63,673 bases of DNA from Prevotella sp. (lineage in GTDB: Bacteria > Bacteroidota > Bacteroidia > Bacteroidales > Bacteroidaceae), in NCBI GenBank assembly GCA_017470345.1, contig JAFUEP010000039.1, positions 1 to 63,673 of the forward strand, written 5' to 3'. The notes beneath the pieces are model-generated. The model did not search any database. It was not told where the DNA came from and saw only the letters and a program-made list of their open reading frames with translations. Below, one piece after another: positions 1 to 63,673 of this stretch. The position numbers and the translations under genes were made by a program. Positions within the stretch are counted from its first letter, which is position 1. The number at the start of each line of letters is the position of its first letter.

Positions 1-543
1 GACAAAGTTTTGTCTAGGAGAAACTTCCCTCCTGGACAGCATGGCAATAACCGCCGCCGCAAGCAGTCGGAGTATGCTGTCATGCTGGCAGAGAAGCAGA
101 AAGCCAAGTACACCTACGGAGTGCTTGAGCGCCAGTTCCGCATCCTCTTCGAAAAGGCAGCCAAGGCTGACGGCATCACCGGTGAGGTGCTGCTCCAGAA
201 CCTTGAGAGCCGACTCGACAATGTGGTGTTCCGTCTGGGCCTCGCTCCCACCCGCGCAGCTGCCCGTCAGCTCGTCGGCCATCGTCATATCGTCGTCGAT
301 GGCAAGGTGGTCAACATTCCGTCGTTTGCTGTCAAGCCCGGTATGATCGTCGGCGTTCGCGAGAAGTCGAAGTCGCTCGAGGTCATCGCCGATGCACTGG
401 CCGGATTCAACCACAGCAAGTACCCCTGGATCGAGTGGGATGAGCAGCAGAAGGCAGGCAAGTTCCTGCATCGCCCCGAGCGCGCTGACATTCCTGAGAA
501 CATTAAGGAGCAGTTAATCGTTGAGTTGTACTCTAAGAACTAA
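1..543 (+). CDS. rpsD: 30S ribosomal protein S4 (5' end missing)
   Basis: Primary rRNA-binding protein of the small subunit; it starts 16S rRNA 5'-domain assembly. The reading frame is open from base 1 (D-K-V-L-S-R-R-N), so the gene starts upstream of the window; the TTG at base 10 is an internal Leu codon. Visible hallmarks are [10 protein letters not shown], the long basic helix [15 protein letters not shown], and the S4 RNA-binding domain (roughly [28 protein letters not shown]). About 180 of the usual 200 residues are present. It is followed after 15 bp by rpoA and then rplQ, the conserved end of the alpha operon. Identity is certain; only the N-terminus is unseen. Confidence 0.97.
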
Positions 544-558
544 AAATCATTTAAATTA

Positions 559-1551
559 ATGGCGATATTAGCATTTCAAAAACCCGATAAAGTGGTAATG
601 TTGGAAGCCAACGACCGGTTCGGCAAGTTCGAGTTCCGTCCGTTGGAGCCGGGCTTTGGCGTGACCGTCGGCAATGCCCTGCGCCGCATACTCCTTTCAT
701 CGCTCGAGGGTTATGCCATCAACACCATCCGCATTGCCGGTGTTGAGCATGAGTTCTCCTCGGTCCCTGGTGTGAAGGAGGATGTCACCAACATTATCTT
801 GAACCTGAAGCAAGTCAGGTTCAAGCAAGTAGTAGAAGAATTCGAGAACGAGAAGGTCAGCATCACCGTCGAGAATGCCACCGAGTTCAAAGCCGGTGAC
901 ATAGGCCGGTATCTGACTGGATTTGAAGTGTTAAATCCCGATTTGGTGATTTGTCATCTCGACTCAAAAGCTTCCATGCAGATAGACCTGACGATCAATA
1001 AGGGTCGCGGCTATGTGCCCTCGGACGAGAACCGCGAGTTCTGCACCGACGTCAACGTGATCCCCATCGACTCTATCTACACCCCCATCCGCAACGTCAA
1101 GTTCGCCGTCGAGCCCTATCGTGTCGAGCAGAAGACCGACTACGACAAGCTCGTCCTCGAAGTGACGACGGACGGTTCCATTCACCCGAAGGACGCCCTC
1201 AAGGAGGCCGCCAAGATCCTCATCTATCACTTCATGCTCTTCTCCGACGAGAAGATCACGCTCGAGAACACCGAGAACGAGACCAACCAGGAGTTTGATG
1301 AGGAAGTGCTGCACATGCGTCAGCTGCTCAAGACCAAGCTCGTCGACATGAACCTCTCCGTTCGTGCCCTCAACTGTCTGAAGGCTGCCGACGTCGAGAC
1401 GCTCGGTGATCTCGTGCAGTATAACAAGACCGACCTCCTGAAGTTCCGCAACTTCGGTAAGAAATCGCTCACGGAGCTTGATGATTTGCTCGAGAGTCTG
1501 AATCTGTCGTTTGGAACCGACATAACCAAGTACAAACTGGACAAGGAGTAA
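559..1551 (+). CDS. rpoA: DNA-directed RNA polymerase subunit alpha
   Basis: Alpha subunit that nucleates RNA polymerase assembly; its C-terminal domain contacts DNA and activators. The protein is 330 aa, a normal length. The N-terminal dimerisation domain shows [17 protein letters not shown], and the C-terminal domain shows the helix-hairpin-helix region [20 protein letters not shown] followed by [13 protein letters not shown]. The start ATG lies 15 bp after the rpsD stop, consistent with co-transcription. No unusual insertions are visible. Confidence 0.98.
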
Positions 1552-1590
1552 GTGAATTACGAATTGCCCAATAACAAGTAAAAAACAACA

Positions 1591-2088
1591 ATGAGACATA
1601 ACAAGAAATTCAACCATCTCGGTCGTACTGCTGACCATCGCCGCGCCATGCTTGCCAACCTGGCCAAGTCGCTGATCCAGCACAAAAGAATCACTACGAC
1701 CGTCGCCAAGGCAAAGGAACTCAAGAAGTACGTCGAGCCCCTCATCACGAAGGCTAAGGACGACTCCACCAACTCACGCCGCGTCGTGTTCAGCTACCTC
1801 CAGAACAAGGAGGCCATCAAGGAGCTCTTCGGCCCCATCGCCGAGAAGGTCGGCGACCGCCCCGGTGGCTACACACGCATCATCAAGCTCGGCACCCGTC
1901 AGGGCGATGCAGCATCCATCTGCTTCATCGAGCTCGTCGACTTCGACCCCGAAATGGCCAAGACCGAGGGCAAGAAGAAGGCTACGCGCCGTTCGCGCCG
2001 TTCCGGCTCCAAGGCAGAGGCTCCCGCCCAGGAGGCTCCCGCAGCCGAAGAGGCTCCCGCAGCCGAAGAGGCTCCGGTGGCTGAATAA
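1591..2088 (+). CDS. rplQ: 50S ribosomal protein L17 with acidic Ala/Pro/Glu tail
   Basis: Large-subunit protein at the exit-tunnel side of the ribosome. The N-terminus [20 protein letters not shown] is typical L17, and the core ends near residue 125. A tail of about 40 residues follows: first basic ([14 protein letters not shown]), then Ala/Pro/Glu repeats of the type [13 protein letters not shown]. The total of 165 aa is longer than E. coli L17 (about 127). rpsB in this window carries an almost identical tail. This is the last gene of the alpha operon; a strong terminator follows. Confidence 0.97.
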
Positions 2089-2120
2089 ACCAGAGACAAC
2101 TTGTCTGAATATAACTCGAA

Positions 2121-2158
2121 GAGACTCCCGCCACACCGTGGCGGGAGTCTCTTTTTTT
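2121..2158 (+). terminator. Rho-independent terminator of the alpha operon
   Basis: Perfect 14-bp stem GAGACTCCCGCCAC (2121-2134) with GTGGCGGGAGTCTC (2138-2151), 3-nt loop, then a run of seven T. It lies 32 bp after the rplQ stop. Confidence 0.93.
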
Positions 2159-2188
2159 GCGCCTTTCTCTATTTAGACTGACAATTAT

Positions 2189-2219
2189 TTTGTTAACTCG
2201 GAAAATATTCATATCTTTG
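2189..2219 (+). promoter_or_regulatory. Bacteroidetes-type promoter of the toxin-antitoxin pair
   Basis: TTTG at 2189-2192 (-33 element), 19-bp spacer, TATCTTTG at 2212-2219 (-7 element, consensus TAnnTTTG). Transcription would start near 2226, about 17 nt before the antitoxin ATG. Confidence 0.75.
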
Positions 2220-2242
2220 CACACGAACCAATATCCATAAAT

Positions 2243-2494
2243 ATGACGACAGTAGCATTGAATAACCTTTGGTCATATCTGCAAGGACTATCCCTTTCGC
2301 AGAAAGACCGCCAGTGGTTGGCTTCTAAACTCGTTGAGCCTGTCGACCATACTAAGACAGCTCAGCAGCAGGCTTATGTAAAAGAAACATTGACTCGGGC
2401 ACTGGATGAATACGACGATGCTCGTCGGACAGGCCGCAGGCTACAGACTGTCGATGAATTCCTCCAGGAACTAAAACAAGAGCTATCCAAATGA
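2243..2494 (+). CDS. Probable antitoxin of a type II toxin-antitoxin module
   Basis: Small 83-aa, mostly helical, charged protein with no signal peptide or membrane segment. Its stop overlaps the next gene's start (ATGA at 2491-2494), the usual translational coupling of toxin-antitoxin pairs, and the next gene looks like a RelE/ParE-fold toxin. The C-terminal part (TVDEFLQELKQELSK) resembles the helical, toxin-binding end of Bacteroidetes RelE-partner antitoxins. No DNA-binding motif is obvious by eye. The cassette has its own promoter and terminator, which isolates it from the ribosomal operon upstream. The role is inferred mainly from context. Confidence 0.7.
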   Translation: MTTVALNNLWSYLQGLSLSQKDRQWLASKLVEPVDHTKTAQQQAYVKETLTRALDEYDDARRTGRRLQTVDEFLQELKQELSK

Positions 2495-2826
2495 ATGTAG
2501 AAATTCACGTCCTTGATGAGTTCAAACGTCAGTTCCGTCGGCTTAGCAAGAAGTACAGATCGTTGGCCGATGACCTCGAGGCCTTCCAGAAAAGTCTGAT
2601 CGAAAATCCGTTCCAAGGCTCTGACCTTGGCGGCGGGGTTCGAAAAGTCCGAATGGCAATAAGCTCAAAAAGGAAAGGTAAGAGTGGGGGCGCGCGCGTG
2701 CTTACACTGAACCTATTGGTGAGCAGTGATGTGGAAGTGACCCTGCTGACGATATACGACAAGGAGGACGTCGCGAACGTTTCTGACAACTACGTCCGAT
2801 GGCTCATCACGGAAGCGAAGAAATAA
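2491..2826 (+). CDS. RelE/ParE-family toxin-like protein
   Basis: 111-aa protein of the size and pattern of RelE/HigB-like mRNA interferases: an N-terminal strand plus helix (FKRQFRRLSKKYRSLADDLEAF), the segment NPFQGSDLGGGVRKVRMAI, then basic residues, a strand-rich middle (RVLTLNLLVSSDVEVTLLTIYDKEDVANV) and a C-terminal helix. In this family basic residues on the beta sheet contact the A-site mRNA; the K/R-rich SSKRKGKSGG stretch may play that part. It overlaps the antitoxin gene by 4 bp and is closed by a terminator 33 bp downstream. The exact subfamily and whether it is active cannot be decided from sequence alone. Confidence 0.8.
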   Translation: MNVEIHVLDEFKRQFRRLSKKYRSLADDLEAFQKSLIENPFQGSDLGGGVRKVRMAISSKRKGKSGGARVLTLNLLVSSDVEVTLLTIYDKEDVANVSDNYVRWLITEAKK

Positions 2827-2858
2827 GAACGACTTGTCTAAAAATAACACGGAATGAC

Positions 2859-2886
2859 TCCCGCCGCTTGCCGGCGGGATTTTTTT
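2859..2886 (+). terminator. Terminator after the toxin gene
   Basis: Perfect 8-bp stem TCCCGCCG (2859-2866) with CGGCGGGA (2872-2879), 5-nt loop, then seven T. The stem sequence resembles the terminator after rplQ. Confidence 0.85.
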
Positions 2887-2916
2887 ATGTATCTGCAAAA
2901 AAAATAAGCGAGAAAA

Positions 2917-2948
2917 TTTGGTAGATTAGGAAATAGTTCGTAAATTTG
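2917..2948 (+). promoter_or_regulatory. Promoter of the cohesin/dockerin-like gene
   Basis: TTTG (2917-2920), 20-bp spacer, TAAATTTG (2941-2948). Start would be near 2955, leaving an AT-rich leader of about 65 nt before the ATG at 3021. Confidence 0.7.
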
Positions 2949-3020
2949 CAGAGAAATATATAGTGTTTCGGCTAAAATGGACATATTTAGTGAATTTATT
3001 AACATTAAACAAGTAATTAT

Positions 3021-3674
3021 ATGAAGAAGACATTACTTTTACTCGCACTTTGCGCAGGTAGCCTGCTCAGTGCAAATGCAGACGACCATCTGACGGCTCT
3101 TCTGAAGCCCGGCGATGCTGTTCTGGGAATCCAGCTGAAGAATGCCGATGCCTACACCGCATTCCAGATGGACATTGCTCTGCCTGAGGGAATGACTCTT
3201 GTGGACGCTACTGATGCCGTCACGCTGCAGCGTCAGGACACTGAGGCCCCTCAGGTCGTGGAATCTAACATGGTTGATGGCAAGCTGAGAGTCGTTGCTT
3301 ACTCTTACAAAGAGGATGGCACGACGAAGGTCGGCAACAAGAGTTTCACGGACACAAAGGGCGACGTGCTCCTTCTCAAGGTCAATGTTACTGAAGCTTG
3401 CGTGGCAAACGCTATCGAATTAAGCAATGTCGAGTTCGTTAAAACCGACGGCCTGACAGCTACGGCTCTTGGTGTGACTGCTAAGGGTAAGTTTGGTGAT
3501 ATCAATGGTAATAATGAAGTTACTACAGATGATGCAACAATGGCTATCAAGCATTTCCTAAAGAAGATTACGCTGACTTCAGAGCAAATTGAGTTAGGCG
3601 ATCTTTCTGGGGATATGGATATTACCACAGATGATGCCACCAGAATTATTAAAGTATTTCTTAAGAAATTTTAA
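3021..3674 (+). CDS. Secreted protein: cohesin-like domain plus dockerin-like repeats
   Basis: 217 aa. Signal peptide at residues 1-20 (MKKTLLLLALCAGSLLSANA). Residues about 25-155 resemble the beta-rich cohesin-like fold found in many Bacteroidetes secreted proteins (FQMDIALPEGMTL, then alternating strands). Residues about 156-217 hold two dockerin-type calcium-binding repeats: GDINGNNEVTTDDATMAIKH and GDLSGDMDITTDDATRIIKV. Each has the D-x-N/S-x-N/D spacing and a following helix. There is no sorting tail after the dockerin. The next gene, 14 bp downstream, also begins with a cohesin-like segment, so the two are probably co-transcribed. The DNA is AT-richer than the housekeeping genes around it. 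The binding partner is unknown. Confidence 0.75.
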   Translation: MKKTLLLLALCAGSLLSANADDHLTALLKPGDAVLGIQLKNADAYTAFQMDIALPEGMTLVDATDAVTLQRQDTEAPQVVESNMVDGKLRVVAYSYKEDGTTKVGNKSFTDTKGDVLLLKVNVTEACVANAIELSNVEFVKTDGLTATALGVTAKGKFGDINGNNEVTTDDATMAIKHFLKKITLTSEQIELGDLSGDMDITTDDATRIIKVFLKKF

Positions 3675-3688
3675 ATACATCGTATAAT

Positions 3689-4855
3689 ATGAAAAAGCTA
3701 TTTTTTACATTAGCGGCAACAGCCATTTGTGCAATGGCTTCTGCACAAACTGCTTCAATTGCTGACATTGATATCATGCCGGGTCAGACCGCTTCATTTA
3801 CAATTGTTGTAAATGTAGGTGATAATGAGTTCTCTGGTATAGAATTTACGAAGATGCAATTACCAGAAGGCATTACCATGGTTGAAAATGGTGTAATTCC
3901 TAACTCTGATTGGGATAAGACAGCATATTGCGATTTCGGTATTGATACAGATGGTACCATCATAGGTGCATTTAATTCTCAAAAAGATATTGCTATCCCT
4001 CAGAATCAGGATTTTGCTCTTGGCACTATGGAGATCAAAGCTGCTGCTGATCTTGAAATCGGAACTTCTCTTACAATTACGATTCCTGCTGGTAAGTTAA
4101 AGTTCGTACCTGGAAGTATTCCCGTTGAGAATGAAATTTCCTTTAAGGTGAATGTTACCAATACTGTTACCCTTGATGAGAATTCCACCATACTTCCTGT
4201 AGCTACTACTGGTGTGAATGTAGCGGTTAAGCGTACCATCAATGCTAATGAGTGGAGTACGATCTGCCTGCCCTTCGCTATGAATGCTGAGCAGATGGCA
4301 AAAGCATTCGGTGAGGGCGTGCAACTTGCTGAGTTCACTGGTTGGTCCTCAGAGAAAGATAACGACGCTATAGTAGGAATAACTGTCAATTTTGCATTGG
4401 CTACTGAAATGGAGGCCAACTATCCTTACATAATAAAGGTCGGCTCTCCCATTTCTGAATTTACAGTCGAAGGTGTTGATATCGAACCGGAAGAGGAGCC
4501 ATATATTCGAGTTGGCAATAAGTCAGCTGAACGCGGCTGGTTCTATGGAACAAATGCAGTTACTACTGTTCCTGAAGAGAATGTATTCCTAAGCGAAAAC
4601 AAATTCTGGTATTCGACAGGTGCAACAAAGATCAAAGCATTCCGTGGATACTTCAAATTCTATGATGTGCTTGATGCATACTTTGATGCAGAAGCAGGAG
4701 CTCGCATTAAGATGTCCTTTGACGATGAGACTACTGGCATCAGCGGTGTGAACATCAATGTTGATGGTGAGTACTACAACCTGAACGGTCTGCGTGTTGA
4801 GACGCCTGCTAAGGGTATCTTCATCAAGGACGGCAAGAAGGTCGTTGTGAAGTAA
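3689..4855 (+). CDS. Secreted protein with cohesin-like N-terminus and short C-terminal sorting-type tail
   Basis: 388 aa. Signal peptide at 1-19 (MKKLFFTLAATAICAMASA). Residues 20-155 look cohesin-like (PGQTASFTIVVNVG, FSGIEFTKMQLPEGITMV). The middle contains NANEWSTICLPFAM, a motif repeatedly seen in Prevotella secreted proteins of unknown role. The C-terminus (YYNLNGLRVETPAKGIFIKD then GKKVVVK) matches the short tail seen on other predicted exported proteins of this group and is likely a T9SS-type sorting or anchoring signal. It starts 14 bp after the dockerin gene. The coding DNA is AT-rich compared with the core genes. No enzymatic motif is recognised. Confidence 0.7.
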   Translation: MKKLFFTLAATAICAMASAQTASIADIDIMPGQTASFTIVVNVGDNEFSGIEFTKMQLPEGITMVENGVIPNSDWDKTAYCDFGIDTDGTIIGAFNSQKDIAIPQNQDFALGTMEIKAAADLEIGTSLTITIPAGKLKFVPGSIPVENEISFKVNVTNTVTLDENSTILPVATTGVNVAVKRTINANEWSTICLPFAMNAEQMAKAFGEGVQLAEFTGWSSEKDNDAIVGITVNFALATEMEANYPYIIKVGSPISEFTVEGVDIEPEEEPYIRVGNKSAERGWFYGTNAVTTVPEENVFLSENKFWYSTGATKIKAFRGYFKFYDVLDAYFDAEAGARIKMSFDDETTGISGVNINVDGEYYNLNGLRVETPAKGIFIKDGKKVVVK

Positions 4856-4891
4856 TCGTGAGTTCAAATTCTATATTGACTAACTAAAAGA

Positions 4892-5113
4892 ATGAGGAAT
4901 AAGAAAATGAAAAAGAACTATATAGCCCCAAGCTCAATGGTCTCCTTCCTTGAGTTGCAACAGATGATTGCAGCCAGTGATCCCGGTGTCAGAAGTGCCG
5001 GCGACGTGACGGACATCACCTACGGTGGCGTCGATACTGATGGCAAGAAGAATCCTTCATCCCGCCACGGCAACGTCTGGGATGATGAGGAACTCGAGGA
5101 AGAGGAATATTAA
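4892..5113 (+). CDS. Small acidic-tailed peptide of unknown function
   Basis: 73 aa. Not recognised as a named family. The N-terminus (MKKNYIAPSSMVSFLELQQM, counting from the second Met at 4907) resembles short Prevotella/Bacteroides ORFs that begin M-K-K-x-Y-x-x-P. The middle is Gly/Ser/Asp-rich with a GDVTDITYGG segment, and the end is strongly acidic (WDDEELEEEEY). There is no clear cleavable signal peptide. It lies 36 bp after the preceding secreted-protein gene and just before a strong terminator, so it is probably the last gene of that operon. Either ATG (4892 or 4907) could be used. It could be a leader-containing peptide or a secreted small protein; this is unproven. Confidence 0.6.
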   Translation: MRNKKMKKNYIAPSSMVSFLELQQMIAASDPGVRSAGDVTDITYGGVDTDGKKNPSSRHGNVWDDEELEEEEY

Positions 5114-5163
5114 TCACTTGACCGAACGTCAGGTACGACGTGCCTGACACGACACATAGCAAG

Positions 5164-5204
5164 ACAGCAGCTACGACCGCGCGGTGCGTAGCTGCTGTTT
5201 TTTT
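5164..5204 (+). terminator. Strong terminator closing the secreted-protein operon
   Basis: Perfect 12-bp stem ACAGCAGCTACG (5164-5175) with CGTAGCTGCTGT (5187-5198), 11-nt loop, followed by a T run to 5204. Confidence 0.9.
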
Positions 5205-5228
5205 GTGAGCTATCGTGTCGGCTTTTCT

Positions 5229-5899
5229 GCCTGCGGCGCTACATGTAATATCCATGAATGGCCCAAGTAATGATTCAAAAATAATACATGCCCTATTTTT
5301 TAGAAAGAAATTGGCAAGAATTAGGATAAATTATTTCCAACAATTATAAATAAAATATTCTTTCTCATTGTTGAGGGAAATTATTTTTAATTCTTGCTCA
5401 TTTCTTTCAATAATATCTTTTTCTGCCTGCGGCGCTACATTTAATATTCATGAATGGCCATGAATGTTTCATAAATATTATATGAGTCATTCGTGTCTAA
5501 TTCATGTGCATTACATGTAGTGTCGCAGACAATACCTTTTCATTTTTGCCTGCGGCGCTACATATAATATCCATGAATGGACATGAATGGTTCAAAAGAA
5601 TTATATGAGTCATTCGTGTCTGATTCATGTGTATTCATGTAGCGTCGCAGACAAGAGAGAAGAGAATTTCTGCCTGCGGCGCTACATGTAATATCCATGA
5701 ATGGCCATGAATGGTTCAAAAATATTATATGAGTCATTCGTGTCTAATTCATGTGTATTTGTGTAGCGTCGCAGACAATACCTTTTCATTTCTGCCTGCG
5801 GCGCTACATATAATATCCATGAATGGCCATGAATGGTTCATAAATATTATATGAGTCATTCGTGTCAGATTCATGCGCATTACATGTAGTGTCGCAGAC
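5229..5899. repeat. Long palindromic repeat array 1 (one half unit and four full units)
   Basis: Units begin GCCTGCGGCGCTACAT and end TGTAGCGTCGCAGAC (some ATGTAGTGTCGCAGAC), so the ends are inverted copies of each other. Full units: 5425-5530, 5548-5652, 5672-5776 and 5794-5899 (105-106 bp each). A left half only (5229 to about 5293) comes first. Inside each unit CATGAATGGTTCA (left) pairs with TGAGTCATTCGTG (right) if G-U pairs are allowed, so each unit can form one long hairpin with an A/T-rich loop. Spacers are 17-19 bp and nearly identical to each other. No credible coding frame; the array lies between a terminator and the promoter of the next gene. Confidence 0.9.
5303..5408. repeat. 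AT-rich inverted repeat inside the array
   Basis: Arms 5303-5343 and 5368-5408 are imperfect inverted copies (for example GCAAGAATTA near 5315 against TAATTCTTGC near 5388). The spacer is AT-rich and about 24 bp. It sits exactly where the right half of the first long palindromic unit should be, so it may be an insertion. Confidence 0.75.
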
Positions 5900-6276
5900 A
5901 ATAAAAGGCGATAGTGGTTTTGCGGGTCATGTGATGTCCTAGAATTTGGAATATACTTTACATTCGTGTCGCGTCAACCGGAGAAGGACCGCTTCTCGCA
6001 TCAAGAAGCGGTCCTTTTCGAATGGAAAAGCGGCACTTCTCTGGCCTAAAAGCGCCGCTTCTCTACGACGCAAGTCTGCTATAGCTGATAATCAATGACT
6101 TGTGATTTCTTGACATCTGATTTGAATTTAATTGACAAATCATGGAATTGTACAGATGACGTAGGAGGTGTAATTAGAAACAAATTTGCACTAATTAGGG
6201 AAAAAAAAGCTGCGGTGATGATAGGAGTGCCGCGTTGTTAATTTCTTTCCAAAAATACTTCAAGATTTTTTCTTTT
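5900..6276. other. Non-coding gap between the two long-palindrome arrays
   Basis: 377 bp without a supportable gene. It contains a 22-bp palindromic tandem array (5982-6069, listed separately). The remainder is unremarkable AT-rich sequence with no clear promoter. Confidence 0.6.
5982..6069. repeat. 22-bp palindromic tandem array (copy 1)
   Basis: Four 22-bp units at 5982, 6004, 6026 and 6048, each starting A[GA]AAG and containing an inverted CTT[CT]TC about 8 bp later. Unit 1 AAGGACCGCTTCT (5984-5996) is the exact complement of unit 2 AGAAGCGGTCCTT (6004-6016), giving a 13-bp perfect hairpin. A related array is at 48382. Confidence 0.85.
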
Positions 6277-6835
6277 GCCTGCGGCGCAACATGTAATATC
6301 CATGAATGTCCATGTAATGCTTCAAAAATATTATATGTCAGATTACATGTCCAATTCATGTGTATTATATGTAGCGTCGCAGACAAGAGAGAAGAGAATT
6401 ACTGCCTGCGGCGCTACATGTAATGTGCGAGAATGGTCCATGTAATGAATCAAAAATATTATATGTCAGATTACATGTCCAATTCATGTGTATTATATGT
6501 AGCGTCGCAGACAAGAGAAAACAAACTGCCTGCGGCGCTACATGTAATATCCATGAATGTCCATGTAATGTTTCAAAAATATTATATGTCAGATTACATG
6601 TCCAATTCATGCGCATTATATGTAGCGTCGCAGACGAGAGAGAAGAGAATTTTTCCCTGCGGCGCTACATATAATATCCATGAATGTCCATGTAATGAAT
6701 CAAAAATATTATATGTCAGATTACATGTCCAATTCGTGTGTATTATATGTAGCGTCGCAGACAAGAGAAAACAAACTGCCTGCGGCGCTACATGTAATCT
6801 GCGAGAATGATCCATGTAATGAATCAAAAATATTT
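6277..6835. repeat. Long palindromic repeat array 2 (four full units and one half unit)
   Basis: Same end sequences as array 1. Full units: 6277-6384, 6404-6512, 6528-6635 and 6655-6762 (108-109 bp). A left half (6778-6835) runs into the promoter of the next gene. In this subfamily the inner stem is CATGTAAT on the left and ATTACATG on the right, replacing the CATGAATG/CATTCGTG pair of array 1. Spacers alternate between a 19-bp form (about AAGAGAGAAGAGAATTACT) and a 15-bp form (AAGAGAAAACAAACT). Apparent short reading frames here are translations of the repeat and are not credible genes. Confidence 0.9.
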
Positions 6836-6855
6836 TGCTTTTTTCTCCATAACCC

Positions 6856-6886
6856 TTTGCACTTTCGATTTTTAATTGTAACTTTG
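6856..6886 (+). promoter_or_regulatory. Promoter of the large dockerin-like protein gene
   Basis: TTTG (6856-6859), 19-bp spacer, TAACTTTG (6879-6886), a perfect Bacteroidetes match. The leader of about 100 nt contains a small hairpin, CGTGGC (6902-6907) with GCCACG (6916-6921). Confidence 0.85.
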
Positions 6887-6992
6887 CACCTGTATAGACG
6901 ACGTGGCCCGACGGTGCCACGCGCCGCATTGTACCCGATAACTAATATCTTAAAGAATAACGGAACAACAACAATTTAATAACAAAACAATT

Positions 6993-9911
6993 ATGATCAA
7001 ACAATTACGTTATTTTTGCACGCTCCTGCTCATAGCAGTGGCAAGCGTGGCGTGGGGTGACGAGGTGACTGAAACTATTACATTCAGTGAGCTTGGCTAC
7101 GAAAATGCAGCTGATGTTACTGAAGTAGAGGGTACAAATGTTGTCTTGGCATTAGCGAAAGGCACCAACACCCAGAATGCTCCGAAGTATTACACGGCGG
7201 GATCAGGAGTTCGTCTCTATAGTGGTAATGCCATGACGGTGACTTCAACTAAAGATGGATATACTATTTCCAAGGTTGTCTTCAATTTTTCTGCCAATAA
7301 TTATACCATGGGAAACGCAACGGTTACAAGTGGTAGTTATTCAACAAGTGGTGCTGTTGGCACATGGACAGGCAATATCTCGGAATTTACCATCACTTCT
7401 GCGGCAACATGCAGGTTGCAGTCCATGGAGATAACCTTGACAAACGTTCAGTTTAAGGAGAGTGACTTAACAATTACTTCGCCTTCCGTAGTGTCTATTG
7501 CTCCGGAAGAGACAACAACTATTGCCTATAGTTCAAGTTCGACGGGAGATGTCTCTTGGTCAACTAACAATCCCAATGTCGCGACTGTAGAGGACGGAGT
7601 AGTGACAGGCGTGGCCACAGGAACAGCAACTATTACGATCTCGCAGGCAGCCGATTCTCAATATGAAGCAGGCCAGCAAACGGTCATTGTTAAGGTTGTC
7701 GCAGCTGGCGAGGGTGTCTGGAATGCTGGCTATGTCACGGCTGTGACGAGCCCTGATACAGGTTTCAAGCTTGATTTTAATACAGACGATATTACGGCCT
7801 ATTATTTGAAGGCATCATCTTCAAACGATCCCGTTTCAAATTCTTCGGAGATTCGCGTCTATACAGGTGCTCAGCTCACCTTCGCAGTTCCTGACGGCTA
7901 CGAGATGACGGAGATCGTCTTTACCTGCACTTCAGAGAGCTATGCAACTGCGTTAGCAGCGGGGAAGGCTGATACAGGCACTTTGCAGGCCAATGGCTCT
8001 TCTGTCTCATGGGAAGGCGTTGCGTCGTCAGTCATTATTGACAATAGCAGTGCCCAGACGCGTATTAGCAAGATTGTCGTGACCTATGGTCCGGCTTCGG
8101 TTAAGCACCCTTCGGACTTTACGATTACCAGTCCGACGACTGTTGAACTCGTTTTGCCCGATACGCCAACGGCTACAGTCACCTATACGACCAGCTCCAC
8201 GGGTAACATCACCTGGAAGTCGGCCGATGAGACGGTTGCAAAGGTCGAGAACGGTGTTATCACGGCTGTTGCAGCCGGCACGACGACCGTCATCGTCCGT
8301 CAGGATGCTGATGCAGACTATGAGGCTAGCGAGGAAATTGAGATCACGGTGAACGTGACGGGCGAAGCTGCGGCCTTAGAGAATATAGCCGCACTGACGG
8401 CTCTGACTGATGCCGGTGAGTATAAGGTGAAGTTGGCGGATGCCCTCGTGACCTACGTAAATGGAAAGTATGCCTATATTGAGGATGCCAGCGGTGCTGT
8501 GATGCTTTATGGTGAGGCAGCTGTCGGCGACCTCATTGCGGGTGATAAGATTACGGGTGAGGCTACTGTAACTTATGCACCCTATCATAATCTCCCCGAG
8601 GTGACTGCTATGACACTTGCCGAGGGCTATACTAAGACCACAGGCAATAAAGTGACGCCTACTGTTGTGACGTTGGCCCAGATGGATGAGAACTATGAGA
8701 GCTACATCTCGCGCTATGTGACAATCGAGAACGCTACCGTCGTCAGTGCTTTTGCAAACAAGAACTCTACTATCCAGCAGGGTGAGGCGAAGATCGTGCT
8801 GCGCGACCAGAATAGTGCGGCCACGCTCGAGACGACGGTCGACGATATTGTGACGGTGACTGCTCATCCCGCTATCTATAACACCACGAAGCAGATAGCT
8901 GTCTATGAGCAGAGTCAGATTGTCGTGAAGCAGGATGACCGCGCAGATGCAGAGATAGCCTTCTCGTCTGAGACACTGACTATTACGCAGGGCGATACAG
9001 ATTTTACTGCACCTGAATTTATTAATCCCAATGATATCGCAATGGGTGAAATCACTTTTGCCAGCACAAATGCGAACGTCGCAAGCTGGGGTGCGAGCGG
9101 ACTTGTCATCGGTACTGAGGTCGGTACGACTAACATCACGGCTACATTTAATGGCAACGAGGCATACAAGCCTGCCACAGCCACGCTCGTCGTGACCGTC
9201 AATGAAGATCTCAACTTTGCTGAGGTCACCATCGGCAGCGGCATTTATAAAGAGGTTACATCCGCTTCCGAACTGGAGGCAGGCAAACGCTATCTGATCG
9301 TTTATAATGATGCAGTTGCCGAGGATGCTTATATTTATGCTGGTATTAATACTGAAAAGCATATCGGAAAGTACGTAATAGGTCAAATCTCAGATAATAA
9401 GATTGATATAAACAATGTTGAGAATGCAGTTCCTATTGTACTTCAGAAGAGTGATGAGAATTGGTATTTGTTGGATGGAAATAATTTCCTTGCATATACT
9501 AGGCCGGTAAATACAACGAGTAATAATTATTTGTATTATGCGTCAACCAACGTTAATGGTACGGAATGGGCCATTACTACTAGTAGTATTTCAAATGTGT
9601 GGAATTCTGAAAGGAATCTACGCTTTAATACAACGTCAGGCCAAGAACGCTTCTGTGCTTATCTTGCTACAGGCTCCCAGCAGGATGTCGTCCTTTACAA
9701 AGAAATTGCTGATGCCATGGTTATCCCCGGCGACGTGAACAAGGACGGACAGGTGACGGTGGACGACCTGGAGGCGCTGGTGAAGATCCTGCTCGGCACG
9801 AACACGGCAGAGGATGACTACAACATGGAGGCTGCCGACGTGAACGGTGATGAGGAAATCACGGTTGCTGACGTGAGCGCCCTGGTGGGCATCCTGCTCG
9901 GCGGCGAATAA
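6993..9911 (+). CDS. Large secreted protein with Ig-like (BIG2) domains and C-terminal dockerin-like repeats
   Basis: 972 aa. Signal peptide about 1-22. Two BIG2-type Ig-like domains are recognisable, about residues 155-235 (WSTNNPNVATVEDGVVTGVA) and 370-455 (ITWKSADETVAKVENGVITA). About 456-645 resembles the OB-fold-like domain common in Bacteroidetes surface proteins (YAYIEDASGAVMLYG). Another Ig-like segment lies at about 650-745. The end (about 910-972) has two dockerin-like repeats: GDVNKDGQVTVDDLEALVKI and DVNGDEEITVADVSALVGIL. No catalytic motif is seen, so an adhesive or scaffold role is plausible. Residues about 750-905 are encoded by visibly AT-richer DNA than the dockerin end, suggesting a mosaic gene. 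Confidence 0.75.
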   Translation: MIKQLRYFCTLLLIAVASVAWGDEVTETITFSELGYENAADVTEVEGTNVVLALAKGTNTQNAPKYYTAGSGVRLYSGNAMTVTSTKDGYTISKVVFNFSANNYTMGNATVTSGSYSTSGAVGTWTGNISEFTITSAATCRLQSMEITLTNVQFKESDLTITSPSVVSIAPEETTTIAYSSSSTGDVSWSTNNPNVATVEDGVVTGVATGTATITISQAADSQYEAGQQTVIVKVVAAGEGVWNAGYVTAVTSPDTGFKLDFNTDDITAYYLKASSSNDPVSNSSEIRVYTGAQLTFAVPDGYEMTEIVFTCTSESYATALAAGKADTGTLQANGSSVSWEGVASSVIIDNSSAQTRISKIVVTYGPASVKHPSDFTITSPTTVELVLPDTPTATVTYTTSSTGNITWKSADETVAKVENGVITAVAAGTTTVIVRQDADADYEASEEIEITVNVTGEAAALENIAALTALTDAGEYKVKLADALVTYVNGKYAYIEDASGAVMLYGEAAVGDLIAGDKITGEATVTYAPYHNLPEVTAMTLAEGYTKTTGNKVTPTVVTLAQMDENYESYISRYVTIENATVVSAFANKNSTIQQGEAKIVLRDQNSAATLETTVDDIVTVTAHPAIYNTTKQIAVYEQSQIVVKQDDRADAEIAFSSETLTITQGDTDFTAPEFINPNDIAMGEITFASTNANVASWGASGLVIGTEVGTTNITATFNGNEAYKPATATLVVTVNEDLNFAEVTIGSGIYKEVTSASELEAGKRYLIVYNDAVAEDAYIYAGINTEKHIGKYVIGQISDNKIDINNVENAVPIVLQKSDENWYLLDGNNFLAYTRPVNTTSNNYLYYASTNVNGTEWAITTSSISNVWNSERNLRFNTTSGQERFCAYLATGSQQDVVLYKEIADAMVIPGDVNKDGQVTVDDLEALVKILLGTNTAEDDYNMEAADVNGDEEITVADVSALVGILLGGE

Positions 9912-9954
9912 TCCCGTCTTTTGGAATCACTAAATGAATAAAGAAAATAAAAGA

Positions 9955-10416
9955 ATGGAGACAACACTTGTATTACTGAAGCCCAGCTGCGTGCAGCGCC
10001 AGCTGATCGGCGAAATCGTGAACCGCTTTGAGCGTCGCGGCCTCCGCATCTCAGGTATGAAGATGATGCAGCTGAGCGACGAGATCCTGCGTGAGCACTA
10101 TGCCCACCTGGTCGACCGTCCCTTCTTCCCCTCGCTGGCCGCCTCGATGCAGGCCTCGCCCGTGGTGGCGCTGGCCCTGACGGGCGTAGACGCCGTCCAG
10201 GTGGTGCGCACGATGACGGGTGCCACTAACGGCCGCGAGGCAGCGCCGGGCACCATCCGCGGCGACTACTCGGTGAGCAACCAGCAGAACATCGTCCACG
10301 CGAGCGACTCGACGTCGAACGCCGCCATCGAGCTGCAACGCTTCTTCCGCCCGGAGGAGATCTTCGACTACACGGGCGCCACGCAGGCCTTCATCTATGG
10401 CGACGGCGAGTGCTGA
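9955..10416 (+). CDS. ndk: Nucleoside diphosphate kinase
   Basis: Transfers the gamma phosphate from ATP to other NDPs through a phosphohistidine. From the chosen start (METTLVLLKPS) the protein is 153 aa, the normal length. The catalytic His is about residue 115 in NIVHASDS, and TGATNGREAAPGTIRGDY is the classic nucleotide-site segment. An in-frame ATG at 9934 would add MNKENKR; the shorter start fits homologues better. It starts 43 bp after the dockerin protein and is followed by a strong symmetrical hairpin. Cytoplasmic, housekeeping. Confidence 0.95.
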   Translation: METTLVLLKPSCVQRQLIGEIVNRFERRGLRISGMKMMQLSDEILREHYAHLVDRPFFPSLAASMQASPVVALALTGVDAVQVVRTMTGATNGREAAPGTIRGDYSVSNQQNIVHASDSTSNAAIELQRFFRPEEIFDYTGATQAFIYGDGEC

Positions 10417-10460
10417 ACAGTAAGCCGGAAAGATATCGGATAAACGACTGATAGGAAAGA

Positions 10461-10519
10461 AATTTCCGTAATTGACGTAATTACACTGCGATTTACGTCA
10501 ATTACGGAAATTCTTTTTT
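10461..10519. terminator. Terminator-like 20-bp perfect hairpin after ndk
   Basis: AATTTCCGTAATTGACGTAA (10461-10480) pairs exactly with 10493-10512, loop of 12 nt, then six T. It can serve both ndk and the converging protease gene. A degenerate one-arm copy is at 48511-48541, so this is also a dispersed repeat. Confidence 0.8.
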
Positions 10520-10594
10520 GCCTTAGCCGGCGCACTCATTGCGTCATCGTGGCTATTGGGGCATCCGCCCCTGCCAGAAACTTATTTTTTGACG

Positions 10595-12784
10595 TCAGGG
10601 CCGGATGAGCAGTGAGCCGACGGCAGATGCGTCGCCAGCCATCTGTACGGCGTAGACGGCATCCTTCTTCAATGCCGGCATGTCGATGGTGTATTCCTGC
10701 TGACCGCCGGCGAGGCTTTGCCGGGCGACGATCTGCCCCGAGAGGGCGTAGACCGTCAGGCGCAGGTCGGCCGTAGCTGTTCGGGGCAGGCTGAGACGCC
10801 AGCGGCCCTCGCCGAGGGGTGTCAGCTGTGCTGCCGAGGGCTCACGTGAGATGGCCTTGATGTCGGAGAGTCCGAGCAGGTCGAGCAGTCCGGCATAGAC
10901 GTCGATCTCGCCGTAGCCGTCGTAGTTGTTGGGATAGTCGTGGTCAGGGTCGTTGTGGCGGCAGGTGCGGCTTAAGATGCCGATGATGTCGTCGGGCGAG
11001 AGGGTGGGGCAGGCCTGGAGCCATAGGGCGATGGCTCCGCCCACGGCGGGCGACGACATCGACGTGCCGCTGTTGGCATTCCATGCGTAGGTGCGTCCGC
11101 GGAAGTCGAAGTGCTCGACGTCCCAGTTGATGTCGTTGGCGTTAGGATGGTTCTCCAGATAATAGCTGCTGTAAGACGAGATGACGTTAGTGCCCGGAGC
11201 CAGGACATCGGGCTTGATGCGCCCGTCGTAGGTGGGTCCTATGGAAGAGTAGGATCCGCGGTATGAGGGCGTGAACGATCCGTCGTTCTGTTTCCACTTA
11301 CCTTCATAGTTCTCTATGCCCCTTCTGTAGCCCGATGCCCCGACGCAGACGACGCATGGCGCCGTGGCCGGCGAGAGCACGCTGTGGCTGGCTTCGGCGA
11401 CGAGGCTGGGGTTGATGGGGTTGGGCGGGAAGATGCCCGTGACGCGGTAGCCCTCGACGTCGGCCTTCTCGCCGACCGCCTCGAGCGACATGCTCGGTGC
11501 GATGCCTACCTTGCCTTGGGCGGCCGTGACGGTGACGTCGTAGCAGGTCTCCTCTGGGTTATAGCATGAGGGGTAGGCCTCGATGAGGATGTCGAACACC
11601 TGCTCGTCGATGTTGACGAGCTGCACGGCGAGCGTCGAGTCCTCCTGCGCCAGTACGTCGCGGATGGGGACGGTGAGCGTGTCGCCCCGCTCGATGTATG
11701 AGACGAAGCGGAGGTCGAAGTCGTCGTCGGCCTTGAGTGTCACCATCATGCTGGGCTGGTTGTTGGAGATGAAGACGCCGGCCGAGGCCTGTCCCGCGGG
11801 CTTGTGGAACCAGGTGGGGATGATGCCGTTGTTGCCGGCCGACGAGACGATGATGCGGCCTGGGCCCGTGAGGCTGTCGAGCATCTCGTAGTAGAGCACG
11901 TCGTAGCCCCAGAAGTCCTGTCCGGAGCCTTCGCTGAACGAGATGACGCAGGGCTTGCCCTGACTCTCGGCGTAGTCGAAGATATACTTGAATCCCAGTG
12001 CGTCGGTGGCGAAGGTGTATTTGTAGACGTCGGCCGAGTCGATGTAGACCAAGTCGTCGCTGACGGCGTTGGCCACGATGCAGATGTCGCTCTCAGGGGC
12101 CATGCCGACGTACTTGCTGCCGGCGCCGCTGCCGGCGGCAATGCCCAGGGTGTGGGTGCCGTGCGTCTGGTCGAGGCCGTCGCGCGAATGGCCGAGGGCC
12201 AGCAGCTCTTCCGCGCCTTTGTAGTCGCGTCCGACGTAGAACGGGCTGCCGATGGTGTCGGCCGACAGCATGTCCCAGAACGAACGGATGCGATACGCCG
12301 TGGCGTCGGCATTGTAGAAGTTGGGGTGCGTCAGGTCGAAGCCGATGTCCATGATGCCCATGACGACGCCACGGCCCGTGAAGGCCTGTGGCAGGTCCTC
12401 ACCGGTGTAGGCCTGCGTGGCGTTGATGTAGATGGCCGTCGAGTCGGTCAGCACCTGTCCTGACGGCCGTGCCTCGATGCGCTCGACGCGGTGGTCGGCA
12501 GCCATCGGGCGCAGACGGCTGACGGGTATGTCGGCGATATAGAGGTTGCCGAAGCGGGCCAGCTCGCGGCAGCCGTTCTCGCGGAGCACCTGCTGGCCGT
12601 CGTCGTCGGTGCGGATGAAGGCGCACACGCGCCGCTGGTCGTTGGCCGGCGAGCGGAAGGGCTTCGGCGTCGTCTGAGGTCGTGTGATCTGTCGCAGCCA
12701 CGGCGACAACTTGGCCGTTGTCTGGGCCTTGCCGAAAGCGGTGATGAGGCTGAGCAGACATGCCAGTGCGTAGATTCTCTTCAT
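10595..12784 (-). CDS. Secreted subtilisin-like (S8 family) serine protease with C-terminal T9SS-type domain
   Basis: 729 aa from MKRIYALACLLSLITAFGKA, a good signal peptide; the frame is open further upstream but that part overlaps tsaE and is not credible. The S8 triad is visible: Asp in VMGIMDIGFDLTHPNF, His in QTHGTHTLGIAAGSG, Ser in NSGTSMSSPAVGGA. The last 75 residues (LRLTVYALSGQIVARQSLAG onward) look like the beta-sandwich C-terminal domain that targets cargo to the type IX system. It is the last gene of a same-strand run porW, porX, tsaE, 40 bp after tsaE, so it is probably co-expressed with secretion components. The natural substrate is unknown. Confidence 0.88.
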   Translation of the reverse strand: MKRIYALACLLSLITAFGKAQTTAKLSPWLRQITRPQTTPKPFRSPANDQRRVCAFIRTDDDGQQVLRENGCRELARFGNLYIADIPVSRLRPMAADHRVERIEARPSGQVLTDSTAIYINATQAYTGEDLPQAFTGRGVVMGIMDIGFDLTHPNFYNADATAYRIRSFWDMLSADTIGSPFYVGRDYKGAEELLALGHSRDGLDQTHGTHTLGIAAGSGAGSKYVGMAPESDICIVANAVSDDLVYIDSADVYKYTFATDALGFKYIFDYAESQGKPCVISFSEGSGQDFWGYDVLYYEMLDSLTGPGRIIVSSAGNNGIIPTWFHKPAGQASAGVFISNNQPSMMVTLKADDDFDLRFVSYIERGDTLTVPIRDVLAQEDSTLAVQLVNIDEQVFDILIEAYPSCYNPEETCYDVTVTAAQGKVGIAPSMSLEAVGEKADVEGYRVTGIFPPNPINPSLVAEASHSVLSPATAPCVVCVGASGYRRGIENYEGKWKQNDGSFTPSYRGSYSSIGPTYDGRIKPDVLAPGTNVISSYSSYYLENHPNANDINWDVEHFDFRGRTYAWNANSGTSMSSPAVGGAIALWLQACPTLSPDDIIGILSRTCRHNDPDHDYPNNYDGYGEIDVYAGLLDLLGLSDIKAISREPSAAQLTPLGEGRWRLSLPRTATADLRLTVYALSGQIVARQSLAGGQQEYTIDMPALKKDAVYAVQMAGDASAVGSLLIRP

Positions 12785-12824
12785 CGTTACTGTTGGGGGA
12801 TTATGTGAATGGGGGTGAATAAGG

Positions 12825-13232
12825 TCAGAAGGTGACCAGCCGCGAGCCGTCTGCCTGCTCCTCGATCCTGACGCGGACGGCATCGTCGGGCAGCAGCGAT
12901 TCGATGAGCTCCGGCCATTCGATGAAGCAGAGGGCTCCCGAGTAGAAGTAGTCCTCGTAGCCCATGTCGTAGACCTCCTCGAGGCGCTTGATGCGATAGA
13001 AGTCGAAGTGGAAGAGGCTTCCCTCGGCGTTGCTGTACTCGTTGACGATGGCAAAGGTGGGCGAGGTGATGACGTCGTCGACGCCCATCTCCTCGCAGAC
13101 GGCTTTGATGAAGGTGGTCTTGCCGGCCCCCATCGATCCGTAGAAGGCGAAGACGCGGTGCTCGCCAATATGGTTGATAAACTCGCGGGCCGCCTCGCGG
13201 ATGGTCTCAATATTCTGTATCTTTATTTCCAT
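12825..13232 (-). CDS. tsaE: tRNA threonylcarbamoyladenosine biosynthesis ATPase TsaE
   Basis: 135 aa, usual size. Walker A motif [14 protein letters not shown] near residue 32, [11 protein letters not shown], then the family signature FHFDFYRI and the Trp-containing FIEWPE. TsaE is the ATPase partner of TsaB/TsaD in making t6A at position 37 of ANN-decoding tRNAs. It starts 5 bp after porX ends, indicating translational coupling, and precedes the subtilisin-like protease. Cytoplasmic, essential in many bacteria. Confidence 0.95.
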
Positions 13233-13237
13233 AAGTC

Positions 13238-14797
13238 TTATCTCTTTTTCCCGGTCATCGTGATCAGCGGGATGATCATCTCCTCCATCGAGATGCCGCC
13301 GTGCTGGAACGTGTCGCGATAGTAGCTGACGTAGTAGTTGTAATTGTTAGGATAGGCGAAGAAGGCGTCGCCCGTGGCGAAGACGTAGCTCGTCGAGAGG
13401 TTGGGCTGCGGCAGCTGCGCCTCCTGCGGGTTGCGGATGACGAAGAGGTCCTTCGAGTCGTAGCCCAGGTTCTTGCCCAACTTGTAGCGCAGGTTGGTGT
13501 TCGTGTTGCGGTCGCCCACGATCTTGACCGGCTTGGTGCAGCGGATGGAGCCGTGGTCGGTGGTGACGATGACGCGGCATCCGGTCTGCGCCAGTGTGCG
13601 GAAGAAGTCGGCGATGACCGAGTGGCGCAGCCACGACAGGGTGATGGACCGGTAGGCCGACTCGTTGTTGGCCAGCTCGCGCACCATGCGGCTCTCGGTT
13701 CGGGCATGCGAGAGCATGTCGATGAAGTTGAAGACGACGACGTTGAGGTCATACTTGCCCAGGTTGCCCAGCTGTCCGATGAACTTCTCGGCCTCGGCCG
13801 ACGTATTGATCTTGTGGTATGAGAACGTGTCGTGGCGGCGGTAGCGGTCGAGCTGTGTCTGGATGAGTGGCGCCTCGTTGAGGTTCTTGCCCTCCTCCTC
13901 GTCCTCGTCGACCCACAGGTCGGGGAACATGTCGGCCACCTGGCGCGGCATCAGCCCCGAGAAGATGGCGTTGCGGGCATACTGCGTGGCCGTCGGCAGG
14001 ATGGAGCAGTAGAGGTCCTCGTCGATGTCGAACTGGTCGCCGATCTCCTGAGCCAGCATGCGCCACTGGTCGTAGCGGAAGTTGTCCATCACGACGAGCC
14101 ACACCTTCTCCTTGCGGTCGAGCAGGGGGAACACGCGCTCCTTGAACACGCGGTGAGAGAGCAGTGGGGCGGGCGAGGGCTTGCCGGGCCTCACCCATTC
14201 CAGATAGTTCTTCTTGATGTATTTGGCGAATCCCAGGTTGGCCTCCTCCTTCTGCATGGCCAGCATCTCGGTCATCTGCGAGTCGGTGCTCGACAGCTGC
14301 AGCTCCCAATGCACCAGTTGCTTGTACACCTCCACCCAGTCTTGCCACGTCTGGCAGTCCATGATCTGCATGGCGAGCGACTGGAACTGCTGCTGATACT
14401 GCGTCTGCGTCACCTCGGTCTCAATCTCGCGGCGGTGGATGTTCTTCTTCAGCGTCAGCAGGATCTGGTTGGGGTTGACGGGCTTGATGAGGTAGTCGGC
14501 AATCTTCTGGCCGATGGCCTGCTCCATGATGTTCTCCTCCTCGCTCTTGGTCACCATGACCACGGGCGTGGCCGGCGCTATCTGCTTGATGCGCTGCAGG
14601 GTCTCCAGGCCCGACAGGCCCGGCATCTGCTCGTCGAGCAGTACGAGGTCGAAGGATCGCTCCTGGCAGAGGTCGATGGCGTCGGTGCCGTTGGAGACGC
14701 AGGTGACCTCGTAGCCCTTCTTCTCCAGGAAGATGATGTGAGCGCGTAGGAGCTCCATCTCGTCGTCCACCCAAAGTAGTTGTCCGTTTATCGTCAT
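13238..14797 (-). CDS. porX: T9SS regulator PorX: response regulator with PglZ domain
   Basis: 519 aa from [13 protein letters not shown] (an upstream ATG at 14812 adds five residues), matching the length of Porphyromonas PorX. The N-terminal receiver domain has acidic pocket D11-D12, phospho-acceptor Asp55 in VLLDEQMPG, and Lys in YLIKPVNP. About residues 200-510 form a PglZ/alkaline-phosphatase-like domain with metal-site motifs [18 protein letters not shown] and [10 protein letters not shown]. PorX works with the histidine kinase PorY to control type IX secretion, and the PglZ part is reported to act on nucleotide/oligonucleotide phosphodiesters. It lies 18 bp after porW, so the two form an operon. 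Confidence 0.95.
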
Positions 14798-14815
14798 AAT
14801 CGTGTCACACACAGG

Positions 14816-17749
14816 TTAGAATAAGTCGTCGAAGAAGTCGTCGACAGCATCGTTGCCGGCGGGCTGCCCGGGAGCGCCGTCATCGCCGGCCTCTTCGGTC
14901 GCGTCGTCAGCCTCTTCGGGCTGCTCGATGGCCTCGGGAATCTGCAGCAGTTCCTCGTTGCTGATCTTCAGCGGCTGGAAGTAGCGGTCGTAGAAGTCGT
15001 CGTAGTCCTTATAGCTGTAGCGCGTGCCGATGAGCGCGAGGTTATGGTCGCTGATGATGAGGCTGCGGCAGGGCTTGAGCAGCTCCTTCATGGGCTCGGC
15101 GGCATAGAGCTGGTTGGCATATTGGCGTGCCTCGTCGTAGTTGAGGAATCCGCTGATGGTCATGCGGCTGACGCCGGGCTGCCGCTCGATGTTGAGGTCG
15201 AAGTTGCGCACGAGGAAGTTCGAGAAGTTGAATCGAGCCATCTCGTAGAGCAGCTGGTTCTCGTTGATGGAGTCAGGCTGATAGACGAGCAGGAAGAGGA
15301 AGGGCACGTCGCGGTCGACGCTGAGCGTGTCGGTCGACGTGGAGTCCTGGGCGAGGGTCATGTCGCGGCGGTTCCAGATGTCGTCGAGGTCGAAGGTGCC
15401 GCCGTATAGCTGTCGTCCCTCCTGCACGCCCTTGATGATCATGCCTGCCAGCTCAGAGACCTCGCTCTGCGGATACTTCTCGACGACCGTCTTGAGCTTC
15501 TCGGCGCAGCCGGGGGCATCGCCCTGGTTGAGCAGGCTCAGTCCGTGGATGAAGAGGAACTTAGGTCGGTTCTCGCCCAGCGGGAACCGCTCCTCGGAGA
15601 GGCGGGCGTTGGTCGCGATGATGTCGTGCTGGCCTTTCTTGAAGGCCTCGTAGGTGACGCCGTAGATGGAGTCCTCGATGTGCTCGCCGAAGCGCTGGTT
15701 CTCAGCGAAGTAGGGGTCGCTGAGCAGGGTGGTCCACTCGCTGTCGGGGAATCCGTTCTTCAGGCTGTCGATGCACGATGCTGCGACGTCGTGGCGGCCC
15801 ATGCGCGAGTAGAGCAGGAACAGGTGATACCAGACGAGGTCCATCTGCTCATAGTCCGGATATTGGCTGGTGAGTCGCTTGAACTGCTTCTCGGCCAGGG
15901 GCAGGTTGTCGAGCTTGTCCTTGAAGATGACGCCCGAGTTGTAGAGGCCGTCCTTGATGATCGTGTTGCTGGCCTCGACGGCCTCCTCGGTGAAGGGTAT
16001 CTGGGCCAGGTAGTACTCGCGGTTGTGGGGGTCGTTGGCCAGTGTGTCGGCCTCTTCGCCTTCGGACCCGGCGACGGAATCGCCGGGCACACTGCCGTCC
16101 TGCGAGCTGCCGTCAGCCATGAGGCTGTCGGCGTTTTCGGCGAGGTCAGAGCCTTCGGCTGACTGGTTAAGGTTGACCACGGTGCGGTTGTTGCGCTGCC
16201 AGTCGTCGACGTTTTCGCGCTTGCCCCACTGCCGCTGGAAGGTCTGCTTGCCCTGGTTGACGGTCATCGGGTTGTAGAAGTACCACGAGCCGTCCTTCGA
16301 CTGGGTCGGGGTCTGCGGCGTGACGTTCCGGTTGTTGCGGTTGCCCACGGCGTCGGCTTTCTTTTGCGCCTCCTCCACCTCGGCCTCGCGCTGCTTGTCG
16401 CGCTCCTCCTTCTCCTTTTTCTTCAGAGCCTCGATGACGCGGTCGATGGCCTCGAGCCGCTCCTTCTCAGGCATGCGGGCCAGCTCCTGCAGCGAGTCCT
16501 GCAGGTGGACGGCGTCAGTGAAGGGCACGAGCTCGTCGAGCACCTTCGAGCGGTGGCTGAGCTCCTCGTAGTCAGGGCGGTCCTTGTCGAGCAGTCCGAT
16601 GGCCTCGCCGTAGCAGCGCTGTGCGTCGTTGTATTTCTCCAGCTCCCAGTAGAGGTCGCCCAGTCGGAGCAGCAGCACGCCCTTCTCGATGCCCGAGCGC
16701 GTGCCCTTCTCGTTGCCCTTCTCGTAGGCCGAAATGGCCTGCGTGGTGTCACCCTGGGCCAGATAGATGTTGCCGATGGCGTAGTAGACCTGATCCAGAT
16801 AGTCCTTGTTGTTGTCCGAGCGGGCCATGCGCTTCAGTCGGCTGATCATCTTCTTGGCGTTGCCCTTGGCCATCACCTCGGTCTGGGCGATGCGGGCGTT
16901 GAACTCGAGCTCGTAGGGCGGGTTCTGGCGGACCACCTTCTGGTAGGCCTTATAGGCCATCTGGCGCTCGCCGAGGGCTGCCTGCACCTGTCCCATGAGG
17001 AACCACTCGCGGGCTTTCTGCGTCTTGCGGTGCTCGCGCTTGATGACGCGCCTGAGGTAGGGCACGGCCTCCTTCAGGTCGCCGTTGCGCAGGTAGTAGT
17101 TGGCGTATGTCGCGTCCCATTCGCTCTGGGAGCGATAGTGGATGGAGTCGCGCTTCATGTTGCGCATGACGTCCTCGGCGTCGTAGAGCCAGTCGAGCTC
17201 CGTGTAGCAACGGGCCAGCCAGGCGCGGGCCAGGGCGTTCTGCATGGGCTGCGTCTGATAGAGCCGGCTCATGTAGGCGAAGGTGGCGGCGGCCTCGTCG
17301 AAGTCGCCCTTCTGGAACTGGGCCTTGCCCATCAGCAGCCATGCCTTCCAGAGGAAGGGGTTATATTCGCGGCGCGAGAGCCACTCGATGTCCTTCTGCG
17401 TCTTGCGGCGGCTCTTGTTCCATTCGGGCTTGGCCTTGATGCTGTGCTGCTTGATGGTCTTCTCCATCTTCTCCACCGTGCGCTCGAAGTTGCCCTTGCC
17501 CAGTGTGCGGCTCTGCTTGTTGCCGACGGTGAAGAGCGGCAGCTGCTCGGTGTAGTTGTCCTTGTTGCCCTTCTCCTTCTCGAGAGCGCCGTCGATGTAT
17601 GCCTGCGAGCCGTTGAAGTAGGTATTATATTTTGCGGTGAACGACTGCCAGAAGCGGCTCTTGCCCGTGTTCTTGTGCGCAGAGCATCCGGCCATCAGGA
17701 TGCTGACGGCTACGATGTATATATATATGAGGTAGTTTTTTCTGCGCAT
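14816..17749 (-). CDS. porW: T9SS lipoprotein PorW/SprE with TPR repeats
   Basis: 977 aa from MRRKNYLIYIYI; the lipobox SILMAGC gives a lipidated Cys near residue 22 (an earlier in-frame ATG at 17773 would place the hydrophobic segment unnaturally). Many TPR-type helical repeats span about residues 120-400 (for example FLWKAWLLMGKAQFQKGDFD and EWFLMGQVQAALGERQMAY). A charged coiled-coil stretch (KKKEKEERDKQREAEVEEAQ) and a Gln/Asn-rich linker come next. More repeats follow, then an acidic tail. PorW links the PorK/N ring to the Sov translocon and PorV in the outer membrane. It is upstream of porX on the same strand. Confidence 0.93.
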   Translation of the reverse strand: MRRKNYLIYIYIVAVSILMAGCSAHKNTGKSRFWQSFTAKYNTYFNGSQAYIDGALEKEKGNKDNYTEQLPLFTVGNKQSRTLGKGNFERTVEKMEKTIKQHSIKAKPEWNKSRRKTQKDIEWLSRREYNPFLWKAWLLMGKAQFQKGDFDEAAATFAYMSRLYQTQPMQNALARAWLARCYTELDWLYDAEDVMRNMKRDSIHYRSQSEWDATYANYYLRNGDLKEAVPYLRRVIKREHRKTQKAREWFLMGQVQAALGERQMAYKAYQKVVRQNPPYELEFNARIAQTEVMAKGNAKKMISRLKRMARSDNNKDYLDQVYYAIGNIYLAQGDTTQAISAYEKGNEKGTRSGIEKGVLLLRLGDLYWELEKYNDAQRCYGEAIGLLDKDRPDYEELSHRSKVLDELVPFTDAVHLQDSLQELARMPEKERLEAIDRVIEALKKKEKEERDKQREAEVEEAQKKADAVGNRNNRNVTPQTPTQSKDGSWYFYNPMTVNQGKQTFQRQWGKRENVDDWQRNNRTVVNLNQSAEGSDLAENADSLMADGSSQDGSVPGDSVAGSEGEEADTLANDPHNREYYLAQIPFTEEAVEASNTIIKDGLYNSGVIFKDKLDNLPLAEKQFKRLTSQYPDYEQMDLVWYHLFLLYSRMGRHDVAASCIDSLKNGFPDSEWTTLLSDPYFAENQRFGEHIEDSIYGVTYEAFKKGQHDIIATNARLSEERFPLGENRPKFLFIHGLSLLNQGDAPGCAEKLKTVVEKYPQSEVSELAGMIIKGVQEGRQLYGGTFDLDDIWNRRDMTLAQDSTSTDTLSVDRDVPFLFLLVYQPDSINENQLLYEMARFNFSNFLVRNFDLNIERQPGVSRMTISGFLNYDEARQYANQLYAAEPMKELLKPCRSLIISDHNLALIGTRYSYKDYDDFYDRYFQPLKISNEELLQIPEAIEQPEEADDATEEAGDDGAPGQPAGNDAVDDFFDDLF

Positions 17750-17776
17750 TATAATAATAACTCCGAAATGCACGAT

Positions 17777-17983
17777 TTATTGTGTCGAAATACTTTCGCG
17801 TCGTTTCTTCTCTTCCATGAGGCAGCCGATCTTGCATTCGCCGCTGGCCACACTGCTACATGTCGAGCAGTCGTGAGCCTCGACGACAGGGGCGTCAGTG
17901 CCCCCCTTGGTCAGCATGGAGGCCAGCGCGGCCACGATGCCGAGCGCCGCGAGTGCCCCGATACAGATAAGCGCAAACTGCAT
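17777..17983 (-). CDS. Small Cys-rich inner-membrane protein
   Basis: 68 aa. One N-terminal membrane helix (ALICIGALAALGIVAALASM) followed by a soluble part with a Cys cluster: HDCSTCSSVASGECKIGC. The pattern C-x2-C-x7-C-x3-C could bind a metal or an Fe-S centre. It resembles the small Cys-rich membrane proteins annotated near redox or iron genes in Bacteroidales, but I do not know its function. It lies between aroA and porW on the same strand, 27 bp before porW. Its start codon abuts a short tandem repeat that extends back into the end of aroA. Confidence 0.7.
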   Translation of the reverse strand: MQFALICIGALAALGIVAALASMLTKGGTDAPVVEAHDCSTCSSVASGECKIGCLMEEKKRRESISTQ

Positions 17984-18037
17984 AACTATGAACTATGAAC
18001 TATAAACTATGAACTCTGAACTATGAACTCTGAACTC
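17984..18037. repeat. Short tandem repeat (AACTATGAACT/AACTCTGAACT) across the aroA 3' end
   Basis: About ten-base units of the form ACTATGA/ACTCTGA repeated six times. It covers the gap between aroA and the small membrane protein and encodes the last ten residues of aroA (SSEFIVQSS region). Confidence 0.85.
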
Positions 18038-19275
18038 CTCAGGTCGTCCCAGTAGCGGGGATACGACTTCGAGACCACCTCCGGGTCGTTGATGGCGATG
18101 GGGCGTCGCAGGGCCAGCGGGGCGAAGCTGAGGGCCATGCGGTGGTCCTTGTAGGTGTCGATGGCCGTCGGGGCGTCTGCCTGTCGGGTCGTCGGGTCAA
18201 TCATGGTGCCGTCCCATGAGAGCTGGTCGTCGGCGTCGACGTGCAGGTCGTAGCCCAGCTTGCCCATCTCGGTCTTGAGCGCCTGGATGCGGTCGGTCTC
18301 CTTGATACGCAGCGTGTGGAGCCCGCGGAAGCGGAAGGGCACGCCGAGGCCGCAGCAGGCTGCGACGACGGTCTGCGCCAGGTCGGGCGCATTGACGAAG
18401 TCGTACTCCATCCGTGGCACGCAGTGGCCGTTCTTGCGCAGGGTCACCGTCGTGGGACGTCCCGGCTCCTTCGATGCGAAGGTGGTGCGGACGCCCAGCA
18501 GGCTGAAGATGTAGCGCACGGAGGAGTCGCCCTGCTTCGATCCGTCCATGAGTCCGTGGAGGCGCACCTCTGCCTCGGGGTCGTTCGAGAGGGCCACCAT
18601 CTCATACCAGTAGCTGGCCGCGCTCCAGTCGTTCTCAATCAGATAGGGCCGCGTCCGGTAGGGCCTTGGGCTGACGCTGATCGTGTCGACGTCGGTCCAT
18701 TCGGCGTCGGCGCCGAACTCGCGCATGGTCCATAGTGTCAGGTCGATGTAGGGGCGCGAGATGATGTCGCCCGTCAGCCGCAGTTTCAGCCCGCGCGTCA
18801 GCATGGGGCCGATCATGAGCAGGGCCGAGATGTATTGCGACGAGACGTTGCCGGCTATCTCGACAGGCCCGCCCTCGAGCTGTCCGCCGCTGATGCGCAG
18901 GGGCGGATAGCCCTCCTCGCCGACGTAGCTGATGTCGGCCCCCAGCCGCCGCAGGGCGTCGACGAGCAGTCCGATGGGGCGGTGCTGCATGCGCTCGGTG
19001 CCCGTCAGGACGTGCTCGCCGCAGTCGGTGGCGGCCTGCAGGGCGGTCATGAACCGCATGGCCGTCCCGGCGGCCCCGATGTCGATGGTCGGGGGCATGT
19101 CGCGCAGGGCGCGGATGATGACCTTCGTGTCGTCGCAGTCGCTCAGGTTGTCGGGCAGCAGGCATCCGCCCGAGAGGGCACAGATAATGAGGGCCCGGTT
19201 TGAGATGCTCTTCGATGCGGGCAGGGTGATGTCGGCTCGCAGCCGCTCGGGAGCCGTAATCTGGTATGTCGTCAT
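18007..19275 (-). CDS. aroA: 3-phosphoshikimate 1-carboxyvinyltransferase (EPSP synthase)
   Basis: 422 aa. Transfers enolpyruvate from PEP to shikimate-3-phosphate in the shikimate pathway. Family motifs: PASKSISNRALIICAL near residue 16, GAAGTAMRFMTALQA, HVLTGTERMQHRPIGLLVDA (short form of the RPM loop), SSQYISALLMIGP, and near the end LRIKETDRIQALKTEMGKLG and TYKDHRMALSFAPLAL. The start at MTTYQITAPERL is preferred to an upstream ATG at 19326 because that extension is not family-like. The last residues come from a tandem repeat and look appended. metY lies upstream on the same strand, separated by a 21-bp palindrome array. Confidence 0.95.
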   Translation of the reverse strand: MTTYQITAPERLRADITLPASKSISNRALIICALSGGCLLPDNLSDCDDTKVIIRALRDMPPTIDIGAAGTAMRFMTALQAATDCGEHVLTGTERMQHRPIGLLVDALRRLGADISYVGEEGYPPLRISGGQLEGGPVEIAGNVSSQYISALLMIGPMLTRGLKLRLTGDIISRPYIDLTLWTMREFGADAEWTDVDTISVSPRPYRTRPYLIENDWSAASYWYEMVALSNDPEAEVRLHGLMDGSKQGDSSVRYIFSLLGVRTTFASKEPGRPTTVTLRKNGHCVPRMEYDFVNAPDLAQTVVAACCGLGVPFRFRGLHTLRIKETDRIQALKTEMGKLGYDLHVDADDQLSWDGTMIDPTTRQADAPTAIDTYKDHRMALSFAPLALRRPIAINDPEVVSKSYPRYWDDLRSSEFIVQSS

Positions 19276-19370
19276 GTCGTGTTCTTTAGATGTTGCAAAT
19301 GTAATGAAAACTTGCGACATGACCAAATCTGGCGTGCTAAAATATCTTTATTCTTTTTTATAAAACTTTC

Positions 19371-19447
19371 GGCACGCCGTGACGCCATGACGTCACGCCG
19401 TGACGGCATGAAATCACGTCGTGACGGCATGCCGTCACGACGTGACG
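19371..19447. repeat. 21-bp palindromic tandem array (copy 1)
   Basis: Exact 21-bp period: CGTGACGCCATGACGTCACG at 19378, then units at 19399 and 19420 and a partial unit at 19441. Each unit is CGTGACGnCATGnnGTCACGn, a palindrome around CATG. Flanks AAACT(T)T and AGTTTT are inverted to each other. A second array in opposite orientation lies at 34264. Confidence 0.9.
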
Positions 19448-19509
19448 AGAGTTTTGCCGGCAGCCGCGCAGACGTCAGTCGGCCGTCGGCAAGGGGGAGG
19501 GGAAGGGCA

Positions 19510-20799
19510 TCAGACCTGGTCGAGCGCCTGGGCGAGGTCGTCGATGAGGTCGTCGATGTGCTCGGTGCCGATGGAGAGGCGCACGGAGGCCGGCGTGATG
19601 TGCTGCTGGCGGAGCTCCTCGGGCGTCATCTGCGAGTGGGTCGTCGTGTAGGGATGGATGACGAGGCTCTTCACGTCGGCCACGTTGGCCAGCAGCGAGA
19701 AGATCTTGAGGGCGTCGCAGAAGCGCCAGGCCTCCTGCTCGCCGCCCTTCACCTCGAAGGTGAAGATCGATCCGCCGCCCTGCGGATAGTATTTCTCGTA
19801 GAGGGCATGGTCGGGATGGTCGGGCAGCGAGGGATGGTTGACCCGCTCCACCTTGGGATGGTTAGCAAGAAACTCGACCACGCGCAGGGCGTTGCTCACG
19901 TGGCGCTCCACGCGCAGCGAGAGCGTCTCGAGACCCTGCAGCAGGATCCAGGCGTTGAAGGGCGAGATGGCAGCGCCCGTGTCGCGCAGGATGACGGCAC
20001 GTATGCGCGTGACGAAGGCTGCCGGTCCGGCCACGTCGGCGAAGACGGCGCCGTGGTAGGACGGGTCGGGCTTGGCCAGCGTCGGATACTTGTCGGCATA
20101 CTGCTTCCAGGGGAACGTGCCGCCGTCGACGATGACGCCGCCGAGAGACGAGCCGTGGCCGCCGATGAACTTCGTGGCCGAGTGGACCACGATGTCGGCG
20201 CCGTGCTCGATGGGGCGTATGAGGTAGGGCGTGCCGAACGTGTTGTCGATGATGAAGGGGATGCCGTGGCGATGGGCCACGCGGGCGACGGCCTCAATGT
20301 CAGTGACGTCGCTGTTGGGATTGCCGAACGTCTCGGCGTAGATGGCCTTCGTATTGGGCTGGATAGCAGCCTCGAGGGCCTCGAGGTCGTTGATGTTGAC
20401 GATGGTGTTGGTGATGCCTTGCGTCGTCAGCGTGTGGGTGATGAGGTTGAACGAACCGCCGTAGAGGTTGTCGGCCGCCACGATGTGGTCGCCCGCCTGG
20501 CAGATGTTCTGCAGGGCATAGGTGACGGCGGCGGCGCCCGAGGCCACGGCCAGTGCGGCCACGCCACCCTCGAGAGCGGCCACGCGCTGCTCGAAGACGT
20601 CCTGGGTCGAGTTGGTCAACCGGCCGTAGATGTTGCCCGGATCGCGCAGGGCGAAACGGTCGGCGGCATGCTGTGAATTACGGAACACGTAGCTGGTGGT
20701 CTGATAGATGGGCACGGCGCGGGCGTCGGTCGTCGGGTCGGGCTGTTCCTGTCCTACGTGCAGTTGAAGGGTCTCGAAGTGAAGTTTTTTCTGTGCCAT
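19510..20799 (-). CDS. metY: O-acetylhomoserine aminocarboxypropyltransferase / sulfhydrylase
   Basis: 429 aa PLP enzyme of the Cys/Met metabolism family. It makes homocysteine (or methionine from methanethiol) from O-acetylhomoserine. Motifs: IYQTTSYVF, the substrate loop IYGRLTNSTQDVFEQRVAALEG, SGAAAVTYAL, AETFGNPNSDV, FIIDNTFGTPYLIRP and the PLP-Lys in HSATKFIGGHGSSLGG. The length and the long loop before the Lys favour metY over metB/metC. It diverges from an Lrp-family regulator across a shared promoter region, which suggests control of sulfur amino-acid synthesis by that regulator (inference). Confidence 0.92.
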   Translation of the reverse strand: MAQKKLHFETLQLHVGQEQPDPTTDARAVPIYQTTSYVFRNSQHAADRFALRDPGNIYGRLTNSTQDVFEQRVAALEGGVAALAVASGAAAVTYALQNICQAGDHIVAADNLYGGSFNLITHTLTTQGITNTIVNINDLEALEAAIQPNTKAIYAETFGNPNSDVTDIEAVARVAHRHGIPFIIDNTFGTPYLIRPIEHGADIVVHSATKFIGGHGSSLGGVIVDGGTFPWKQYADKYPTLAKPDPSYHGAVFADVAGPAAFVTRIRAVILRDTGAAISPFNAWILLQGLETLSLRVERHVSNALRVVEFLANHPKVERVNHPSLPDHPDHALYEKYYPQGGGSIFTFEVKGGEQEAWRFCDALKIFSLLANVADVKSLVIHPYTTTHSQMTPEELRQQHITPASVRLSIGTEHIDDLIDDLAQALDQV

Positions 20800-20832
20800 A
20801 TCTTTGAAGTATTATTGGTTGGTTTCCGGGTG

Positions 20833-20864
20833 CAAAGTTACGAATTTTAGAAATATCTACCAAA
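20833..20864 (-). promoter_or_regulatory. metY promoter (minus strand)
   Basis: Reading the minus strand: TTTG (20864-20861), 20-bp spacer, TAACTTTG (20840-20833). Start would be near 20826, about 27 nt before the ATG. Confidence 0.8.
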
Positions 20865-20868
20865 TGTT

Positions 20869-20899
20869 TTTGTAAATTCGGAAAAAATAGCTAACTTTG
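20869..20899 (+). promoter_or_regulatory. Promoter of the Lrp-family gene
   Basis: TTTG (20869-20872), 19-bp spacer, TAACTTTG (20892-20899). It is back to back with the metY promoter; their -33 elements are only 4 bp apart, so one bound regulator could affect both. Confidence 0.8.
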
Positions 20900-20975
20900 C
20901 CGCGAATCGCAAAATATCCGTCTGACGGCGGCCCCGATGCGGCCCCCGCGCAGAATTTTATTCCAAGCCCGACGT

Positions 20976-21437
20976 ATGGAACAACTCGACCAAACCGACC
21001 TGCGGATCCTCCGCACCCTGCAAAACGACGCAAAACTGACCACCAAGGAGCTGGCAGCGGCCGTCAACCTGACCCCGACGCCCGTCTTCGAGCGACTGAA
21101 ACGGCTGGAGCGGCAGGGATTCATCCGCCGCTACGTGGCCGTGCTCGACGCCGAGAAGCTCGGCCAGGGGCTCATCGTCTTCTGCCACGTGAAGCTGCGC
21201 CACATGAACCGCGACATCGCCTCCGACTTCGAGCGGCGCATCAAGGAGATCGCCGAAGTGACGGAGTGCTACAACACGAGCGGCAACTTCGACTATTTAT
21301 TAAAGGTACATGCGCGCGACATGAAGCAGTATCAGGAGTTCGTGCTCAACAAGCTCGGGGCCATCGAGTCGCTCGGGTCGCTCGAGAGCACCTTCGTCAT
21401 GAGCGAGGTGAAGCACACCTACGGCATCAATATCTGA
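20976..21437 (+). CDS. Lrp/AsnC-family transcriptional regulator
   Basis: 153 aa from MEQLDQTDLRILRTLQ (an earlier ATG at 20937 adds a basic, non-family extension). N-terminal winged helix-turn-helix: LTTKELAAAVNLTPTPVFER and LKRLERQGFIRRYVAVLD. The C-terminal RAM ligand-binding domain runs from about residue 65 (LIVFCHVKLRHM, VTECYNTSGNFDYLLKVHAR). Such proteins sense amino acids and often control the adjacent divergent operon, here metY. The exact ligand cannot be told from sequence. Confidence 0.93.
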   Translation: MEQLDQTDLRILRTLQNDAKLTTKELAAAVNLTPTPVFERLKRLERQGFIRRYVAVLDAEKLGQGLIVFCHVKLRHMNRDIASDFERRIKEIAEVTECYNTSGNFDYLLKVHARDMKQYQEFVLNKLGAIESLGSLESTFVMSEVKHTYGINI

Positions 21438-21497
21438 CGTCTGCGTGCATAATTATCCGAACGACTTATCATTTCTGTAAGTTTTTTCGGATTTTTC

Positions 21498-21528
21498 TTT
21501 GTCGGTTGTAAGTTTTTTTGTAACTTCG
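21498..21528 (+). promoter_or_regulatory. Promoter of the porin gene
   Basis: TTTG (21498-21501), 19-bp spacer, TAACTTCG (21521-21528; one mismatch to TAnnTTTG). Confidence 0.7.
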
Positions 21529-21574
21529 CGCCCTACAAGACTTAATTAACACAAAAAAAGATCTGAGGGTAACA

Positions 21575-22672
21575 ATGAAACAAAAGACTTGCAAATGGAG
21601 AACGCTGGCCGTGCTGATGGCTGTCTTCAGCAGCGTGGCCGCCATGGGGCAACAGCAATCGTCGGCTGACGACACCGACTGGATGAAGAACCTCACCAGC
21701 CGCATCATGTTCAACGGCTATGCCCAGGCGGGCTGGTCCTGGCAGGACGCCGGCGGGGTGAAGACGAACAGCTACAACCTGAAGCGCACGCTGCTATGGG
21801 CCAAGGCCCGCATCACCGACCGATGGTCGTTTCTGTTCATGCACGACTTCTCGAGCGTCGTCCAGGAGTTCTACACCGACTATCGCCTCACGCGCGACCG
21901 CTCGCTGAGCGTCCGCTTCGGACAGTTCAAGCACTCTTATACCATGGAGAACCCCCTCTCGCCGACCGCCCTCGAGCTCATCGACGTCTATTCGCAGGCC
22001 GTGCTCTATCTGGCAGGCGAGGGCCCTGACCCCCTGAACGGCGTCAACTACGGCCGCGACCAGGGACTGATGGTCTATGGCGACCTGCTGCGGGGCATGC
22101 TGCACTACGAGCTGGCGCTGATGAGCGGACAGGGCATCAACCGCCGCGACCAGAACAATCAGAAAGACTTCATCGCCAAACTGGAGGTGCGCCCCTTCGA
22201 CGGACTGCGCATTGCCGGCTCGGGCTACGTCGGCACGGGCTGCGCCGTCGGCACGGCCGCATGGAACCCCGCCGTCCAGGTGGGCGACAACTACAGGCGC
22301 AACCGCTACGCCGTCGGCGCGGAATATAAGACGGCGCCCTATGCCGGCAGCCAATTCAAGGAGGCCCGGCCGGTCAGCATCCGCGCCGAATGGCTGGGCG
22401 GACAGGACGGCGACGTGGGCTCGCGCGGCGGCTACGTGACGGCCTGCGTGCCCGTGGTCGACGCCCTCGACGTGGTGGCGAGCGGCGAGACCTTCGACCG
22501 CAACACGACCACCGACGGCTGGGAGCAGACCAACCTGACAGTCGGCCTGCAGTACTGGTTCTACAAGAAGTGCCGGCTGCAACTGCAATACACCCGCTGC
22601 CTCTGCGGCGACATGGTCAGCCCGGGCGGCGACTACAACTGGCTGCAGGCGCAGGTGCAGGTGGCGTTTTAA
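21575..22672 (+). CDS. Outer-membrane porin of the phosphate-selective (OprO/OprP-like) family
   Basis: 365 aa. Signal peptide to about residue 25 (AVLMAVFSSVAAMGQ). The rest is a strand-rich barrel: MFNGYAQAGWSWQD, KARITDRWSFLFMHDF, LSVRFGQFKHSYTMENPLSP (a segment typical of the family) and LTVGLQYWFYKKCRLQLQY near the end. The terminal residue is Phe (QVQVAF), as expected for an outer-membrane barrel. The stop codon lies inside the left arm of an inverted repeat that fills the gap to the symporter gene. The natural solute is unknown; phosphate selectivity is only a family name. Confidence 0.82.
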   Translation: MKQKTCKWRTLAVLMAVFSSVAAMGQQQSSADDTDWMKNLTSRIMFNGYAQAGWSWQDAGGVKTNSYNLKRTLLWAKARITDRWSFLFMHDFSSVVQEFYTDYRLTRDRSLSVRFGQFKHSYTMENPLSPTALELIDVYSQAVLYLAGEGPDPLNGVNYGRDQGLMVYGDLLRGMLHYELALMSGQGINRRDQNNQKDFIAKLEVRPFDGLRIAGSGYVGTGCAVGTAAWNPAVQVGDNYRRNRYAVGAEYKTAPYAGSQFKEARPVSIRAEWLGGQDGDVGSRGGYVTACVPVVDALDVVASGETFDRNTTTDGWEQTNLTVGLQYWFYKKCRLQLQYTRCLCGDMVSPGGDYNWLQAQVQVAF

Positions 22673-22804
22673 GCCCCTCCCGGCCTCCCCGAAGGGGAGG
22701 AGGGCCTGCGGGGCTTGATGACAGATATTTTTGTATTTTAAATATGGTGCCTCCATGAAGCCCGTGAGGCACTCCTCCCTTTCGGGGAGGTCGGGAGAGG
22801 CTTT
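22671..22804. repeat. G/C-rich inverted repeat filling the porin-symporter gap
   Basis: Left arm 22671-22716 starts AAGCCCCTCCCGGCCTCCCC; right arm 22758-22803 is its inverted copy with about six mismatches. Each arm contains its own smaller palindrome (CTCCCCGAAGGGGAG). The left arm includes the porin stop codon and the right arm ends one base before the symporter ATG. Confidence 0.9.
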
Positions 22805-24328
22805 ATGATTATCAAGGTAGCACTGACGATCATCTTCCTGGCCGTGATGATCGGCGTGGGCGTCTATACGCGCAAACAGGCCAGCAGTGTCGACGGATTC
22901 GTGCTCGGCGGACGCGCCGTGGGCCCATGGCTGACGGCCTTCGCCTACGGCACCTCCTATTTCTCGGCTGTCGTCTTCGTCGGCTATGCCGGACAGTTCG
23001 GATGGAAATACGGCCTGTCGTCCACATGGATCGGCATCGGCAACGCCCTCATCGGCTCGCTCCTGGCGTGGCTCGTGCTGGGACGTCGCACCAAGCTGAT
23101 GACGCAGCACATCGAGAGCCGCACGATGCCCGACTTCTTCGGCACACGCTATGCCGACCAGGGCCTGCGCGTGACGGCCTCCGTCATCGCCTTCGTCTTC
23201 CTCATTCCCTACACGGCCGGCGTCTACAAGGGCATCTCGACGCTCTTCGAGATGGGGTTCGGCATCCCCTACGAATACTGTGTGGTCATCATGGCCGCAC
23301 TGACGGCCGTCTACGTCATCCTGGGCGGATATAAGGCGACGGCGGTGAACGACTTCATTCAGGGCATCATCATGCTCTTTGGCATCGTGGCCGTCATCGT
23401 GGCCGTGCTTAACGTGCAGGGCGGACTGGTGGCGGCCGTCGGCAAGCTGGCCGAGATGCCGGCCGACGACAACCCGGCGGCGAATGGTGGCTTCGCGACG
23501 CTCTTCGGGCCTGATGCGTGGAATCTGCTCGGTGTCGTCATCCTGACGTCGCTCGGCACGTGGGGACTGCCACAGATGGTCGGCAAGTTCTACTCCATCA
23601 CCGACGAGAGTGCCATCCGGCGCGGCACGGTCATTTCGACGCTCTTTGCCCTCGTCGTGGCTGGCGGATGCTATTTCCTCGGGGGATTCGGACGACTGTT
23701 CGGCATGCCGCCCGTGCTGCCTAACGGCCGGCTGGCCTTCGACTCCATCGTGCCCTCGATGCTCGTCACGCTGCCCGACGTGCTCATTGCCCTCGTCGTG
23801 CTTCTGGTGCTGTCGGCCAGCATGTCGACGCTGGCCTCGCTCGTGCTCACCTCGTCGAGCACAATGACGCTCGACCTCATCTATCGCGACAAGAAGTCGC
23901 TGCCGGGCGAGGTGGAGGAGGGGACGATCGACGACATGGTCTCAGAAAAAATAGAGCACCGCAAGGTCGTCGTCATGCGGGTGCTCATCATGTTCTTCAT
24001 AGCTATCTCGCTGCTCATAGCGCTCAACCCGCCGACGTTCATCGCCCAGCTCATGGGCATCTCGTGGGGCGCACTGGCCGGAGCCTTCCTGGCTCCCTTC
24101 ATGCTCGGGCTCTACTGGCGCGGGGTGACGCCCGCTGCCGTCTGGGCCTGCTTCGTGTGGGGCGTGGGCCTGACCGTGGTCAACATGCTGCTGGGCAACC
24201 CCATCAACCCGATCAACTGCGGTGCCATCGCCATGGTTGGCGGATTCCCGGTGGTTTGGCTCGTCAGTCTCGTGACGAAGAAGATGCCACGACGACAGGT
24301 GGAACAGATTTTTGAGTGCTATCAGTAG
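22805..24328 (+). CDS. Sodium:solute symporter (SSS family)
   Basis: 507 aa, about 13 predicted membrane helices. It opens MIIKVALTIIFLAVMIGVGV without a signal peptide, as usual. Family features: the conserved SSVDGFVLGGRAVGPWLTAF region, YGTSYFSAVVFVGYAGQFGW, and the late helices containing LVVLLVLSASMSTLASLVLT with Ser/Thr residues of the sodium site. The substrate is uncertain; proline, pantothenate or other organic solutes are possible. The following gene, on the other strand, is a guanine deaminase-like enzyme, which gives no direct clue. Its start codon abuts a large inverted repeat that could hide the start region in the mRNA. Confidence 0.88.
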   Translation: MIIKVALTIIFLAVMIGVGVYTRKQASSVDGFVLGGRAVGPWLTAFAYGTSYFSAVVFVGYAGQFGWKYGLSSTWIGIGNALIGSLLAWLVLGRRTKLMTQHIESRTMPDFFGTRYADQGLRVTASVIAFVFLIPYTAGVYKGISTLFEMGFGIPYEYCVVIMAALTAVYVILGGYKATAVNDFIQGIIMLFGIVAVIVAVLNVQGGLVAAVGKLAEMPADDNPAANGGFATLFGPDAWNLLGVVILTSLGTWGLPQMVGKFYSITDESAIRRGTVISTLFALVVAGGCYFLGGFGRLFGMPPVLPNGRLAFDSIVPSMLVTLPDVLIALVVLLVLSASMSTLASLVLTSSSTMTLDLIYRDKKSLPGEVEEGTIDDMVSEKIEHRKVVVMRVLIMFFIAISLLIALNPPTFIAQLMGISWGALAGAFLAPFMLGLYWRGVTPAAVWACFVWGVGLTVVNMLLGNPINPINCGAIAMVGGFPVVWLVSLVTKKMPRRQVEQIFECYQ

Positions 24329-24351
24329 AGAATTTGGGTAGTTTAGGAGTT

Positions 24352-25635
24352 TTAATGTTCCGCCAGTTGAGGCTGCGCGATCTCCCGGCCACGGCAGAAG
24401 CGGTGGGCGATGTGGCGGTCGTCGCCGATGTAGATGAAGCGCTCCAGGCGCTGCAGTAGCGTGTAGTCGTCGGGGTAGAGGCTGTCGTCGTCGATGACGA
24501 GGGCATCGAAGTCGTAGCCCTGCTCGAAGCTACCCACGCGGCCGAAGAGGCTGCCGCCCACCTTCGTCGCCATCCAGAACGCCTCGGCCAGCGAGAGGAA
24601 GGCCTGCCGGTGGTCGCTGCGCTGATAGTGCATCTTGCTCACCTGGATGGCATAGACCATCGTGCGGAAGATGCTCAGGTCGTGACCGCCGCTGATGTCG
24701 CTGCCCAGGCCCACGCGGATGCCCTCGTCGAGCATGGTGCGGACGGGGGCCATGCCTGAGGCGACGTTGAAATTCGACGTGGGGCAGTGGGCCACCATCA
24801 CGTCGCCCTCCTTCATCAGCCGCCGCTCGTCGGCATCACTCCACACGCAGTGGGCCATCACCGTCGGCGTCTGGCCGAAGAGTCCGTAGCGGCGATAGGC
24901 ATCGCCATAGCCACGGCTGTCGGGCTCCAGCTGCCGCACCAGTTCTATCTCGGACAGGTTCTCCGACAGGTGCGACTGGACGGGCAACGCATAGCGCTGG
25001 GCCAGCTCGCCGCAGGCGCGCAGCATCTCCGGGGTGCACGAGGGGATGAAGCGCGGCGTGACGATGGGGCGCACCAGGGCGTCGGCATCGTCGCTGGCCG
25101 CGATGAGCTCCTCCATGCCGCTGACATAGTCGGCCACGGATTCCTGCAGCGTTGCGGGACAGTTGCGGTTCATGCCCACCTTGCCCACCAGCGCGCCCAT
25201 GCCGGCCTCGCGAAAGAGGCTCATCAGCCGGCGGGTGGCGTCGGTGTGGATGGTGGCGAAGACGGCCGCGCGCATCGTGCCAACGCGCCACAGGTCGCGG
25301 ACGAAGCGGCGATAGATGCGCTCGGCATAGTCGGTGTCGCTGAACTGCGACTCCTCAGGGAAGGTATAGCGCTCCAGCCACGGCAGCAGCTCCAGGTCCA
25401 TGGCAATGCCCTGGTTGTGATACTGGGCCGCATGGACGTGAACGTCGTTCATGGCCGGAATGAGCAGCCGGTCGCCGAAGTCGATCACCTCGGCATCGGG
25501 GCAGCCCAGTGTCTCGCGGCTGTCGGCCACTCCGCTGACGCGACCATCGTCGCCGACGGCCACATAGCCGTTCTCGATCACCTCGAAACGCTCGCGCTGC
25601 GGCGTATGGATGATATGTGCTTTATATATTTTCAT
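24352..25635 (-). CDS. guaD: Guanine deaminase-like amidohydrolase
   Basis: 427 aa from MKIYKAHIIHTPQ; an in-frame ATG at 25656 adds seven residues. Amidohydrolase-superfamily metal motifs are visible: VHVHAAQ (HxH), PVQSHLSEN, MAHCVWSD and GLGSDISGG. The segment HCPTSNFNVASGMAPV matches guanine deaminases, which convert guanine to xanthine, and the beta-sandwich flanks (LIPAMNDVH and FDALVIDD) fit as well. Related deaminases (chlorohydrolase, SAH deaminase) share these motifs, so the substrate call is likely but not proven. Cytoplasmic. It converges with the symporter gene (23 bp between stops). Confidence 0.8.
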   Translation of the reverse strand: MKIYKAHIIHTPQRERFEVIENGYVAVGDDGRVSGVADSRETLGCPDAEVIDFGDRLLIPAMNDVHVHAAQYHNQGIAMDLELLPWLERYTFPEESQFSDTDYAERIYRRFVRDLWRVGTMRAAVFATIHTDATRRLMSLFREAGMGALVGKVGMNRNCPATLQESVADYVSGMEELIAASDDADALVRPIVTPRFIPSCTPEMLRACGELAQRYALPVQSHLSENLSEIELVRQLEPDSRGYGDAYRRYGLFGQTPTVMAHCVWSDADERRLMKEGDVMVAHCPTSNFNVASGMAPVRTMLDEGIRVGLGSDISGGHDLSIFRTMVYAIQVSKMHYQRSDHRQAFLSLAEAFWMATKVGGSLFGRVGSFEQGYDFDALVIDDDSLYPDDYTLLQRLERFIYIGDDRHIAHRFCRGREIAQPQLAEH

Positions 25636-25699
25636 TGCAGTTGCTTGATCAGTCATGATGGGGCATCATTTGCCCAGAGCCTGGCTCTCTTATTAATAA

Positions 25700-27244
25700 T
25701 TAAAGGCCCCTCTCAGCCCAGTCGCCTCTATCCAGATTCCTATATCCGATGGCCTCGGCGATGTGCATCGTCTGCACTTTCTCTGAGCCGGCGAGGTCGG
25801 CGATGGTGCGGGCCACCTTGAGGATGCGGCTGTAGGCGCGGGCGGAGAGCTTCAGACGCTCCATGGCCATGCGCAGCATGTCGAGTGAGGCAGCGTCGGG
25901 CTCGGCGAACTCATGCAGCATCTTTTCGCTCATCTGGGCGTTGCTATGGATGCCCTTGAAGGGCTTAAAACGCTCCTCCTGAATCCTGCGGGCGGCAATG
26001 ACCCGCTCGCGGATGACAGCCGACGGCTCGCCGGGCTGCATCTGCGAGAGTTGGGCGAAGGGCACGGCCTGGATCTCGCAATGGATGTCGATGCGGTCGA
26101 GTAGGGGACCGCTGATCTTGTTCATGTAGCGCTGGATCTGGCCTGGGGTGCAGACGCAGTGGTGCGTCGGGTCGCCGTAGTAGCCGCAGGGGCAGGGGTT
26201 CATCGAGGCGACGAACATGAAGGAAGCGGGGAAGTCGATGGTGTATTTGGCTCGGCTGATGGTGATGCGGCGGTCCTCCAAAGGCTGACGGAGCACTTCG
26301 AGGACGGAGCGGTTGAATTCTGGCAACTCGTCGCAGAAGAGCACGCCATTGTGGGCCAGCGAGATTTCGCCGGGCTGGGGATTGGTACCGCCGCCGACGA
26401 GGGCCACCTGCGAGATGGTGTGGTGGGGCGAGCGGAAGGGACGTTGCGAGATGAGGCTGGTGTCGCGCGACAGCTTGCCGGCGACGGAGTGGATCTGTGT
26501 GGTCTCGAGGCTCTCTGAGAGCGACAGCGGTGGCAGGATGCTGGGCAACCGCTTGGCCATCATCGACTTGCCAGATCCCGGCGGACCGATCATGATGAGG
26601 TTATGCCCGCCAGCGGCCGCCACCTCCAGCGCCCGCTTGACGTTCTCCTGGCCGCGCACGTCGGAGAAGTCGAGGTCGTAGTGGCTCTGCTGTTCGTAGA
26701 ATTCGCGCCGTGTGTCGATGAAGGTGGCTTCGTAGGGCTCGCCGTTGAGGAACCTGGCTACGTCGACGATTGACTCCATACCATAGACCTTCACATTGTT
26801 GACCACGGCGGCCTCGCGGACGTTCTGGATCGGGACGATGAGCCCCTTGAACTTGTCGGCACGGGCTTTGATGGCGATGGGCAGCGCGCCGCGGATGGGC
26901 TGCAGGCGTCCGTCGAGACCTATCTCGCCGACGAGCATGTAGCCGTCGAGCATATCATTGTTCACCATGCCGCTGGCTGCCAGGATGGCCATGGCGAGCG
27001 GCAGGTCGTAGCTGCTGCCCTCCTTGCGGATGTCGGCGGGTGCCATGTTGATGGTGATGTCGGCCGACGGGAATCGGAATCCTGTGTTGCTGAATGCCGC
27101 ACGGATGCGGTCGATGCTCTCGCGGACGGCTGTGTCGGCCAGTCCCGACATGTGGAGGTCGGTGCCGTGAGCAATGCTCACTTCGACTGTCACGGTGGTA
27201 GCTTCGAGACCCATGACAGCAGCGCAATAGGTCTTTACTAACAT
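25700..27244 (-). CDS. comM: ComM/YifB-family Mg chelatase-like AAA+ ATPase
   Basis: 514 aa. N-terminal Lon-like fold (MLVKTYCAAVMGLEATTVTV, SFSADITINMAPADIRKEG-type segment). The AAA+ core has Walker A IGPPGSGKSMMAKRLPSIL, Walker B-like GVLFCDELPEFNR, the arginine-containing LEDRRITISR and CPCGYYGD. The C-terminal helical domain shows SARAYSRILKVARTIADL. In competent bacteria ComM is a branch-migration helicase for integrating incoming DNA; the Bacteroidales role is not established. Ends 56 bp from the guaD-like gene upstream region. Confidence 0.93.
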   Translation of the reverse strand: MLVKTYCAAVMGLEATTVTVEVSIAHGTDLHMSGLADTAVRESIDRIRAAFSNTGFRFPSADITINMAPADIRKEGSSYDLPLAMAILAASGMVNNDMLDGYMLVGEIGLDGRLQPIRGALPIAIKARADKFKGLIVPIQNVREAAVVNNVKVYGMESIVDVARFLNGEPYEATFIDTRREFYEQQSHYDLDFSDVRGQENVKRALEVAAAGGHNLIMIGPPGSGKSMMAKRLPSILPPLSLSESLETTQIHSVAGKLSRDTSLISQRPFRSPHHTISQVALVGGGTNPQPGEISLAHNGVLFCDELPEFNRSVLEVLRQPLEDRRITISRAKYTIDFPASFMFVASMNPCPCGYYGDPTHHCVCTPGQIQRYMNKISGPLLDRIDIHCEIQAVPFAQLSQMQPGEPSAVIRERVIAARRIQEERFKPFKGIHSNAQMSEKMLHEFAEPDAASLDMLRMAMERLKLSARAYSRILKVARTIADLAGSEKVQTMHIAEAIGYRNLDRGDWAERGL

Positions 27245-27256
27245 AAGCTTGCTGAT

Positions 27257-28252
27257 TTATTTTAGAAGGTCTTCAATCTTGGCGCGAAGATCCTGATTCG
27301 ACAGGTTGCGGCCTACGATGTTGCCGGTCTTGTCGGTGACGATGTTGTCGCCAACGGTCGTCATGCCGAACTTGGCCAGCAGGGGCGACTGCCATAGCTC
27401 GCCGTCGCAGATGTTGGGCCATGTGATGCTGTCGCGCTCGAGCGTCGAGCGGCCTTCGGCGGGTGTGGCGTCGACGCAGATCGTGACGACCGACAGCTTG
27501 TTGCGGTTGTCCCTCTGCAGCTGCCGGATCTGCCGAAGGGTGTTTTGGGAGTCATAGTCCCACGAAGCCCACAGGTAGACGACGTTGACCGTCGCGTTGA
27601 GCTGTCGGTTCGTGATGGTGTCGCCCTTGGTGCTGACGGCCTTGAATCGGGGCAGACGGCCGCTGCTGCGCTGATGGCGCAGGTTTTTCAGTTGCTGGTG
27701 GATGCGCACCAGGGGAATGTTGGTTGGCTGGGCTTTCAATAGCGAGTCGCACAGTTCGAACGACTTCGCGTAGTCGGTCGCCCCCGACATGAGGAAATAG
27801 CGGCGCAGCAGATAGACGGCGACGGGCGAAGCCGGCTTCTCGAGTATCAGCCGCTCTGCCTCGCTGACCACCTCGGGGGGCATCATGTCGCTGGTGCGCA
27901 GGCGGAATGAGGTCATCAGCTCGTTGTCCTTCGTGCCGCTGATCTCAGTCTCCTTCAGGTGCGAGACGTCGCCGTTGATTTTCACCTTGGCGCCCGGTGT
28001 GGCAAAAATAGGCACCTCGGAGAAATTCGGGAAGAGGAGCGAGTAGATGACCGTGTCGCGAAGCATGTTGGCATACACGAACCGGCCGTCCTTCGCCATG
28101 ATGGTGTCGACGGTGCCTTCGTCGAGGTTATAGAGATAGAACTCGCCCTGATTCAAGTTCTTGAAGCGACCCTCCAGCCGGAATTGACCGCCGGAGTTGC
28201 CACACGAGACCAGAATCAGGGCGAGCGTTATGTAGCCTAACAGCTTGTTCAT
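27257..28252 (-). CDS. Lipoprotein with DUF4369-like and thioredoxin-like domains, lacking CXXC
   Basis: 331 aa. Lipobox LALILVSC gives lipidated Cys17. Residues about 22-120 look like the DUF4369 N-terminal domain of Bacteroidetes TlpA-like proteins (FRLEGRFKNLNQGEFYLYNL). About 200-331 is a thioredoxin fold, but the active-site position reads YLWASWDYDSQN where redox-active members have W-C-x-x-C. It therefore cannot act as a dithiol oxidoreductase and may be a structural or binding domain. It ends 13 bp before comM begins and follows the TPR lipoprotein at 8 bp, suggesting one operon. Confidence 0.8.
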   Translation of the reverse strand: MNKLLGYITLALILVSCGNSGGQFRLEGRFKNLNQGEFYLYNLDEGTVDTIMAKDGRFVYANMLRDTVIYSLLFPNFSEVPIFATPGAKVKINGDVSHLKETEISGTKDNELMTSFRLRTSDMMPPEVVSEAERLILEKPASPVAVYLLRRYFLMSGATDYAKSFELCDSLLKAQPTNIPLVRIHQQLKNLRHQRSSGRLPRFKAVSTKGDTITNRQLNATVNVVYLWASWDYDSQNTLRQIRQLQRDNRNKLSVVTICVDATPAEGRSTLERDSITWPNICDGELWQSPLLAKFGMTTVGDNIVTDKTGNIVGRNLSNQDLRAKIEDLLK

Positions 28253-28260
28253 TCAGAGGT

Positions 28261-29934
28261 TTACTTGCTGACGTTCAGGAGCTCAAGGTCCTTGGCAGCA
28301 TATTCTGCCAGTGAGGGATCCTTAGCCACGGCAGCCTTCAGGGCCTGGGCAGCGGCGCTGTTGTTGCCCTGGCGGGCGTTGACGATGGCCATCAGGTAGT
28401 CGGTGACGCCGTCAGCGTTCTTGACGTTCTTCAGCGTCTGGGCAGCAGCCTGATAGTTGTTGTTGAGTAGCTGTGCGAGGGCAGCCGAGTTGGTTGCCAT
28501 CTTGCCGAAGTCCTGCTCAGCCTGGGCGAACTTGCCCTGAGCGAGGTGCAGGTTGCCCAGCACTTCCTGCAGGCCGTTGGCGCCGTTGGCCTTGGCGATG
28601 TAGTTCTCAGCCGTCTGGGTGTCGCCCTGGAGCAGCGAGAGCAGGCCGAGGTTGGCGTTGGTCTCAGGCAGGTTCTTCACGTTGGCGGCCTTCTTCAGCC
28701 AGTTCATGGCCTCGTCGTAGTTGCCCTTGGCATACTCGATCATGGCGATGTTGTTGTAGGCGCGGGCGTCGTTGGGATAGATCTCGACAGCCTTCTTATA
28801 GGCATTCTCAGCGCTGTTCAGGTCGTCGCCATAGAGGTTGCCGGCGTAGAGGAGCTCCTCGACGCTGAGCTGCTTGGCATCGCTGCTGAGCTGCTCCTTG
28901 ATCTGGTTGTCGTCGCGGCCGACGATCTCGTAGTTGATCGTCATGCGCGAACGGCGCAGCTGGGGCAGGATGCCGTCAGCCAGCTCACGGAAGGCGCTCG
29001 AGATGCTCTTGATCTGAGCCTCACGCTCCTCGGGATCCTGATACATGGAGAGCACGCGCAGGATGACGTCCTTGTCCTGGATGTTGGAGGCGGCGACGAG
29101 CTCCTTGAAGCCTTCCCAGTCCTCGGCGGTGTACTTGGTGTCGAGGTTGGTGTCGACCTTAGCCTTCTTCAGCTCCTTCTTCACGTAGTCGGCAGCGACG
29201 TCCTGGCGCTTGCCGGCCAGACGCTCGTTGATGTCGTAGCCACCATCAGGCGATGCATAAGCCGATACCTCGATGTTGTCGAGCTTCAGGCCTTCCTGAT
29301 CCTTGGCAATCTCGCCGAGCAGACGGACGAACTCCTGCACCGAGTTGTTCTGCAGCTCGCTCTTGCGCAGGTTAGCCTGGCCGATGAGGAACTTCACGTT
29401 GGCCTCCTGCTTGTTGTTGATGATGCGCTGGAAGGCGTCCTGAGCCTGGGCGGCCTGGGCGCTGGTCAGGGTGCGCTTGTAGAGCTCGCTCGTAGCGACG
29501 ACACCCGTAGCCACCTTCACCTCAGGCACGCTGACCTGCTTCTTGCCCACCTTGGCGTCGAAGGTCAGGTAGAGGTCGCTCTGCTGCATCTCGGGCACAT
29601 ACTTGAAGTTGGTCTTCATGGCGTAGCGGCCGCCCACCTTGTAGGAGATGGTCTGGTCGTTGCCCTGCACCTTCTCGCCCTGGAACGTGGCGCTCTGGCC
29701 CTTGACGGCCTGTCCGTTGAAGCGGAGCTCAGGCGTGACGGTGACGACGGCCTTCTTCTTCATATACTTCTCTGGGAACACGCCGTTGATCGTAGCGGGC
29801 ACCTCGCCCACCTGAGTCTCCAGCGGATTAGGATTGACGGTAAAGTTGTCTGCCGAGAGAGCACCCAGCTTTCCCGAGCACGATGTCAGTGCGATAGCGG
29901 CAGCCGACATCAAGAGAATCTGTTTTGTTTTCAT
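28261..29934 (-). CDS. Conserved Bacteroidales TPR lipoprotein with OmpA-like segment
   Basis: 557 aa. Lipobox IALTSC places the lipidated Cys near residue 19. Beta-rich N-terminal domain to about residue 170. Then an OmpA-like stretch (VSAYASPDGGYDINERLAGK RQ) follows that could contact peptidoglycan. TPR helices fill about residues 365-557 (ENAYKKAVEIYPNDARAYNN, GNYDEAMNWLKKAANVKNLP). The specific role is unknown; the layout suggests an envelope scaffold. It is transcribed away from tRNA-Leu, 39 bp downstream of it. Confidence 0.75.
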   Translation of the reverse strand: MKTKQILLMSAAAIALTSCSGKLGALSADNFTVNPNPLETQVGEVPATINGVFPEKYMKKKAVVTVTPELRFNGQAVKGQSATFQGEKVQGNDQTISYKVGGRYAMKTNFKYVPEMQQSDLYLTFDAKVGKKQVSVPEVKVATGVVATSELYKRTLTSAQAAQAQDAFQRIINNKQEANVKFLIGQANLRKSELQNNSVQEFVRLLGEIAKDQEGLKLDNIEVSAYASPDGGYDINERLAGKRQDVAADYVKKELKKAKVDTNLDTKYTAEDWEGFKELVAASNIQDKDVILRVLSMYQDPEEREAQIKSISSAFRELADGILPQLRRSRMTINYEIVGRDDNQIKEQLSSDAKQLSVEELLYAGNLYGDDLNSAENAYKKAVEIYPNDARAYNNIAMIEYAKGNYDEAMNWLKKAANVKNLPETNANLGLLSLLQGDTQTAENYIAKANGANGLQEVLGNLHLAQGKFAQAEQDFGKMATNSAALAQLLNNNYQAAAQTLKNVKNADGVTDYLMAIVNARQGNNSAAAQALKAAVAKDPSLAEYAAKDLELLNVSK

Positions 29935-29973
29935 AACGTTATTGAAAAAAAAGTTTTAATTTTGATAGTCACG

Positions 29974-30058
29974 TGCCTCGAGCGGGACTCGAACCCGCAC
30001 AACCATTCCTGGTCAAGGGATTTTAAGTCCCTCGTGTCTACCATTCCACCATCGAGGC
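29974..30058 (-). tRNA. tRNA-Leu (UAA anticodon)
   Basis: 85 nt on the minus strand. Acceptor stem GCCTCGA pairs with TCGAGGC, discriminator A at 29974. Anticodon stem-loop GGGACTTAAAATCCC contains TAA, and a long variable arm (class II tRNA) is followed by the T arm GCGGGTTCGAGTCCCGC. CCA is not encoded. A minus-strand TACCTTTG (30092-30085) about 27 nt upstream is a plausible -7 element, with no good -33. Confidence 0.97.
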
Positions 30059-30183
30059 TGGTTGTCCTAAATAAAAAAGCGGTGCAAAGGTACTAAAAAG
30101 TTTGTACTTCGCAGTTGAACTATCGTGTTTTATTGTCGATAGTTTATAATTTTTAACAAAAGTGGGCGGCCGACAATCGCTTT

Positions 30184-30777
30184 TCAGTTGTGGACGTAAA
30201 GGCGGCCCTCGGCCGCGTTGTAGCTGACGCCGCGATACTGGATGAGCAGGCGGTCGCCTTTCTTGCCGTTGCTGACGATGGTGCCGTCGTCGTTGTCCTG
30301 ATTGTAGACGCGATGGCAGCGGGCGCACTCCAGATAACGCCCGTCGTCAGTCCACTGCAGGGGCGACCGCGGAGCGCCCAGCTCGTCGAGACAGTTGGGG
30401 CACTGCAGGTCGTAGGCCTTCAGTCCGAAGAAGTTGCTGTGGCCGATGATGAGGCCGCGCGCGGCGCCCATGCTGGCGTAGGAGAGGCGCTCGTTGCCGA
30501 TGGCGGTGCGCATGGGGAGGTCGATGTCGCTCTGTGCCCACGTGCCGTGGTTGGGGCGCAGCTTGAGGTGGACGACGCCCTGCTCCGTCTTCGGCTCGAC
30601 GATGCAGAACTCGCCAGGGTTGCTGACAGCCCTGGTGAGTGCGCTCGTGGGATAGATGTTGGTGAAGAACACGAAGTTGCAGGGATACTGCGTGTTGTAC
30701 TTCGTGTCAGCTTCGCAGGCGGCCAACAGCATGAACGCCAGGCAGATGCCGAGCCGCCTCAGCAATGGCTTATTCAT
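30184..30777 (-). CDS. Lipoprotein with two CXXC motifs (zinc-ribbon or Rieske-like)
   Basis: 197 aa from MNKPLLRRLG; lipobox MLLAAC. The C-terminal part holds LQCPNCLDELG and then LECARCHRVYNQ, two CXXC pairs about 30 residues apart, followed by GDRLLIQYRGVSYN. The spacing fits a zinc ribbon; the layout (small domain with a Cys pair and late strands) also recalls Rieske-type folds, but the His ligands needed there are not obvious. It overlaps the SRPBCC gene by 8 bp, which indicates translational coupling. Function unknown; envelope location is supported by the lipobox. Confidence 0.72.
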   Translation of the reverse strand: MNKPLLRRLGICLAFMLLAACEADTKYNTQYPCNFVFFTNIYPTSALTRAVSNPGEFCIVEPKTEQGVVHLKLRPNHGTWAQSDIDLPMRTAIGNERLSYASMGAARGLIIGHSNFFGLKAYDLQCPNCLDELGAPRSPLQWTDDGRYLECARCHRVYNQDNDDGTIVSNGKKGDRLLIQYRGVSYNAAEGRLYVHN

Positions 30778-31183
30778 AGGGAATCTTTGACAGTGCCTCG
30801 GCAATCTTCTCCAGACCCTCCTGCAGCGGACCGCTGACCATGCCCTTCAGCATGAAGGGGATGTCGGCGTCGACCGTCAGTTTCATCTTCGAGGCGTGCT
30901 CGCCTGCGGGCAGCACCTGGATCCACACGTTGAAGGGCACGGGCGACTGCTGGCTGCCGAACTTGACGCACTTGGGCTCCTCGCGCTCCACGATCTGGAC
31001 GGCAATCTGGCCCACCATGGGCGCGTTGACCGACACGGAGTCGCGGTCGAACGTGAAGTTGCCGACCTTGTCAGCCGGGATTTTGTCGCGCACCCGCTCC
31101 AGGTTGCTCAGGTCGCTGATGTGGCGATAGACGGCCTCCTGCGAATAGGGTATCTGCTTGACGCTGCTTTCGTATTTGCTCAT
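30770..31183 (-). CDS. SRPBCC (START-like) domain protein
   Basis: 137 aa, no signal peptide. Begins MSKYESSVKQIPYSQEAVYR HISDLSNL, the usual strand-helix start of the polyketide-cyclase/START-like fold, and ends in a long helix (LQEGLEKIAEALSKIPYE). Such proteins bind hydrophobic ligands in a deep cavity; the ligand is unknown. It sits 7 bp after pyrE and overlaps the following lipoprotein gene, so the three probably form one transcript. Confidence 0.82.
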   Translation of the reverse strand: MSKYESSVKQIPYSQEAVYRHISDLSNLERVRDKIPADKVGNFTFDRDSVSVNAPMVGQIAVQIVEREEPKCVKFGSQQSPVPFNVWIQVLPAGEHASKMKLTVDADIPFMLKGMVSGPLQEGLEKIAEALSKIPYE

Positions 31184-31190
31184 AGTCCTC

Positions 31191-31832
31191 TTATGCCTCC
31201 TCCTTTCTCCATTCTGCGGGGTTCCGGCGCCACTGGGCCAGCACCTCGATGTCGCTCTCCTTGATATATCCCGTCTGGGCGGCCTGGGCCAGCACGGCCT
31301 CGTAGTCGCTCAGGGTGAACAGCTGCACGCCGGCCTCGCGGAAAGCCTCCTCGGCCACGGGGAAACCGTAGGTGAACGAGGCCACCATGCCGACCACCTC
31401 GACGCCATAGGCGCGCAGGGCGGCCACGGCCTTCAGCGAGCTGCCGCCCGTGGAGATGAGGTCCTCGACGACCACCACCTTGGCCCCTTTCTTGATCTCG
31501 CCCTCGATCTGGTTGCCCATGCCGTGGTCCTTAGGCTTCGGGCGCACGTAGCTGTAGGGCAGCCCCAGCTCGTCGGCCACGAGGGCCCCCTGTGCGATGG
31601 CGCCTGTGGCCACGCCGGCCACGGCCTCAGCCTCGGGGAAGTGCTCCTGTATGAGATGACATAGCTCCAGCTTGACCAGCGAGCGCAGCCGTGGGAACGA
31701 GAGGGTCTTGCGGTTGTCGGTGTAGATGGGTGAGCGCCATCCGCTGGCCCACGTGAAGGGATTCTCGGGTTGCAGCTTGACGGCCTCCACCTCAAGCAGC
31801 TTCGATGCGAATAGTTTCTTGATGTTGTCCAT
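31191..31832 (-). CDS. pyrE: Orotate phosphoribosyltransferase
   Basis: 213 aa from MDNIKKLFASKLLEVEA. Converts orotate plus PRPP to OMP in pyrimidine synthesis. The PRPP-binding loop is VVVVEDLISTGGSSLKAV near residue 120. ASGWRSPIYTDNRK and GVATGAIAQGALVADEL are further family segments. The start MDNIKK is preferred to an upstream ATG at 31862. A minus-strand TAACTTTG (31867-31860) is a good -7 element, but no clear -33 is seen. First gene of the pyrE-SRPBCC-lipoprotein run. Confidence 0.96.
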   Translation of the reverse strand: MDNIKKLFASKLLEVEAVKLQPENPFTWASGWRSPIYTDNRKTLSFPRLRSLVKLELCHLIQEHFPEAEAVAGVATGAIAQGALVADELGLPYSYVRPKPKDHGMGNQIEGEIKKGAKVVVVEDLISTGGSSLKAVAALRAYGVEVVGMVASFTYGFPVAEEAFREAGVQLFTLSDYEAVLAQAAQTGYIKESDIEVLAQWRRNPAEWRKEEA

Positions 31833-31979
31833 GATGATAATATGGTTGAATCTATCGTGCAAAGTTACTAAAAAGGATTAACATGGCCGACGAACCGCCC
31901 AAAGAATTAAGAAAAATTCATGATTCAGGCCAGCCAGAGTAACTATTCAGCGAATCGCGAATCGAACCGCCTTCGGCGG

Positions 31980-32120
31980 GAAATTTTTCAAAATTAAAAT
32001 CAAAATTGAACAAATTGACAAGCATAATTGTACTAAATGAATAATTTCGAATTAAATTTTCATCTAGTGCGTTTAGATTTGTCATTTTGTTCAATTTTGA
32101 TTTTAATTTTGAAAAATTTC
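31980..32120. repeat. Near-perfect 42-bp AT-rich inverted repeat
   Basis: Left arm 31980-32021 and right arm 32079-32120 are inverted copies with one mismatch in 42 positions; the loop is 57 bp. It lies in the 353-bp gap between pyrE and comF, which otherwise holds only the pyrE promoter region. AT content is far above the neighbouring genes. It could be a miniature mobile element or a giant hairpin RNA. Confidence 0.88.
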
Positions 32121-32185
32121 TTGCGTCCCTTCGGTAGCAAGCGAGCAGAGCTCGAGCGCCAGCCGAAGGCTGCCGTCTCTCCAAG

Positions 32186-32899
32186 TCAGGCCAGCCGCGA
32201 CGGCTGGACCACGGCCAGCGAGAGGAGGCTGAGGCGCAGCCCCTCCACCTGGCAGAGCTGCCGCCCGCAGGCCGTCATGGTCGAGCCCGTGGTGACGACG
32301 TCGTCGACCAGCAGCACGCGGCGGCCGCGCAGGTCGTCGGCGTGAGGGGTCAGGCGGAAGACGGCCTCCACGTTCTCGCGCCGCTCCTGGATGGTCATCT
32401 GCGTCTGGCTGGCGCTGAAGGCGACGCGCCGGACGGCCTTCCTGTCGACGGGGATGCCCGTCACCTCGGCGATGCCGCGACAGATCTCCAGGCTCTGGTT
32501 GTAGCCCCGCTGCCATTGGCGCCGCCGGGTCAGGGGGACGGGCACGAGCACGTCGATGCCGTCGAAGAATCCCTCGCGCTGGAACTGGCGGGCGGCATAG
32601 GCGCCCATGCGGCGGGCCAGTCCCGGCTGCTGGTGATACTTCATGTCGTGGATCATGAGGGCCACGTCGGTCTTGCGGTGATAGAACATCAGGGCGGCCG
32701 CACGCTCCACCGACAGCTGGCCCCAGAACAGGCGCGCCATTGGGTTGTCAGCAGGGTGGGCGGCATAGCCCGTGGTGGGCATGGCCAGCTGGCACGAGGC
32801 ACAGACGACCGACTCCGTCGGCGCCAGGCGCCGGCCGCAGAGGGCGCACTGGCGCGGCGCGATGAGGTCGAGCAGCTTACTCAGGTAACTCGCTTTCAT
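32186..32899 (-). CDS. comF: ComF-family phosphoribosyltransferase-like protein
   Basis: 237 aa from MKASYLSKLLDLIAPRQCAL (ATG at 32905 is also possible). N-terminal zinc finger C-A-L-C ... VCASCQ; C-terminal PRTase fold with loop RVLLVDDVVTTGSTMTAC. RGYNQSLEICRG and SQTQMTIQERRENV are standard ComF segments. In competent bacteria ComF supports DNA uptake; in others the role is uncertain. The start overlaps the recX stop by about 23 bp, suggesting coupling. Confidence 0.92.
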   Translation of the reverse strand: MKASYLSKLLDLIAPRQCALCGRRLAPTESVVCASCQLAMPTTGYAAHPADNPMARLFWGQLSVERAAALMFYHRKTDVALMIHDMKYHQQPGLARRMGAYAARQFQREGFFDGIDVLVPVPLTRRRQWQRGYNQSLEICRGIAEVTGIPVDRKAVRRVAFSASQTQMTIQERRENVEAVFRLTPHADDLRGRRVLLVDDVVTTGSTMTACGRQLCQVEGLRLSLLSLAVVQPSRLA

Positions 32900-33365
32900 C
32901 GTCAACCTCCATGCACTGCCGGATGATGTCCATCGTGAATCCGCGGCTCATCGCAAACTTGATCAGCTTCATCGTCAGCTCGTATTCGCTCGCAGCCTTC
33001 GTCGAGCGTCGCTTCTGGCGCAGCATCGGGCGCAGGATGCCGACGTAGGTCTGGTCGTCGATGGCGTCGAGCGCCCGCTGGCTCGTCTCGCTGTCGATGT
33101 GCTTCATCCAGAGGGCCTGCTCCACCTTCCGCCGGCCCCATTTGTTATAGGTGACCTTGTCGCGCACGAAGGCCTGCGCATAGCGCTCGTCGTCGACATA
33201 TTTCTCGCTGACGAGGCGCGCCATCACGCGCGCCTGCGCCTCCTCGTCGACGCCCCACTGGCGCATCTTCTCCAGCATCTCGTGCTGGCAGTGCTCGCTG
33301 CGGGCGCAGAGGGCGGTCAGCTTCTGGTAGGCTTGCTGTTCGGTCGTCTCTCGTTGGGTTTGCAT
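32877..33365 (-). CDS. recX: RecX family regulatory protein
   Basis: 162 aa, mostly helical, with the RecX three-helix repeats (for example CARSEHCQHEMLEKMRQWGV and LVSEKYVDDERYAQAFVRDK). RecX binds RecA filaments and limits recombinase activity. It overlaps prmC (49 bp) upstream and comF downstream, so the three genes are compactly coupled. The ATG at 33365 is the first plausible start. Confidence 0.92.
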   Translation of the reverse strand: MQTQRETTEQQAYQKLTALCARSEHCQHEMLEKMRQWGVDEEAQARVMARLVSEKYVDDERYAQAFVRDKVTYNKWGRRKVEQALWMKHIDSETSQRALDAIDDQTYVGILRPMLRQKRRSTKAASEYELTMKLIKFAMSRGFTMDIIRQCMEVDDESELPE

Positions 33366-34171
33366 GCTTTTGTCATTCTTTTCTTTCCGTATTGGTCGGC
33401 CCGCGTCTCAATGGCGGTCAGGCCGCAGTTGGCCAGCAATGCCTCCAACTCGCTGGCATACAGCGGGTTGATTTCGAAGTAGAGGCATCCGCCCGGCCGC
33501 AGGGCCCCGACGGCATAGCGGGCTATGGCGTCGTAGAAGCACAGCGCGTCGTCGTCGGGCACGAAGAGGGCCGTATGGGGCTCGTGGCTGACGACGTTGG
33601 GCGCCATCAGCGACTGCTCCGAACGGCAGATGTAGGGCGGATTGCTCACGATGACGTCCCAGCGCTCGCGGTCGGCGGGCGGACGGAGGGCGTCCTGCCT
33701 CACGAGCGTCACGCCGACGCCTGTCCTGCGGGCGTTGTCGGCGGCCACGCTGAGGGCCTCCGTGCTGATGTCCCATGCCGTCAGTCGGGCCTCCGTCAGC
33801 TCCGCCGCCAGCGTGCAGGCGATGCATCCGCTGCCCGTGCCGATGTCGAGCATGTCGCCGCGCTGATGCTCTGAGATGATCCACTGGCACAGCTCGAAGG
33901 TCTCGGGGCGGGGGATGAGCACGCCCGGCCCGACGCGAAACGTGCGCCCGCCAAACTCGGCCACGCCCAGCACGTACTGCACGGGCTCGCCCGCCGCCAG
34001 CCGCTCTCGCAGGGCCGCGAGGGCGGAGTGGGAGAGGCGGTCGACGCCGTCGCAGAGGATGTCGGTCATCGTCAGACCGTAGCCCACCTCCATCACCATG
34101 CGTGCGATGGCCTTCGCCTCGCCCGCATCGTAGAGGCTGCACAGTGGCTGCCAAAACTCGTTGTAGGTCAT
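33317..34171 (-). CDS. prmC: Peptide chain release factor N5-glutamine methyltransferase
   Basis: 284 aa from MTYNEFWQPL (the frame is open further upstream but without family similarity). Methylates the Gln of the GGQ motif in RF1/RF2. SAM-binding region MLDIGTGSGCIACTLAAEL; catalytic NPPY in VIVSNPPYICRSE; VLIPRPETFEL. A promoter precedes it on the minus strand. The last residues overlap the recX start. Confidence 0.95.
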   Translation of the reverse strand: MTYNEFWQPLCSLYDAGEAKAIARMVMEVGYGLTMTDILCDGVDRLSHSALAALRERLAAGEPVQYVLGVAEFGGRTFRVGPGVLIPRPETFELCQWIISEHQRGDMLDIGTGSGCIACTLAAELTEARLTAWDISTEALSVAADNARRTGVGVTLVRQDALRPPADRERWDVIVSNPPYICRSEQSLMAPNVVSHEPHTALFVPDDDALCFYDAIARYAVGALRPGGCLYFEINPLYASELEALLANCGLTAIETRADQYGKKRMTKACKPNERRPNSKPTRS

Positions 34172-34180
34172 AACTACGTG

Positions 34181-34211
34181 CAAAGATAATTCTTTTTTCG
34201 CGTACGGCCAA
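34181..34211 (-). promoter_or_regulatory. prmC promoter (minus strand)
   Basis: Minus strand: TTGG (34211-34208), 19-bp spacer, TATCTTTG (34188-34181); start would be near 34174, leaving almost no leader before the ATG at 34171. Confidence 0.65.
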
Positions 34212-34263
34212 CATTTTCCGACGAAAAAAAGCATTCCCGCTTTTCCCCTTGCCCGACGTCATC

Positions 34264-34355
34264 AAACTTACGTCACGTCGTGACCGCATGCCGTCACGTC
34301 GTGATTTCATGCCGTCACGCCGTGACGCCATGCGGTCACGCCGTGACGCGAGTTT
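34264..34355. repeat. 21-bp palindromic tandem array (copy 2)
   Basis: Units at 34279, 34300 and 34321 (21 bp each) with partial units at both ends; consensus CGTGACnnCATGCnGTCACG. The third-type unit with TTTCATG matches the AAATCACG variant of copy 1 in inverted orientation. Flanks AAACTTA and GAGTTT are inverted. Confidence 0.9.
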
Positions 34356-34439
34356 CCCGAACTGCCCTCTCAGCCCCTCCGGACGGGCGCCCGACGGGCC
34401 TTGCGGCGGCTGATGGTGGGAAAAAGTAGGGCCGGTTTC

Positions 34440-34470
34440 TTTGTCGGCTCAGATTTTATTCGTACTTTTG
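34440..34470 (+). promoter_or_regulatory. ribD promoter
   Basis: TTTG (34440-34443), 19-bp spacer, TACTTTTG (34463-34470). Start is expected near 34477, only about 6 nt before the hairpin leader begins. Confidence 0.82.
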
Positions 34471-34482
34471 TAGCGCAATAGT

Positions 34483-34583
34483 AGGAGGCGACATGTCTCA
34501 CGTCGCAACAAGCTGCTGGATTGCGACGTGAGACACGTCGCCTCCTGCTGCAAAGCGGTGTAATAACCATTAGTTAATAGAAG
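34483..34583 (+). repeat. Hairpin leader upstream of ribD, shared with the fucosidase gene
   Basis: Arms 34483-34508 and 34521-34546 pair over 26 bp with one mismatch (AGGAGGCGAC ... GTCGCCTCCT). About 37 further nt (GCAAAGCGGTGTAATAACCA onward to AATAGAAG) are conserved in the copy at the window's right end. Placed directly after the promoter, it forms the 5' untranslated region of ribD. Confidence 0.85.
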
Positions 34584-34601
34584 CCGATAAATATAAGAGG
34601 T

Positions 34602-35537
34602 ATGATGACCATCGATGAACAATACATGCGGCGATGCCTGCAGCTGGCCGCCAACGGGCGGCAGGACGCGAAACCGAACCCCATGGTGGGGGCCGTGATC
34701 TGTCTGCCCGGACAGGACGGAAGGATTATCGGCGAGGGCTACCACGTGCGCTGCGGCGAAGGCCATGCCGAGGTGAACGCCTTCGCCTCGGTCAGGGCTG
34801 AGGACGAGCCGCTGCTCGGCGAGGCTACGATGTACGTCTCGCTCGAGCCCTGCTCGCACTACGGCAAGACGCCCCCTTGCGCCGACCTTATAATAAAGAA
34901 AGGTGTGCGGCGCGTCGTCGTCGGCTGCCAGGACGAGTTTGCCGAGGTGCAGGGCCGCGGCATCCGCAAGCTGCGCGACGCCGGCATCGACGTCACCGTC
35001 GGGGTGCTCGAACGGGAGTGCCGCGCGCTCAATCGGCGCTTCTTCACCTTCCATCGGCTGCACCGCCCTTACATCATCCTGAAATGGGCGCAGACGGCCA
35101 ACGGATTCATCGACGACCACGGACGGGCGCTCGCCATCTCGTCGCCCTTCACGCAGATGCTCGCCCACAAGCTGAGGGCCGAGGAGGACGCCATCCTCGT
35201 CGGACGCGTGACCGACGAACGCGAGCATCCGCAGCTCAGCGTGCGCCACTGGGCGGGGCCGTCGCCCAAGCGGCTGGTCGTCGACCGCCAGCACCCGCTC
35301 GACCTGGAGAGCCTCTATCATCAGAACGTCCAGTCGCTCATCGTCGAGGGGGGCCGCCGGACGCTCGAGTCGTTCCTCCTACGGGGGCTGTGGGACGAGA
35401 TCCGCGTCGAGACCAACCTGGGCCTGACCGTCAGCGACGGCACGCGCGCCCCGCAGCTGCCCGCCACGGCTGTCGTCGCCTCCACGGCGCGCTATGGCGA
35501 CAACAGCATCGTCAGCTATGAGCACCTCATGAAGTGA
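34602..35537 (+). CDS. ribD: Bifunctional riboflavin biosynthesis deaminase/reductase RibD
   Basis: 311 aa, slightly short for the family (about 340-360). The N-terminal deaminase domain has the zinc site H55-A-E57 (GEGHAEVNAF) and PCSHYGKTPPC. The C-terminal reductase half begins near residue 150 (RPYIILKWAQTANGFI). It carries out deamination then reduction of the pyrimidine intermediate in riboflavin synthesis. No FMN riboswitch is seen; instead the leader is a repeat-derived hairpin. Start ATG at 34602 (a second ATG follows immediately). Confidence 0.94.
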   Translation: MMTIDEQYMRRCLQLAANGRQDAKPNPMVGAVICLPGQDGRIIGEGYHVRCGEGHAEVNAFASVRAEDEPLLGEATMYVSLEPCSHYGKTPPCADLIIKKGVRRVVVGCQDEFAEVQGRGIRKLRDAGIDVTVGVLERECRALNRRFFTFHRLHRPYIILKWAQTANGFIDDHGRALAISSPFTQMLAHKLRAEEDAILVGRVTDEREHPQLSVRHWAGPSPKRLVVDRQHPLDLESLYHQNVQSLIVEGGRRTLESFLLRGLWDEIRVETNLGLTVSDGTRAPQLPATAVVASTARYGDNSIVSYEHLMK

Positions 35538-35587
35538 CAGAACGTTTTTTTCATTAAGTGACCGTTAAGAAATACTTGATACGATTT

Positions 35588-35650
35588 AGGAGGTCACGTG
35601 TCCTCACGTGACACTTGCGGTAAGTGCGACGTGGGGACACGTCGCCTCCT
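35588..35650. repeat. Third copy of the AGGAGG palindrome, between ribD and rnhA
   Basis: Arms 35588-35616 and 35622-35650 pair over 29 positions with five mismatches; each arm also contains its own inner palindrome (TCACGTG/CACGTGA in the left arm, CGACGTG/CACGTCG in the right). Confidence 0.85.
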
Positions 35651-35697
35651 ATAGGGGCCGCCAAATTGTACCAATATATATATTGCATTAACTAAGG

Positions 35698-35777
35698 ACC
35701 ACGAATTAAACGAATTTTGGGGACAACGAATCAGGGGTCGTGCGCTCTGTGTGCAGCCAATTCGTGTCATTCGTGGT
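35698..35777. repeat. ACCACGAATT inverted repeat
   Basis: ACCACGAATTAAACGAATT (35698-35716) and AATTCGTGTCATTCGTGGT (35759-35777) are inverted copies with two mismatches and a 42-bp spacer. Confidence 0.8.
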
Positions 35778-35780
35778 AAG

Positions 35781-35825
35781 AAAAAGAACAGAGGGTACGC
35801 CAAGCAATTTGGCATACCCTCTGTT
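35781..35825 (-). terminator. Terminator of rnhA (minus strand)
   Basis: On the minus strand the stem AACAGAGGGT (35825 onward) pairs with ACCCTCTGTT over 17 bp with one mismatch (35808-35825 with 35787-35803), followed by CTTTTT. It lies 31 bp after the rnhA stop and just before the ACCACGAATT repeat. Confidence 0.85.
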
Positions 35826-35855
35826 CTGTATGAACCACCAGGTGGCGGCTGTGGA

Positions 35856-36326
35856 TTATTTCCGGCCGAAGTCGGCGGGCACCTCGCCCCATTTCGATGT
35901 CTCCCACTTGACGATGGGGTTGCGATAGTCGTGCGTGCGTAGCCATGCCTCCGCCCGCTCGATGATGTTGTAGAGGGGCTCCGTCTGCGGCGTGCGCTCC
36001 AGCTTCGTCTTGCACTGCCGCTTGCGCACCCACAGGATGGCGTTGTAAGAGTCGGAGTAGATGGTCTTCTCTGGCAGACCCCGCTGCCAGCAGAGGGCCA
36101 GGGCATGGACGATGGCGAGGAACTCGCCGATGTTGTTCGTGCCGCGCATCGGGCCGAAGTGGAACACGCGGGCGCCCGTCTGCAGGTCGATGGCCTGATA
36201 TTCCATCGGCCCGGGGTTGCCCGAGCAGGCCGCATCGACGGCCCACGCGTCGGCCGTCACCTCCATGGGCAGCGGCAGCACCGTGTCATGTCGCCATTCC
36301 GGCGGATTTAAATTCTCAATTCCCAC
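35856..36326 (-). CDS. rnhA: Ribonuclease HI-like protein
   Basis: 156 aa if it begins at the GTG codon 36326; an ATG at 36266 would give 136 aa starting MEVTADAWAVDAAC. The RNase H carboxylates are visible: Asp in AWAVDAACSGNPGPMEYQ, Glu in GTNNIGEFLAIVHAL, Asp in TIYSDSYNAILW, and a late Asp near the C-terminus (EVPADFGRK). Degrades RNA in RNA-DNA hybrids. The upstream gap to argS is made of AAGTGAGAAG repeats, one of which supplies the GTG, so the N-terminus is uncertain. Confidence 0.85.
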   Translation of the reverse strand: MGIENLNPPEWRHDTVLPLPMEVTADAWAVDAACSGNPGPMEYQAIDLQTGARVFHFGPMRGTNNIGEFLAIVHALALCWQRGLPEKTIYSDSYNAILWVRKRQCKTKLERTPQTEPLYNIIERAEAWLRTHDYRNPIVKWETSKWGEVPADFGRK

Positions 36327-36359
36327 TTCTCACTTCTCACTTTTCACTTCTCACTTCCC
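36327..36359. repeat. Short CACTTCTCACTT tandem repeat between rnhA and argS
   Basis: Copies of CACTTCTC/CACTTTTC in tandem fill the 33-bp gap; on the minus strand they read AAGTGAGAAGTG and contain the possible rnhA GTG start. Confidence 0.8.
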
Positions 36360-38189
36360 CTACATTCTCTCCGGCACCTCGATGCCGAGCAGCGACATGC
36401 CGCAGCAGATGATCTTGGCCACGTTGCGGGCCAGCACGAGGCGCACCTGGCGCTTCTGGGCGTCGGGCTCGTTGAGGATCGAGTAGTCGTGATAGAACTG
36501 ATTGAAGACCTTCGTCAGCTCGTAGCAGTAGTTGGCGATGCCCGAGGGCGAATAGTCCTTGCCGGCCTGCTCGACGGCGGCGGGGAATTCGTTCATCTTC
36601 TGGATGAGCTCGATTTCCTTGTCAGACAAAGCCCCCCCTACGGCCCCCGAGGGGGCTTCTATAGTTTTGCAGGCGGCTTTGTCTATCGTGTCCCCCTCGG
36701 GGGACGACAGGGGGGCTTTTCTCAGGATCGAGCGGATGCGGGCGTAGGTGTACTGGATGAAGGGGCCCGTGTTGCCGTTGAAGTCGATTGACTCCTCGGG
36801 GTTGAACAGCATGTTCTTGCGGGCGTCGACCTTCAGGATGAAGTATTTCAGGGCGCCCATGCCGACGATGCGGGCTATCTCGCGGCGCTCCTCCTCGGTC
36901 ATGTCGTCGAACTTGCCCAGCTCCATCGACGTGCGGTAGGCATCGTCGACCATCAGCTGCATCAGGTCGTCGGCGTCGACGACGGTGCCCTCGCGGCTCT
37001 TCATCTTGCCGTTGGGCAGCTCCACCATGCCGTAGCTGAAGTGCACCAGGTCCTTGCCCCACTTGAATCCCAGGCGGTCGAGCAGCAGCGAGAGCACCTG
37101 GAAGTGATAGTTCTGCTCGTTGCCGACGACGTAGATCATCTGGTCGATGGGGTAGTCCTCGTAGCGCATCTCGGCCGTGCCGATGTCCTGCGTCATGTAG
37201 ACCGAGGTGCCGTCGGAGCGCAGCAGCAGCTTCTGGTCGAGGCCGGCGTCGGTCAGGTCGGCCCAGACCGAACCGTCGTCCTTGCGGAAGAAGAGACCCT
37301 TCTCCAGACCTTCCTCCACCTTGGCCTTGCCGCGCAGGTAGGTCTGCGACTCGTAGTAGATCTTGTCGAACGAGACGCCCATGCGGCGGTAGGTCTCGTC
37401 GAAGCCGGCGTAGACCCACGAGTTCATCTTCGCCCACAGCTGGCGCACCTCGGCGTCGCCCTGCTCCCACTTGACGAGCATCTGGTGGGCCTCCTTGATG
37501 AGCGGCGCCTCCTGCTTGGCCTGCTCCTCGTCCATGCCCTGGGCCACGAGCTGCTTCACCTCCTCGCGGTAGTGCTTGTCGAAGAGCACGTAGTAGTCGC
37601 CGATGAGGTGGTCGCCTTTCTTGCCGCTGGACTCGGGCGTCTCGCCCTCGCCCCACTTCTGCCACGCCAGCATCGACTTGCAAATGTGGATGCCGCGGTC
37701 GTTGACGATGTTGGTCTTGACGACGCGGTTGCCGTTGGCCTCCATGATCTGGGCCAGGCTCCAGCCCAGCAGGTTGTTGCGAACGTGGCCCAGGTGGAGC
37801 GGCTTGTTCGTGTTGGGCGATGAGTATTCTATCATGACCAGGGGCGAGCCCTCGGTGGCGGCCTTCGTGCCGAAGTGGTCGTCATGGTCGATGGCCTCGA
37901 GCAGCTGCAGCCAGGCACCCTGGCCTACGCTGAGGTTGAGGAATCCCTTCACCACGTTGTATTTGCTCACGGCCGCACAGTGGGCCACGAGGTAGTCGCC
38001 GATCTCCTGGGCCGTCAGCTCAGGGCTCTTGCGGGCGGCCTTCACAAAGGGGAAGACCACGAGGGTCAGGTTGCCTTCAAACTCGCTGCGCGTCTTCTGC
38101 AGCTGCAGCATCTTCTCGCTGGCCTCCATGCCGTAGAGCGCTTGGACGGCCTCGCCGGCGGCCCGGCTGATGAGTGTCTCGATGTTCAT
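36360..38189 (-). CDS. argS: Arginyl-tRNA synthetase with an in-frame palindromic insertion
   Basis: 609 aa class I synthetase. Add1-like N-terminal domain; HIGH-type motif in NTNKPLHLGHVRNNLLG; MKSREGTVVDADDL (the KMSKS-like loop); C-terminal anticodon domain ending GIEVPERM, as in other Bacteroidales ArgS. Residues about 490-520 (KAPLSSPEGDTIDKAACKTI and the following APSGAVGGAL) have no clear match to the usual sequence and are encoded by a long G/C-rich palindrome (36628-36720). The insertion keeps the frame, so the enzyme is probably functional. A minus-strand promoter precedes the gene. Confidence 0.95.
   Translation of the reverse strand: MNIETLISRAAGEAVQALYGMEASEKMLQLQKTRSEFEGNLTLVVFPFVKAARKSPELTAQEIGDYLVAHCAAVSKYNVVKGFLNLSVGQGAWLQLLEAIDHDDHFGTKAATEGSPLVMIEYSSPNTNKPLHLGHVRNNLLGWSLAQIMEANGNRVVKTNIVNDRGIHICKSMLAWQKWGEGETPESSGKKGDHLIGDYYVLFDKHYREEVKQLVAQGMDEEQAKQEAPLIKEAHQMLVKWEQGDAEVRQLWAKMNSWVYAGFDETYRRMGVSFDKIYYESQTYLRGKAKVEEGLEKGLFFRKDDGSVWADLTDAGLDQKLLLRSDGTSVYMTQDIGTAEMRYEDYPIDQMIYVVGNEQNYHFQVLSLLLDRLGFKWGKDLVHFSYGMVELPNGKMKSREGTVVDADDLMQLMVDDAYRTSMELGKFDDMTEEERREIARIVGMGALKYFILKVDARKNMLFNPEESIDFNGNTGPFIQYTYARIRSILRKAPLSSPEGDTIDKAACKTIEAPSGAVGGALSDKEIELIQKMNEFPAAVEQAGKDYSPSGIANYCYELTKVFNQFYHDYSILNEPDAQKRQVRLVLARNVAKIICCGMSLLGIEVPERM
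36628..36720. repeat. Palindromic element inside argS
   Basis: Left arm 36628-36657 (AAAGCCCCCCCTACGGCCCC...) and right arm 36691-36720 are inverted copies over about 28 bp with a few mismatches; the central CCCCCGAGGGGG of each arm is itself a palindrome. Inserted in frame, 93 bp, divisible by three. Confidence 0.85.
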
Positions 38190-38221
38190 TGTCTTCTGAT
38201 ATTCTGTTCGTTTTCAGCCTG

Positions 38222-38253
38222 CAAAGGTAATCATTTTTCTCCGATTACACAAA
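38222..38253 (-). promoter_or_regulatory. argS promoter (minus strand)
   Basis: Minus strand: TTTG (38253-38250), 20-bp spacer, TACCTTTG (38229-38222), about 33 nt before the ATG. Confidence 0.78.
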
Positions 38254-38409
38254 TATTCGTCTCTTTTTCAATCCCATGGCGCGCTGTCACAACCCGGCGG
38301 ATGCATCAGTCCCGGTCGATTTCTGTTGATTTCATGCTCAAAATATACAATAATGAACAAAAACGTGAAAAAAATTGAAGAAAATGTAACAACTTATTAT
38401 TTTTTTTCT

Positions 38410-38417
38410 TATATTTG
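38410..38417 (+). promoter_or_regulatory. Probable -7 element of the giant secreted-protein gene
   Basis: TATATTTG fits the TAnnTTTG consensus; no clear TTTG lies 19-20 bp upstream, so the call is weak. Confidence 0.45.
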
Positions 38418-38475
38418 CACGGAAATAGCTCAAGAACTTAACTTTATTTTTTTATTAACAAAAAATTAAAAGCGT

Positions 38476-41400
38476 ATGAACAAGAAACTTATCTCTTTCA
38501 TGGCTCTGCTGGCAGCTCTCCTGCTGGCCGTGCCCGCCAATGCCATGACGTGGCAGTGGCAACAGGCGCCTCAGTATGATTTCCTGCAGGGACTGCCAGG
38601 ACATCAGAGGTTGTCGAAAGTGACACCGTTCGTCAAGGCAGAGAAGCTCACACGTGAGCAGCTGGCTAACGGCGTCAGACCCAACAAGCCGTACAAGACC
38701 ATCTCGGCCGAGAAGGCTGCCATGCTCAAGTCAAGGCCTGTCTTCAAGGCCCAGCGCCGCCCGTTCAAGGCTGAGGCCGGCTATGCCACCGTCACGCTGA
38801 CCGCCGGCGATGTCTGGGGCGACGGCTCTGGCTACCAGATGCTGCTCGACGCCGATGCTACAGCCTATGGCGACATCATCCCTGAGACTGGTGGACTGAC
38901 CGCATCTGGCGATGCCTCTGAAGAGGTCTACGCCCAGTTCGAGTATAAGATACCCGAAAACGCTGACGGGTCGCTCACGACAGAGAATATCGTCTTGAAT
39001 AGCTCGGTCACCATTGAGGTGCCTGCCGGCACGTACGACTGGTGCATCACCAACCCCACGGCGGACGACCGCATGTGGATTGCGTCGCAGAATGGCACCG
39101 TGGGCGGTCGTCAGGACGACTATGTCTTTGAGGCCGGACACGAATACGAGTTTGTCGTATCACTTGGAGGACAGAATGACCAAGTCGACCTCTTTATTGA
39201 TGGCGAATCAATCGGTCCTGACCCCGTCGAGATTACTCCCATCGACGAGCTGCCATACAGCAACAGCTTCGACAGTGAAGAGGAATATACCCAAGTCTCA
39301 GTCCTTGACAGCAATGAAGATGGGTATACCTTCGATCTTATGTATGAAGATGAAGAAACGACAAACGTTGTGGCTTATCTCCGATATAGCGCAGCTGGAA
39401 ATGACAACGACGACTGGCTCTACTTCCCTCCCATCTGGATGGAAGCCGGTCGTGTCTATAGCATCAGCTTCGACGCAAGAACGCTTGCTGCCAATTATCC
39501 TGAGACGTTCGAGGTGAAAGCAGCTACCAGTGCGGATGCTCTGCCCAATGGACTGACGGTGCTGGGAGAGACCGTAGTTGAAAGCAAAAGCTTTGAGAAT
39601 TTCGTAAACCCGGAGTTCGTAGTCAAGGAGGATGGCTACTACTACATCGGCATCCACAACTACACCGTGTTTGACAGAGCCTATTACTTCATCGTCGACA
39701 ACTTCCTCGTCGAGGACGTGACGCCCGAGGCTCCTGAGTTCAACTATGAGGCAATTGCCATCGACCCGTATCCGGGCGAAGTGAAGGAGCTTGAGGAGTT
39801 TGTCATTACCTTCGGCGACCAGTCCGTCACCATCGACGAGGATGCCGTGGTCACACTGACAAAGCCCGGCGACAGAGAAGGTGAGTTTGAAATCGTCGCC
39901 GAGGGACTGCTGGAACTCCGCAAGGAAGGAGGCGTGCTGGTCGTCCTGTCCGACAAGGTGACCGCCAGCGGCGTCTACACGCTCAACATCGACAAGGGAT
40001 CTATCTTCTACAACGGTGAGTCGCTCGTCCCACTGAGCTTCGGCCCATACCGTATCGCCATGCCCGACTGGACCATCAACCCCGAGGAGGGCACCTATGA
40101 CAAGCTGGAGACCTTCACCATCACCTTTAATAATTATATGGTGGAAGGAACCGACGGCGACGAGGTCATCGTAACGTTCGCCAATCTTGAGACCTCACAG
40201 GAACAGAACCTCACAGGCTATGTCATCGGCGGCAAGTCGCTGTACATCACACTCGGCGAGGAGTTCAACATCAACGGCAACTATGCACTCACCGTGCCCA
40301 AGGGACAGCTCCGGAAGACGCTCGACGGCGAGGCCGTAGCGGAGCTCTACTTCGAGTACACCATCGAGGGCGGCGTTGATCCCGCTGCTGAGGAGGCGCT
40401 CGTCGTGCTGCCTGAGGGTGTGGAGCCTGAGGACTGGACCATCGAGGGACAGTATAAGACGTCATGGGGCAGCCAGGATGTGCTGCAACCCACGAAGGTG
40501 GCCTTCGACGGCAACGACGTCTATGTGCAGGGTCTCTTCTTCGACTTCCCCGACAGCTGGGCCAAGGGCACCATCACTGATGGCAAGGCCGTGTTCGCCC
40601 CGCAGCTCATTGGCGACTTCCCAGAATATGGTGAGAAATACTATCTCGTGGGTTCCGAGGACGGCACGACTGTCTGCGACATCGTGTTTGCATACGATAC
40701 CGAGGCTCAGACGCTGATACCTGAGACACCCTACGTCTATCTCAACTACAACCAGAAGGATGCTGTCAACGAGGAGTATCTGTCGTGGTGGGAGCACCTG
40801 AAGCTCTATGCCGGCGCACCCATTGCCGAGGAGCCTGTCACCCCGCCCGCAGACCTCGTCAGCGACACGTGGAAGTTCCGCAGCGTCATCTTCTACTCGG
40901 CCGACGACTCTGAGGAGTACGACGCCAACGTCAAGGTGGGCTTCGACGGCGACGATGTCTACATCCAGGGCATCGCACCCAACGCTCCCTCTTTGTGGAT
41001 CAAGGCTACGAAGAATGCCGACGGCAAGTATGTCGTGACCGCTCCGCAGTTCATGGGTGAGACCAGCGGCTGGTTCAAGACGAAGTACTACTTCGCTGCC
41101 ACCGACGGCACCGCCTCGCTTGAGGATGTCGTCTTCAGCTTCGACGCCGAGACCAACACCATCACCACCGAGCAGTGGCTGGTGCTCAACCGCGACAAGT
41201 ACGCGCTGAACTACATCCAGATGTTCCAGGGCGCTACCTTCTTCCTGCCCGCACCCGTCGTCATCGACGAGCTGCCCTATGCTAACAGCTTCGACAACGC
41301 TGACAAGCGCGACGAGATGAAGATCATCGACGCCAACGGCGACAACGTCACATGGCGCTTCGAGGAGGCCAGCGCCAGCTACGGCTGGCACGGCACGAAC

Positions 41401-43797
41401 AGCGGCGACGACTGGCTCGTCACGCCGATGATCCATCTGGAGGCCGGCAAGACCTACAGCTTCAGCATCGACGCATGGCGCTCCAACACCTACGGCACGG
41501 AGAGCTTCGAGGTGAAGCTGGCCAAGGAGGCCACCGCCGAGGCCCTGGCCACCGGCGTGCAGGTCATCGAGAACCAGAACGTGGAGCCCACCGAGGCCGA
41601 GAACTACTCGAACATGACCATCACGGTCGAGGAGGACGGCTACTACTACTTCGGCATCCACTGCACGTCGCCTGCCGACCAGTACGGCATGTCGGTCAGC
41701 AACCTGCTCATCGACGAGGTGCCCGTCTTCAATCCTGAGCTAATCGCCATCGATCCGGCTGAGGGCCAGGTGGAGGAGCTCTACAACTTCACCATGACCT
41801 TCGGCGACCAGGAGGTCACCGTCAAGGAGGACGCCGAGATTCAGCTCCTCGACATCAACGACGAGGTCGTCGCTGAGGCCGGCATCGAGCTCAACGAGGA
41901 CGGCTCGGTCAGCATCGGACTCGAAGAGGCAGTCACCGCCGACGGCGTCTACTGGCTCAACATCCCTGACGGCGCCATCTGCTTCAACGGCGCTGGCATC
42001 GGAGCCCTCTCGTATCGCTACTTCATCGGCGACGCCGAGGCCAACATCGTCATCGATCCCGAGGAGGGTGAGGTCGATGCACTCGGCATCTTCCACGTCA
42101 TGTTCAAGGGCATCGTCATCGACCTCGCCGATCCTGAGGCTGAGGTCAAGGCAACGCTCGTCAACGAGGACAGCGGCCGCGAGTACACCGCCAACATCCT
42201 CGTCATCGCCAACCGCCGACTCTACGTGCCCTTCACCGACGTCACCGAGGCTGGACACTACACCATGACCATCCCCGCCGGCACGGTCGTCAACGACCTC
42301 ACCGAACAGGTCTTCGGTGAGCTCACCTTCCACTACGTCATCAATGGCAAGCCTGACTTCAATGTCAACGAGCTCGTTGAGTTGCCCGATGGCATCGAGT
42401 CTCAGACCTGGACCATCGAGGGTGTCTACACTTCCCCCGATGAGTATGGCAATAATGAATCTGTCGACGTCCAGCATGTCACGGGCGTGGCCTTCGATGG
42501 CGACTTCGTCTACATCCAGGGCCTGGCCTACTACTTCCCCGAGGCATGGGTCAAGGGTAAGCTGGAGGGCAACACTGTCACCATTCCCGTCTGGCAGTTC
42601 GTCGGCGAGGATGACTATGGCCGCGAGTATCTGGCCGGCACTCAGAATGGCAGCGCCGTTGAGGACATCGTCTTCATCTACGACGCTGAGGCTCAGACGC
42701 TGACCATGCAAACGCCGTTCATCCTTGAGAACGACGGCAACGAGGAGGTCGGATTCTGGGGCTACTGGCATAGCGTGATCCTCTACGCTGGCGAGCCTCA
42801 GGTGCTCGAGCCCGTCGAGGCACCTGCCGACCTGGCCACCGAGACCTACATCTTCAAGGCCAATGCCGTCGAGAGCGGCTATGAGGACGAGGGCGCTCAG
42901 CCCTATGAGGCTCAGGTGAAGGTGGGCTTCGATGGCGACGACGTCTACATCCAGGGCCTGTCGCCCGACATGCCCGACCTGTGGGTGAAGGCCACGAAGA
43001 ACGAGGCCGGACAGTATGTCATCCCCGCCAACCAGTACATGGGTGAGCTCTCATTCTGGGGCTACACCTTCCCGTACTTCTTCACGGCTGTCAATGATGA
43101 CGACACGCTCGCCGACGTCGTCCTCAACTACGACCCCGAGACCAGCACGTTCACCACTGACCAGATCGTGGCCCTCAACGGCGACAAGAAGTCGCTCTAC
43201 TACTACCTGCTCTTCGGCAACGTAGTCATCACCAAGATGGAGGAAGTGGCTGCCACGCCGGCCGACCCGACCTTCGAGGAATTCAATATCTCGGAGACGG
43301 TGGGCTACAGCACCATCTATGCCAGCGTCCCGGCTGTCGACACCGAGGGCAACAGCCTGCTGACCGACAAGCTCTACTACATCGTATGGGTTGAGAAGGA
43401 CGGTGTGGCACAGCCTTACACCTTCACCACCGACCTCTACAGCGCTGACTTCTCCGAGGATGTCACCGAGGTGCCCTATACCCACGACGGCTACGACATC
43501 TATCGCGGCGGCGAGGTCATCTATCTCGAGGACGAGATTGAGGAGCTCCAGAGCTGGACCAAGGTGGGCATCCAGAGTGTCTACTACGGTGCAGACGAGC
43601 GCAACGTCTCCAACATCGTCTGGAACGACGGCTCGTCGACCATCACCACCGGCATCGACGCCATCGCTGCCGACAGCGACGCCCGCTACTTCGACATGCA
43701 GGGCCGCGCTGTGGAACGCACGCATAAGGGTCTCGTCATCAAGCAGACCCGCGACGCTAACGGCCTTATCCAGACCCAGAAGGTCGTGCGCAAGTGA
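38476..43797 (+). CDS. Giant modular secreted protein (1773 aa) with repeated surface-type domains
   Basis: Signal peptide about 1-23 (LLAALLLAVPANA). A jelly-roll-like 'cleaved adhesin / choice-of-anchor' module occurs twice (about 255-410 and 925-1090), each with ELPY(S/A)NSFD and D-D-W-L. After each comes a pair of Ig-like strands domains (IDPYPGEVKELEEFVITFGD and IDPAEGQVEELYNFTMTFGD). A module of about 130 aa appears four times (near 645, 780, 1295 and 1440), with the core KVGFDGDDVYIQG...P..WVKA and a later Q(F/Y)(M/I/V)G. The C-terminus (YFDMQGRAVERTHKGLVIKQ) is the short sorting-type tail. No catalytic motif. Probably a T9SS-exported adhesin or structural surface protein. Confidence 0.78.
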   Translation: MNKKLISFMALLAALLLAVPANAMTWQWQQAPQYDFLQGLPGHQRLSKVTPFVKAEKLTREQLANGVRPNKPYKTISAEKAAMLKSRPVFKAQRRPFKAEAGYATVTLTAGDVWGDGSGYQMLLDADATAYGDIIPETGGLTASGDASEEVYAQFEYKIPENADGSLTTENIVLNSSVTIEVPAGTYDWCITNPTADDRMWIASQNGTVGGRQDDYVFEAGHEYEFVVSLGGQNDQVDLFIDGESIGPDPVEITPIDELPYSNSFDSEEEYTQVSVLDSNEDGYTFDLMYEDEETTNVVAYLRYSAAGNDNDDWLYFPPIWMEAGRVYSISFDARTLAANYPETFEVKAATSADALPNGLTVLGETVVESKSFENFVNPEFVVKEDGYYYIGIHNYTVFDRAYYFIVDNFLVEDVTPEAPEFNYEAIAIDPYPGEVKELEEFVITFGDQSVTIDEDAVVTLTKPGDREGEFEIVAEGLLELRKEGGVLVVLSDKVTASGVYTLNIDKGSIFYNGESLVPLSFGPYRIAMPDWTINPEEGTYDKLETFTITFNNYMVEGTDGDEVIVTFANLETSQEQNLTGYVIGGKSLYITLGEEFNINGNYALTVPKGQLRKTLDGEAVAELYFEYTIEGGVDPAAEEALVVLPEGVEPEDWTIEGQYKTSWGSQDVLQPTKVAFDGNDVYVQGLFFDFPDSWAKGTITDGKAVFAPQLIGDFPEYGEKYYLVGSEDGTTVCDIVFAYDTEAQTLIPETPYVYLNYNQKDAVNEEYLSWWEHLKLYAGAPIAEEPVTPPADLVSDTWKFRSVIFYSADDSEEYDANVKVGFDGDDVYIQGIAPNAPSLWIKATKNADGKYVVTAPQFMGETSGWFKTKYYFAATDGTASLEDVVFSFDAETNTITTEQWLVLNRDKYALNYIQMFQGATFFLPAPVVIDELPYANSFDNADKRDEMKIIDANGDNVTWRFEEASASYGWHGTNSGDDWLVTPMIHLEAGKTYSFSIDAWRSNTYGTESFEVKLAKEATAEALATGVQVIENQNVEPTEAENYSNMTITVEEDGYYYFGIHCTSPADQYGMSVSNLLIDEVPVFNPELIAIDPAEGQVEELYNFTMTFGDQEVTVKEDAEIQLLDINDEVVAEAGIELNEDGSVSIGLEEAVTADGVYWLNIPDGAICFNGAGIGALSYRYFIGDAEANIVIDPEEGEVDALGIFHVMFKGIVIDLADPEAEVKATLVNEDSGREYTANILVIANRRLYVPFTDVTEAGHYTMTIPAGTVVNDLTEQVFGELTFHYVINGKPDFNVNELVELPDGIESQTWTIEGVYTSPDEYGNNESVDVQHVTGVAFDGDFVYIQGLAYYFPEAWVKGKLEGNTVTIPVWQFVGEDDYGREYLAGTQNGSAVEDIVFIYDAEAQTLTMQTPFILENDGNEEVGFWGYWHSVILYAGEPQVLEPVEAPADLATETYIFKANAVESGYEDEGAQPYEAQVKVGFDGDDVYIQGLSPDMPDLWVKATKNEAGQYVIPANQYMGELSFWGYTFPYFFTAVNDDDTLADVVLNYDPETSTFTTDQIVALNGDKKSLYYYLLFGNVVITKMEEVAATPADPTFEEFNISETVGYSTIYASVPAVDTEGNSLLTDKLYYIVWVEKDGVAQPYTFTTDLYSADFSEDVTEVPYTHDGYDIYRGGEVIYLEDEIEELQSWTKVGIQSVYYGADERNVSNIVWNDGSSTITTGIDAIAADSDARYFDMQGRAVERTHKGLVIKQTRDANGLIQTQKVVRK

Positions 43798-43848
43798 GCG
43801 ACCGCCTCTCTGCGTAGGTTCGCGACAAAACCCTACAGTTTTCAGGTG

Positions 43849-43887
43849 GAGGCTTGCCCCGTCGGGGGGCGAGCCTCTACTTTTTTG
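43849..43887 (+). terminator. Terminator after the giant secreted protein
   Basis: Stem GAGGCTTGCCCC (43849-43860) with GGGGCGAGCCTC (43866-43877), one G-T pair, then TACTTTTTT. Confidence 0.85.
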
Positions 43888-43895
43888 CCTGATTC

Positions 43896-43927
43896 TTTGG
43901 CTGTTCCGTGGAAAATGCGTAACTTTG
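43896..43927 (+). promoter_or_regulatory. Promoter of the 530-aa secreted-protein gene
   Basis: TTTG (43896-43899), 20-bp spacer, TAACTTTG (43920-43927). Start would be near 43934, practically at the ATG (43936), so the mRNA may be almost leaderless. Confidence 0.8.
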
Positions 43928-43935
43928 CCAACGAT

Positions 43936-45528
43936 ATGAAACAAACTATACTTACTATGCTTATGATGCTCCTCAGCCTCGGCTTGCAGGCTCAGGAGGA
44001 ACACAACGTGATCTATGATCAGCCCGACGGCGAACTGCGTATCTACAACCGCCAGGGCTATGTCGTCAACCAAAATGAGGAAACCGGCGAGGTCAGCGTG
44101 CGGCAGCAGGCGGGCACCATCAGCATCGTCTATGCCCCCGACGGACAGCACGTCTACCTGCAGGACCCTGTCTCGACCTACACCTACGGCGGGTCGTGGG
44201 TCGAGGGCACGCTGAGTGCCGACGGCCGCTCGCTGAGCGTGCCGACGGGCCAGTACGTCGACTACACCCGCTCCTTCGACTTAGGCTATCAGATGCAGGT
44301 GCTCGACTACGACGCAACGACCGATGCCTATGTCGTCGACAGCGACTGCACCGAGATTGTCTACACCATCGGCGACGACGGCATCCGCCTCAGCGGCACG
44401 TCGCAGCAGCGCATCGTGGGACTCATCATCCGCACCTTCGGCAACCCCCAGGGGTCGGCCATCGGACAGGACTTTGCCTATCTGAACGGCGTGTGGCTCG
44501 GCTCGGGCGACTTCGAATCGGTCTACACCGAGGCCGACTTCGAGGTGCAGCAGCCCCCTTATGGCCTGCCGACGACGGCCTGCTATCTGACGACGGCCCG
44601 TTACGACGGCGCCGAATACCTGCCCTATGAGGGCCGCACCAATGTGGGCCTCGACGAGGATGTCGAGACGCTCTGGATTCAGGGTGTCACCGACCTGATG
44701 CCCTCCGCATGGGTGAAGGGCCTGCGCGACGGCGACGGCACGGTCACGCTCAAGTCCGGACAGTTCCTCGGCACCATTGACGGCATACCCCTCTATCTGC
44801 ATGGCGCCAGCCTTGGCAGCGACAACTCGTTCACCATCAAGGACATCGAGCTGCAGCCGACGGCCGACGGCTACCGCACCACCGACTTCGTCTTCGTCAC
44901 CGTCAGCGAGACGGCCCTCGAATATGTCCTCTTCTATATGGGCATGACCATCGCCAACCATCCCGACGCCCTCGTCGAGGTGCCGGCCGGACTGGTCGCT
45001 GAGACCTACACCCTGACCTGCCGCGAGAGCGCCTCGGCGCCCGTCGACAGCCGTGAGGTGACGGCCGCTGCCGATGGCGACGCCTTCTACGTGAAGGGCC
45101 TGTGGCCGTCGCTGCCCGAGGCCTGGGTCGAGGGCCGCATCGAGGGCAGCCAGGTCGTCTTCACCCTGCCTCAGTATCTCGGCAAGTTCGAGTCCGACGA
45201 GGTGGACTATCCCATGTTCTTCACCGCCTTCGACGCCCAGACGGGCGAGCTGCTGCCCAGCCTGACCTTCGCTTACGACGCCCAGGCCGGCAAGCTCAGC
45301 GATGTGTCGGCTCCTGTCAGCATCGGCATCAACAAGACGGGCTATCTCTCCGTGCAGGACTATTTCGACCTCCAGCTGGCCCGCGTCAAGGACACGTCGA
45401 CCATCGTCAGCACGCCCGACGTGGCCACGGCCACGGGCGCCACATTCCACGACCTGCAGGGCCGCCGTCATCAGCAGCCCGTGCGTGGTATCAGCATCGT
45501 GAATGGGAAAAAGATCCTGAAGCGGTAA
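43936..45528 (+). CDS. Secreted protein with three copies of the repeated module and a sorting-type tail
   Basis: 530 aa from MKQTILTMLMMLLSLGLQAQ, a good signal peptide; the frame is open for 30 codons upstream but crosses the terminator and promoter. Three copies of the same module as in the 1773-aa protein: near residues 50 (DGQHVYLQDPV), 240 (DVETLWIQGVTDLMPSAWVK) and 375 (DGDAFYVKGLWPSLPEAWVE). The C-terminus FHDLQGRRHQQPVRGISIVN then GKKILKR is the short tail of T9SS-type cargo. Only 138 bp separate it from its large relative, so the pair probably arose by duplication. Function unknown; surface or secreted. Confidence 0.78.
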   Translation: MKQTILTMLMMLLSLGLQAQEEHNVIYDQPDGELRIYNRQGYVVNQNEETGEVSVRQQAGTISIVYAPDGQHVYLQDPVSTYTYGGSWVEGTLSADGRSLSVPTGQYVDYTRSFDLGYQMQVLDYDATTDAYVVDSDCTEIVYTIGDDGIRLSGTSQQRIVGLIIRTFGNPQGSAIGQDFAYLNGVWLGSGDFESVYTEADFEVQQPPYGLPTTACYLTTARYDGAEYLPYEGRTNVGLDEDVETLWIQGVTDLMPSAWVKGLRDGDGTVTLKSGQFLGTIDGIPLYLHGASLGSDNSFTIKDIELQPTADGYRTTDFVFVTVSETALEYVLFYMGMTIANHPDALVEVPAGLVAETYTLTCRESASAPVDSREVTAAADGDAFYVKGLWPSLPEAWVEGRIEGSQVVFTLPQYLGKFESDEVDYPMFFTAFDAQTGELLPSLTFAYDAQAGKLSDVSAPVSIGINKTGYLSVQDYFDLQLARVKDTSTIVSTPDVATATGATFHDLQGRRHQQPVRGISIVNGKKILKR

Positions 45529-45552
45529 TATTTTAGAGACAAACGGCGCCGC

Positions 45553-46656
45553 TCACCACGGCAGAAACTCCAGCTCCAGCTCCCTCCATTCCTGACGGGG
45601 CTGGAACTTTTTTTCGACGTCGCCCACGGAGCCCGACACGCCCAGACCCAGCAGGCGGACGGCATGGGCCGGCGAGAGGTCGACCTGGGCGAGCAGCTGG
45701 CGCGACAGGGGCAGCAGCTGGGCCACGGTGCGCAGCGGCTGGTCCTGGGTCAGGCTGCGCGTGATCTGCTGGAAATCAGCATACTTCACCTTCAGCGTCA
45801 GCGTGCGCCCCTCGAAGCCGCTGCGGGCGATGCGCCGCTCCAGCTCGGCGGCCGTCGTGGCGAGTACCGCCTCGGCCTCTGCCGGGGTGGTCAGGTCCTC
45901 GGCAAACGTGCGCTCACAGCTGACCGATTTGCGCTCCCACTCCGAGACGACGGGGCGCTCGTCGATGCCGCGCGCGAAGTCGTAGAAGACGCGCCCCATC
46001 TTGCCGAACTCGCGCGTCAGGTGGGCCAGCGACGCCTGCCGCAGGTCGCGGCCGGTGAAGATGCCCATGCGGTGCATGTGCTCCATCGTCTTCTGGCCCA
46101 CGCCCCAGATGCGCTCCACGCGCAGCTGGTCGATGAACGTCTGGGCGCGGTCAGGATGGATGACGCAGAGGCCGTCGGGCTTGCGATAGTCGCTGGCTAT
46201 CTTGGCCAGGAACTTGCAGTAGCTGACGCCGGCCGAGGCCGTCAGCTGCGTTTCCGCCTTGATGCGCGCCTTAATCTCGCGGGCGATGTCGACGGCCAGG
46301 CTGATGCCCCGCTTGTTCTCCGTCACGTCGAGGAAAGCCTCGTCGAGCGACAGGGGCTCAATCAGGTCGGTATAGTCGTGGAAGATGGTGTGGATCTGTG
46401 CCGACACCTCCTTGTAGGCATGGAACCGTGGCTCCACGATCAGCAGGCCCGGGCAGAGCCGCTTGGCCGTCTGGATGGCCTGGGCCGAGTGGACGCCGAA
46501 GTGGCGCGCCTCGTAGCTGGCCGTCGCCACCACCCCGCGCGGGGCGTCGTGCCCGACGGCCACGGGCCGTCCGCGCAGCTCAGGGCGGTCGCGCTGTTCC
46601 ACGGCGGCATAGAACTGGTCCATGTCGATATGTATGATGCGTCGCAATTCACTCAT
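45553..46656 (-). CDS. dinB: DNA polymerase IV (Y-family)
   Basis: 367 aa from MSELRRIIHIDMDQFYAAVE; the frame is open upstream but without similarity. Y-family palm motifs: HIDMDQFYAAVEQRD and EPLSLDEAFLDVTE, fingers GVHSAQAIQTAKRLCPGL, and the little-finger domain at the C-terminus (KSVSCERTFAEDLTTPAEAE). Error-prone translesion synthesis. Upstream on the other strand lies a hydrolase gene; the 296-bp divergent gap contains AT-rich sequence with a weak TATCTTTG near 46919 and no obvious LexA box. Confidence 0.93.
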   Translation of the reverse strand: MSELRRIIHIDMDQFYAAVEQRDRPELRGRPVAVGHDAPRGVVATASYEARHFGVHSAQAIQTAKRLCPGLLIVEPRFHAYKEVSAQIHTIFHDYTDLIEPLSLDEAFLDVTENKRGISLAVDIAREIKARIKAETQLTASAGVSYCKFLAKIASDYRKPDGLCVIHPDRAQTFIDQLRVERIWGVGQKTMEHMHRMGIFTGRDLRQASLAHLTREFGKMGRVFYDFARGIDERPVVSEWERKSVSCERTFAEDLTTPAEAEAVLATTAAELERRIARSGFEGRTLTLKVKYADFQQITRSLTQDQPLRTVAQLLPLSRQLLAQVDLSPAHAVRLLGLGVSGSVGDVEKKFQPRQEWRELELEFLPW

Positions 46657-46952
46657 TTCAGCAGGCAAATGTACGATAAATAATTGAAAAACGACGTTCC
46701 CGCCCGTCAGTTTAGCGTTTGTTAACGTGTTCGCTTTGCCACGTATGATGATGTCGCCCGCGGGCAGTTGTTCTTGCGCTCTGTCGTCGATTACGTCGTC
46801 TGCCCACTGTTTTTTTCTACTTTTATCAGCAAAGTGTCGGGAGTTTGCGGAAAAAACTTTAACTTTGTAGCCAAAATAATACATAAGCCAACCTTCATGA
46901 AAAGGAAAGCTTATGTCATATCTTTGTGGTATCAACAAATATCGGAGTAGTT

Positions 46953-48278
46953 ATGAATAGAAAAATCTTCGTCACGTTAGTGCTCGCCCTCACCACGCTG
47001 GTCGGACAGGCACAAGTGCAGCCTACAAGCAAGTTGGTGGGCGACTGGTCAGGAAAACTCAATGTGTTCGGCATGTCGCTGCCGCTCGTTCTCCATCTGG
47101 AGCAGGCCGACGGCTATGTGGTCGCTTCGCTCGACAGTCCCGACCAGGGGGCGAAAGGCATCGGATGCTCAAAGGAGTTCCTGTCTGACGATTCGGTTGC
47201 CGTGAAGGTGGTGATGATCAATGCCACCTATCGGGCCCGGCTGCAGGATGGCAACCTCGTCGGTTCGTTCACGCAGAACGGAATGACCTTTCCGCTGACG
47301 ATGGAGCCCGGCGTGCAGACGCCCAACCGCCCTCAGACGCCGCAACCGCCCTTCCCCTACACGGAGGAGGAAGTAAGCTTCCAGAACGATGGCTTCACCT
47401 TTCACGGCACGCTGACCCTGCCCGAGGGCTGCAGCCGCAAGACGCCCGTGCTGGTGATGGTGACTGGCAGCGGCCAGCAGAACCGTGACGAAGAACTGAT
47501 GGACCATCGGCCCTTCGCCGTCATCGCCGACGCACTGGCCCGACAGGGAATAGCCACCATGCGCTTTGACGACCGTGGATGGGAGGACAAGTCGTTCCCG
47601 TATATGGACTACAACGTCGGTCACCACAAGACTGACGCCGAGGCCGGCGTGCGCCTGATGCGTCAGCGGTTCGCCCGTGTCGGCATCATCGGTCATAGCG
47701 AGGGCGGCACCATCGGCCTGATGCTTGCCAGCGAGAGGAAGGTGGACTTCTGCGTCTCACTGGCCGCCATGGCCGTGTCGGGCCGGGAAACGCTGTTAGA
47801 GCAAAACCAGACGATGCTCACTTCTCGCGGTCTTTCAAAGGAGATGGTCGACGCCTATTGCGGAGCGCTGGCAAAGGCCTTCGACGCCTTAGCCGCTGAC
47901 AAGCCTGTAGAGGAAGTGGACGACAGCCAGGTGCCGCCGGTGATGAAAGCCAATTTCAAGGCTGCCCTCGGACAGATGCAGTCGCGCTATATGCGCGATT
48001 TCCTGAAGGTTGACGTCAGCCAGTCGCTGCGCAAGGTGAAGTGCCCTGTGCTGGCGCTGAATGGCAAGCGCGACACGCAGGTCAATGCTGCCGTCAATCT
48101 GGAAGCCATTGACAAGGGCTTGACCCGAAGCCGTCACGAGGTGGTGGCCTACGACGGGCTGAACCACTTGTTCCAGCATTGCACGACGGGCCTCCTCAAT
48201 GAATATCGCACCATCGAAGAGACCATCGCCCCGGAAGTGCTGTCGAAGATAGCAGAGTGGGTCAACTCGCTACGCTAA
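46953..48278 (+). CDS. Secreted alpha/beta-hydrolase (esterase/peptidase-like)
   Basis: 441 aa from MNRKIFVTLVLALTTLVGQA, a signal peptide. Residues about 20-130 form a beta-rich N-terminal domain of the DUF3887-like type (LVGDWSGKLNVFGMSLPLVL). From about 150 an alpha/beta-hydrolase fold follows: oxyanion-type GSGQQNRDEELMDHRP, nucleophile in VGIIGHSEGGTIGLML, Asp in NGKRDTQVN and His in DGLNHLFQH. Similar Bacteroidetes proteins are annotated as esterases or acyl hydrolases; the substrate is unknown. Periplasmic or exported. Confidence 0.83.
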   Translation: MNRKIFVTLVLALTTLVGQAQVQPTSKLVGDWSGKLNVFGMSLPLVLHLEQADGYVVASLDSPDQGAKGIGCSKEFLSDDSVAVKVVMINATYRARLQDGNLVGSFTQNGMTFPLTMEPGVQTPNRPQTPQPPFPYTEEEVSFQNDGFTFHGTLTLPEGCSRKTPVLVMVTGSGQQNRDEELMDHRPFAVIADALARQGIATMRFDDRGWEDKSFPYMDYNVGHHKTDAEAGVRLMRQRFARVGIIGHSEGGTIGLMLASERKVDFCVSLAAMAVSGRETLLEQNQTMLTSRGLSKEMVDAYCGALAKAFDALAADKPVEEVDDSQVPPVMKANFKAALGQMQSRYMRDFLKVDVSQSLRKVKCPVLALNGKRDTQVNAAVNLEAIDKGLTRSRHEVVAYDGLNHLFQHCTTGLLNEYRTIEETIAPEVLSKIAEWVNSLR

Positions 48279-48381
48279 GGAGTGAGAGGCTTCGAGGGCG
48301 TGATTTGTCATAAAAATTCGCAATATTTAATTGTAAGTTTGTAAACGCCTGATTGATAGCTGTTTGCATTTTACTAAAAAG

Positions 48382-48466
48382 AGAAGCGGCACTTTTCGAT
48401 GAGAGAAGTGCCGCTTTTCGGGTCGAGAAGTGCCGCTTTTCGATGAGAAAAGCACCGTTTCTTTTT
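48382..48466. repeat. 22-bp palindromic tandem array (copy 2)
   Basis: Units at 48382, 48404, 48426 and 48448. Unit 1 AGAAGCGGCACTT is complementary to unit 2 AAGTGCCGCTT; units 2 and 3 share AGAAGTGCCGCTTTTCG. Same architecture as the array at 5982. The surrounding 467-bp gap otherwise holds a hairpin relic and a promoter. Confidence 0.85.
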
Positions 48467-48510
48467 CCTGGAAATGCAAATTGTCAAGAAAAGTGACAGT
48501 CGGAGGAATG

Positions 48511-48541
48511 GAAAGAAATTTTCATAATTAACGTAATTTGC
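48511..48541. repeat. Relic of the ndk-terminator hairpin repeat
   Basis: GAAAGAAATTTTCATAATTA (48511-48530) and onward resembles one arm of the 10461-10512 hairpin with several changes and no opposite arm. Confidence 0.55.
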
Positions 48542-48622
48542 AGGTATTTCGCATTGAATATGAGCATTCCCGATGAGGGTGTGTCAAAATGAAGCGGATA
48601 GAAAAGAAAAATCCGGTTTCCT

Positions 48623-48653
48623 TTTGCATTTTTCTCGCTTTTTCGTAACTTTG
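48623..48653 (+). promoter_or_regulatory. Promoter of the SGNH-hydrolase gene
   Basis: TTTG (48623-48626), 19-bp spacer, TAACTTTG (48646-48653). Leader about 85 nt. Confidence 0.82.
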
Positions 48654-48745
48654 CAGCCGGCTTCCGGAATCGGGGGAGGGGTTACTTACTTTATATCACG
48701 CGTACAATATTAATAAATAATACGAATCAAAATATAATAGGAATC

Positions 48746-49558
48746 ATGACAAAGCGAATCATTCTGACGGCGCTGCTCGGCCTCATGCTGGCCGTGCCTG
48801 CCACCGCGCAGTCGATCGTGGCGCACCCCTGGCAGGGACGTCGCGTGGCTTACTTCGGCGACTCCATCACTGACCCGAGAAACAAGGCCTCGAAGAAGAA
48901 ATACTGGGGCTTCCTCCAGGACTGGCTCGACATCACGCCCTACGTCTACGGCGTGAGCGGCCGACAGTGGAACGACATCCCGCGCCAGGCCGACAAGTGT
49001 CATGCGGAGCACGGCGACTCCATAAACGCCATCATCATCTTCGTCGGCACCAACGACTTCAACCACAGCGTGCCCATCGGACAGTGGTATGAGGTGCGCG
49101 AGGAGATGGTGGAGGCGGCCGTCGGACAGCCCAAGCAGCCCGTCAAGCGCCTACGCCGCACGCCCGTGATGGACGCCTCGACCTATAAGGGACGCATCAA
49201 CATCGCCCTCGACCACGTGAAGCGGCTCTACCCGACGAAGCAGATCGTCGTCCTGACGCCCATCCACCGCTCTGGCTTCTATCCCAACGACCGCAACTGG
49301 CAGCCGACGGAGGAGTATGCCAACGGCTGCGGCGAATTCATCTCGGCCTACGTCGAGGCTTCGCGCGAGGCAGCTGACGTGTGGGCCGTGCCCGTCGTCG
49401 ACTGGGCCGCGCTGGGCGGACTGTTCCCCCTGATGGACGAGCACGTCGTCTATTTCAACGACGGCGCCACCGACCGTCTTCACCCCAACGACGCCGGTCA
49501 TGAGCGCCTGGCGCGCACGCTGATGTATCAGCTGATGGCCCTGCCATGTGTGTTCTAA
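48746..49558 (+). CDS. Secreted SGNH/GDSL-type esterase
   Basis: 270 aa. Signal peptide about 1-21 (LLGLMLAVPATA). SGNH blocks: block I YFGDSITDPR (nucleophile Ser), block III FVGTNDFNHS, and block V DRLHPNDAGHERLA with the catalytic Asp and His. Such enzymes remove acyl or acetyl groups from lipids or polysaccharides; the substrate is not decidable. It is a single-gene unit between the repeat-rich gap and the L13 leader. Confidence 0.9.
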   Translation: MTKRIILTALLGLMLAVPATAQSIVAHPWQGRRVAYFGDSITDPRNKASKKKYWGFLQDWLDITPYVYGVSGRQWNDIPRQADKCHAEHGDSINAIIIFVGTNDFNHSVPIGQWYEVREEMVEAAVGQPKQPVKRLRRTPVMDASTYKGRINIALDHVKRLYPTKQIVVLTPIHRSGFYPNDRNWQPTEEYANGCGEFISAYVEASREAADVWAVPVVDWAALGGLFPLMDEHVVYFNDGATDRLHPNDAGHERLARTLMYQLMALPCVF

Positions 49559-49624
49559 GGTTAAATAAACTTAAAAGTTTGGTCCGCCATCGGCCGTCGT
49601 GCATGCTAAATGAAGAAAAAGCAG

Positions 49625-49784
49625 TACCTTTGCAGTCCGATTATTCGGGGAGAGTCTTAGAATCCCCAGGAGCGTCGTGTAAATAGCGTCTGTCTTTGGC
49701 CGGACAGCGTGGTTTGTGAATCGGCGTTCTACATGATTAAACCAAACTTTATAAAGTAAACAAAAAACTGTTTTTTAGTAAATT
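49625..49784 (+). promoter_or_regulatory. Promoter -7 element and long structured leader of the L13 operon
   Basis: TACCTTTG (49625-49632) is a good -7 element (no clear -33). About 145 nt of leader follow with at least two hairpins: GGGGA (49647-49651) with TCCCC (49663-49667), and CTGTC (49690-49694) with GACAG (49703-49707). Position and size fit a ribosomal-protein autoregulatory leader bound by L13 or S9; this is inference. Confidence 0.55.
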
Positions 49785-50246
49785 ATGAACACTTTAAGTT
49801 ACAAGACCGTCTCCGTCAACAAGGAGACAGCCAAAAAGGAGTGGGTCGTCGTCGATGCTACCGATCAGGTCGTCGGCCGACTGGCTTCGAAGGTCGCAAA
49901 GCTGATTCGTGGCAAGTATAAGCCCAGCTTTACCCCGCACGTCGATTGCGGCGACAACGTCATCATCATCAACGCAGCCAAGGTGAAGTTCACCGGTAAG
50001 AAGGAGACCGACAAGGTCTACACCCGCTATACTGGCTATCCCGGCGGTCAGCGCTTCAACACGCCTGCCGAGCTCCGCAAGAAGCCCTTCGGCGCAGAGC
50101 GCATCCTCCGTCATGCCGTCAAGGGCATGCTGCCCAAAGGCCCCCTCGGCCGTCATCTGCTGACCAATCTCTACATCTATGATGGCACCGAGCACCAGCA
50201 CGAGGCTCAGCAGCCTAAGGCTATCGATATCAACCAGTACAAGTAA
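49785..50246 (+). CDS. rplM: 50S ribosomal protein L13
   Basis: 153 aa. Early assembly protein of the large subunit. Typical segments: KEWVVVDATDQVVGRLASKV, GDNVIIINAAKVKFTGKK, TRYTGYPGGQR and RHAVKGMLPKGPLGR. Followed after 23 bp by rpsI, the standard L13-S9 pair, and then rpsB and tsf. Confidence 0.97.
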   Translation: MNTLSYKTVSVNKETAKKEWVVVDATDQVVGRLASKVAKLIRGKYKPSFTPHVDCGDNVIIINAAKVKFTGKKETDKVYTRYTGYPGGQRFNTPAELRKKPFGAERILRHAVKGMLPKGPLGRHLLTNLYIYDGTEHQHEAQQPKAIDINQYK

Positions 50247-50269
50247 GATTAAAGCAACAAAGGATTATC

Positions 50270-50656
50270 ATGGAAGTAATTAATGCATTAGGTCGTCGTA
50301 AGAGCTCGATTGCTCGCGTCTACATGTCGGAAGGCACTGGCAAGATCACGATCAACAAGAAGGACTTAACCGAATATTTCCCCTCAGCTATCCTGCAGTA
50401 CGTGGTGAAGCAGCCGCTCAACCTGCTCGAGGTAGCCGAGAAGTATGACATCAAGGCCAACCTCGACGGTGGTGGCTTCACCGGCCAGAGCCAGGCCCTG
50501 CGCCTCGCCATCTCGCGCGCACTGGTGAAGATCAATGCCGAGGACAAGAAGGCCCTGAAGGACCAGGGATTCCTGACCCGCGACAGCCGCGCCGTCGAGC
50601 GCAAGAAGCCCGGTCAGCCCAAGGCCCGTCGTCGCTTCCAGTTCAGTAAGCGTTAA
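50270..50656 (+). CDS. rpsI: 30S ribosomal protein S9
   Basis: 128 aa. Its basic C-terminal tail (GQPKARRRFQFSKR) reaches into the P site next to the tRNA anticodon. Other hallmarks: LGRRKSSIARVYMSEG, GGGFTGQSQALRLAISRALV and LTRDSRAVERKKPGQ. Second gene of the operon. Confidence 0.97.
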   Translation: MEVINALGRRKSSIARVYMSEGTGKITINKKDLTEYFPSAILQYVVKQPLNLLEVAEKYDIKANLDGGGFTGQSQALRLAISRALVKINAEDKKALKDQGFLTRDSRAVERKKPGQPKARRRFQFSKR

Positions 50657-50690
50657 CATACTGGACGGTTTAGTATCTAAACTCCTGAGA

Positions 50691-50716
50691 CTCCTGATCG
50701 GGGGACTACTCGGGAG
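50691..50716 (+). promoter_or_regulatory. Hairpin in the rpsI-rpsB gap
   Basis: CTCCTGA (50691-50697) pairs with TCGGGAG (50710-50716) with one G-U pair. No T run follows, so it is more likely a leader structure for rpsB than a terminator. The gap is 118 bp. Confidence 0.4.
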
Positions 50717-50774
50717 CTGATCTAATCAAAAGATTAAAAAGAAGGTAAACACAAATTAAGCATTCAAAGCAAAA

Positions 50775-51644
50775 ATGGCAAGAACAAATTTTGACCAGCT
50801 GCTGCAGGCCGGCTGCCACTTCGGCCACCTGAAGCGTAAGTGGAACCCCGCTATGGCTCCCTACATCTACACCGAGCGCAACGGTATCCACATCATCGAC
50901 CTCCACAAGACCGTCGTCAAGATCGACGACGCCGCCGAGGCCCTGAAGAACATCGCCCGCCAGGGCAAGAAAATCCTCTTCGTAGGTACTAAAAAACAGA
51001 CTAAAGAAGTGATTGCCGAGAAGGCAACCAGCGTTAATATGCCTTATGTCATCGAGCGTTGGCCGGGCGGCATGCTCACCAACTTCCCCACCATCCGCAA
51101 GGCAGTGAAGAAGATGGCCAACATCGATAAGCTCATGCAGGACGGCACCTACAGCAACCTGTCGAAGCGCGAGCTGCTGCAGATCACCCGCCAGCGTGCC
51201 AAGCTCGAGAAGAACCTCGGCTCTATCGCCGACCTGACCCGTCTGCCCAGCGCCCTGTTCGTCGTCGACGTGCTCAAGGAGAACATCGCCGTGAAGGAGG
51301 CCAACCGCCTGGGTATCCCCGTGTTCGCCATCGTCGACACCAACTCGGACCCCAAGGACGTCGACTACGTCATCCCCGCCAACGACGACGCCAAGGACTC
51401 GGTTGAGGTGATCCTCAACGCCTGCTGCGCCGCCATCGCCGAGGGCCTGGAGGAGCGCAAGGCCGAGAAGGCCGACGAGAAGGCTGCCGAGGCTCAGGCT
51501 GAGGCTGAGGAGGGCGAGGAGAAGCCCCGCCGCCAGCGTCGCGCCCGCAAGGACGAGGCTGCCCAGGAGGCTCCCGCCGCTGAGGAGGCTCCCGCCGCTG
51601 AGGAGGCTGCCCCCGCTGAGGAGGAGGCTCCCGCCGCAGAGTAA
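50775..51644 (+). CDS. rpsB: 30S ribosomal protein S2 with acidic Ala/Pro/Glu tail
   Basis: 289 aa. Core: LLQAGCHFGHLKRKWNPAM, ERWPGGMLTNFPTIRKAV, LPSALFVVDVLKENIAVKEA, and GIPVFAIVDTNSDPKDVDY. After about residue 230 a low-complexity tail follows: KAEKADEKAAEAQAEAEEGE, then a basic RRQRRARK patch, then [13 protein letters not shown] repeats. It resembles the tail of L17 in this same window. Followed by tsf at 35 bp. Confidence 0.97.
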   Translation: MARTNFDQLLQAGCHFGHLKRKWNPAMAPYIYTERNGIHIIDLHKTVVKIDDAAEALKNIARQGKKILFVGTKKQTKEVIAEKATSVNMPYVIERWPGGMLTNFPTIRKAVKKMANIDKLMQDGTYSNLSKRELLQITRQRAKLEKNLGSIADLTRLPSALFVVDVLKENIAVKEANRLGIPVFAIVDTNSDPKDVDYVIPANDDAKDSVEVILNACCAAIAEGLEERKAEKADEKAAEAQAEAEEGEEKPRRQRRARKDEAAQEAPAAEEAPAAEEAAPAEEEAPAAE

Positions 51645-51679
51645 TAATTAAAGGTAAAAACAGAAAAAACAAAAAGACA

Positions 51680-52675
51680 ATGGCAATTTCAATTGACGAT
51701 ATCAAAAAGCTTCGTGCTATGACCGGTGCCGGTCTGGCCGACGTGAAGAAGGCTCTGACCGAGGCCGAGGGCGACTTCGACCGCGCCAAGGAGCTGCTCC
51801 GCGAGCGCGGACTGGCCATCGCCGCCAAGCGCTCCGACCGTGAGACCTCGAATGGTTGTGTACTCGTGAAGAAGGTCGACGGCTTCGCCGCTACCATCGC
51901 ACTGAAGTGTGAGACCGACTTCGTGGCCAATGGCGCTGACTTCATCGCCCTGACCCAGAGCATCCTCGACGCTGCCGTCGCTGCCCGCTGCAAGACGCTC
52001 GACGAGGTGAAGGAGCTCGAAGTGAACGGCCAGAAGGTGCAGGACGCTGTCACCCAGCGCTCGGGCATCACCGGCGAGAAGATGGAGCTCGACGGCTACC
52101 TCACCCTCGAGGGCGCCAACGTCGAGATCTACGACCACATGGGCAAGCACACCCTGACCACCATGGTGCAGCTCAACAAGGAGAACGCCGAAGTGGGCCA
52201 CAAGCTGGCCATGCAGGTGGCTGCCATGAAGCCCGTCGCCCTCGATGCCGAGAGCGTCGACCAGAAGATCCTGGACGAGGAGTACAAGACCGCCGTTGAG
52301 AAGACCAAGCTCGAGCAGGTTGAGAAGTTCGTCGAGATGAAGCTGAAGAAGGCTGGCATCAACCCCAACCTCGTCGACAGCGAGGACCACATCGAGAGCA
52401 ACATGTCGAAGGGCTGGCTCACTCAGGAGCAGGCCGACGAGGCTCGCAAGGTCATCGCCGAGGCTAAGGTCGAGGGCGAGGCTCAGCTGAAGCCCGTCAT
52501 GATCGAGAACATCGCCAAGGGCCGCGTGCAGAAGTTCCTCAAGGAGAACTGCCTCGTCGACCAGGAGTTCCAGTTCGGCGATGGCGACAAGGCTACCGTT
52601 GCCCAGTGGCTCAAGGCCCAGGACAAGGAGCTGCAGATCTGCGCCTTCCGCCGCTTCACGCTCGTGGCAGAGTAA
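51680..52675 (+). CDS. tsf: Elongation factor Ts
   Basis: 331 aa. Nucleotide exchange factor for EF-Tu. UBA-like N-terminus IKKLRAMTGAGLADVKKALT and the core contact region LKCETDFVANGADFIAL are visible. Longer than E. coli EF-Ts (283), with additional helices in the second half, as is usual for Bacteroidetes. Last gene before a terminator. Confidence 0.97.
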   Translation: MAISIDDIKKLRAMTGAGLADVKKALTEAEGDFDRAKELLRERGLAIAAKRSDRETSNGCVLVKKVDGFAATIALKCETDFVANGADFIALTQSILDAAVAARCKTLDEVKELEVNGQKVQDAVTQRSGITGEKMELDGYLTLEGANVEIYDHMGKHTLTTMVQLNKENAEVGHKLAMQVAAMKPVALDAESVDQKILDEEYKTAVEKTKLEQVEKFVEMKLKKAGINPNLVDSEDHIESNMSKGWLTQEQADEARKVIAEAKVEGEAQLKPVMIENIAKGRVQKFLKENCLVDQEFQFGDGDKATVAQWLKAQDKELQICAFRRFTLVAE

Positions 52676-52700
52676 GTCCGTAGGCTTAATTAACATAAAA

Positions 52701-52738
52701 AATGCCGGATGCCTCAATGGTTTCCGGCATTTTTTTTG
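52701..52738 (+). terminator. Terminator of the rplM-tsf operon
   Basis: AATGCCGGA (52701-52709) pairs with TCCGGCATT (52723-52731), followed by a T run to 52737. Confidence 0.92.
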
Positions 52739-52764
52739 TAATTTTGTCGCAAAATAGTGGCTGT

Positions 52765-53382
52765 ATGAAGATATTCGCTGTCGGAATGAACTATGCCGAG
52801 CACAATAAAGAGCTCGACGGTACGTTATATAAACCAGAGGAGCCCGTGATCTTCACCAAGGCTGACTCTGCACTGCTGAAGGACCACAAGCCGTTTTTCA
52901 TCCCCGACTGGTCGTCGAGGGTCGACTACGAGACGGAGATTGTGGTGCGCATCTGTCGTTTGGGCAAGGGCATACCCGTGCGCTTCGCCCATCGCTACTA
53001 CGACGCCCTGACCGTGGGCATCGACTTCACCGCGCGCGACCTGCAGCAGCGCGCCCGCCAGCAGGGCCATCCCTGGACGATCTGCAAGGGCTTCGACGGC
53101 AGTGCAGCCATCGGCCAGTGGATCGACAAGACGGAGCTGCCCGCCGTGCAGCAGCTGCACTTCCATCTCGACATCAACGGGCAGACCGTGCAGCAGGGCC
53201 GGACGGCCGACATGCTCTACACGGTGGACGAGCTGATCAGCTACATCTCCAAGTTCTTCACCCTCCGCACCGGCGACCTCCTCTATACGGGAACGCCCGT
53301 CGGCGTGGGGCCTGTCAGCATCGACGACCATCTGGAGGGCTGGATAGAAGACCGCAAGGTCCTCGACTTTAAATGCAAATAG
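52765..53382 (+). CDS. Fumarylacetoacetate hydrolase-family protein
   Basis: 205 aa from MKIFAVGMNYAEHNKEL; an in-frame ATG at 52702 lies inside the terminator and is rejected. Family features: FAVGMNYAEH, metal ligands in YETEIVVRICRLGKGI, the GIDFTARDLQQRARQQG segment and the late YTGTPVGVGPVSIDD. FAH proteins cleave C-C bonds of acylpyruvates or decarboxylate oxaloacetate; the substrate is unknown. TAATTTTG (52739-52746) may be its -7 element. It overlaps the first porU-like gene by 10 bp, which suggests coupled translation. Confidence 0.9.
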   Translation: MKIFAVGMNYAEHNKELDGTLYKPEEPVIFTKADSALLKDHKPFFIPDWSSRVDYETEIVVRICRLGKGIPVRFAHRYYDALTVGIDFTARDLQQRARQQGHPWTICKGFDGSAAIGQWIDKTELPAVQQLHFHLDINGQTVQQGRTADMLYTVDELISYISKFFTLRTGDLLYTGTPVGVGPVSIDDHLEGWIEDRKVLDFKCK

Positions 53383-56300
53383 ACCACGTGAAAAGAATAT
53401 TGACACTCATCGGACTGCTGGCCGTCGTGCTGGGAGCATCGGCGCAAGAGTTCTTCAATCTGACGGCTGACGACGTCAGGATCGACTCTCTGCTGCCGAC
53501 CTTCTGCTATTCTGTCGATCTGCCCCAGGGCTATCAGGACTCCGTCTACCAGGTGTCAATAGAATACCCCGAGTTTATCGACATGGCTCCGGCTGACGTG
53601 CTGTTGTATGACAGCATCTCGGGCGAACAGCTGCCTGAGCTGCCCGAGGTGCAGACCTATGTGGGCACCTCGCGCAAGGAGGGGACGCTCTACGCCTCGT
53701 TCGTGCCGCTCGTGCAGCGTGGCGGGCGCTATCAGAAGCTGGTCAGCTTCATGCTGCGCGTCGAGGCCCAGCCCGTCGCCAAGAGCCGCCGGCGCGCTGC
53801 GGCCGCCAGCGAGCGCTATGCTGACCACTCCGTGCTGGCCACGGGGCAGTGGGCCAAGATCAGTGTCCCCGAGACGGGCATCTATCAGATTACCGATGCG
53901 CTCGTCAGGCAGGCGGGCTTCTCCAATCCCGCCAAGGTGAAGATCTACGGCTATGGCGGCAACCTGCAGCCAGAGGTCCTGCAGGGCGACTATCTCGCTG
54001 CTACCGACGACCTGAAGGAGGTGCCGACATGCACCATCGGCGGTCGGCGCCTGTTCCACGGCGTGGGCCCCGTCAGTTGGAGCAGCAGCTCGACGACCAC
54101 GCGCACCCGCAACCCCTACAGCAACGAGGGCTGCTATTTCCTCACGGAGAGCGACGACGAGCCCCTGCGGGTCGACAGCGCAGAATTTGTCAGTAGCTTC
54201 TATCCCACGAACAACGATTACCACTCGCTTTACGAGGTCGACGACTTCGCCTGGTATCACAGCGGCCGCAACCTCTATGATGCCACATGGAAGAGCGATC
54301 TCGACAACAAGTACGAGCTGGCGGCACATAGCGCAACGGGCCAGCTGACCGTCACCCTGACCTCCGACAAACCCTGTGAGGTGTCTGTCGTGGTCAATGA
54401 CTCCGTGATCGGTCAGATCACTAACACGCAGAAGGCTAAAGACGATAATAACCCTATTGCCAAATATGATGAGGCCATCATCTTTACGGGCAACTTCAAG
54501 CTTGACAACCTGAAGGCGAAGAACGTCGTAACCCTGAAACAGACCTCAGGCACGGCCAATATCCATCTGGACTATATCGCCCTGACGTTCCCGACGCCGG
54601 CACCGATGCCTTCGCTCTCCAGCACGTCATTCCGCTCGCCGCGCTTCGTCTATCGCATCACGAATCAGGACCACCATGCCGACGAGGCGGTTGACCTGGT
54701 CATCATCATTCCCACCAATCAGAAGCAGCTCGCCCAGGCCCAGCGGCTGAAGGAGCTGCATGAGACGAAGGACAGCATGACGGTGCGCATCGTGCCGGCC
54801 GACGAACTGTTCAACGAGTTCTCGAGCGGCACGCCTGACGCCACCGCCTATCGCCGCTACATGAAGATGATGTACGACCGCGCCGAGACGGCCGACGAGG
54901 CACCCCGCTATCTGCTCCTCTTCGGCGACGGCGCCTGGGACAACCGCATGCTGAGCACCGACTGGCGCATGTCGTCGCCTGACGACTACCTGCTCTGCTA
55001 CGAAAGCGAGAACTCCGTCAGCGAGACCCGGAGCTACGTCTCCGACGACTACTACTGCATCCTCGACGACGGCGAGGGCGCCTCGCTGCAGACGCGCGAC
55101 AAGACCGACATCGGCGTCGGCCGACTGCCGGCCGTCGACGCTGCCGAGGCGAAGATCATGGTCGACAAGATCGTCAGCTACGTCAACAACGAACATGTCG
55201 GCAGCTGGCAGAACGTGGTCTGCTTCATGGGCGACGACGGCAACAACAACGTGCACATGAGCGAGGCCGACGCGGCTGCCACGGTCGCCGAGTCGGAGTA
55301 TTCCGGCTATATGGTGAAGCGCATCTTCTGGGATGCCTATACGATCGCGTCGACGGCCAAGGGCAAGACCTATCCCGACGTGACCAAGCAGATCACCCAG
55401 CTGATGAAGAACGGCGCCCTCATCATGGACTATTGCGGACATGGCGCTGCCTACTGCCTGTCGCACGAACAGGTCGTCGTCCGTAAGGACTTCGAGGTGA
55501 GCAGCCAGGGCCGGCTGCCCCTGTGGGTGACCGCCTCGTGTGACATCATGCCCTACGATGCACGTGAAGATAACATCGGCGAGACGGCCATGCTCAACCC
55601 GACGGGCGGCAGTGTCGCCTTCTTCGGGACGACGCGCACCGTCTGGACAAATCATAACAAGCAGGTCAACGTCGGCTATATCAGGAATGTTCTCGCCACC
55701 GTCAACGGCCGCCGCAACACGCTTGGCGACGCCGTCCGGCTGACGAAGAACGCCATCAGCGAGACGACGGAGCCCTATTCCTATAACAAGCTGCATTACA
55801 CGTTGCTGGGCGATCCGGCCATGACGCTGGCCGCACCGACGAAGACAATCGTCGTCGACAGCATCAGCGGCGTCTCGCCCAGTCAGTCGACCGTCGAGCT
55901 GCATGCCGGAACGGAGATTTCCGTGAAGGGACATGTGGAGAATGCGGCCGACTTCAACGGCATCCTTAGCCTGACCGTGCGCGACGTCAAGGAACATATC
56001 GTCTGCAAACTCAACCAGAATGAGGACGGCAATGACGTACACTATGAATTCGACGACCGCCCCAACGTGATCTATCAGGGCAGCGACAGCGTTGCCAACG
56101 GGACATTCAACATCCGTTTCGTCCTTCCGCGTGACATCAGCTACAGCCAGGACAATGGTCTCTTCACGCTCTATGCCTACAGCAACGACCGGCAGACGCT
56201 GGCCCATGGCGAGAACGGACAATTCGTCTATGGGCAGGGTGTCGACGTGGCTAACGACGGCATCGGACCCTCCATCTATTGCTATCTGAACAGCCCGTCG

Positions 56301-56921
56301 TTCAGCAATGGCGGCAAGGTGAACTCAACGCCTTACTTCTATGCAGAGCTCTCCGACCGCGACGGCATCAATGCCTCGGGCAGCGGTGTGGGCCACGACC
56401 TGCAGCTCGTCGTCGACGGACAGATGCTGATGACCTACAACCTGAACGAATATTTCCAGTATAGCTTTGGCGACTATCGCAGCGGCACCGTCGGCTTCAG
56501 CCTGCCCGAACTGGCCGACGGCGAGCACTCGCTCGTGTTCAGAGCCTGGGACGTGCTTAACAACTCCTCGATTGCCGAACTGAAGTTCCAGGTGGTGCGC
56601 GGGCTCAATCCCCAGTGCTTCGACGTCATCTGCACGCGCAATCCTGCCACCACGACCACCTCGTTCATTGTCAGCCACGACCGTACGGGCAGCGAGATGG
56701 ATGTCGAGCTCGAGATCTTCGACATGTCGGGACGCCAGCTATGGAGCCACAAAGAGACGGGTCAGCCCACGGACAATACCTACACGCTCGACTGGGACCT
56801 GACCGTCGACAGCGGCAGCCGCCTCGGCACGGGCGTCTATCTCTATCGGGTGCTCATCAGCACCGAGGGCAGCAAGAAGGCTTCGCAGGCCCGCAAATTG
56901 ATTATCCTGAATAAAAACTAA
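53373..56921 (+). CDS. porU: T9SS sortase PorU (copy 1)
   Basis: 1182 aa. Signal peptide about 1-24. Gingipain (C25)-type protease-like domain with His690 in MDYCGHGAAYCLSH and Cys723 in VTASCDIMPYD, 33 residues apart as in other C25 proteins. Other family segments: QKLVSFMLRVEAQ near residue 125, NEFSSGTPDATAYRRYMKMM and YLLLFGDGAWDNRM. The C-terminal beta domain ends RKLIILNKN with GVYLYRVLIS, the usual T9SS C-terminal domain. PorU cleaves the C-terminal signal of cargo and attaches A-LPS at the cell surface. It overlaps the FAH gene by 10 bp and is followed 12 bp later by a homologue. Confidence 0.95.
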   Translation: MQIDHVKRILTLIGLLAVVLGASAQEFFNLTADDVRIDSLLPTFCYSVDLPQGYQDSVYQVSIEYPEFIDMAPADVLLYDSISGEQLPELPEVQTYVGTSRKEGTLYASFVPLVQRGGRYQKLVSFMLRVEAQPVAKSRRRAAAASERYADHSVLATGQWAKISVPETGIYQITDALVRQAGFSNPAKVKIYGYGGNLQPEVLQGDYLAATDDLKEVPTCTIGGRRLFHGVGPVSWSSSSTTTRTRNPYSNEGCYFLTESDDEPLRVDSAEFVSSFYPTNNDYHSLYEVDDFAWYHSGRNLYDATWKSDLDNKYELAAHSATGQLTVTLTSDKPCEVSVVVNDSVIGQITNTQKAKDDNNPIAKYDEAIIFTGNFKLDNLKAKNVVTLKQTSGTANIHLDYIALTFPTPAPMPSLSSTSFRSPRFVYRITNQDHHADEAVDLVIIIPTNQKQLAQAQRLKELHETKDSMTVRIVPADELFNEFSSGTPDATAYRRYMKMMYDRAETADEAPRYLLLFGDGAWDNRMLSTDWRMSSPDDYLLCYESENSVSETRSYVSDDYYCILDDGEGASLQTRDKTDIGVGRLPAVDAAEAKIMVDKIVSYVNNEHVGSWQNVVCFMGDDGNNNVHMSEADAAATVAESEYSGYMVKRIFWDAYTIASTAKGKTYPDVTKQITQLMKNGALIMDYCGHGAAYCLSHEQVVVRKDFEVSSQGRLPLWVTASCDIMPYDAREDNIGETAMLNPTGGSVAFFGTTRTVWTNHNKQVNVGYIRNVLATVNGRRNTLGDAVRLTKNAISETTEPYSYNKLHYTLLGDPAMTLAAPTKTIVVDSISGVSPSQSTVELHAGTEISVKGHVENAADFNGILSLTVRDVKEHIVCKLNQNEDGNDVHYEFDDRPNVIYQGSDSVANGTFNIRFVLPRDISYSQDNGLFTLYAYSNDRQTLAHGENGQFVYGQGVDVANDGIGPSIYCYLNSPSFSNGGKVNSTPYFYAELSDRDGINASGSGVGHDLQLVVDGQMLMTYNLNEYFQYSFGDYRSGTVGFSLPELADGEHSLVFRAWDVLNNSSIAELKFQVVRGLNPQCFDVICTRNPATTTTSFIVSHDRTGSEMDVELEIFDMSGRQLWSHKETGQPTDNTYTLDWDLTVDSGSRLGTGVYLYRVLISTEGSKKASQARKLIILNKN

Positions 56922-56933
56922 AGCAATAACGAT

Positions 56934-59900
56934 ATGACCAGAATCCGCTTCACGATGCTCCTGCTTCTCGCCCTGGCAGGCTTCAGGCAGGCATCAGCAC
57001 AAGAGTTTGTCAATCTCACCGACGAAGATCTTCGTGTCGTCGATGCGCTCCCCGTCTATAATTATTATCGTGAGTTGGGCGCGGCCTATGCTGACTCTGT
57101 CTATGAGGTGAGCATCGACTATCCTGAGTTCGCCGACATGACGCCCGACGAGGTGCGAAGCCTTCAGCGTGTCCTGACGGCCCCGCTGCCGGCCATGCCC
57201 ACAGTCTGTCAGGCCATGCAGACGGAGCGTCGCAAGGGCACACTGCAGCTGTCGCTCATGCCCCTCGTGTTCCGCGACGGCAAGTATCAGAAACTGGTCA
57301 GCTTCAAGCTCTCCGTCGTCGGCCGCGCCGTCACGAAGGCAGCCCCGGCACGCGTCATCACGCCTGACCAGCGCTATGCCCGCCACTCGGTGCTCTCCGA
57401 CGGCAAGTGGGTCAAGATCCGCATCCCCGAGTCCGGCTTCTACGAGCTGACGCCTGAGCTCCTGGAGGAGGCCGGCTTCAGTGAGCCTGCGAAGGTCAGG
57501 GTCTATGGTTATGGCGGAGCCCGCCAGCCCGAGAAGATCTCGGCCACTTATGTGGCCAACCATGACGACCTCTCCGAGCTGCCCACCACCATCGTCAACG
57601 GTCGCCGCATCTTCTACGGCGTAGGTCCTGTCAACTACGTCAGCGAGTTGTCAGAGACCCGCGAGCGTAACAACTATTCCACTCATGGCTATTATTTCCT
57701 GACCGAGGGCGACTCGGAAGCCCTGGTCTACGACTCGCTGCTCTTCGTCCAGCAGTATTATCCCTTGCCTAACGATTATCATCAGCTCTACGAAGTGGAT
57801 GACTACAGCTGGTTCCATGGCGGACGAAACCTCTACGATGCCGAGCCCTTCACGAGCGGCACTGAGCGCAGCTATCAGATGCCGGCCGCCGGTAAGTCGG
57901 GCACGCTGACCGTCCAGATGAGCTATAACTTCTATAGCGACATGCTTGTCATGGTCAACGGCGAGGAGGTGGGACACATCCTCATCGACAACTATACCAC
58001 ACGGCCCCAGGGAGGCAAGCCCGGCGTGAACAAGGTCGACACCAACCGCTACAGCAAGGCCGTGGTCGACACATGGACATTCAATGTCAAGGACATCCTG
58101 ACCGACACCACCACCGTCACGCTGCGCGAGCTGTGGGGCCACGACATGCACCTCGACTACATCTCGCTTCGATGCAATGAGCCCCGCCCGATGGTCGACC
58201 TCGCCACGGCTGCCCTGCCGGTGCCTGAGGTCGTAGGGATGGTGCCCAATCAGGACCTGCATGCCCACGAACAGGCCGACATGGTCATTATCGTGCCGAG
58301 CAGCAGGGCGTTCCTGGGCGAGGCCGAGCGTCTGGCCCAGTTGCACAGGGAGCAGGACGGCATGCGTGTCAACGTCGTCGTGGCCGACGAGCTCTTCAAC
58401 GAGTTCTCCAGCGGCACGCCCGATGCCAATGCCTATCGCCGCTACATGAAGATGCTCTACGACAGGGCCGAGCGCGAGGAGGACGAACCCCACTACCTGC
58501 TCCTCTTCGGCGACTGTGCCTGGGACAACCGCATGGTCATCGCCGACTGGAAGAATCAGTCGCCCGATGACTTCCTTCTGAGCTATGAGAGCGAGAACTC
58601 CATGAGCGAGACCGAGTGCTACCTGAGCGACGACTATTTCTGCATGCTCGACGACAACGAGGGCGGCGACATGCTCAACAACCTCTCCGACGCAGCTGTC
58701 GGACGCTTCCCCGCCCGTACGGTGGAGGATGCCCGCACCATGGTCGACAAGACCATCCGCTACCGTCTCAACGAGGATGCCGGCGACTGGCAGAACACAG
58801 TCTGCTTCATGGCTGACGACGGCAATGCCAATCTCCACATGGAAGATGCCGAGGCCGTCATCGACTCCGCAAAGATTGCTGCCTACCCCTTCCGTCTGAA
58901 CAAGATCTACTGGGATGCCTATCCCTCTGAGTCGTCCTCGGTAGGGCGCACCCTGCCCGCCGTGCGTCGCGCCATCCTCGACCAGATGCGTAGTGGCGCA
59001 CTGATCATGAACTACACCGGACACGGCAATGCCGGCAGCCTCTCACACGAGGAAGTCCTCTTCCGTAGCGACTTCGCTGAGAAGACGTCCGGCGGACTGC
59101 CCCTCTGGTTCCTGGCTGCATGCGACATCATGCCGTTCAACACCCAGGACGCCAACATCGGCGAGACGGCCCTGCGCAACGACCATGGCGGTGCCGTTGC
59201 CGTCATCAGCACCGTCCACACCGTCTATGCCCAGCTCAACCGTATCCTCAACAAGTATCTGACGCGCAACCTCCTGGGCACCAATCGTGACGATCCCACC
59301 GTCTACACCCTCGGCGAGGCCCTGCGGAAGGCTAAGATCTCCTATTTCTACGAGAAGCGCAGCGGCGGCACGCTCGAGAGCAACAAGCCCAACCACCGCC
59401 AGTATGCCCTCCTCGGCGACCCCGCCCTACGCCTCAAGGTCCCCTCACTGCCCATCGCCATCGACCGCATCAACGGCCTCGACGTCAGCGAGGGCGCACA
59501 GCGACTGGAGGCCGGCTCTGTCGTGACCGTCGAGGGCCATGTCGTCGACCGGCCTGACTTCACGGGTAAGGCCTCGCTGACCGTCTGCGACGTCGAGGAA
59601 TACGTCACGGGCCGCAACAACGCCGAGGAGACAGCCGATAAAGACCACTGGAAGCCCTTCAGCTGGTGGCAGCGCTCGACGGTGCTCTACAATGGTTCCG
59701 ACAGCGTCGTCAACGGCCAGTTCCGCTTCACCTTTGCCGTGCCCAAGGACATCACCTATTCCGACAACAACGCCATGCTCTATGTCCACGCCGTCAATGC
59801 TGACAAGACGCTCACGGCCCATGGCAACTTCAGCGACTTCTCGATGGGCAGCGGCGACGAGCCCCTCGCTACCGAGGGCGGGCCGGAGATCTATTGCTAT

Positions 59901-60395
59901 CTGAACAATGCCCTCTTCCAGGACGGCGACCTGGTCAGCGAGTCGCCCTACTTCTACGCTGAGGTCTACGATCCCGACGGCATCAACGTCTCCGGATCGG
60001 GCATCGGCCACGACATGGAGCTCATCATCGACGGCAAGATCAGCACGACCTACAACCTCAACTCCTACTTCGAGTACGTCTTCGGCGACTATTGCCGTGG
60101 CAGCGTCGGCTATCAGATTCCGGCCCTCACGCCCGGCGAGCACGTGCTGATCTATCGCGTCTGGGACGTGCTCAACAATTCGTCGTTCGCCCAGCTCTCC
60201 TTCGTCGTCGACGACGGCTCAGGCCTGCAGCAGGCTGAGGCATCGGGCGTCAGCACCATCACGACCCCGACGCCCGTCGAGCGCGAAGTCTACAATGTCA
60301 AGGGCCAGAGCGTCAGCCGCCAGCAAGGCCGTGGCGTCTATCTCTACCGCACCGCAGAGGGCGCAGTGAAGAAAAAGGTGATAGGCAGACAATAA
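56934..60395 (+). CDS. Second PorU-like C25 protease (tandem duplicate)
   Basis: 1153 aa; clearly homologous to the preceding gene along its length (EFVNLTDEDLRVVDALP, YPEFADMTPDEV, QKLVSFKLSVVGR, NEFSSGTPDANAYRRYMKML). The catalytic pair is kept: His697 in MNYTGHGNAGSLSH and Cys730 in LAACDIMPFN. Its C-terminus differs: instead of the long beta domain it ends VYNVKGQSVSRQQGRGVYLY then RT and KKKVIGRQ, the short tail found on cargo-like proteins here. It may be a second sortase with a different specificity or a protease secreted as cargo. It starts 12 bp after porU and precedes porV by 30 bp. Confidence 0.9.
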   Translation: MTRIRFTMLLLLALAGFRQASAQEFVNLTDEDLRVVDALPVYNYYRELGAAYADSVYEVSIDYPEFADMTPDEVRSLQRVLTAPLPAMPTVCQAMQTERRKGTLQLSLMPLVFRDGKYQKLVSFKLSVVGRAVTKAAPARVITPDQRYARHSVLSDGKWVKIRIPESGFYELTPELLEEAGFSEPAKVRVYGYGGARQPEKISATYVANHDDLSELPTTIVNGRRIFYGVGPVNYVSELSETRERNNYSTHGYYFLTEGDSEALVYDSLLFVQQYYPLPNDYHQLYEVDDYSWFHGGRNLYDAEPFTSGTERSYQMPAAGKSGTLTVQMSYNFYSDMLVMVNGEEVGHILIDNYTTRPQGGKPGVNKVDTNRYSKAVVDTWTFNVKDILTDTTTVTLRELWGHDMHLDYISLRCNEPRPMVDLATAALPVPEVVGMVPNQDLHAHEQADMVIIVPSSRAFLGEAERLAQLHREQDGMRVNVVVADELFNEFSSGTPDANAYRRYMKMLYDRAEREEDEPHYLLLFGDCAWDNRMVIADWKNQSPDDFLLSYESENSMSETECYLSDDYFCMLDDNEGGDMLNNLSDAAVGRFPARTVEDARTMVDKTIRYRLNEDAGDWQNTVCFMADDGNANLHMEDAEAVIDSAKIAAYPFRLNKIYWDAYPSESSSVGRTLPAVRRAILDQMRSGALIMNYTGHGNAGSLSHEEVLFRSDFAEKTSGGLPLWFLAACDIMPFNTQDANIGETALRNDHGGAVAVISTVHTVYAQLNRILNKYLTRNLLGTNRDDPTVYTLGEALRKAKISYFYEKRSGGTLESNKPNHRQYALLGDPALRLKVPSLPIAIDRINGLDVSEGAQRLEAGSVVTVEGHVVDRPDFTGKASLTVCDVEEYVTGRNNAEETADKDHWKPFSWWQRSTVLYNGSDSVVNGQFRFTFAVPKDITYSDNNAMLYVHAVNADKTLTAHGNFSDFSMGSGDEPLATEGGPEIYCYLNNALFQDGDLVSESPYFYAEVYDPDGINVSGSGIGHDMELIIDGKISTTYNLNSYFEYVFGDYCRGSVGYQIPALTPGEHVLIYRVWDVLNNSSFAQLSFVVDDGSGLQQAEASGVSTITTPTPVEREVYNVKGQSVSRQQGRGVYLYRTAEGAVKKKVIGRQ

Positions 60396-60425
60396 ACACG
60401 TGCTTTTCGCCGTTAATTAAGACGT

Positions 60426-61604
60426 ATGAATAAGAAAATGAACACATCCCGTGGCGGCCTGGCCGTTGCTGCCTGCCTTCTGGCCATGGGCAGCGCCAAG
60501 GCCGATGACGGTAAACTGACGACTTTCAACCCCGTGGAGCATGCCGTCATCTCGCAGACCATTGCCCCCGATGCACGCTCGGCCGGTATGGGCGACGTCG
60601 GTGTGGCCACCGATCCTGACGTCAACTCCCAGGCATGGAACCTGGCCAAATATCCCTTCTGCATCAGCCGGGCAGGCGTGGCGCTCAACTATACCCCCTG
60701 GCTGCGCCAGCTGGTCAACGACATCGACCTGGCCTATCTTGCCGGCTACTATCGCATCGGCGACTATGGCGCCCTGTCTGGTTCGCTCCGCTATTTCTCC
60801 CTGGGTGAGGTCTTCACCAGCGACGACAGCGACATGACGGTCAATCCCTACGAGATGTCGCTCGACGTGGCTTATTCGCGCATGCTGAGCGAGACGTTCT
60901 CACTCGGCGTCGGTCTGCGCTGGATCTACAGCGACCTGCGCTACGACTATTCGGAGGACTCCAAGCCCGCCTCCGCCTTTGCGGCCGACATCGCTATGTA
61001 TTACAATAACTATGTGATGCTGGGCAGCCGTGAGTGCCAGCTCGGACTCGGTCTGACGCTGCAGAACCTGGGTAGCAAGATTTCCTACTATGGCGACGAG
61101 GAGAGCCAGTTCATTCCCGCCAACCTCCGTCTGGGTGCCTCGCTGATGATTCCTGTCGACGAGTACAACCGCTTCTCGATTGCGGCCGATGCCAACAAGC
61201 TGCTCGTGCCCACCGTGCCCCTGCAGGAGGTCGACGAGACCAACTCTGACTATCAGGACCGCGTGCGCCGCGAGTATAGCGACGTGTCGAGTATCAAGGG
61301 TATGTTCCAGAGCTTCTCCGACGCCCCCGGCGGTTTCAAGGAGGAGATGGAGGAGATCCAGTGGAGCGTCGGTGCCGAGTATGTCTACCACGACAAGTTC
61401 TCGCTCCGCGCCGGCTATCACCATGAGTCGGAGTCGAAGGGCAACCGCAAGTACTTCACCGTCGGCGGCGGATTCCGCATGAGCGTCTTCTCGCTCGACG
61501 TCGGCTACGTCATCTCTACGGCCCAGTCGAATCCTCTCGACCAGACCCTTCGCTTCACCCTGTCGTTCGACATGGACGGCATCAAGGACCTTTTCAGGAA
61601 GTAA
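60426..61604 (+). CDS. porV: T9SS outer-membrane shuttle protein PorV
   Basis: 392 aa. Signal peptide about 1-27 (LAVAACLLAMGSAKA). FadL-like beta barrel; PorV signatures APDARSAGMGDVGVATDPDV and the late SLDVGYVISTAQSNPLDQTL RF. PorV ferries folded cargo from the translocon to PorU. Gene order porU-porV-ispF is the same as in Porphyromonas. Start ATG at 60426 (a second Met at residue 5). Confidence 0.95.
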   Translation: MNKKMNTSRGGLAVAACLLAMGSAKADDGKLTTFNPVEHAVISQTIAPDARSAGMGDVGVATDPDVNSQAWNLAKYPFCISRAGVALNYTPWLRQLVNDIDLAYLAGYYRIGDYGALSGSLRYFSLGEVFTSDDSDMTVNPYEMSLDVAYSRMLSETFSLGVGLRWIYSDLRYDYSEDSKPASAFAADIAMYYNNYVMLGSRECQLGLGLTLQNLGSKISYYGDEESQFIPANLRLGASLMIPVDEYNRFSIAADANKLLVPTVPLQEVDETNSDYQDRVRREYSDVSSIKGMFQSFSDAPGGFKEEMEEIQWSVGAEYVYHDKFSLRAGYHHESESKGNRKYFTVGGGFRMSVFSLDVGYVISTAQSNPLDQTLRFTLSFDMDGIKDLFRK

Positions 61605-61620
61605 GAACGCTCACCACTTA

Positions 61621-61647
61621 CCCCTCCCCCAAGGGAGGGGCATTTTT
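61621..61647 (+). terminator. Hairpin between porV and ispF
   Basis: CCCCTCCC (61621-61628) pairs exactly with GGGAGGGG (61633-61640); five T follow after CA. The same 8-bp arms recur inside ispF. Confidence 0.7.
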
Positions 61648-61661
61648 GTATAGATTTGCTT

Positions 61662-62174
61662 ATGACTATTCGTGTAGGATTCGGATATGACGTCCATCGC
61701 ATTGTTGAGGGACGCGAGTTGTGGATTGGAGGCATCAAGATTCCATTCAATCTCCCCTCCCATGGGGAGGGGGTGGGGGTGGGCCTTGGCCTGCTGGGCC
61801 ACAGCGATGCCGACGTGCTGCTGCATGCCGTCTGCGACGCCCTGCTCGGGGCCGCCAACATGCGCGACATCGGCTATCACTTCCCTGACACCTCGGACGC
61901 GACGCTCGGCATGGACAGCAAGATTATCCTGCGCCGCACCGTCGAGCTCATTGCCACGAAGGGCTACCGCCTGGGCAACATCGACGCCACCATCTGCGCC
62001 GAACGGCCCAAGATGAACCCGCATATTCCTGAGATGCAGCGCGTGATGGCCGACGTCATCGGCTGCGACCCCGACCAGATCTCCATCAAGGCGACGACCA
62101 CCGAGCGCCTCGGCTTCGTCGGCCGTCAGGAGGGCATGGCCGCCTATGCGACGGTGCTCATCGAGCGCGACTAA
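61662..62174 (+). CDS. ispF: 2-C-methyl-D-erythritol 2,4-cyclodiphosphate synthase with in-frame insertion
   Basis: 170 aa from MTIRVGFGYDVHRIVEG (the family has about 158). MEP pathway of isoprenoid synthesis. Zinc ligands in FGYDVH and GLLGHSDADVLLHAVCDA; KATTTERLGFVGRQEG at the C-terminus. Between GGIKIP and GLLGHSD there is an unusual FNLPSHGEGVGVGL where other IspF proteins have only about three residues. This extra piece is encoded by a CCCCTCCC/GGGAGGGG palindrome (61754-61772). Its stop codon overlaps the stop of the convergent fucosidase gene. Confidence 0.94.
   Translation: MTIRVGFGYDVHRIVEGRELWIGGIKIPFNLPSHGEGVGVGLGLLGHSDADVLLHAVCDALLGAANMRDIGYHFPDTSDATLGMDSKIILRRTVELIATKGYRLGNIDATICAERPKMNPHIPEMQRVMADVIGCDPDQISIKATTTERLGFVGRQEGMAAYATVLIERD
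61743..61785. repeat. Palindromic insertion inside ispF
   Basis: CCCCTCCC (61754-61761), loop ATG, GGGAGGGG (61765-61772), then GGTGGGGGTGGG. It has the same arms as the hairpin just upstream of the gene (61621-61640). Boundaries are approximate. Confidence 0.75.
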
Positions 62175-63556
62175 TCGGCGGCAAGGCCTGCGCTCATGCT
62201 CAGCAGGCGCGGCTCGCCGCGGCTCTCGAGGATGCGGATGCGCAGGCGGCTGGTCTCAACGGCCGGAAAGCGCAGGATGCGCTTATAACCAATAGTAGTG
62301 GTTTCCTCCTCCACTGGGAGAGGGAGCCACTTTTTTTTGTCTTTATACTCCACGGCGAAGCGCGCGATGCGCTGGCCCTGGCGGATGTCCTCCTGAAGGG
62401 TCAGGCGGTTCAGACGCTGGCCGCGGGGCACTTTGATAGTATAGGAACGGTCCTTCGACGCCTTCAGCGGGCCGTCGTGTGTGACGCACGGGGCCATTTC
62501 GCTGTCGATCAGCTGTCGGAAGGCGACGAGGTTAGCCGAGTCGGTAGGGTGGATGAGGCCGTCGCGATTGACGGGCACGTTGAGCAGCATCAGCCCGTTG
62601 CGGCCCACGCTCTGGTAGTAGATCTCGGCCAGCCGTCGGGGCGACTTCACCAGCGAGTCCTCACTCTCATGATAGAACCAGCCCGGACGGATCGACACGT
62701 CGCACTCGGCCGGCGTCCACTGGTCGCCGTCGCGATGGCCCTGGGGCAGCTCCTCGGGGTGGTTATAGCCGGGATAGACCTCACGGCCGCGCAGCAGCGA
62801 CCAGCTGGTCGTCGCGCCCTCGCCCCGCTCGTTGCCCACCCATCGGCAGCCCGGTCCGCCGTCAGAGAAGATGATGGCCTGTGGCTGCAGACGGCGTATG
62901 AGCGCGTAGATGCGGTCGAAGTGATAATAGGTGCGGCGGTCGATCTTGCGCTTCTCGCGGGCGCCGCCATAGTAGCCGTCGCCACCGTTGGCGCCGTCGA
63001 GCCACACCTCGAAGATCTCGCCGTAGCCGGTCAGCAGCTCCTCCAGCTGGCGGTAGTAGTAGTCGACGTACGCCTCAGTGCCATACGTGGCCTGATGGCG
63101 GTCCCAGGGCGAGAGGTAGATGCCGAACTTCAGCCCGTGGCGGCGCGCGGCGTCGCTCACCTCGCGCACCAGGTCGCCCTGCCCGTCGCGCCAGGGCGAG
63201 CGGCTGATGTCGTAGTCGGTCCAGCGCGAGGGCCACAGGCAGAACCCGTCGTGGTGCTTGCACGTCAGGATGACGCCCTTCATGCCGGCCGCCTTGAACG
63301 TCCGCATCCACTGGTCAGCGTCCAGTCGGGTGGGGGCGAACACCTGCGGGTCGGCGTCGCCGTAGCCCCATTCCTTGTCCATGAACGTGTTGGGGCCGAA
63401 GTGTACGAACGCGTTCGTCTCCATCGCCTGCCACGCTATCTGTGCCTCTGATGGCAGCACCCGGCCTTCCGCCGTCGTCGCCGTCTGTGCGGCAGCCCCT
63501 GCGGCCGTCAGCATGGCTGTCAGCACCATTGTGCCGATTCGTCTGATGTAGGTCAT
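62171..63556 (-). CDS. Alpha-L-fucosidase (GH29)
   Basis: 461 aa. Signal peptide about 1-23. GH29 (beta/alpha)8 barrel: NAFVHFGPNTFMDKEWGYGD, KGVILTCKHHDGFCLWPSRW, LKFGIYLSPWDRH, and the nucleophile Asp in FEVWLDGANGG. Removes terminal L-fucose from host glycans. The C-terminal beta domain includes KKWLPLPVEEETTTIGYKR, with about three residues more than expected at PLPVEEE, encoded by a CTCCC/GGAGG-type palindrome. Its 5' leader carries the same hairpin repeat as ribD. Convergent with ispF (4-bp stop overlap). Confidence 0.92.
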   Translation of the reverse strand: MTYIRRIGTMVLTAMLTAAGAAAQTATTAEGRVLPSEAQIAWQAMETNAFVHFGPNTFMDKEWGYGDADPQVFAPTRLDADQWMRTFKAAGMKGVILTCKHHDGFCLWPSRWTDYDISRSPWRDGQGDLVREVSDAARRHGLKFGIYLSPWDRHQATYGTEAYVDYYYRQLEELLTGYGEIFEVWLDGANGGDGYYGGAREKRKIDRRTYYHFDRIYALIRRLQPQAIIFSDGGPGCRWVGNERGEGATTSWSLLRGREVYPGYNHPEELPQGHRDGDQWTPAECDVSIRPGWFYHESEDSLVKSPRRLAEIYYQSVGRNGLMLLNVPVNRDGLIHPTDSANLVAFRQLIDSEMAPCVTHDGPLKASKDRSYTIKVPRGQRLNRLTLQEDIRQGQRIARFAVEYKDKKKWLPLPVEEETTTIGYKRILRFPAVETSRLRIRILESRGEPRLLSMSAGLAAD

Positions 63557-63581
63557 GATATAGTTCCTTCCAATTGTTTCG

Positions 63582-63673
63582 CTTCTATATGACTAATGGT
63601 TATTCCACCGCTCTGCAGTAGGAGGCGACGTGTCTCACGTCGCAATCCAGCAGGTTGTTGCGACGTGAGACAC
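63582..63673 (-). repeat. Hairpin leader upstream of the fucosidase gene (cut by window end)
   Basis: Same element as 34483-34583, in the orientation matching transcription of the fucosidase gene. Conserved from CTTCTAT (63582) through ACTAATGGTTATT, ACCGCT, TGCAG and the arm AGGAGGCGACGTGTCTCACG (63620 onward). The second arm starts at 63658 and runs off the window. Confidence 0.88.

Follow-up and report, generated by a model that had tools for sequence, protein, structure and literature searches.

Palindromic repeat arrays of Prevotella share their ends and arm motif with the flanks of a clade of GxxExxY nuclease genes

What kind of element is an array of long palindromes that lies between protein genes, and does it act as RNA or as DNA? 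The question was raised by positions 5228–6835 of a 63,673-nucleotide contig of Prevotella sp. (GenBank JAFUEP010000039.1; hereafter the window), in which a first-pass annotation had described eight palindromes of ~106 bp and two left halves, and had read matched changes on both arms as the trace of selection on a folded RNA or, alternatively, on a single-stranded DNA hairpin. The array was found as described, and each of its units was located by coordinates (Table 1). It runs from a left half through four group 1 units, a 375-base spacer and four group 2 units to a second left half; the spacer and a palindrome nested within the first left half are features beyond the earlier description. The inner stem of group 1 pairs at all 13 positions, three of them as G-U, and in group 2 CATGTAAT faces ATTACATG, again in agreement with that description. 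Folded as RNA, the eight full units gave z scores of -6.4 to -10.1 relative to shuffles, and 0 of 200 shuffles equalled any of them. A stretch resembling the nested palindrome was read by eye among the units of another genome (G343, locus L360), and the spacer part at 5984–6063 holds pieces like a 22-bp tandem repeat, AGAGAAGCGCCGCTTTTCGATG, of window positions 48380–48457.

Table 1. Coordinates of the repeat units and associated features of the array in the window.
Feature	Positions	Strand	Remark
Left half unit (end E2 and left arm)	5228–5297	+	broken up by another palindrome
A+T-rich palindrome of a different family	5295–5416	.	nested within that half; two 59-nt arms with 71% complementarity
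Full unit, group 1	5424–5531	+	E2 ... E1
Full unit, group 1	5547–5653	+	
Full unit, group 1	5671–5777	+	
Full unit, group 1	5793–5900	+	
Non-repeat spacer	5901–6275	.	separates group 1 from group 2
Full unit, group 2	6276–6385	+	
Full unit, group 2	6403–6513	+	
Full unit, group 2	6527–6635	+	
Full unit, group 2	6654–6763	+	
Left half unit	6777–6834	+	

The array had been placed between a terminator and a promoter. A terminator-like site is present (5181–5195 plus a T run), one such site being observed near the array versus 1.3 in shuffles; a sigma-70 scan of the + strand returned no promoter, and a putative promoter of the Bacteroidetes type may lie ahead of 6993. Three flanking genes were scanned against Pfam: Dockerin domains were found in the products of one upstream and one downstream gene, in the downstream product together with Big_2 domains, and the gene immediately upstream of the array had no Pfam match. 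The array and its neighbour genes look unrelated. The genome of origin (2.67 Mb, 61.6% complete) contains 19 more matches, whole or incomplete, spread over 12 further contigs (weakest E-value 0.0016); they are partly clustered (contigs C27, C26 and C47) and in several cases close to contig ends. Further copies occur in other Prevotella genomes. The units share the ends E2 (GCCTRCGGCGYWAC) and E1 (GTCTGCGACGCWAC); exact E1 was found in 31 of 398 genomes of the genus, 17 of which hold at least two. Window positions 5816–6239 are ~86% identical to a stretch adjoining units at G343:C24 (locus L360), where the unit group is bordered on its other side by the contig end, and none of six window proteins matched the G343 loci. 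That the spacer is common to both places, with no match there for the window proteins tested, hints that whole blocks with units may have moved or been rearranged. At L360, the window spacer and group-1 type repeats lie beside a gene that is absent next to the window array. No movement or copy-number change of elements was seen.

A total of 72 elements from 16 genomes were collected, 61 of which are polar, with E2 on the left and E1 on the right; six rows carry E2 at both ends, of which two (L356 and L373) appear spurious. Most units measure 102–119 bp, begin with GCC, end with GAC and carry GTAG within the 3' stem. Each arm is built from repeats of the motif CRYR(T)AAT, with three steps in 51 and four in 40 of 116 arms, and successive steps are spaced by 10 or 11 bases in 208 of 245 cases. 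A step of 10–11 bp corresponds to one turn of DNA. The units are short, multicopy and bounded by terminal inverted repeats, and they carry no transposase gene, as MITEs do. None of 58 elements lies within an open reading frame of at least 150 residues, and target-site duplications of 2–9 bases showed no convincing excess across the same number of elements (two versus 0.35 expected at six bases, other lengths at chance level). Tightly nested mosaics of multiple repeat families, in which the E1/E2 ends are reused repeatedly, were observed at L119–L136 of G058. At positions 6300–6900 of L142 (G006, reverse strand), the loop of an element is interrupted by a different inverted repeat, which is bounded by GAGGGTGTGTCAAAAT.

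Were the fold under selection as RNA, the arms would be expected to change together, and here the earlier reading was not supported. Pair counts were obtained from 37 of the 72 elements (13 genomes) after near-duplicate, long-loop and nested ones had been left out by hand. The underlying in-register structure was written by hand from single-unit folds because RNAalifold, applied to a free alignment, did not find a full-length nested stem. In this structure 85.2% of the cells were paired, the same as with shuffled partners (85.2%; 242 of 500 shuffles as high), and the whole-stem covariation score was 0.101 versus 0.099 in shuffles. When the three motif steps were taken alone, 87.8% of the cells were paired versus 86.7% (7 of 500 shuffles as high), and cells with two-sided changes numbered 27 versus 18.5 (2 of 500 as high), a small excess that relatedness can produce. 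Within the window, both arms switch the inner step together without exception (four units versus four), as claimed; across the aligned set the switch is one-armed in 7 of 37 units (right arm only in six, left only in one), and the equivalent change of the outer step is one-armed in two of the eight window units. A difference confined to one arm was what the first-pass annotation had named as speaking against its reading, and these switches come close to it. Changes inside the motif steps are mostly transitions, as judged from the alignment column letters, with column 93 mixed, and left-right mismatches over the whole arms comprise 285 transitions and 249 transversions.

Strand and orientation did not point to a transcript either. 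Over 57 elements, G-U mismatches numbered 145 versus 140 A-C, with opposite tendencies by genome: 42 versus 7 in the genome of origin, where the excess concerns the E2-to-E1 strand, 12 versus 4 in G343, 26 versus 49 in G058 and 2 versus 17 in G270. Among gene-less elements counted once per locus (n = 38), the upstream gene runs in the same direction in 16, in the opposite direction in 17, and is out of reach in five. Pairing at shuffle level, even mismatches and random orientation suggest that the arms are constrained singly rather than against each other, and the two arms look like inverted sets of a protein-binding motif. Action at the level of DNA had rightly been offered as an alternative, and a single-stranded DNA hairpin may conceivably be the acting form. 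The statement that no described family has these ends also stands for Rfam and the papers searched: none of the 40 Rfam matches listed for positions 4800–7100 (E-values up to 5) attained its family gathering score, nearly all being microRNA precursor models, as expected from any palindrome, and no description matching these elements was found in the literature searched, a body of papers that takes in only a minority of subscription journals and no bioRxiv preprints.

One match in the genome of origin, on contig C61, proved to be part of an element with a gene in its loop, the downstream arm of which is degraded and lies near the contig edge. The same arrangement was found at L144 of G061, where a gene of 155 residues sits in the loop with E1 ends and CRYRAAT arms on its flanks. 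The loop gene belongs to the GxxExxY family, with TIGR04256 scores of 122.7 and 133.6 bits relative to a cut-off of 35, and the E, D, E-x-K and Q residues of the PD-(D/E)XK fold are invariant in 12 proteins. Relatives of the C61 protein (57–100% identical) form a clade, hereafter L180-like. Of 81 distinct clade loci with full flanks, 62 have two or more CRYR(T)AAT steps on each side of the gene, compared with 0 of 32 phylum-wide GxxExxY loci and 0 of 28 loci of S23 genes; the steps in the 81 loci number 253 and 277 by side versus 12 and 12 in shuffles, and 51 of the 81 attain an inverted-repeat score of 35. The E1/E2 end motifs occur at 18 of 110 clade loci (11 distinct), at 0 of 89 other GxxExxY loci and at 0 of 30 S23 loci. 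Ends and arm motif are common to the palindromes and to the sequences around one clade of GxxExxY genes. An L180-like gene (E-value of at most 1e-30) is present in 15 of the 17 genomes with at least two exact E1 versus 68 of the 381 others, counts that ignore kinship and include the ends of the coding element itself. At this threshold none was found in G006 (seven E1, 94% complete) or G058 (35 E1, 99% complete), so that the gene may have been lost there or a different enzyme may serve; these two genomes weigh against a simple one-to-one dependence on the L180-like gene. The complete genome of Prevotella communis E15-14, which has a GxxExxY locus (L201), contains six exact E1 sites; one of them (L464) resembles an entire palindrome, and the rest are partial or mosaic.

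The association extends to the GxxExxY family in general. The loci were mostly the best matches per search (up to 30) together with hand-picked places in the first set, for which 51 open reading frames were reduced to 49 distinct ones and 41 with full flanks. Inverted repeats were sought between the upstream and downstream flanks of each gene, with a score of at least 35 as the threshold. This was attained by 31 of the 41 GxxExxY loci versus 2 of 62 other genes in the first set, by 12 of 32 in the phylum-wide set (median score 32 versus 20 for controls) and by 11 of 27 in a hold-out set, for which the criteria had been fixed in writing beforehand and one of 28 loci was dropped owing to a short flank. 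Scores below 35 were accordingly recorded for 10 of 41, 20 of 32 and 16 of 27 of these loci, and for 30 of the 81 L180-like loci. When upstream and downstream flanks were swapped between hold-out loci, 11 of 216 pairs still attained 35, since several loci have a motif in common. The patterns CRYRRAK and RAGTT had been picked from the first loci seen, and the hold-out covers CRYRRAK at GxxExxY genes and not RAGTT at S23 genes. In it, CRYRRAK occurred 54 times upstream and 51 times downstream versus 6.6 and 4.6 in shuffled flanks, so that both predictions for GxxExxY loci, on inverted repeats and on the motif, were borne out. RAGTT had been predicted to show no enrichment, which was true upstream (7 versus 9.2) and failed downstream (22 versus 10.2). 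RAGTT reached 16 versus 9.9 and 18 versus 9.6 in the phylum-wide set, i.e., 1.6 to 1.9 times the shuffled level, and CRYRRAK downstream of control genes reached 2.6 times that level (28 versus 10.9; upstream 17 versus 16.9). Arm motifs vary among GxxExxY loci and include ACGGATT, CACAGAG and CACGAATT, among others. GxxExxY genes in general associate with inverted repeats rich in CRYRRAK. Matches to the family occur in 69 of the 118 related genomes searched and in 75 of 148 sampled across the phylum.

The 18 end-capped clade loci are precisely those of the 110 that hold kduI, so the coding form looks resident at one site rather than jumping. Distinct end-capped elements number 13 when those of G297 and G426 are included, which came from the E1 search and have shortened genes or gaps; kduD follows the element in 12, and the contig of the genome of origin stops before kduD. 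A search for kduI returned 30 loci, 21 of which were read in detail. The kduI–kduD gap measures 10–77 bases in 13 of them. In four (G006, G009, G019 and G023) an S23 gene lies between the two genes at coordinates that agree with PF05635 matches, with GGAGTT-type inverted repeats seen by eye around three and A+T-rich flanks in G023. Two others (G004 and G015) contain a short gene-less palindrome, likewise identified by eye, one (G000) contains a GxxExxY gene, and G036 was left unclassified. Eight of the remaining nine loci have no kduD directly downstream, and the contents of the 382-base gap of L395 were left out. Given these empty, S23-, GxxExxY- and palindrome-filled states, the site is territory gained or lost by several kinds of repeat-flanked element. 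Elsewhere, inverted repeats accompany 18 of 28 S23 loci, and S23 flanks contain RAGTT 41 and 37 times versus 11 and 13 in shuffles, with CRYRRAK at 5 and 3 versus 7 and 3.5. CRYRRAK outnumbers RAGTT in 50 of 73 GxxExxY loci (16 ties) versus 1 of 28 S23 loci (12 ties). Since S23 elements have the same architecture and no nuclease, the nuclease is not the maker of all such repeats. A single contig of G000 (C42, 10232–39585) holds three S23 genes and one GxxExxY gene.

We favour, with a probability of roughly 0.55, the reading that the units are gene-less, non-autonomous, MITE-like DNA elements, the full form of which holds a GxxExxY nuclease gene (PF13366, PD-(D/E)XK fold) in its loop. The nuclease would bind the helically phased half-sites in each arm and act on the palindrome, perhaps extruded as a cruciform or hairpin. 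Cutting would occur near the conserved E1/E2 ends, and repair or copying could then spread the elements and enlarge tandem arrays such as that of the window. Counting against this reading are G006 and G058 with their many palindromes, the want of convincing target-site duplications or of observed movement, the single site of the coding form, the loci that score below 35 and the CRYRRAK excess downstream of control genes. More tentatively, and at somewhat less than even odds, the elements would represent a new class of mobile elements in Bacteroidota. Their inverted, helically phased arrays would contain a GxxExxY nuclease, an S23 protein or no gene at all, the arm motif would follow the gene family (CRYRRAK with GxxExxY, RAGTT with S23), and the window palindromes would be one non-autonomous family.

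It is unlikely, though it deserves the most weight among the rivals, that the palindromes are older and independent, and that GxxExxY and S23 genes come to lie in their loops by insertion or capture, as some insertion sequences enter REPs. The position of the genes in loops, the wealth of palindromes in G006 and G058 in the absence of an L180-like gene, and the shared site at which both gene families occur in repeat-flanked form would all fit; however, the short gaps at 13 of the 21 kduI loci leave no room for such a palindrome as a target, and a near-gene motif that follows the gene family is unexpected under random capture. An element acting as RNA, with a stem required in the transcript as an RNase III site, terminator, stabiliser or small RNA, as in rRNA intervening sequences, we consider improbable. 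The strong single-unit folds and the G-U excess in the genome of origin point towards it, and a co-directional gene precedes 27 of 28 GxxExxY genes (phylum-wide set) and 25 of 27 S23 genes, but also 45 of 53 controls. Against it stand the whole stem without covariation beyond shuffles, the absence of an overall strand bias, with G058 and G270 biased the opposite way, the even split in direction of the upstream genes and the position of the window array after a terminator-like site.

A still smaller chance is given to the view that the arrays offer sites to a nucleoid or regulatory protein of the host, sites which the GxxExxY flanks would merely use. The 10–11-bp phasing and the avoidance of reading frames agree with this, whereas the patchy spread of exact E1 across the genus is unlike that of a host-wide factor, and the ends are conserved and polar. 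Least probable are ordinary REPs or REPINs that depend on a RAYT (Y1 transposase) for their movement, or MITEs derived from a classical insertion sequence. The units are palindromic, intergenic and dispersed, Y1_Tnp matches were found in 78 of the 118 genomes searched, and inverted repeats scoring at least 35 also flank 13 of 28 Y1_Tnp loci; yet the end motifs lie near only 1 of 30 such loci, a count that leaves out those of G006 and G058, GTAG sits inside the stem of these longer units rather than in an unpaired foot, and no insertion sequence with E1/E2 ends was noticed in the loci, which were inspected by reading and not by a search for transposase genes. The Y1_Tnp match of the genome of origin, itself 61.6% complete, is weak and lies in a 1202-residue frame.

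REP/REPIN–RAYT systems (PMC3116915, PMC3733652) likewise comprise palindromic, intergenic, dispersed, non-autonomous repeats and a candidate partner-enzyme gene flanked by repeats, the partner there being a tyrosine transposase and here a PD-(D/E)XK nuclease. The present units are longer, with arms of helically phased, heptad-like steps, and REP membership was rejected since the unpaired GTAG/CGTC foot on a palindrome of 20–40 bp is absent. By analogy, the elements would work like a REPIN–RAYT pair or a MITE and its parent, yet they lack the REP tag and a convincing target-site signature. For 23S rRNA intervening sequences, PMC4990558 describes inverted repeats with an open reading frame in the loop and tandem heptameric repeats upstream of the S23 frame, and terms their origin unclear. 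Our units differ in being intergenic and either gene-less or provided with a nuclease gene, whereas S23 elements share the architecture of GxxExxY elements and the kduI–kduD site. Placement within rRNA was discarded for the window units, which lie between protein genes and not in a 23S rRNA helix. BrickBuilt of Porphyromonas gingivalis is similarly a Bacteroidota MITE with a short internal repeat, intergenic and in about 20 copies, but it is a 23-bp head-to-tail minisatellite without an inverted array, and the word "nuclease" is absent from its description (PMC4596501).

The loop gene is a clear member of GxxExxY/PDDEXK_3 (TIGR04256, PF13366), and its association with repeats is the new part: the passages naming the family, in a literature that excluded most subscription journals and bioRxiv, contained no substrate or repeat link. 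The family is widespread in genomes yet scarcely named in the literature searched, in which GxxExxY appears in two papers, one of them with a mention of inverted repeats in another place, and PF13366 or PDDEXK_3 in one. If the array is the gene-less form of a nuclease-carrying element, it suggests what the family acts on, and a defined DNA substrate would render GxxExxY function testable at once. The broader mobile class, if real, would also supply rRNA intervening sequences with an origin, a question raised in PMC4990558, on which the use of kduI–kduD by both GxxExxY and S23 elements bears.

Other repeats were observed in the window. An inverted repeat of 67 nt at 31980–32120, 85% complementary and with CAAAATT-like steps, probably represents a further palindrome family; it adjoins cttgcgtcccttcggtagcaa, a piece found again within elements of G058 and P. 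communis. At 19373–19447 and 34264–34355, palindromic tandem repeats have a 21-bp period (CACGCCGTGACGGCATGACGT-like), so that their unit spans two helical turns.
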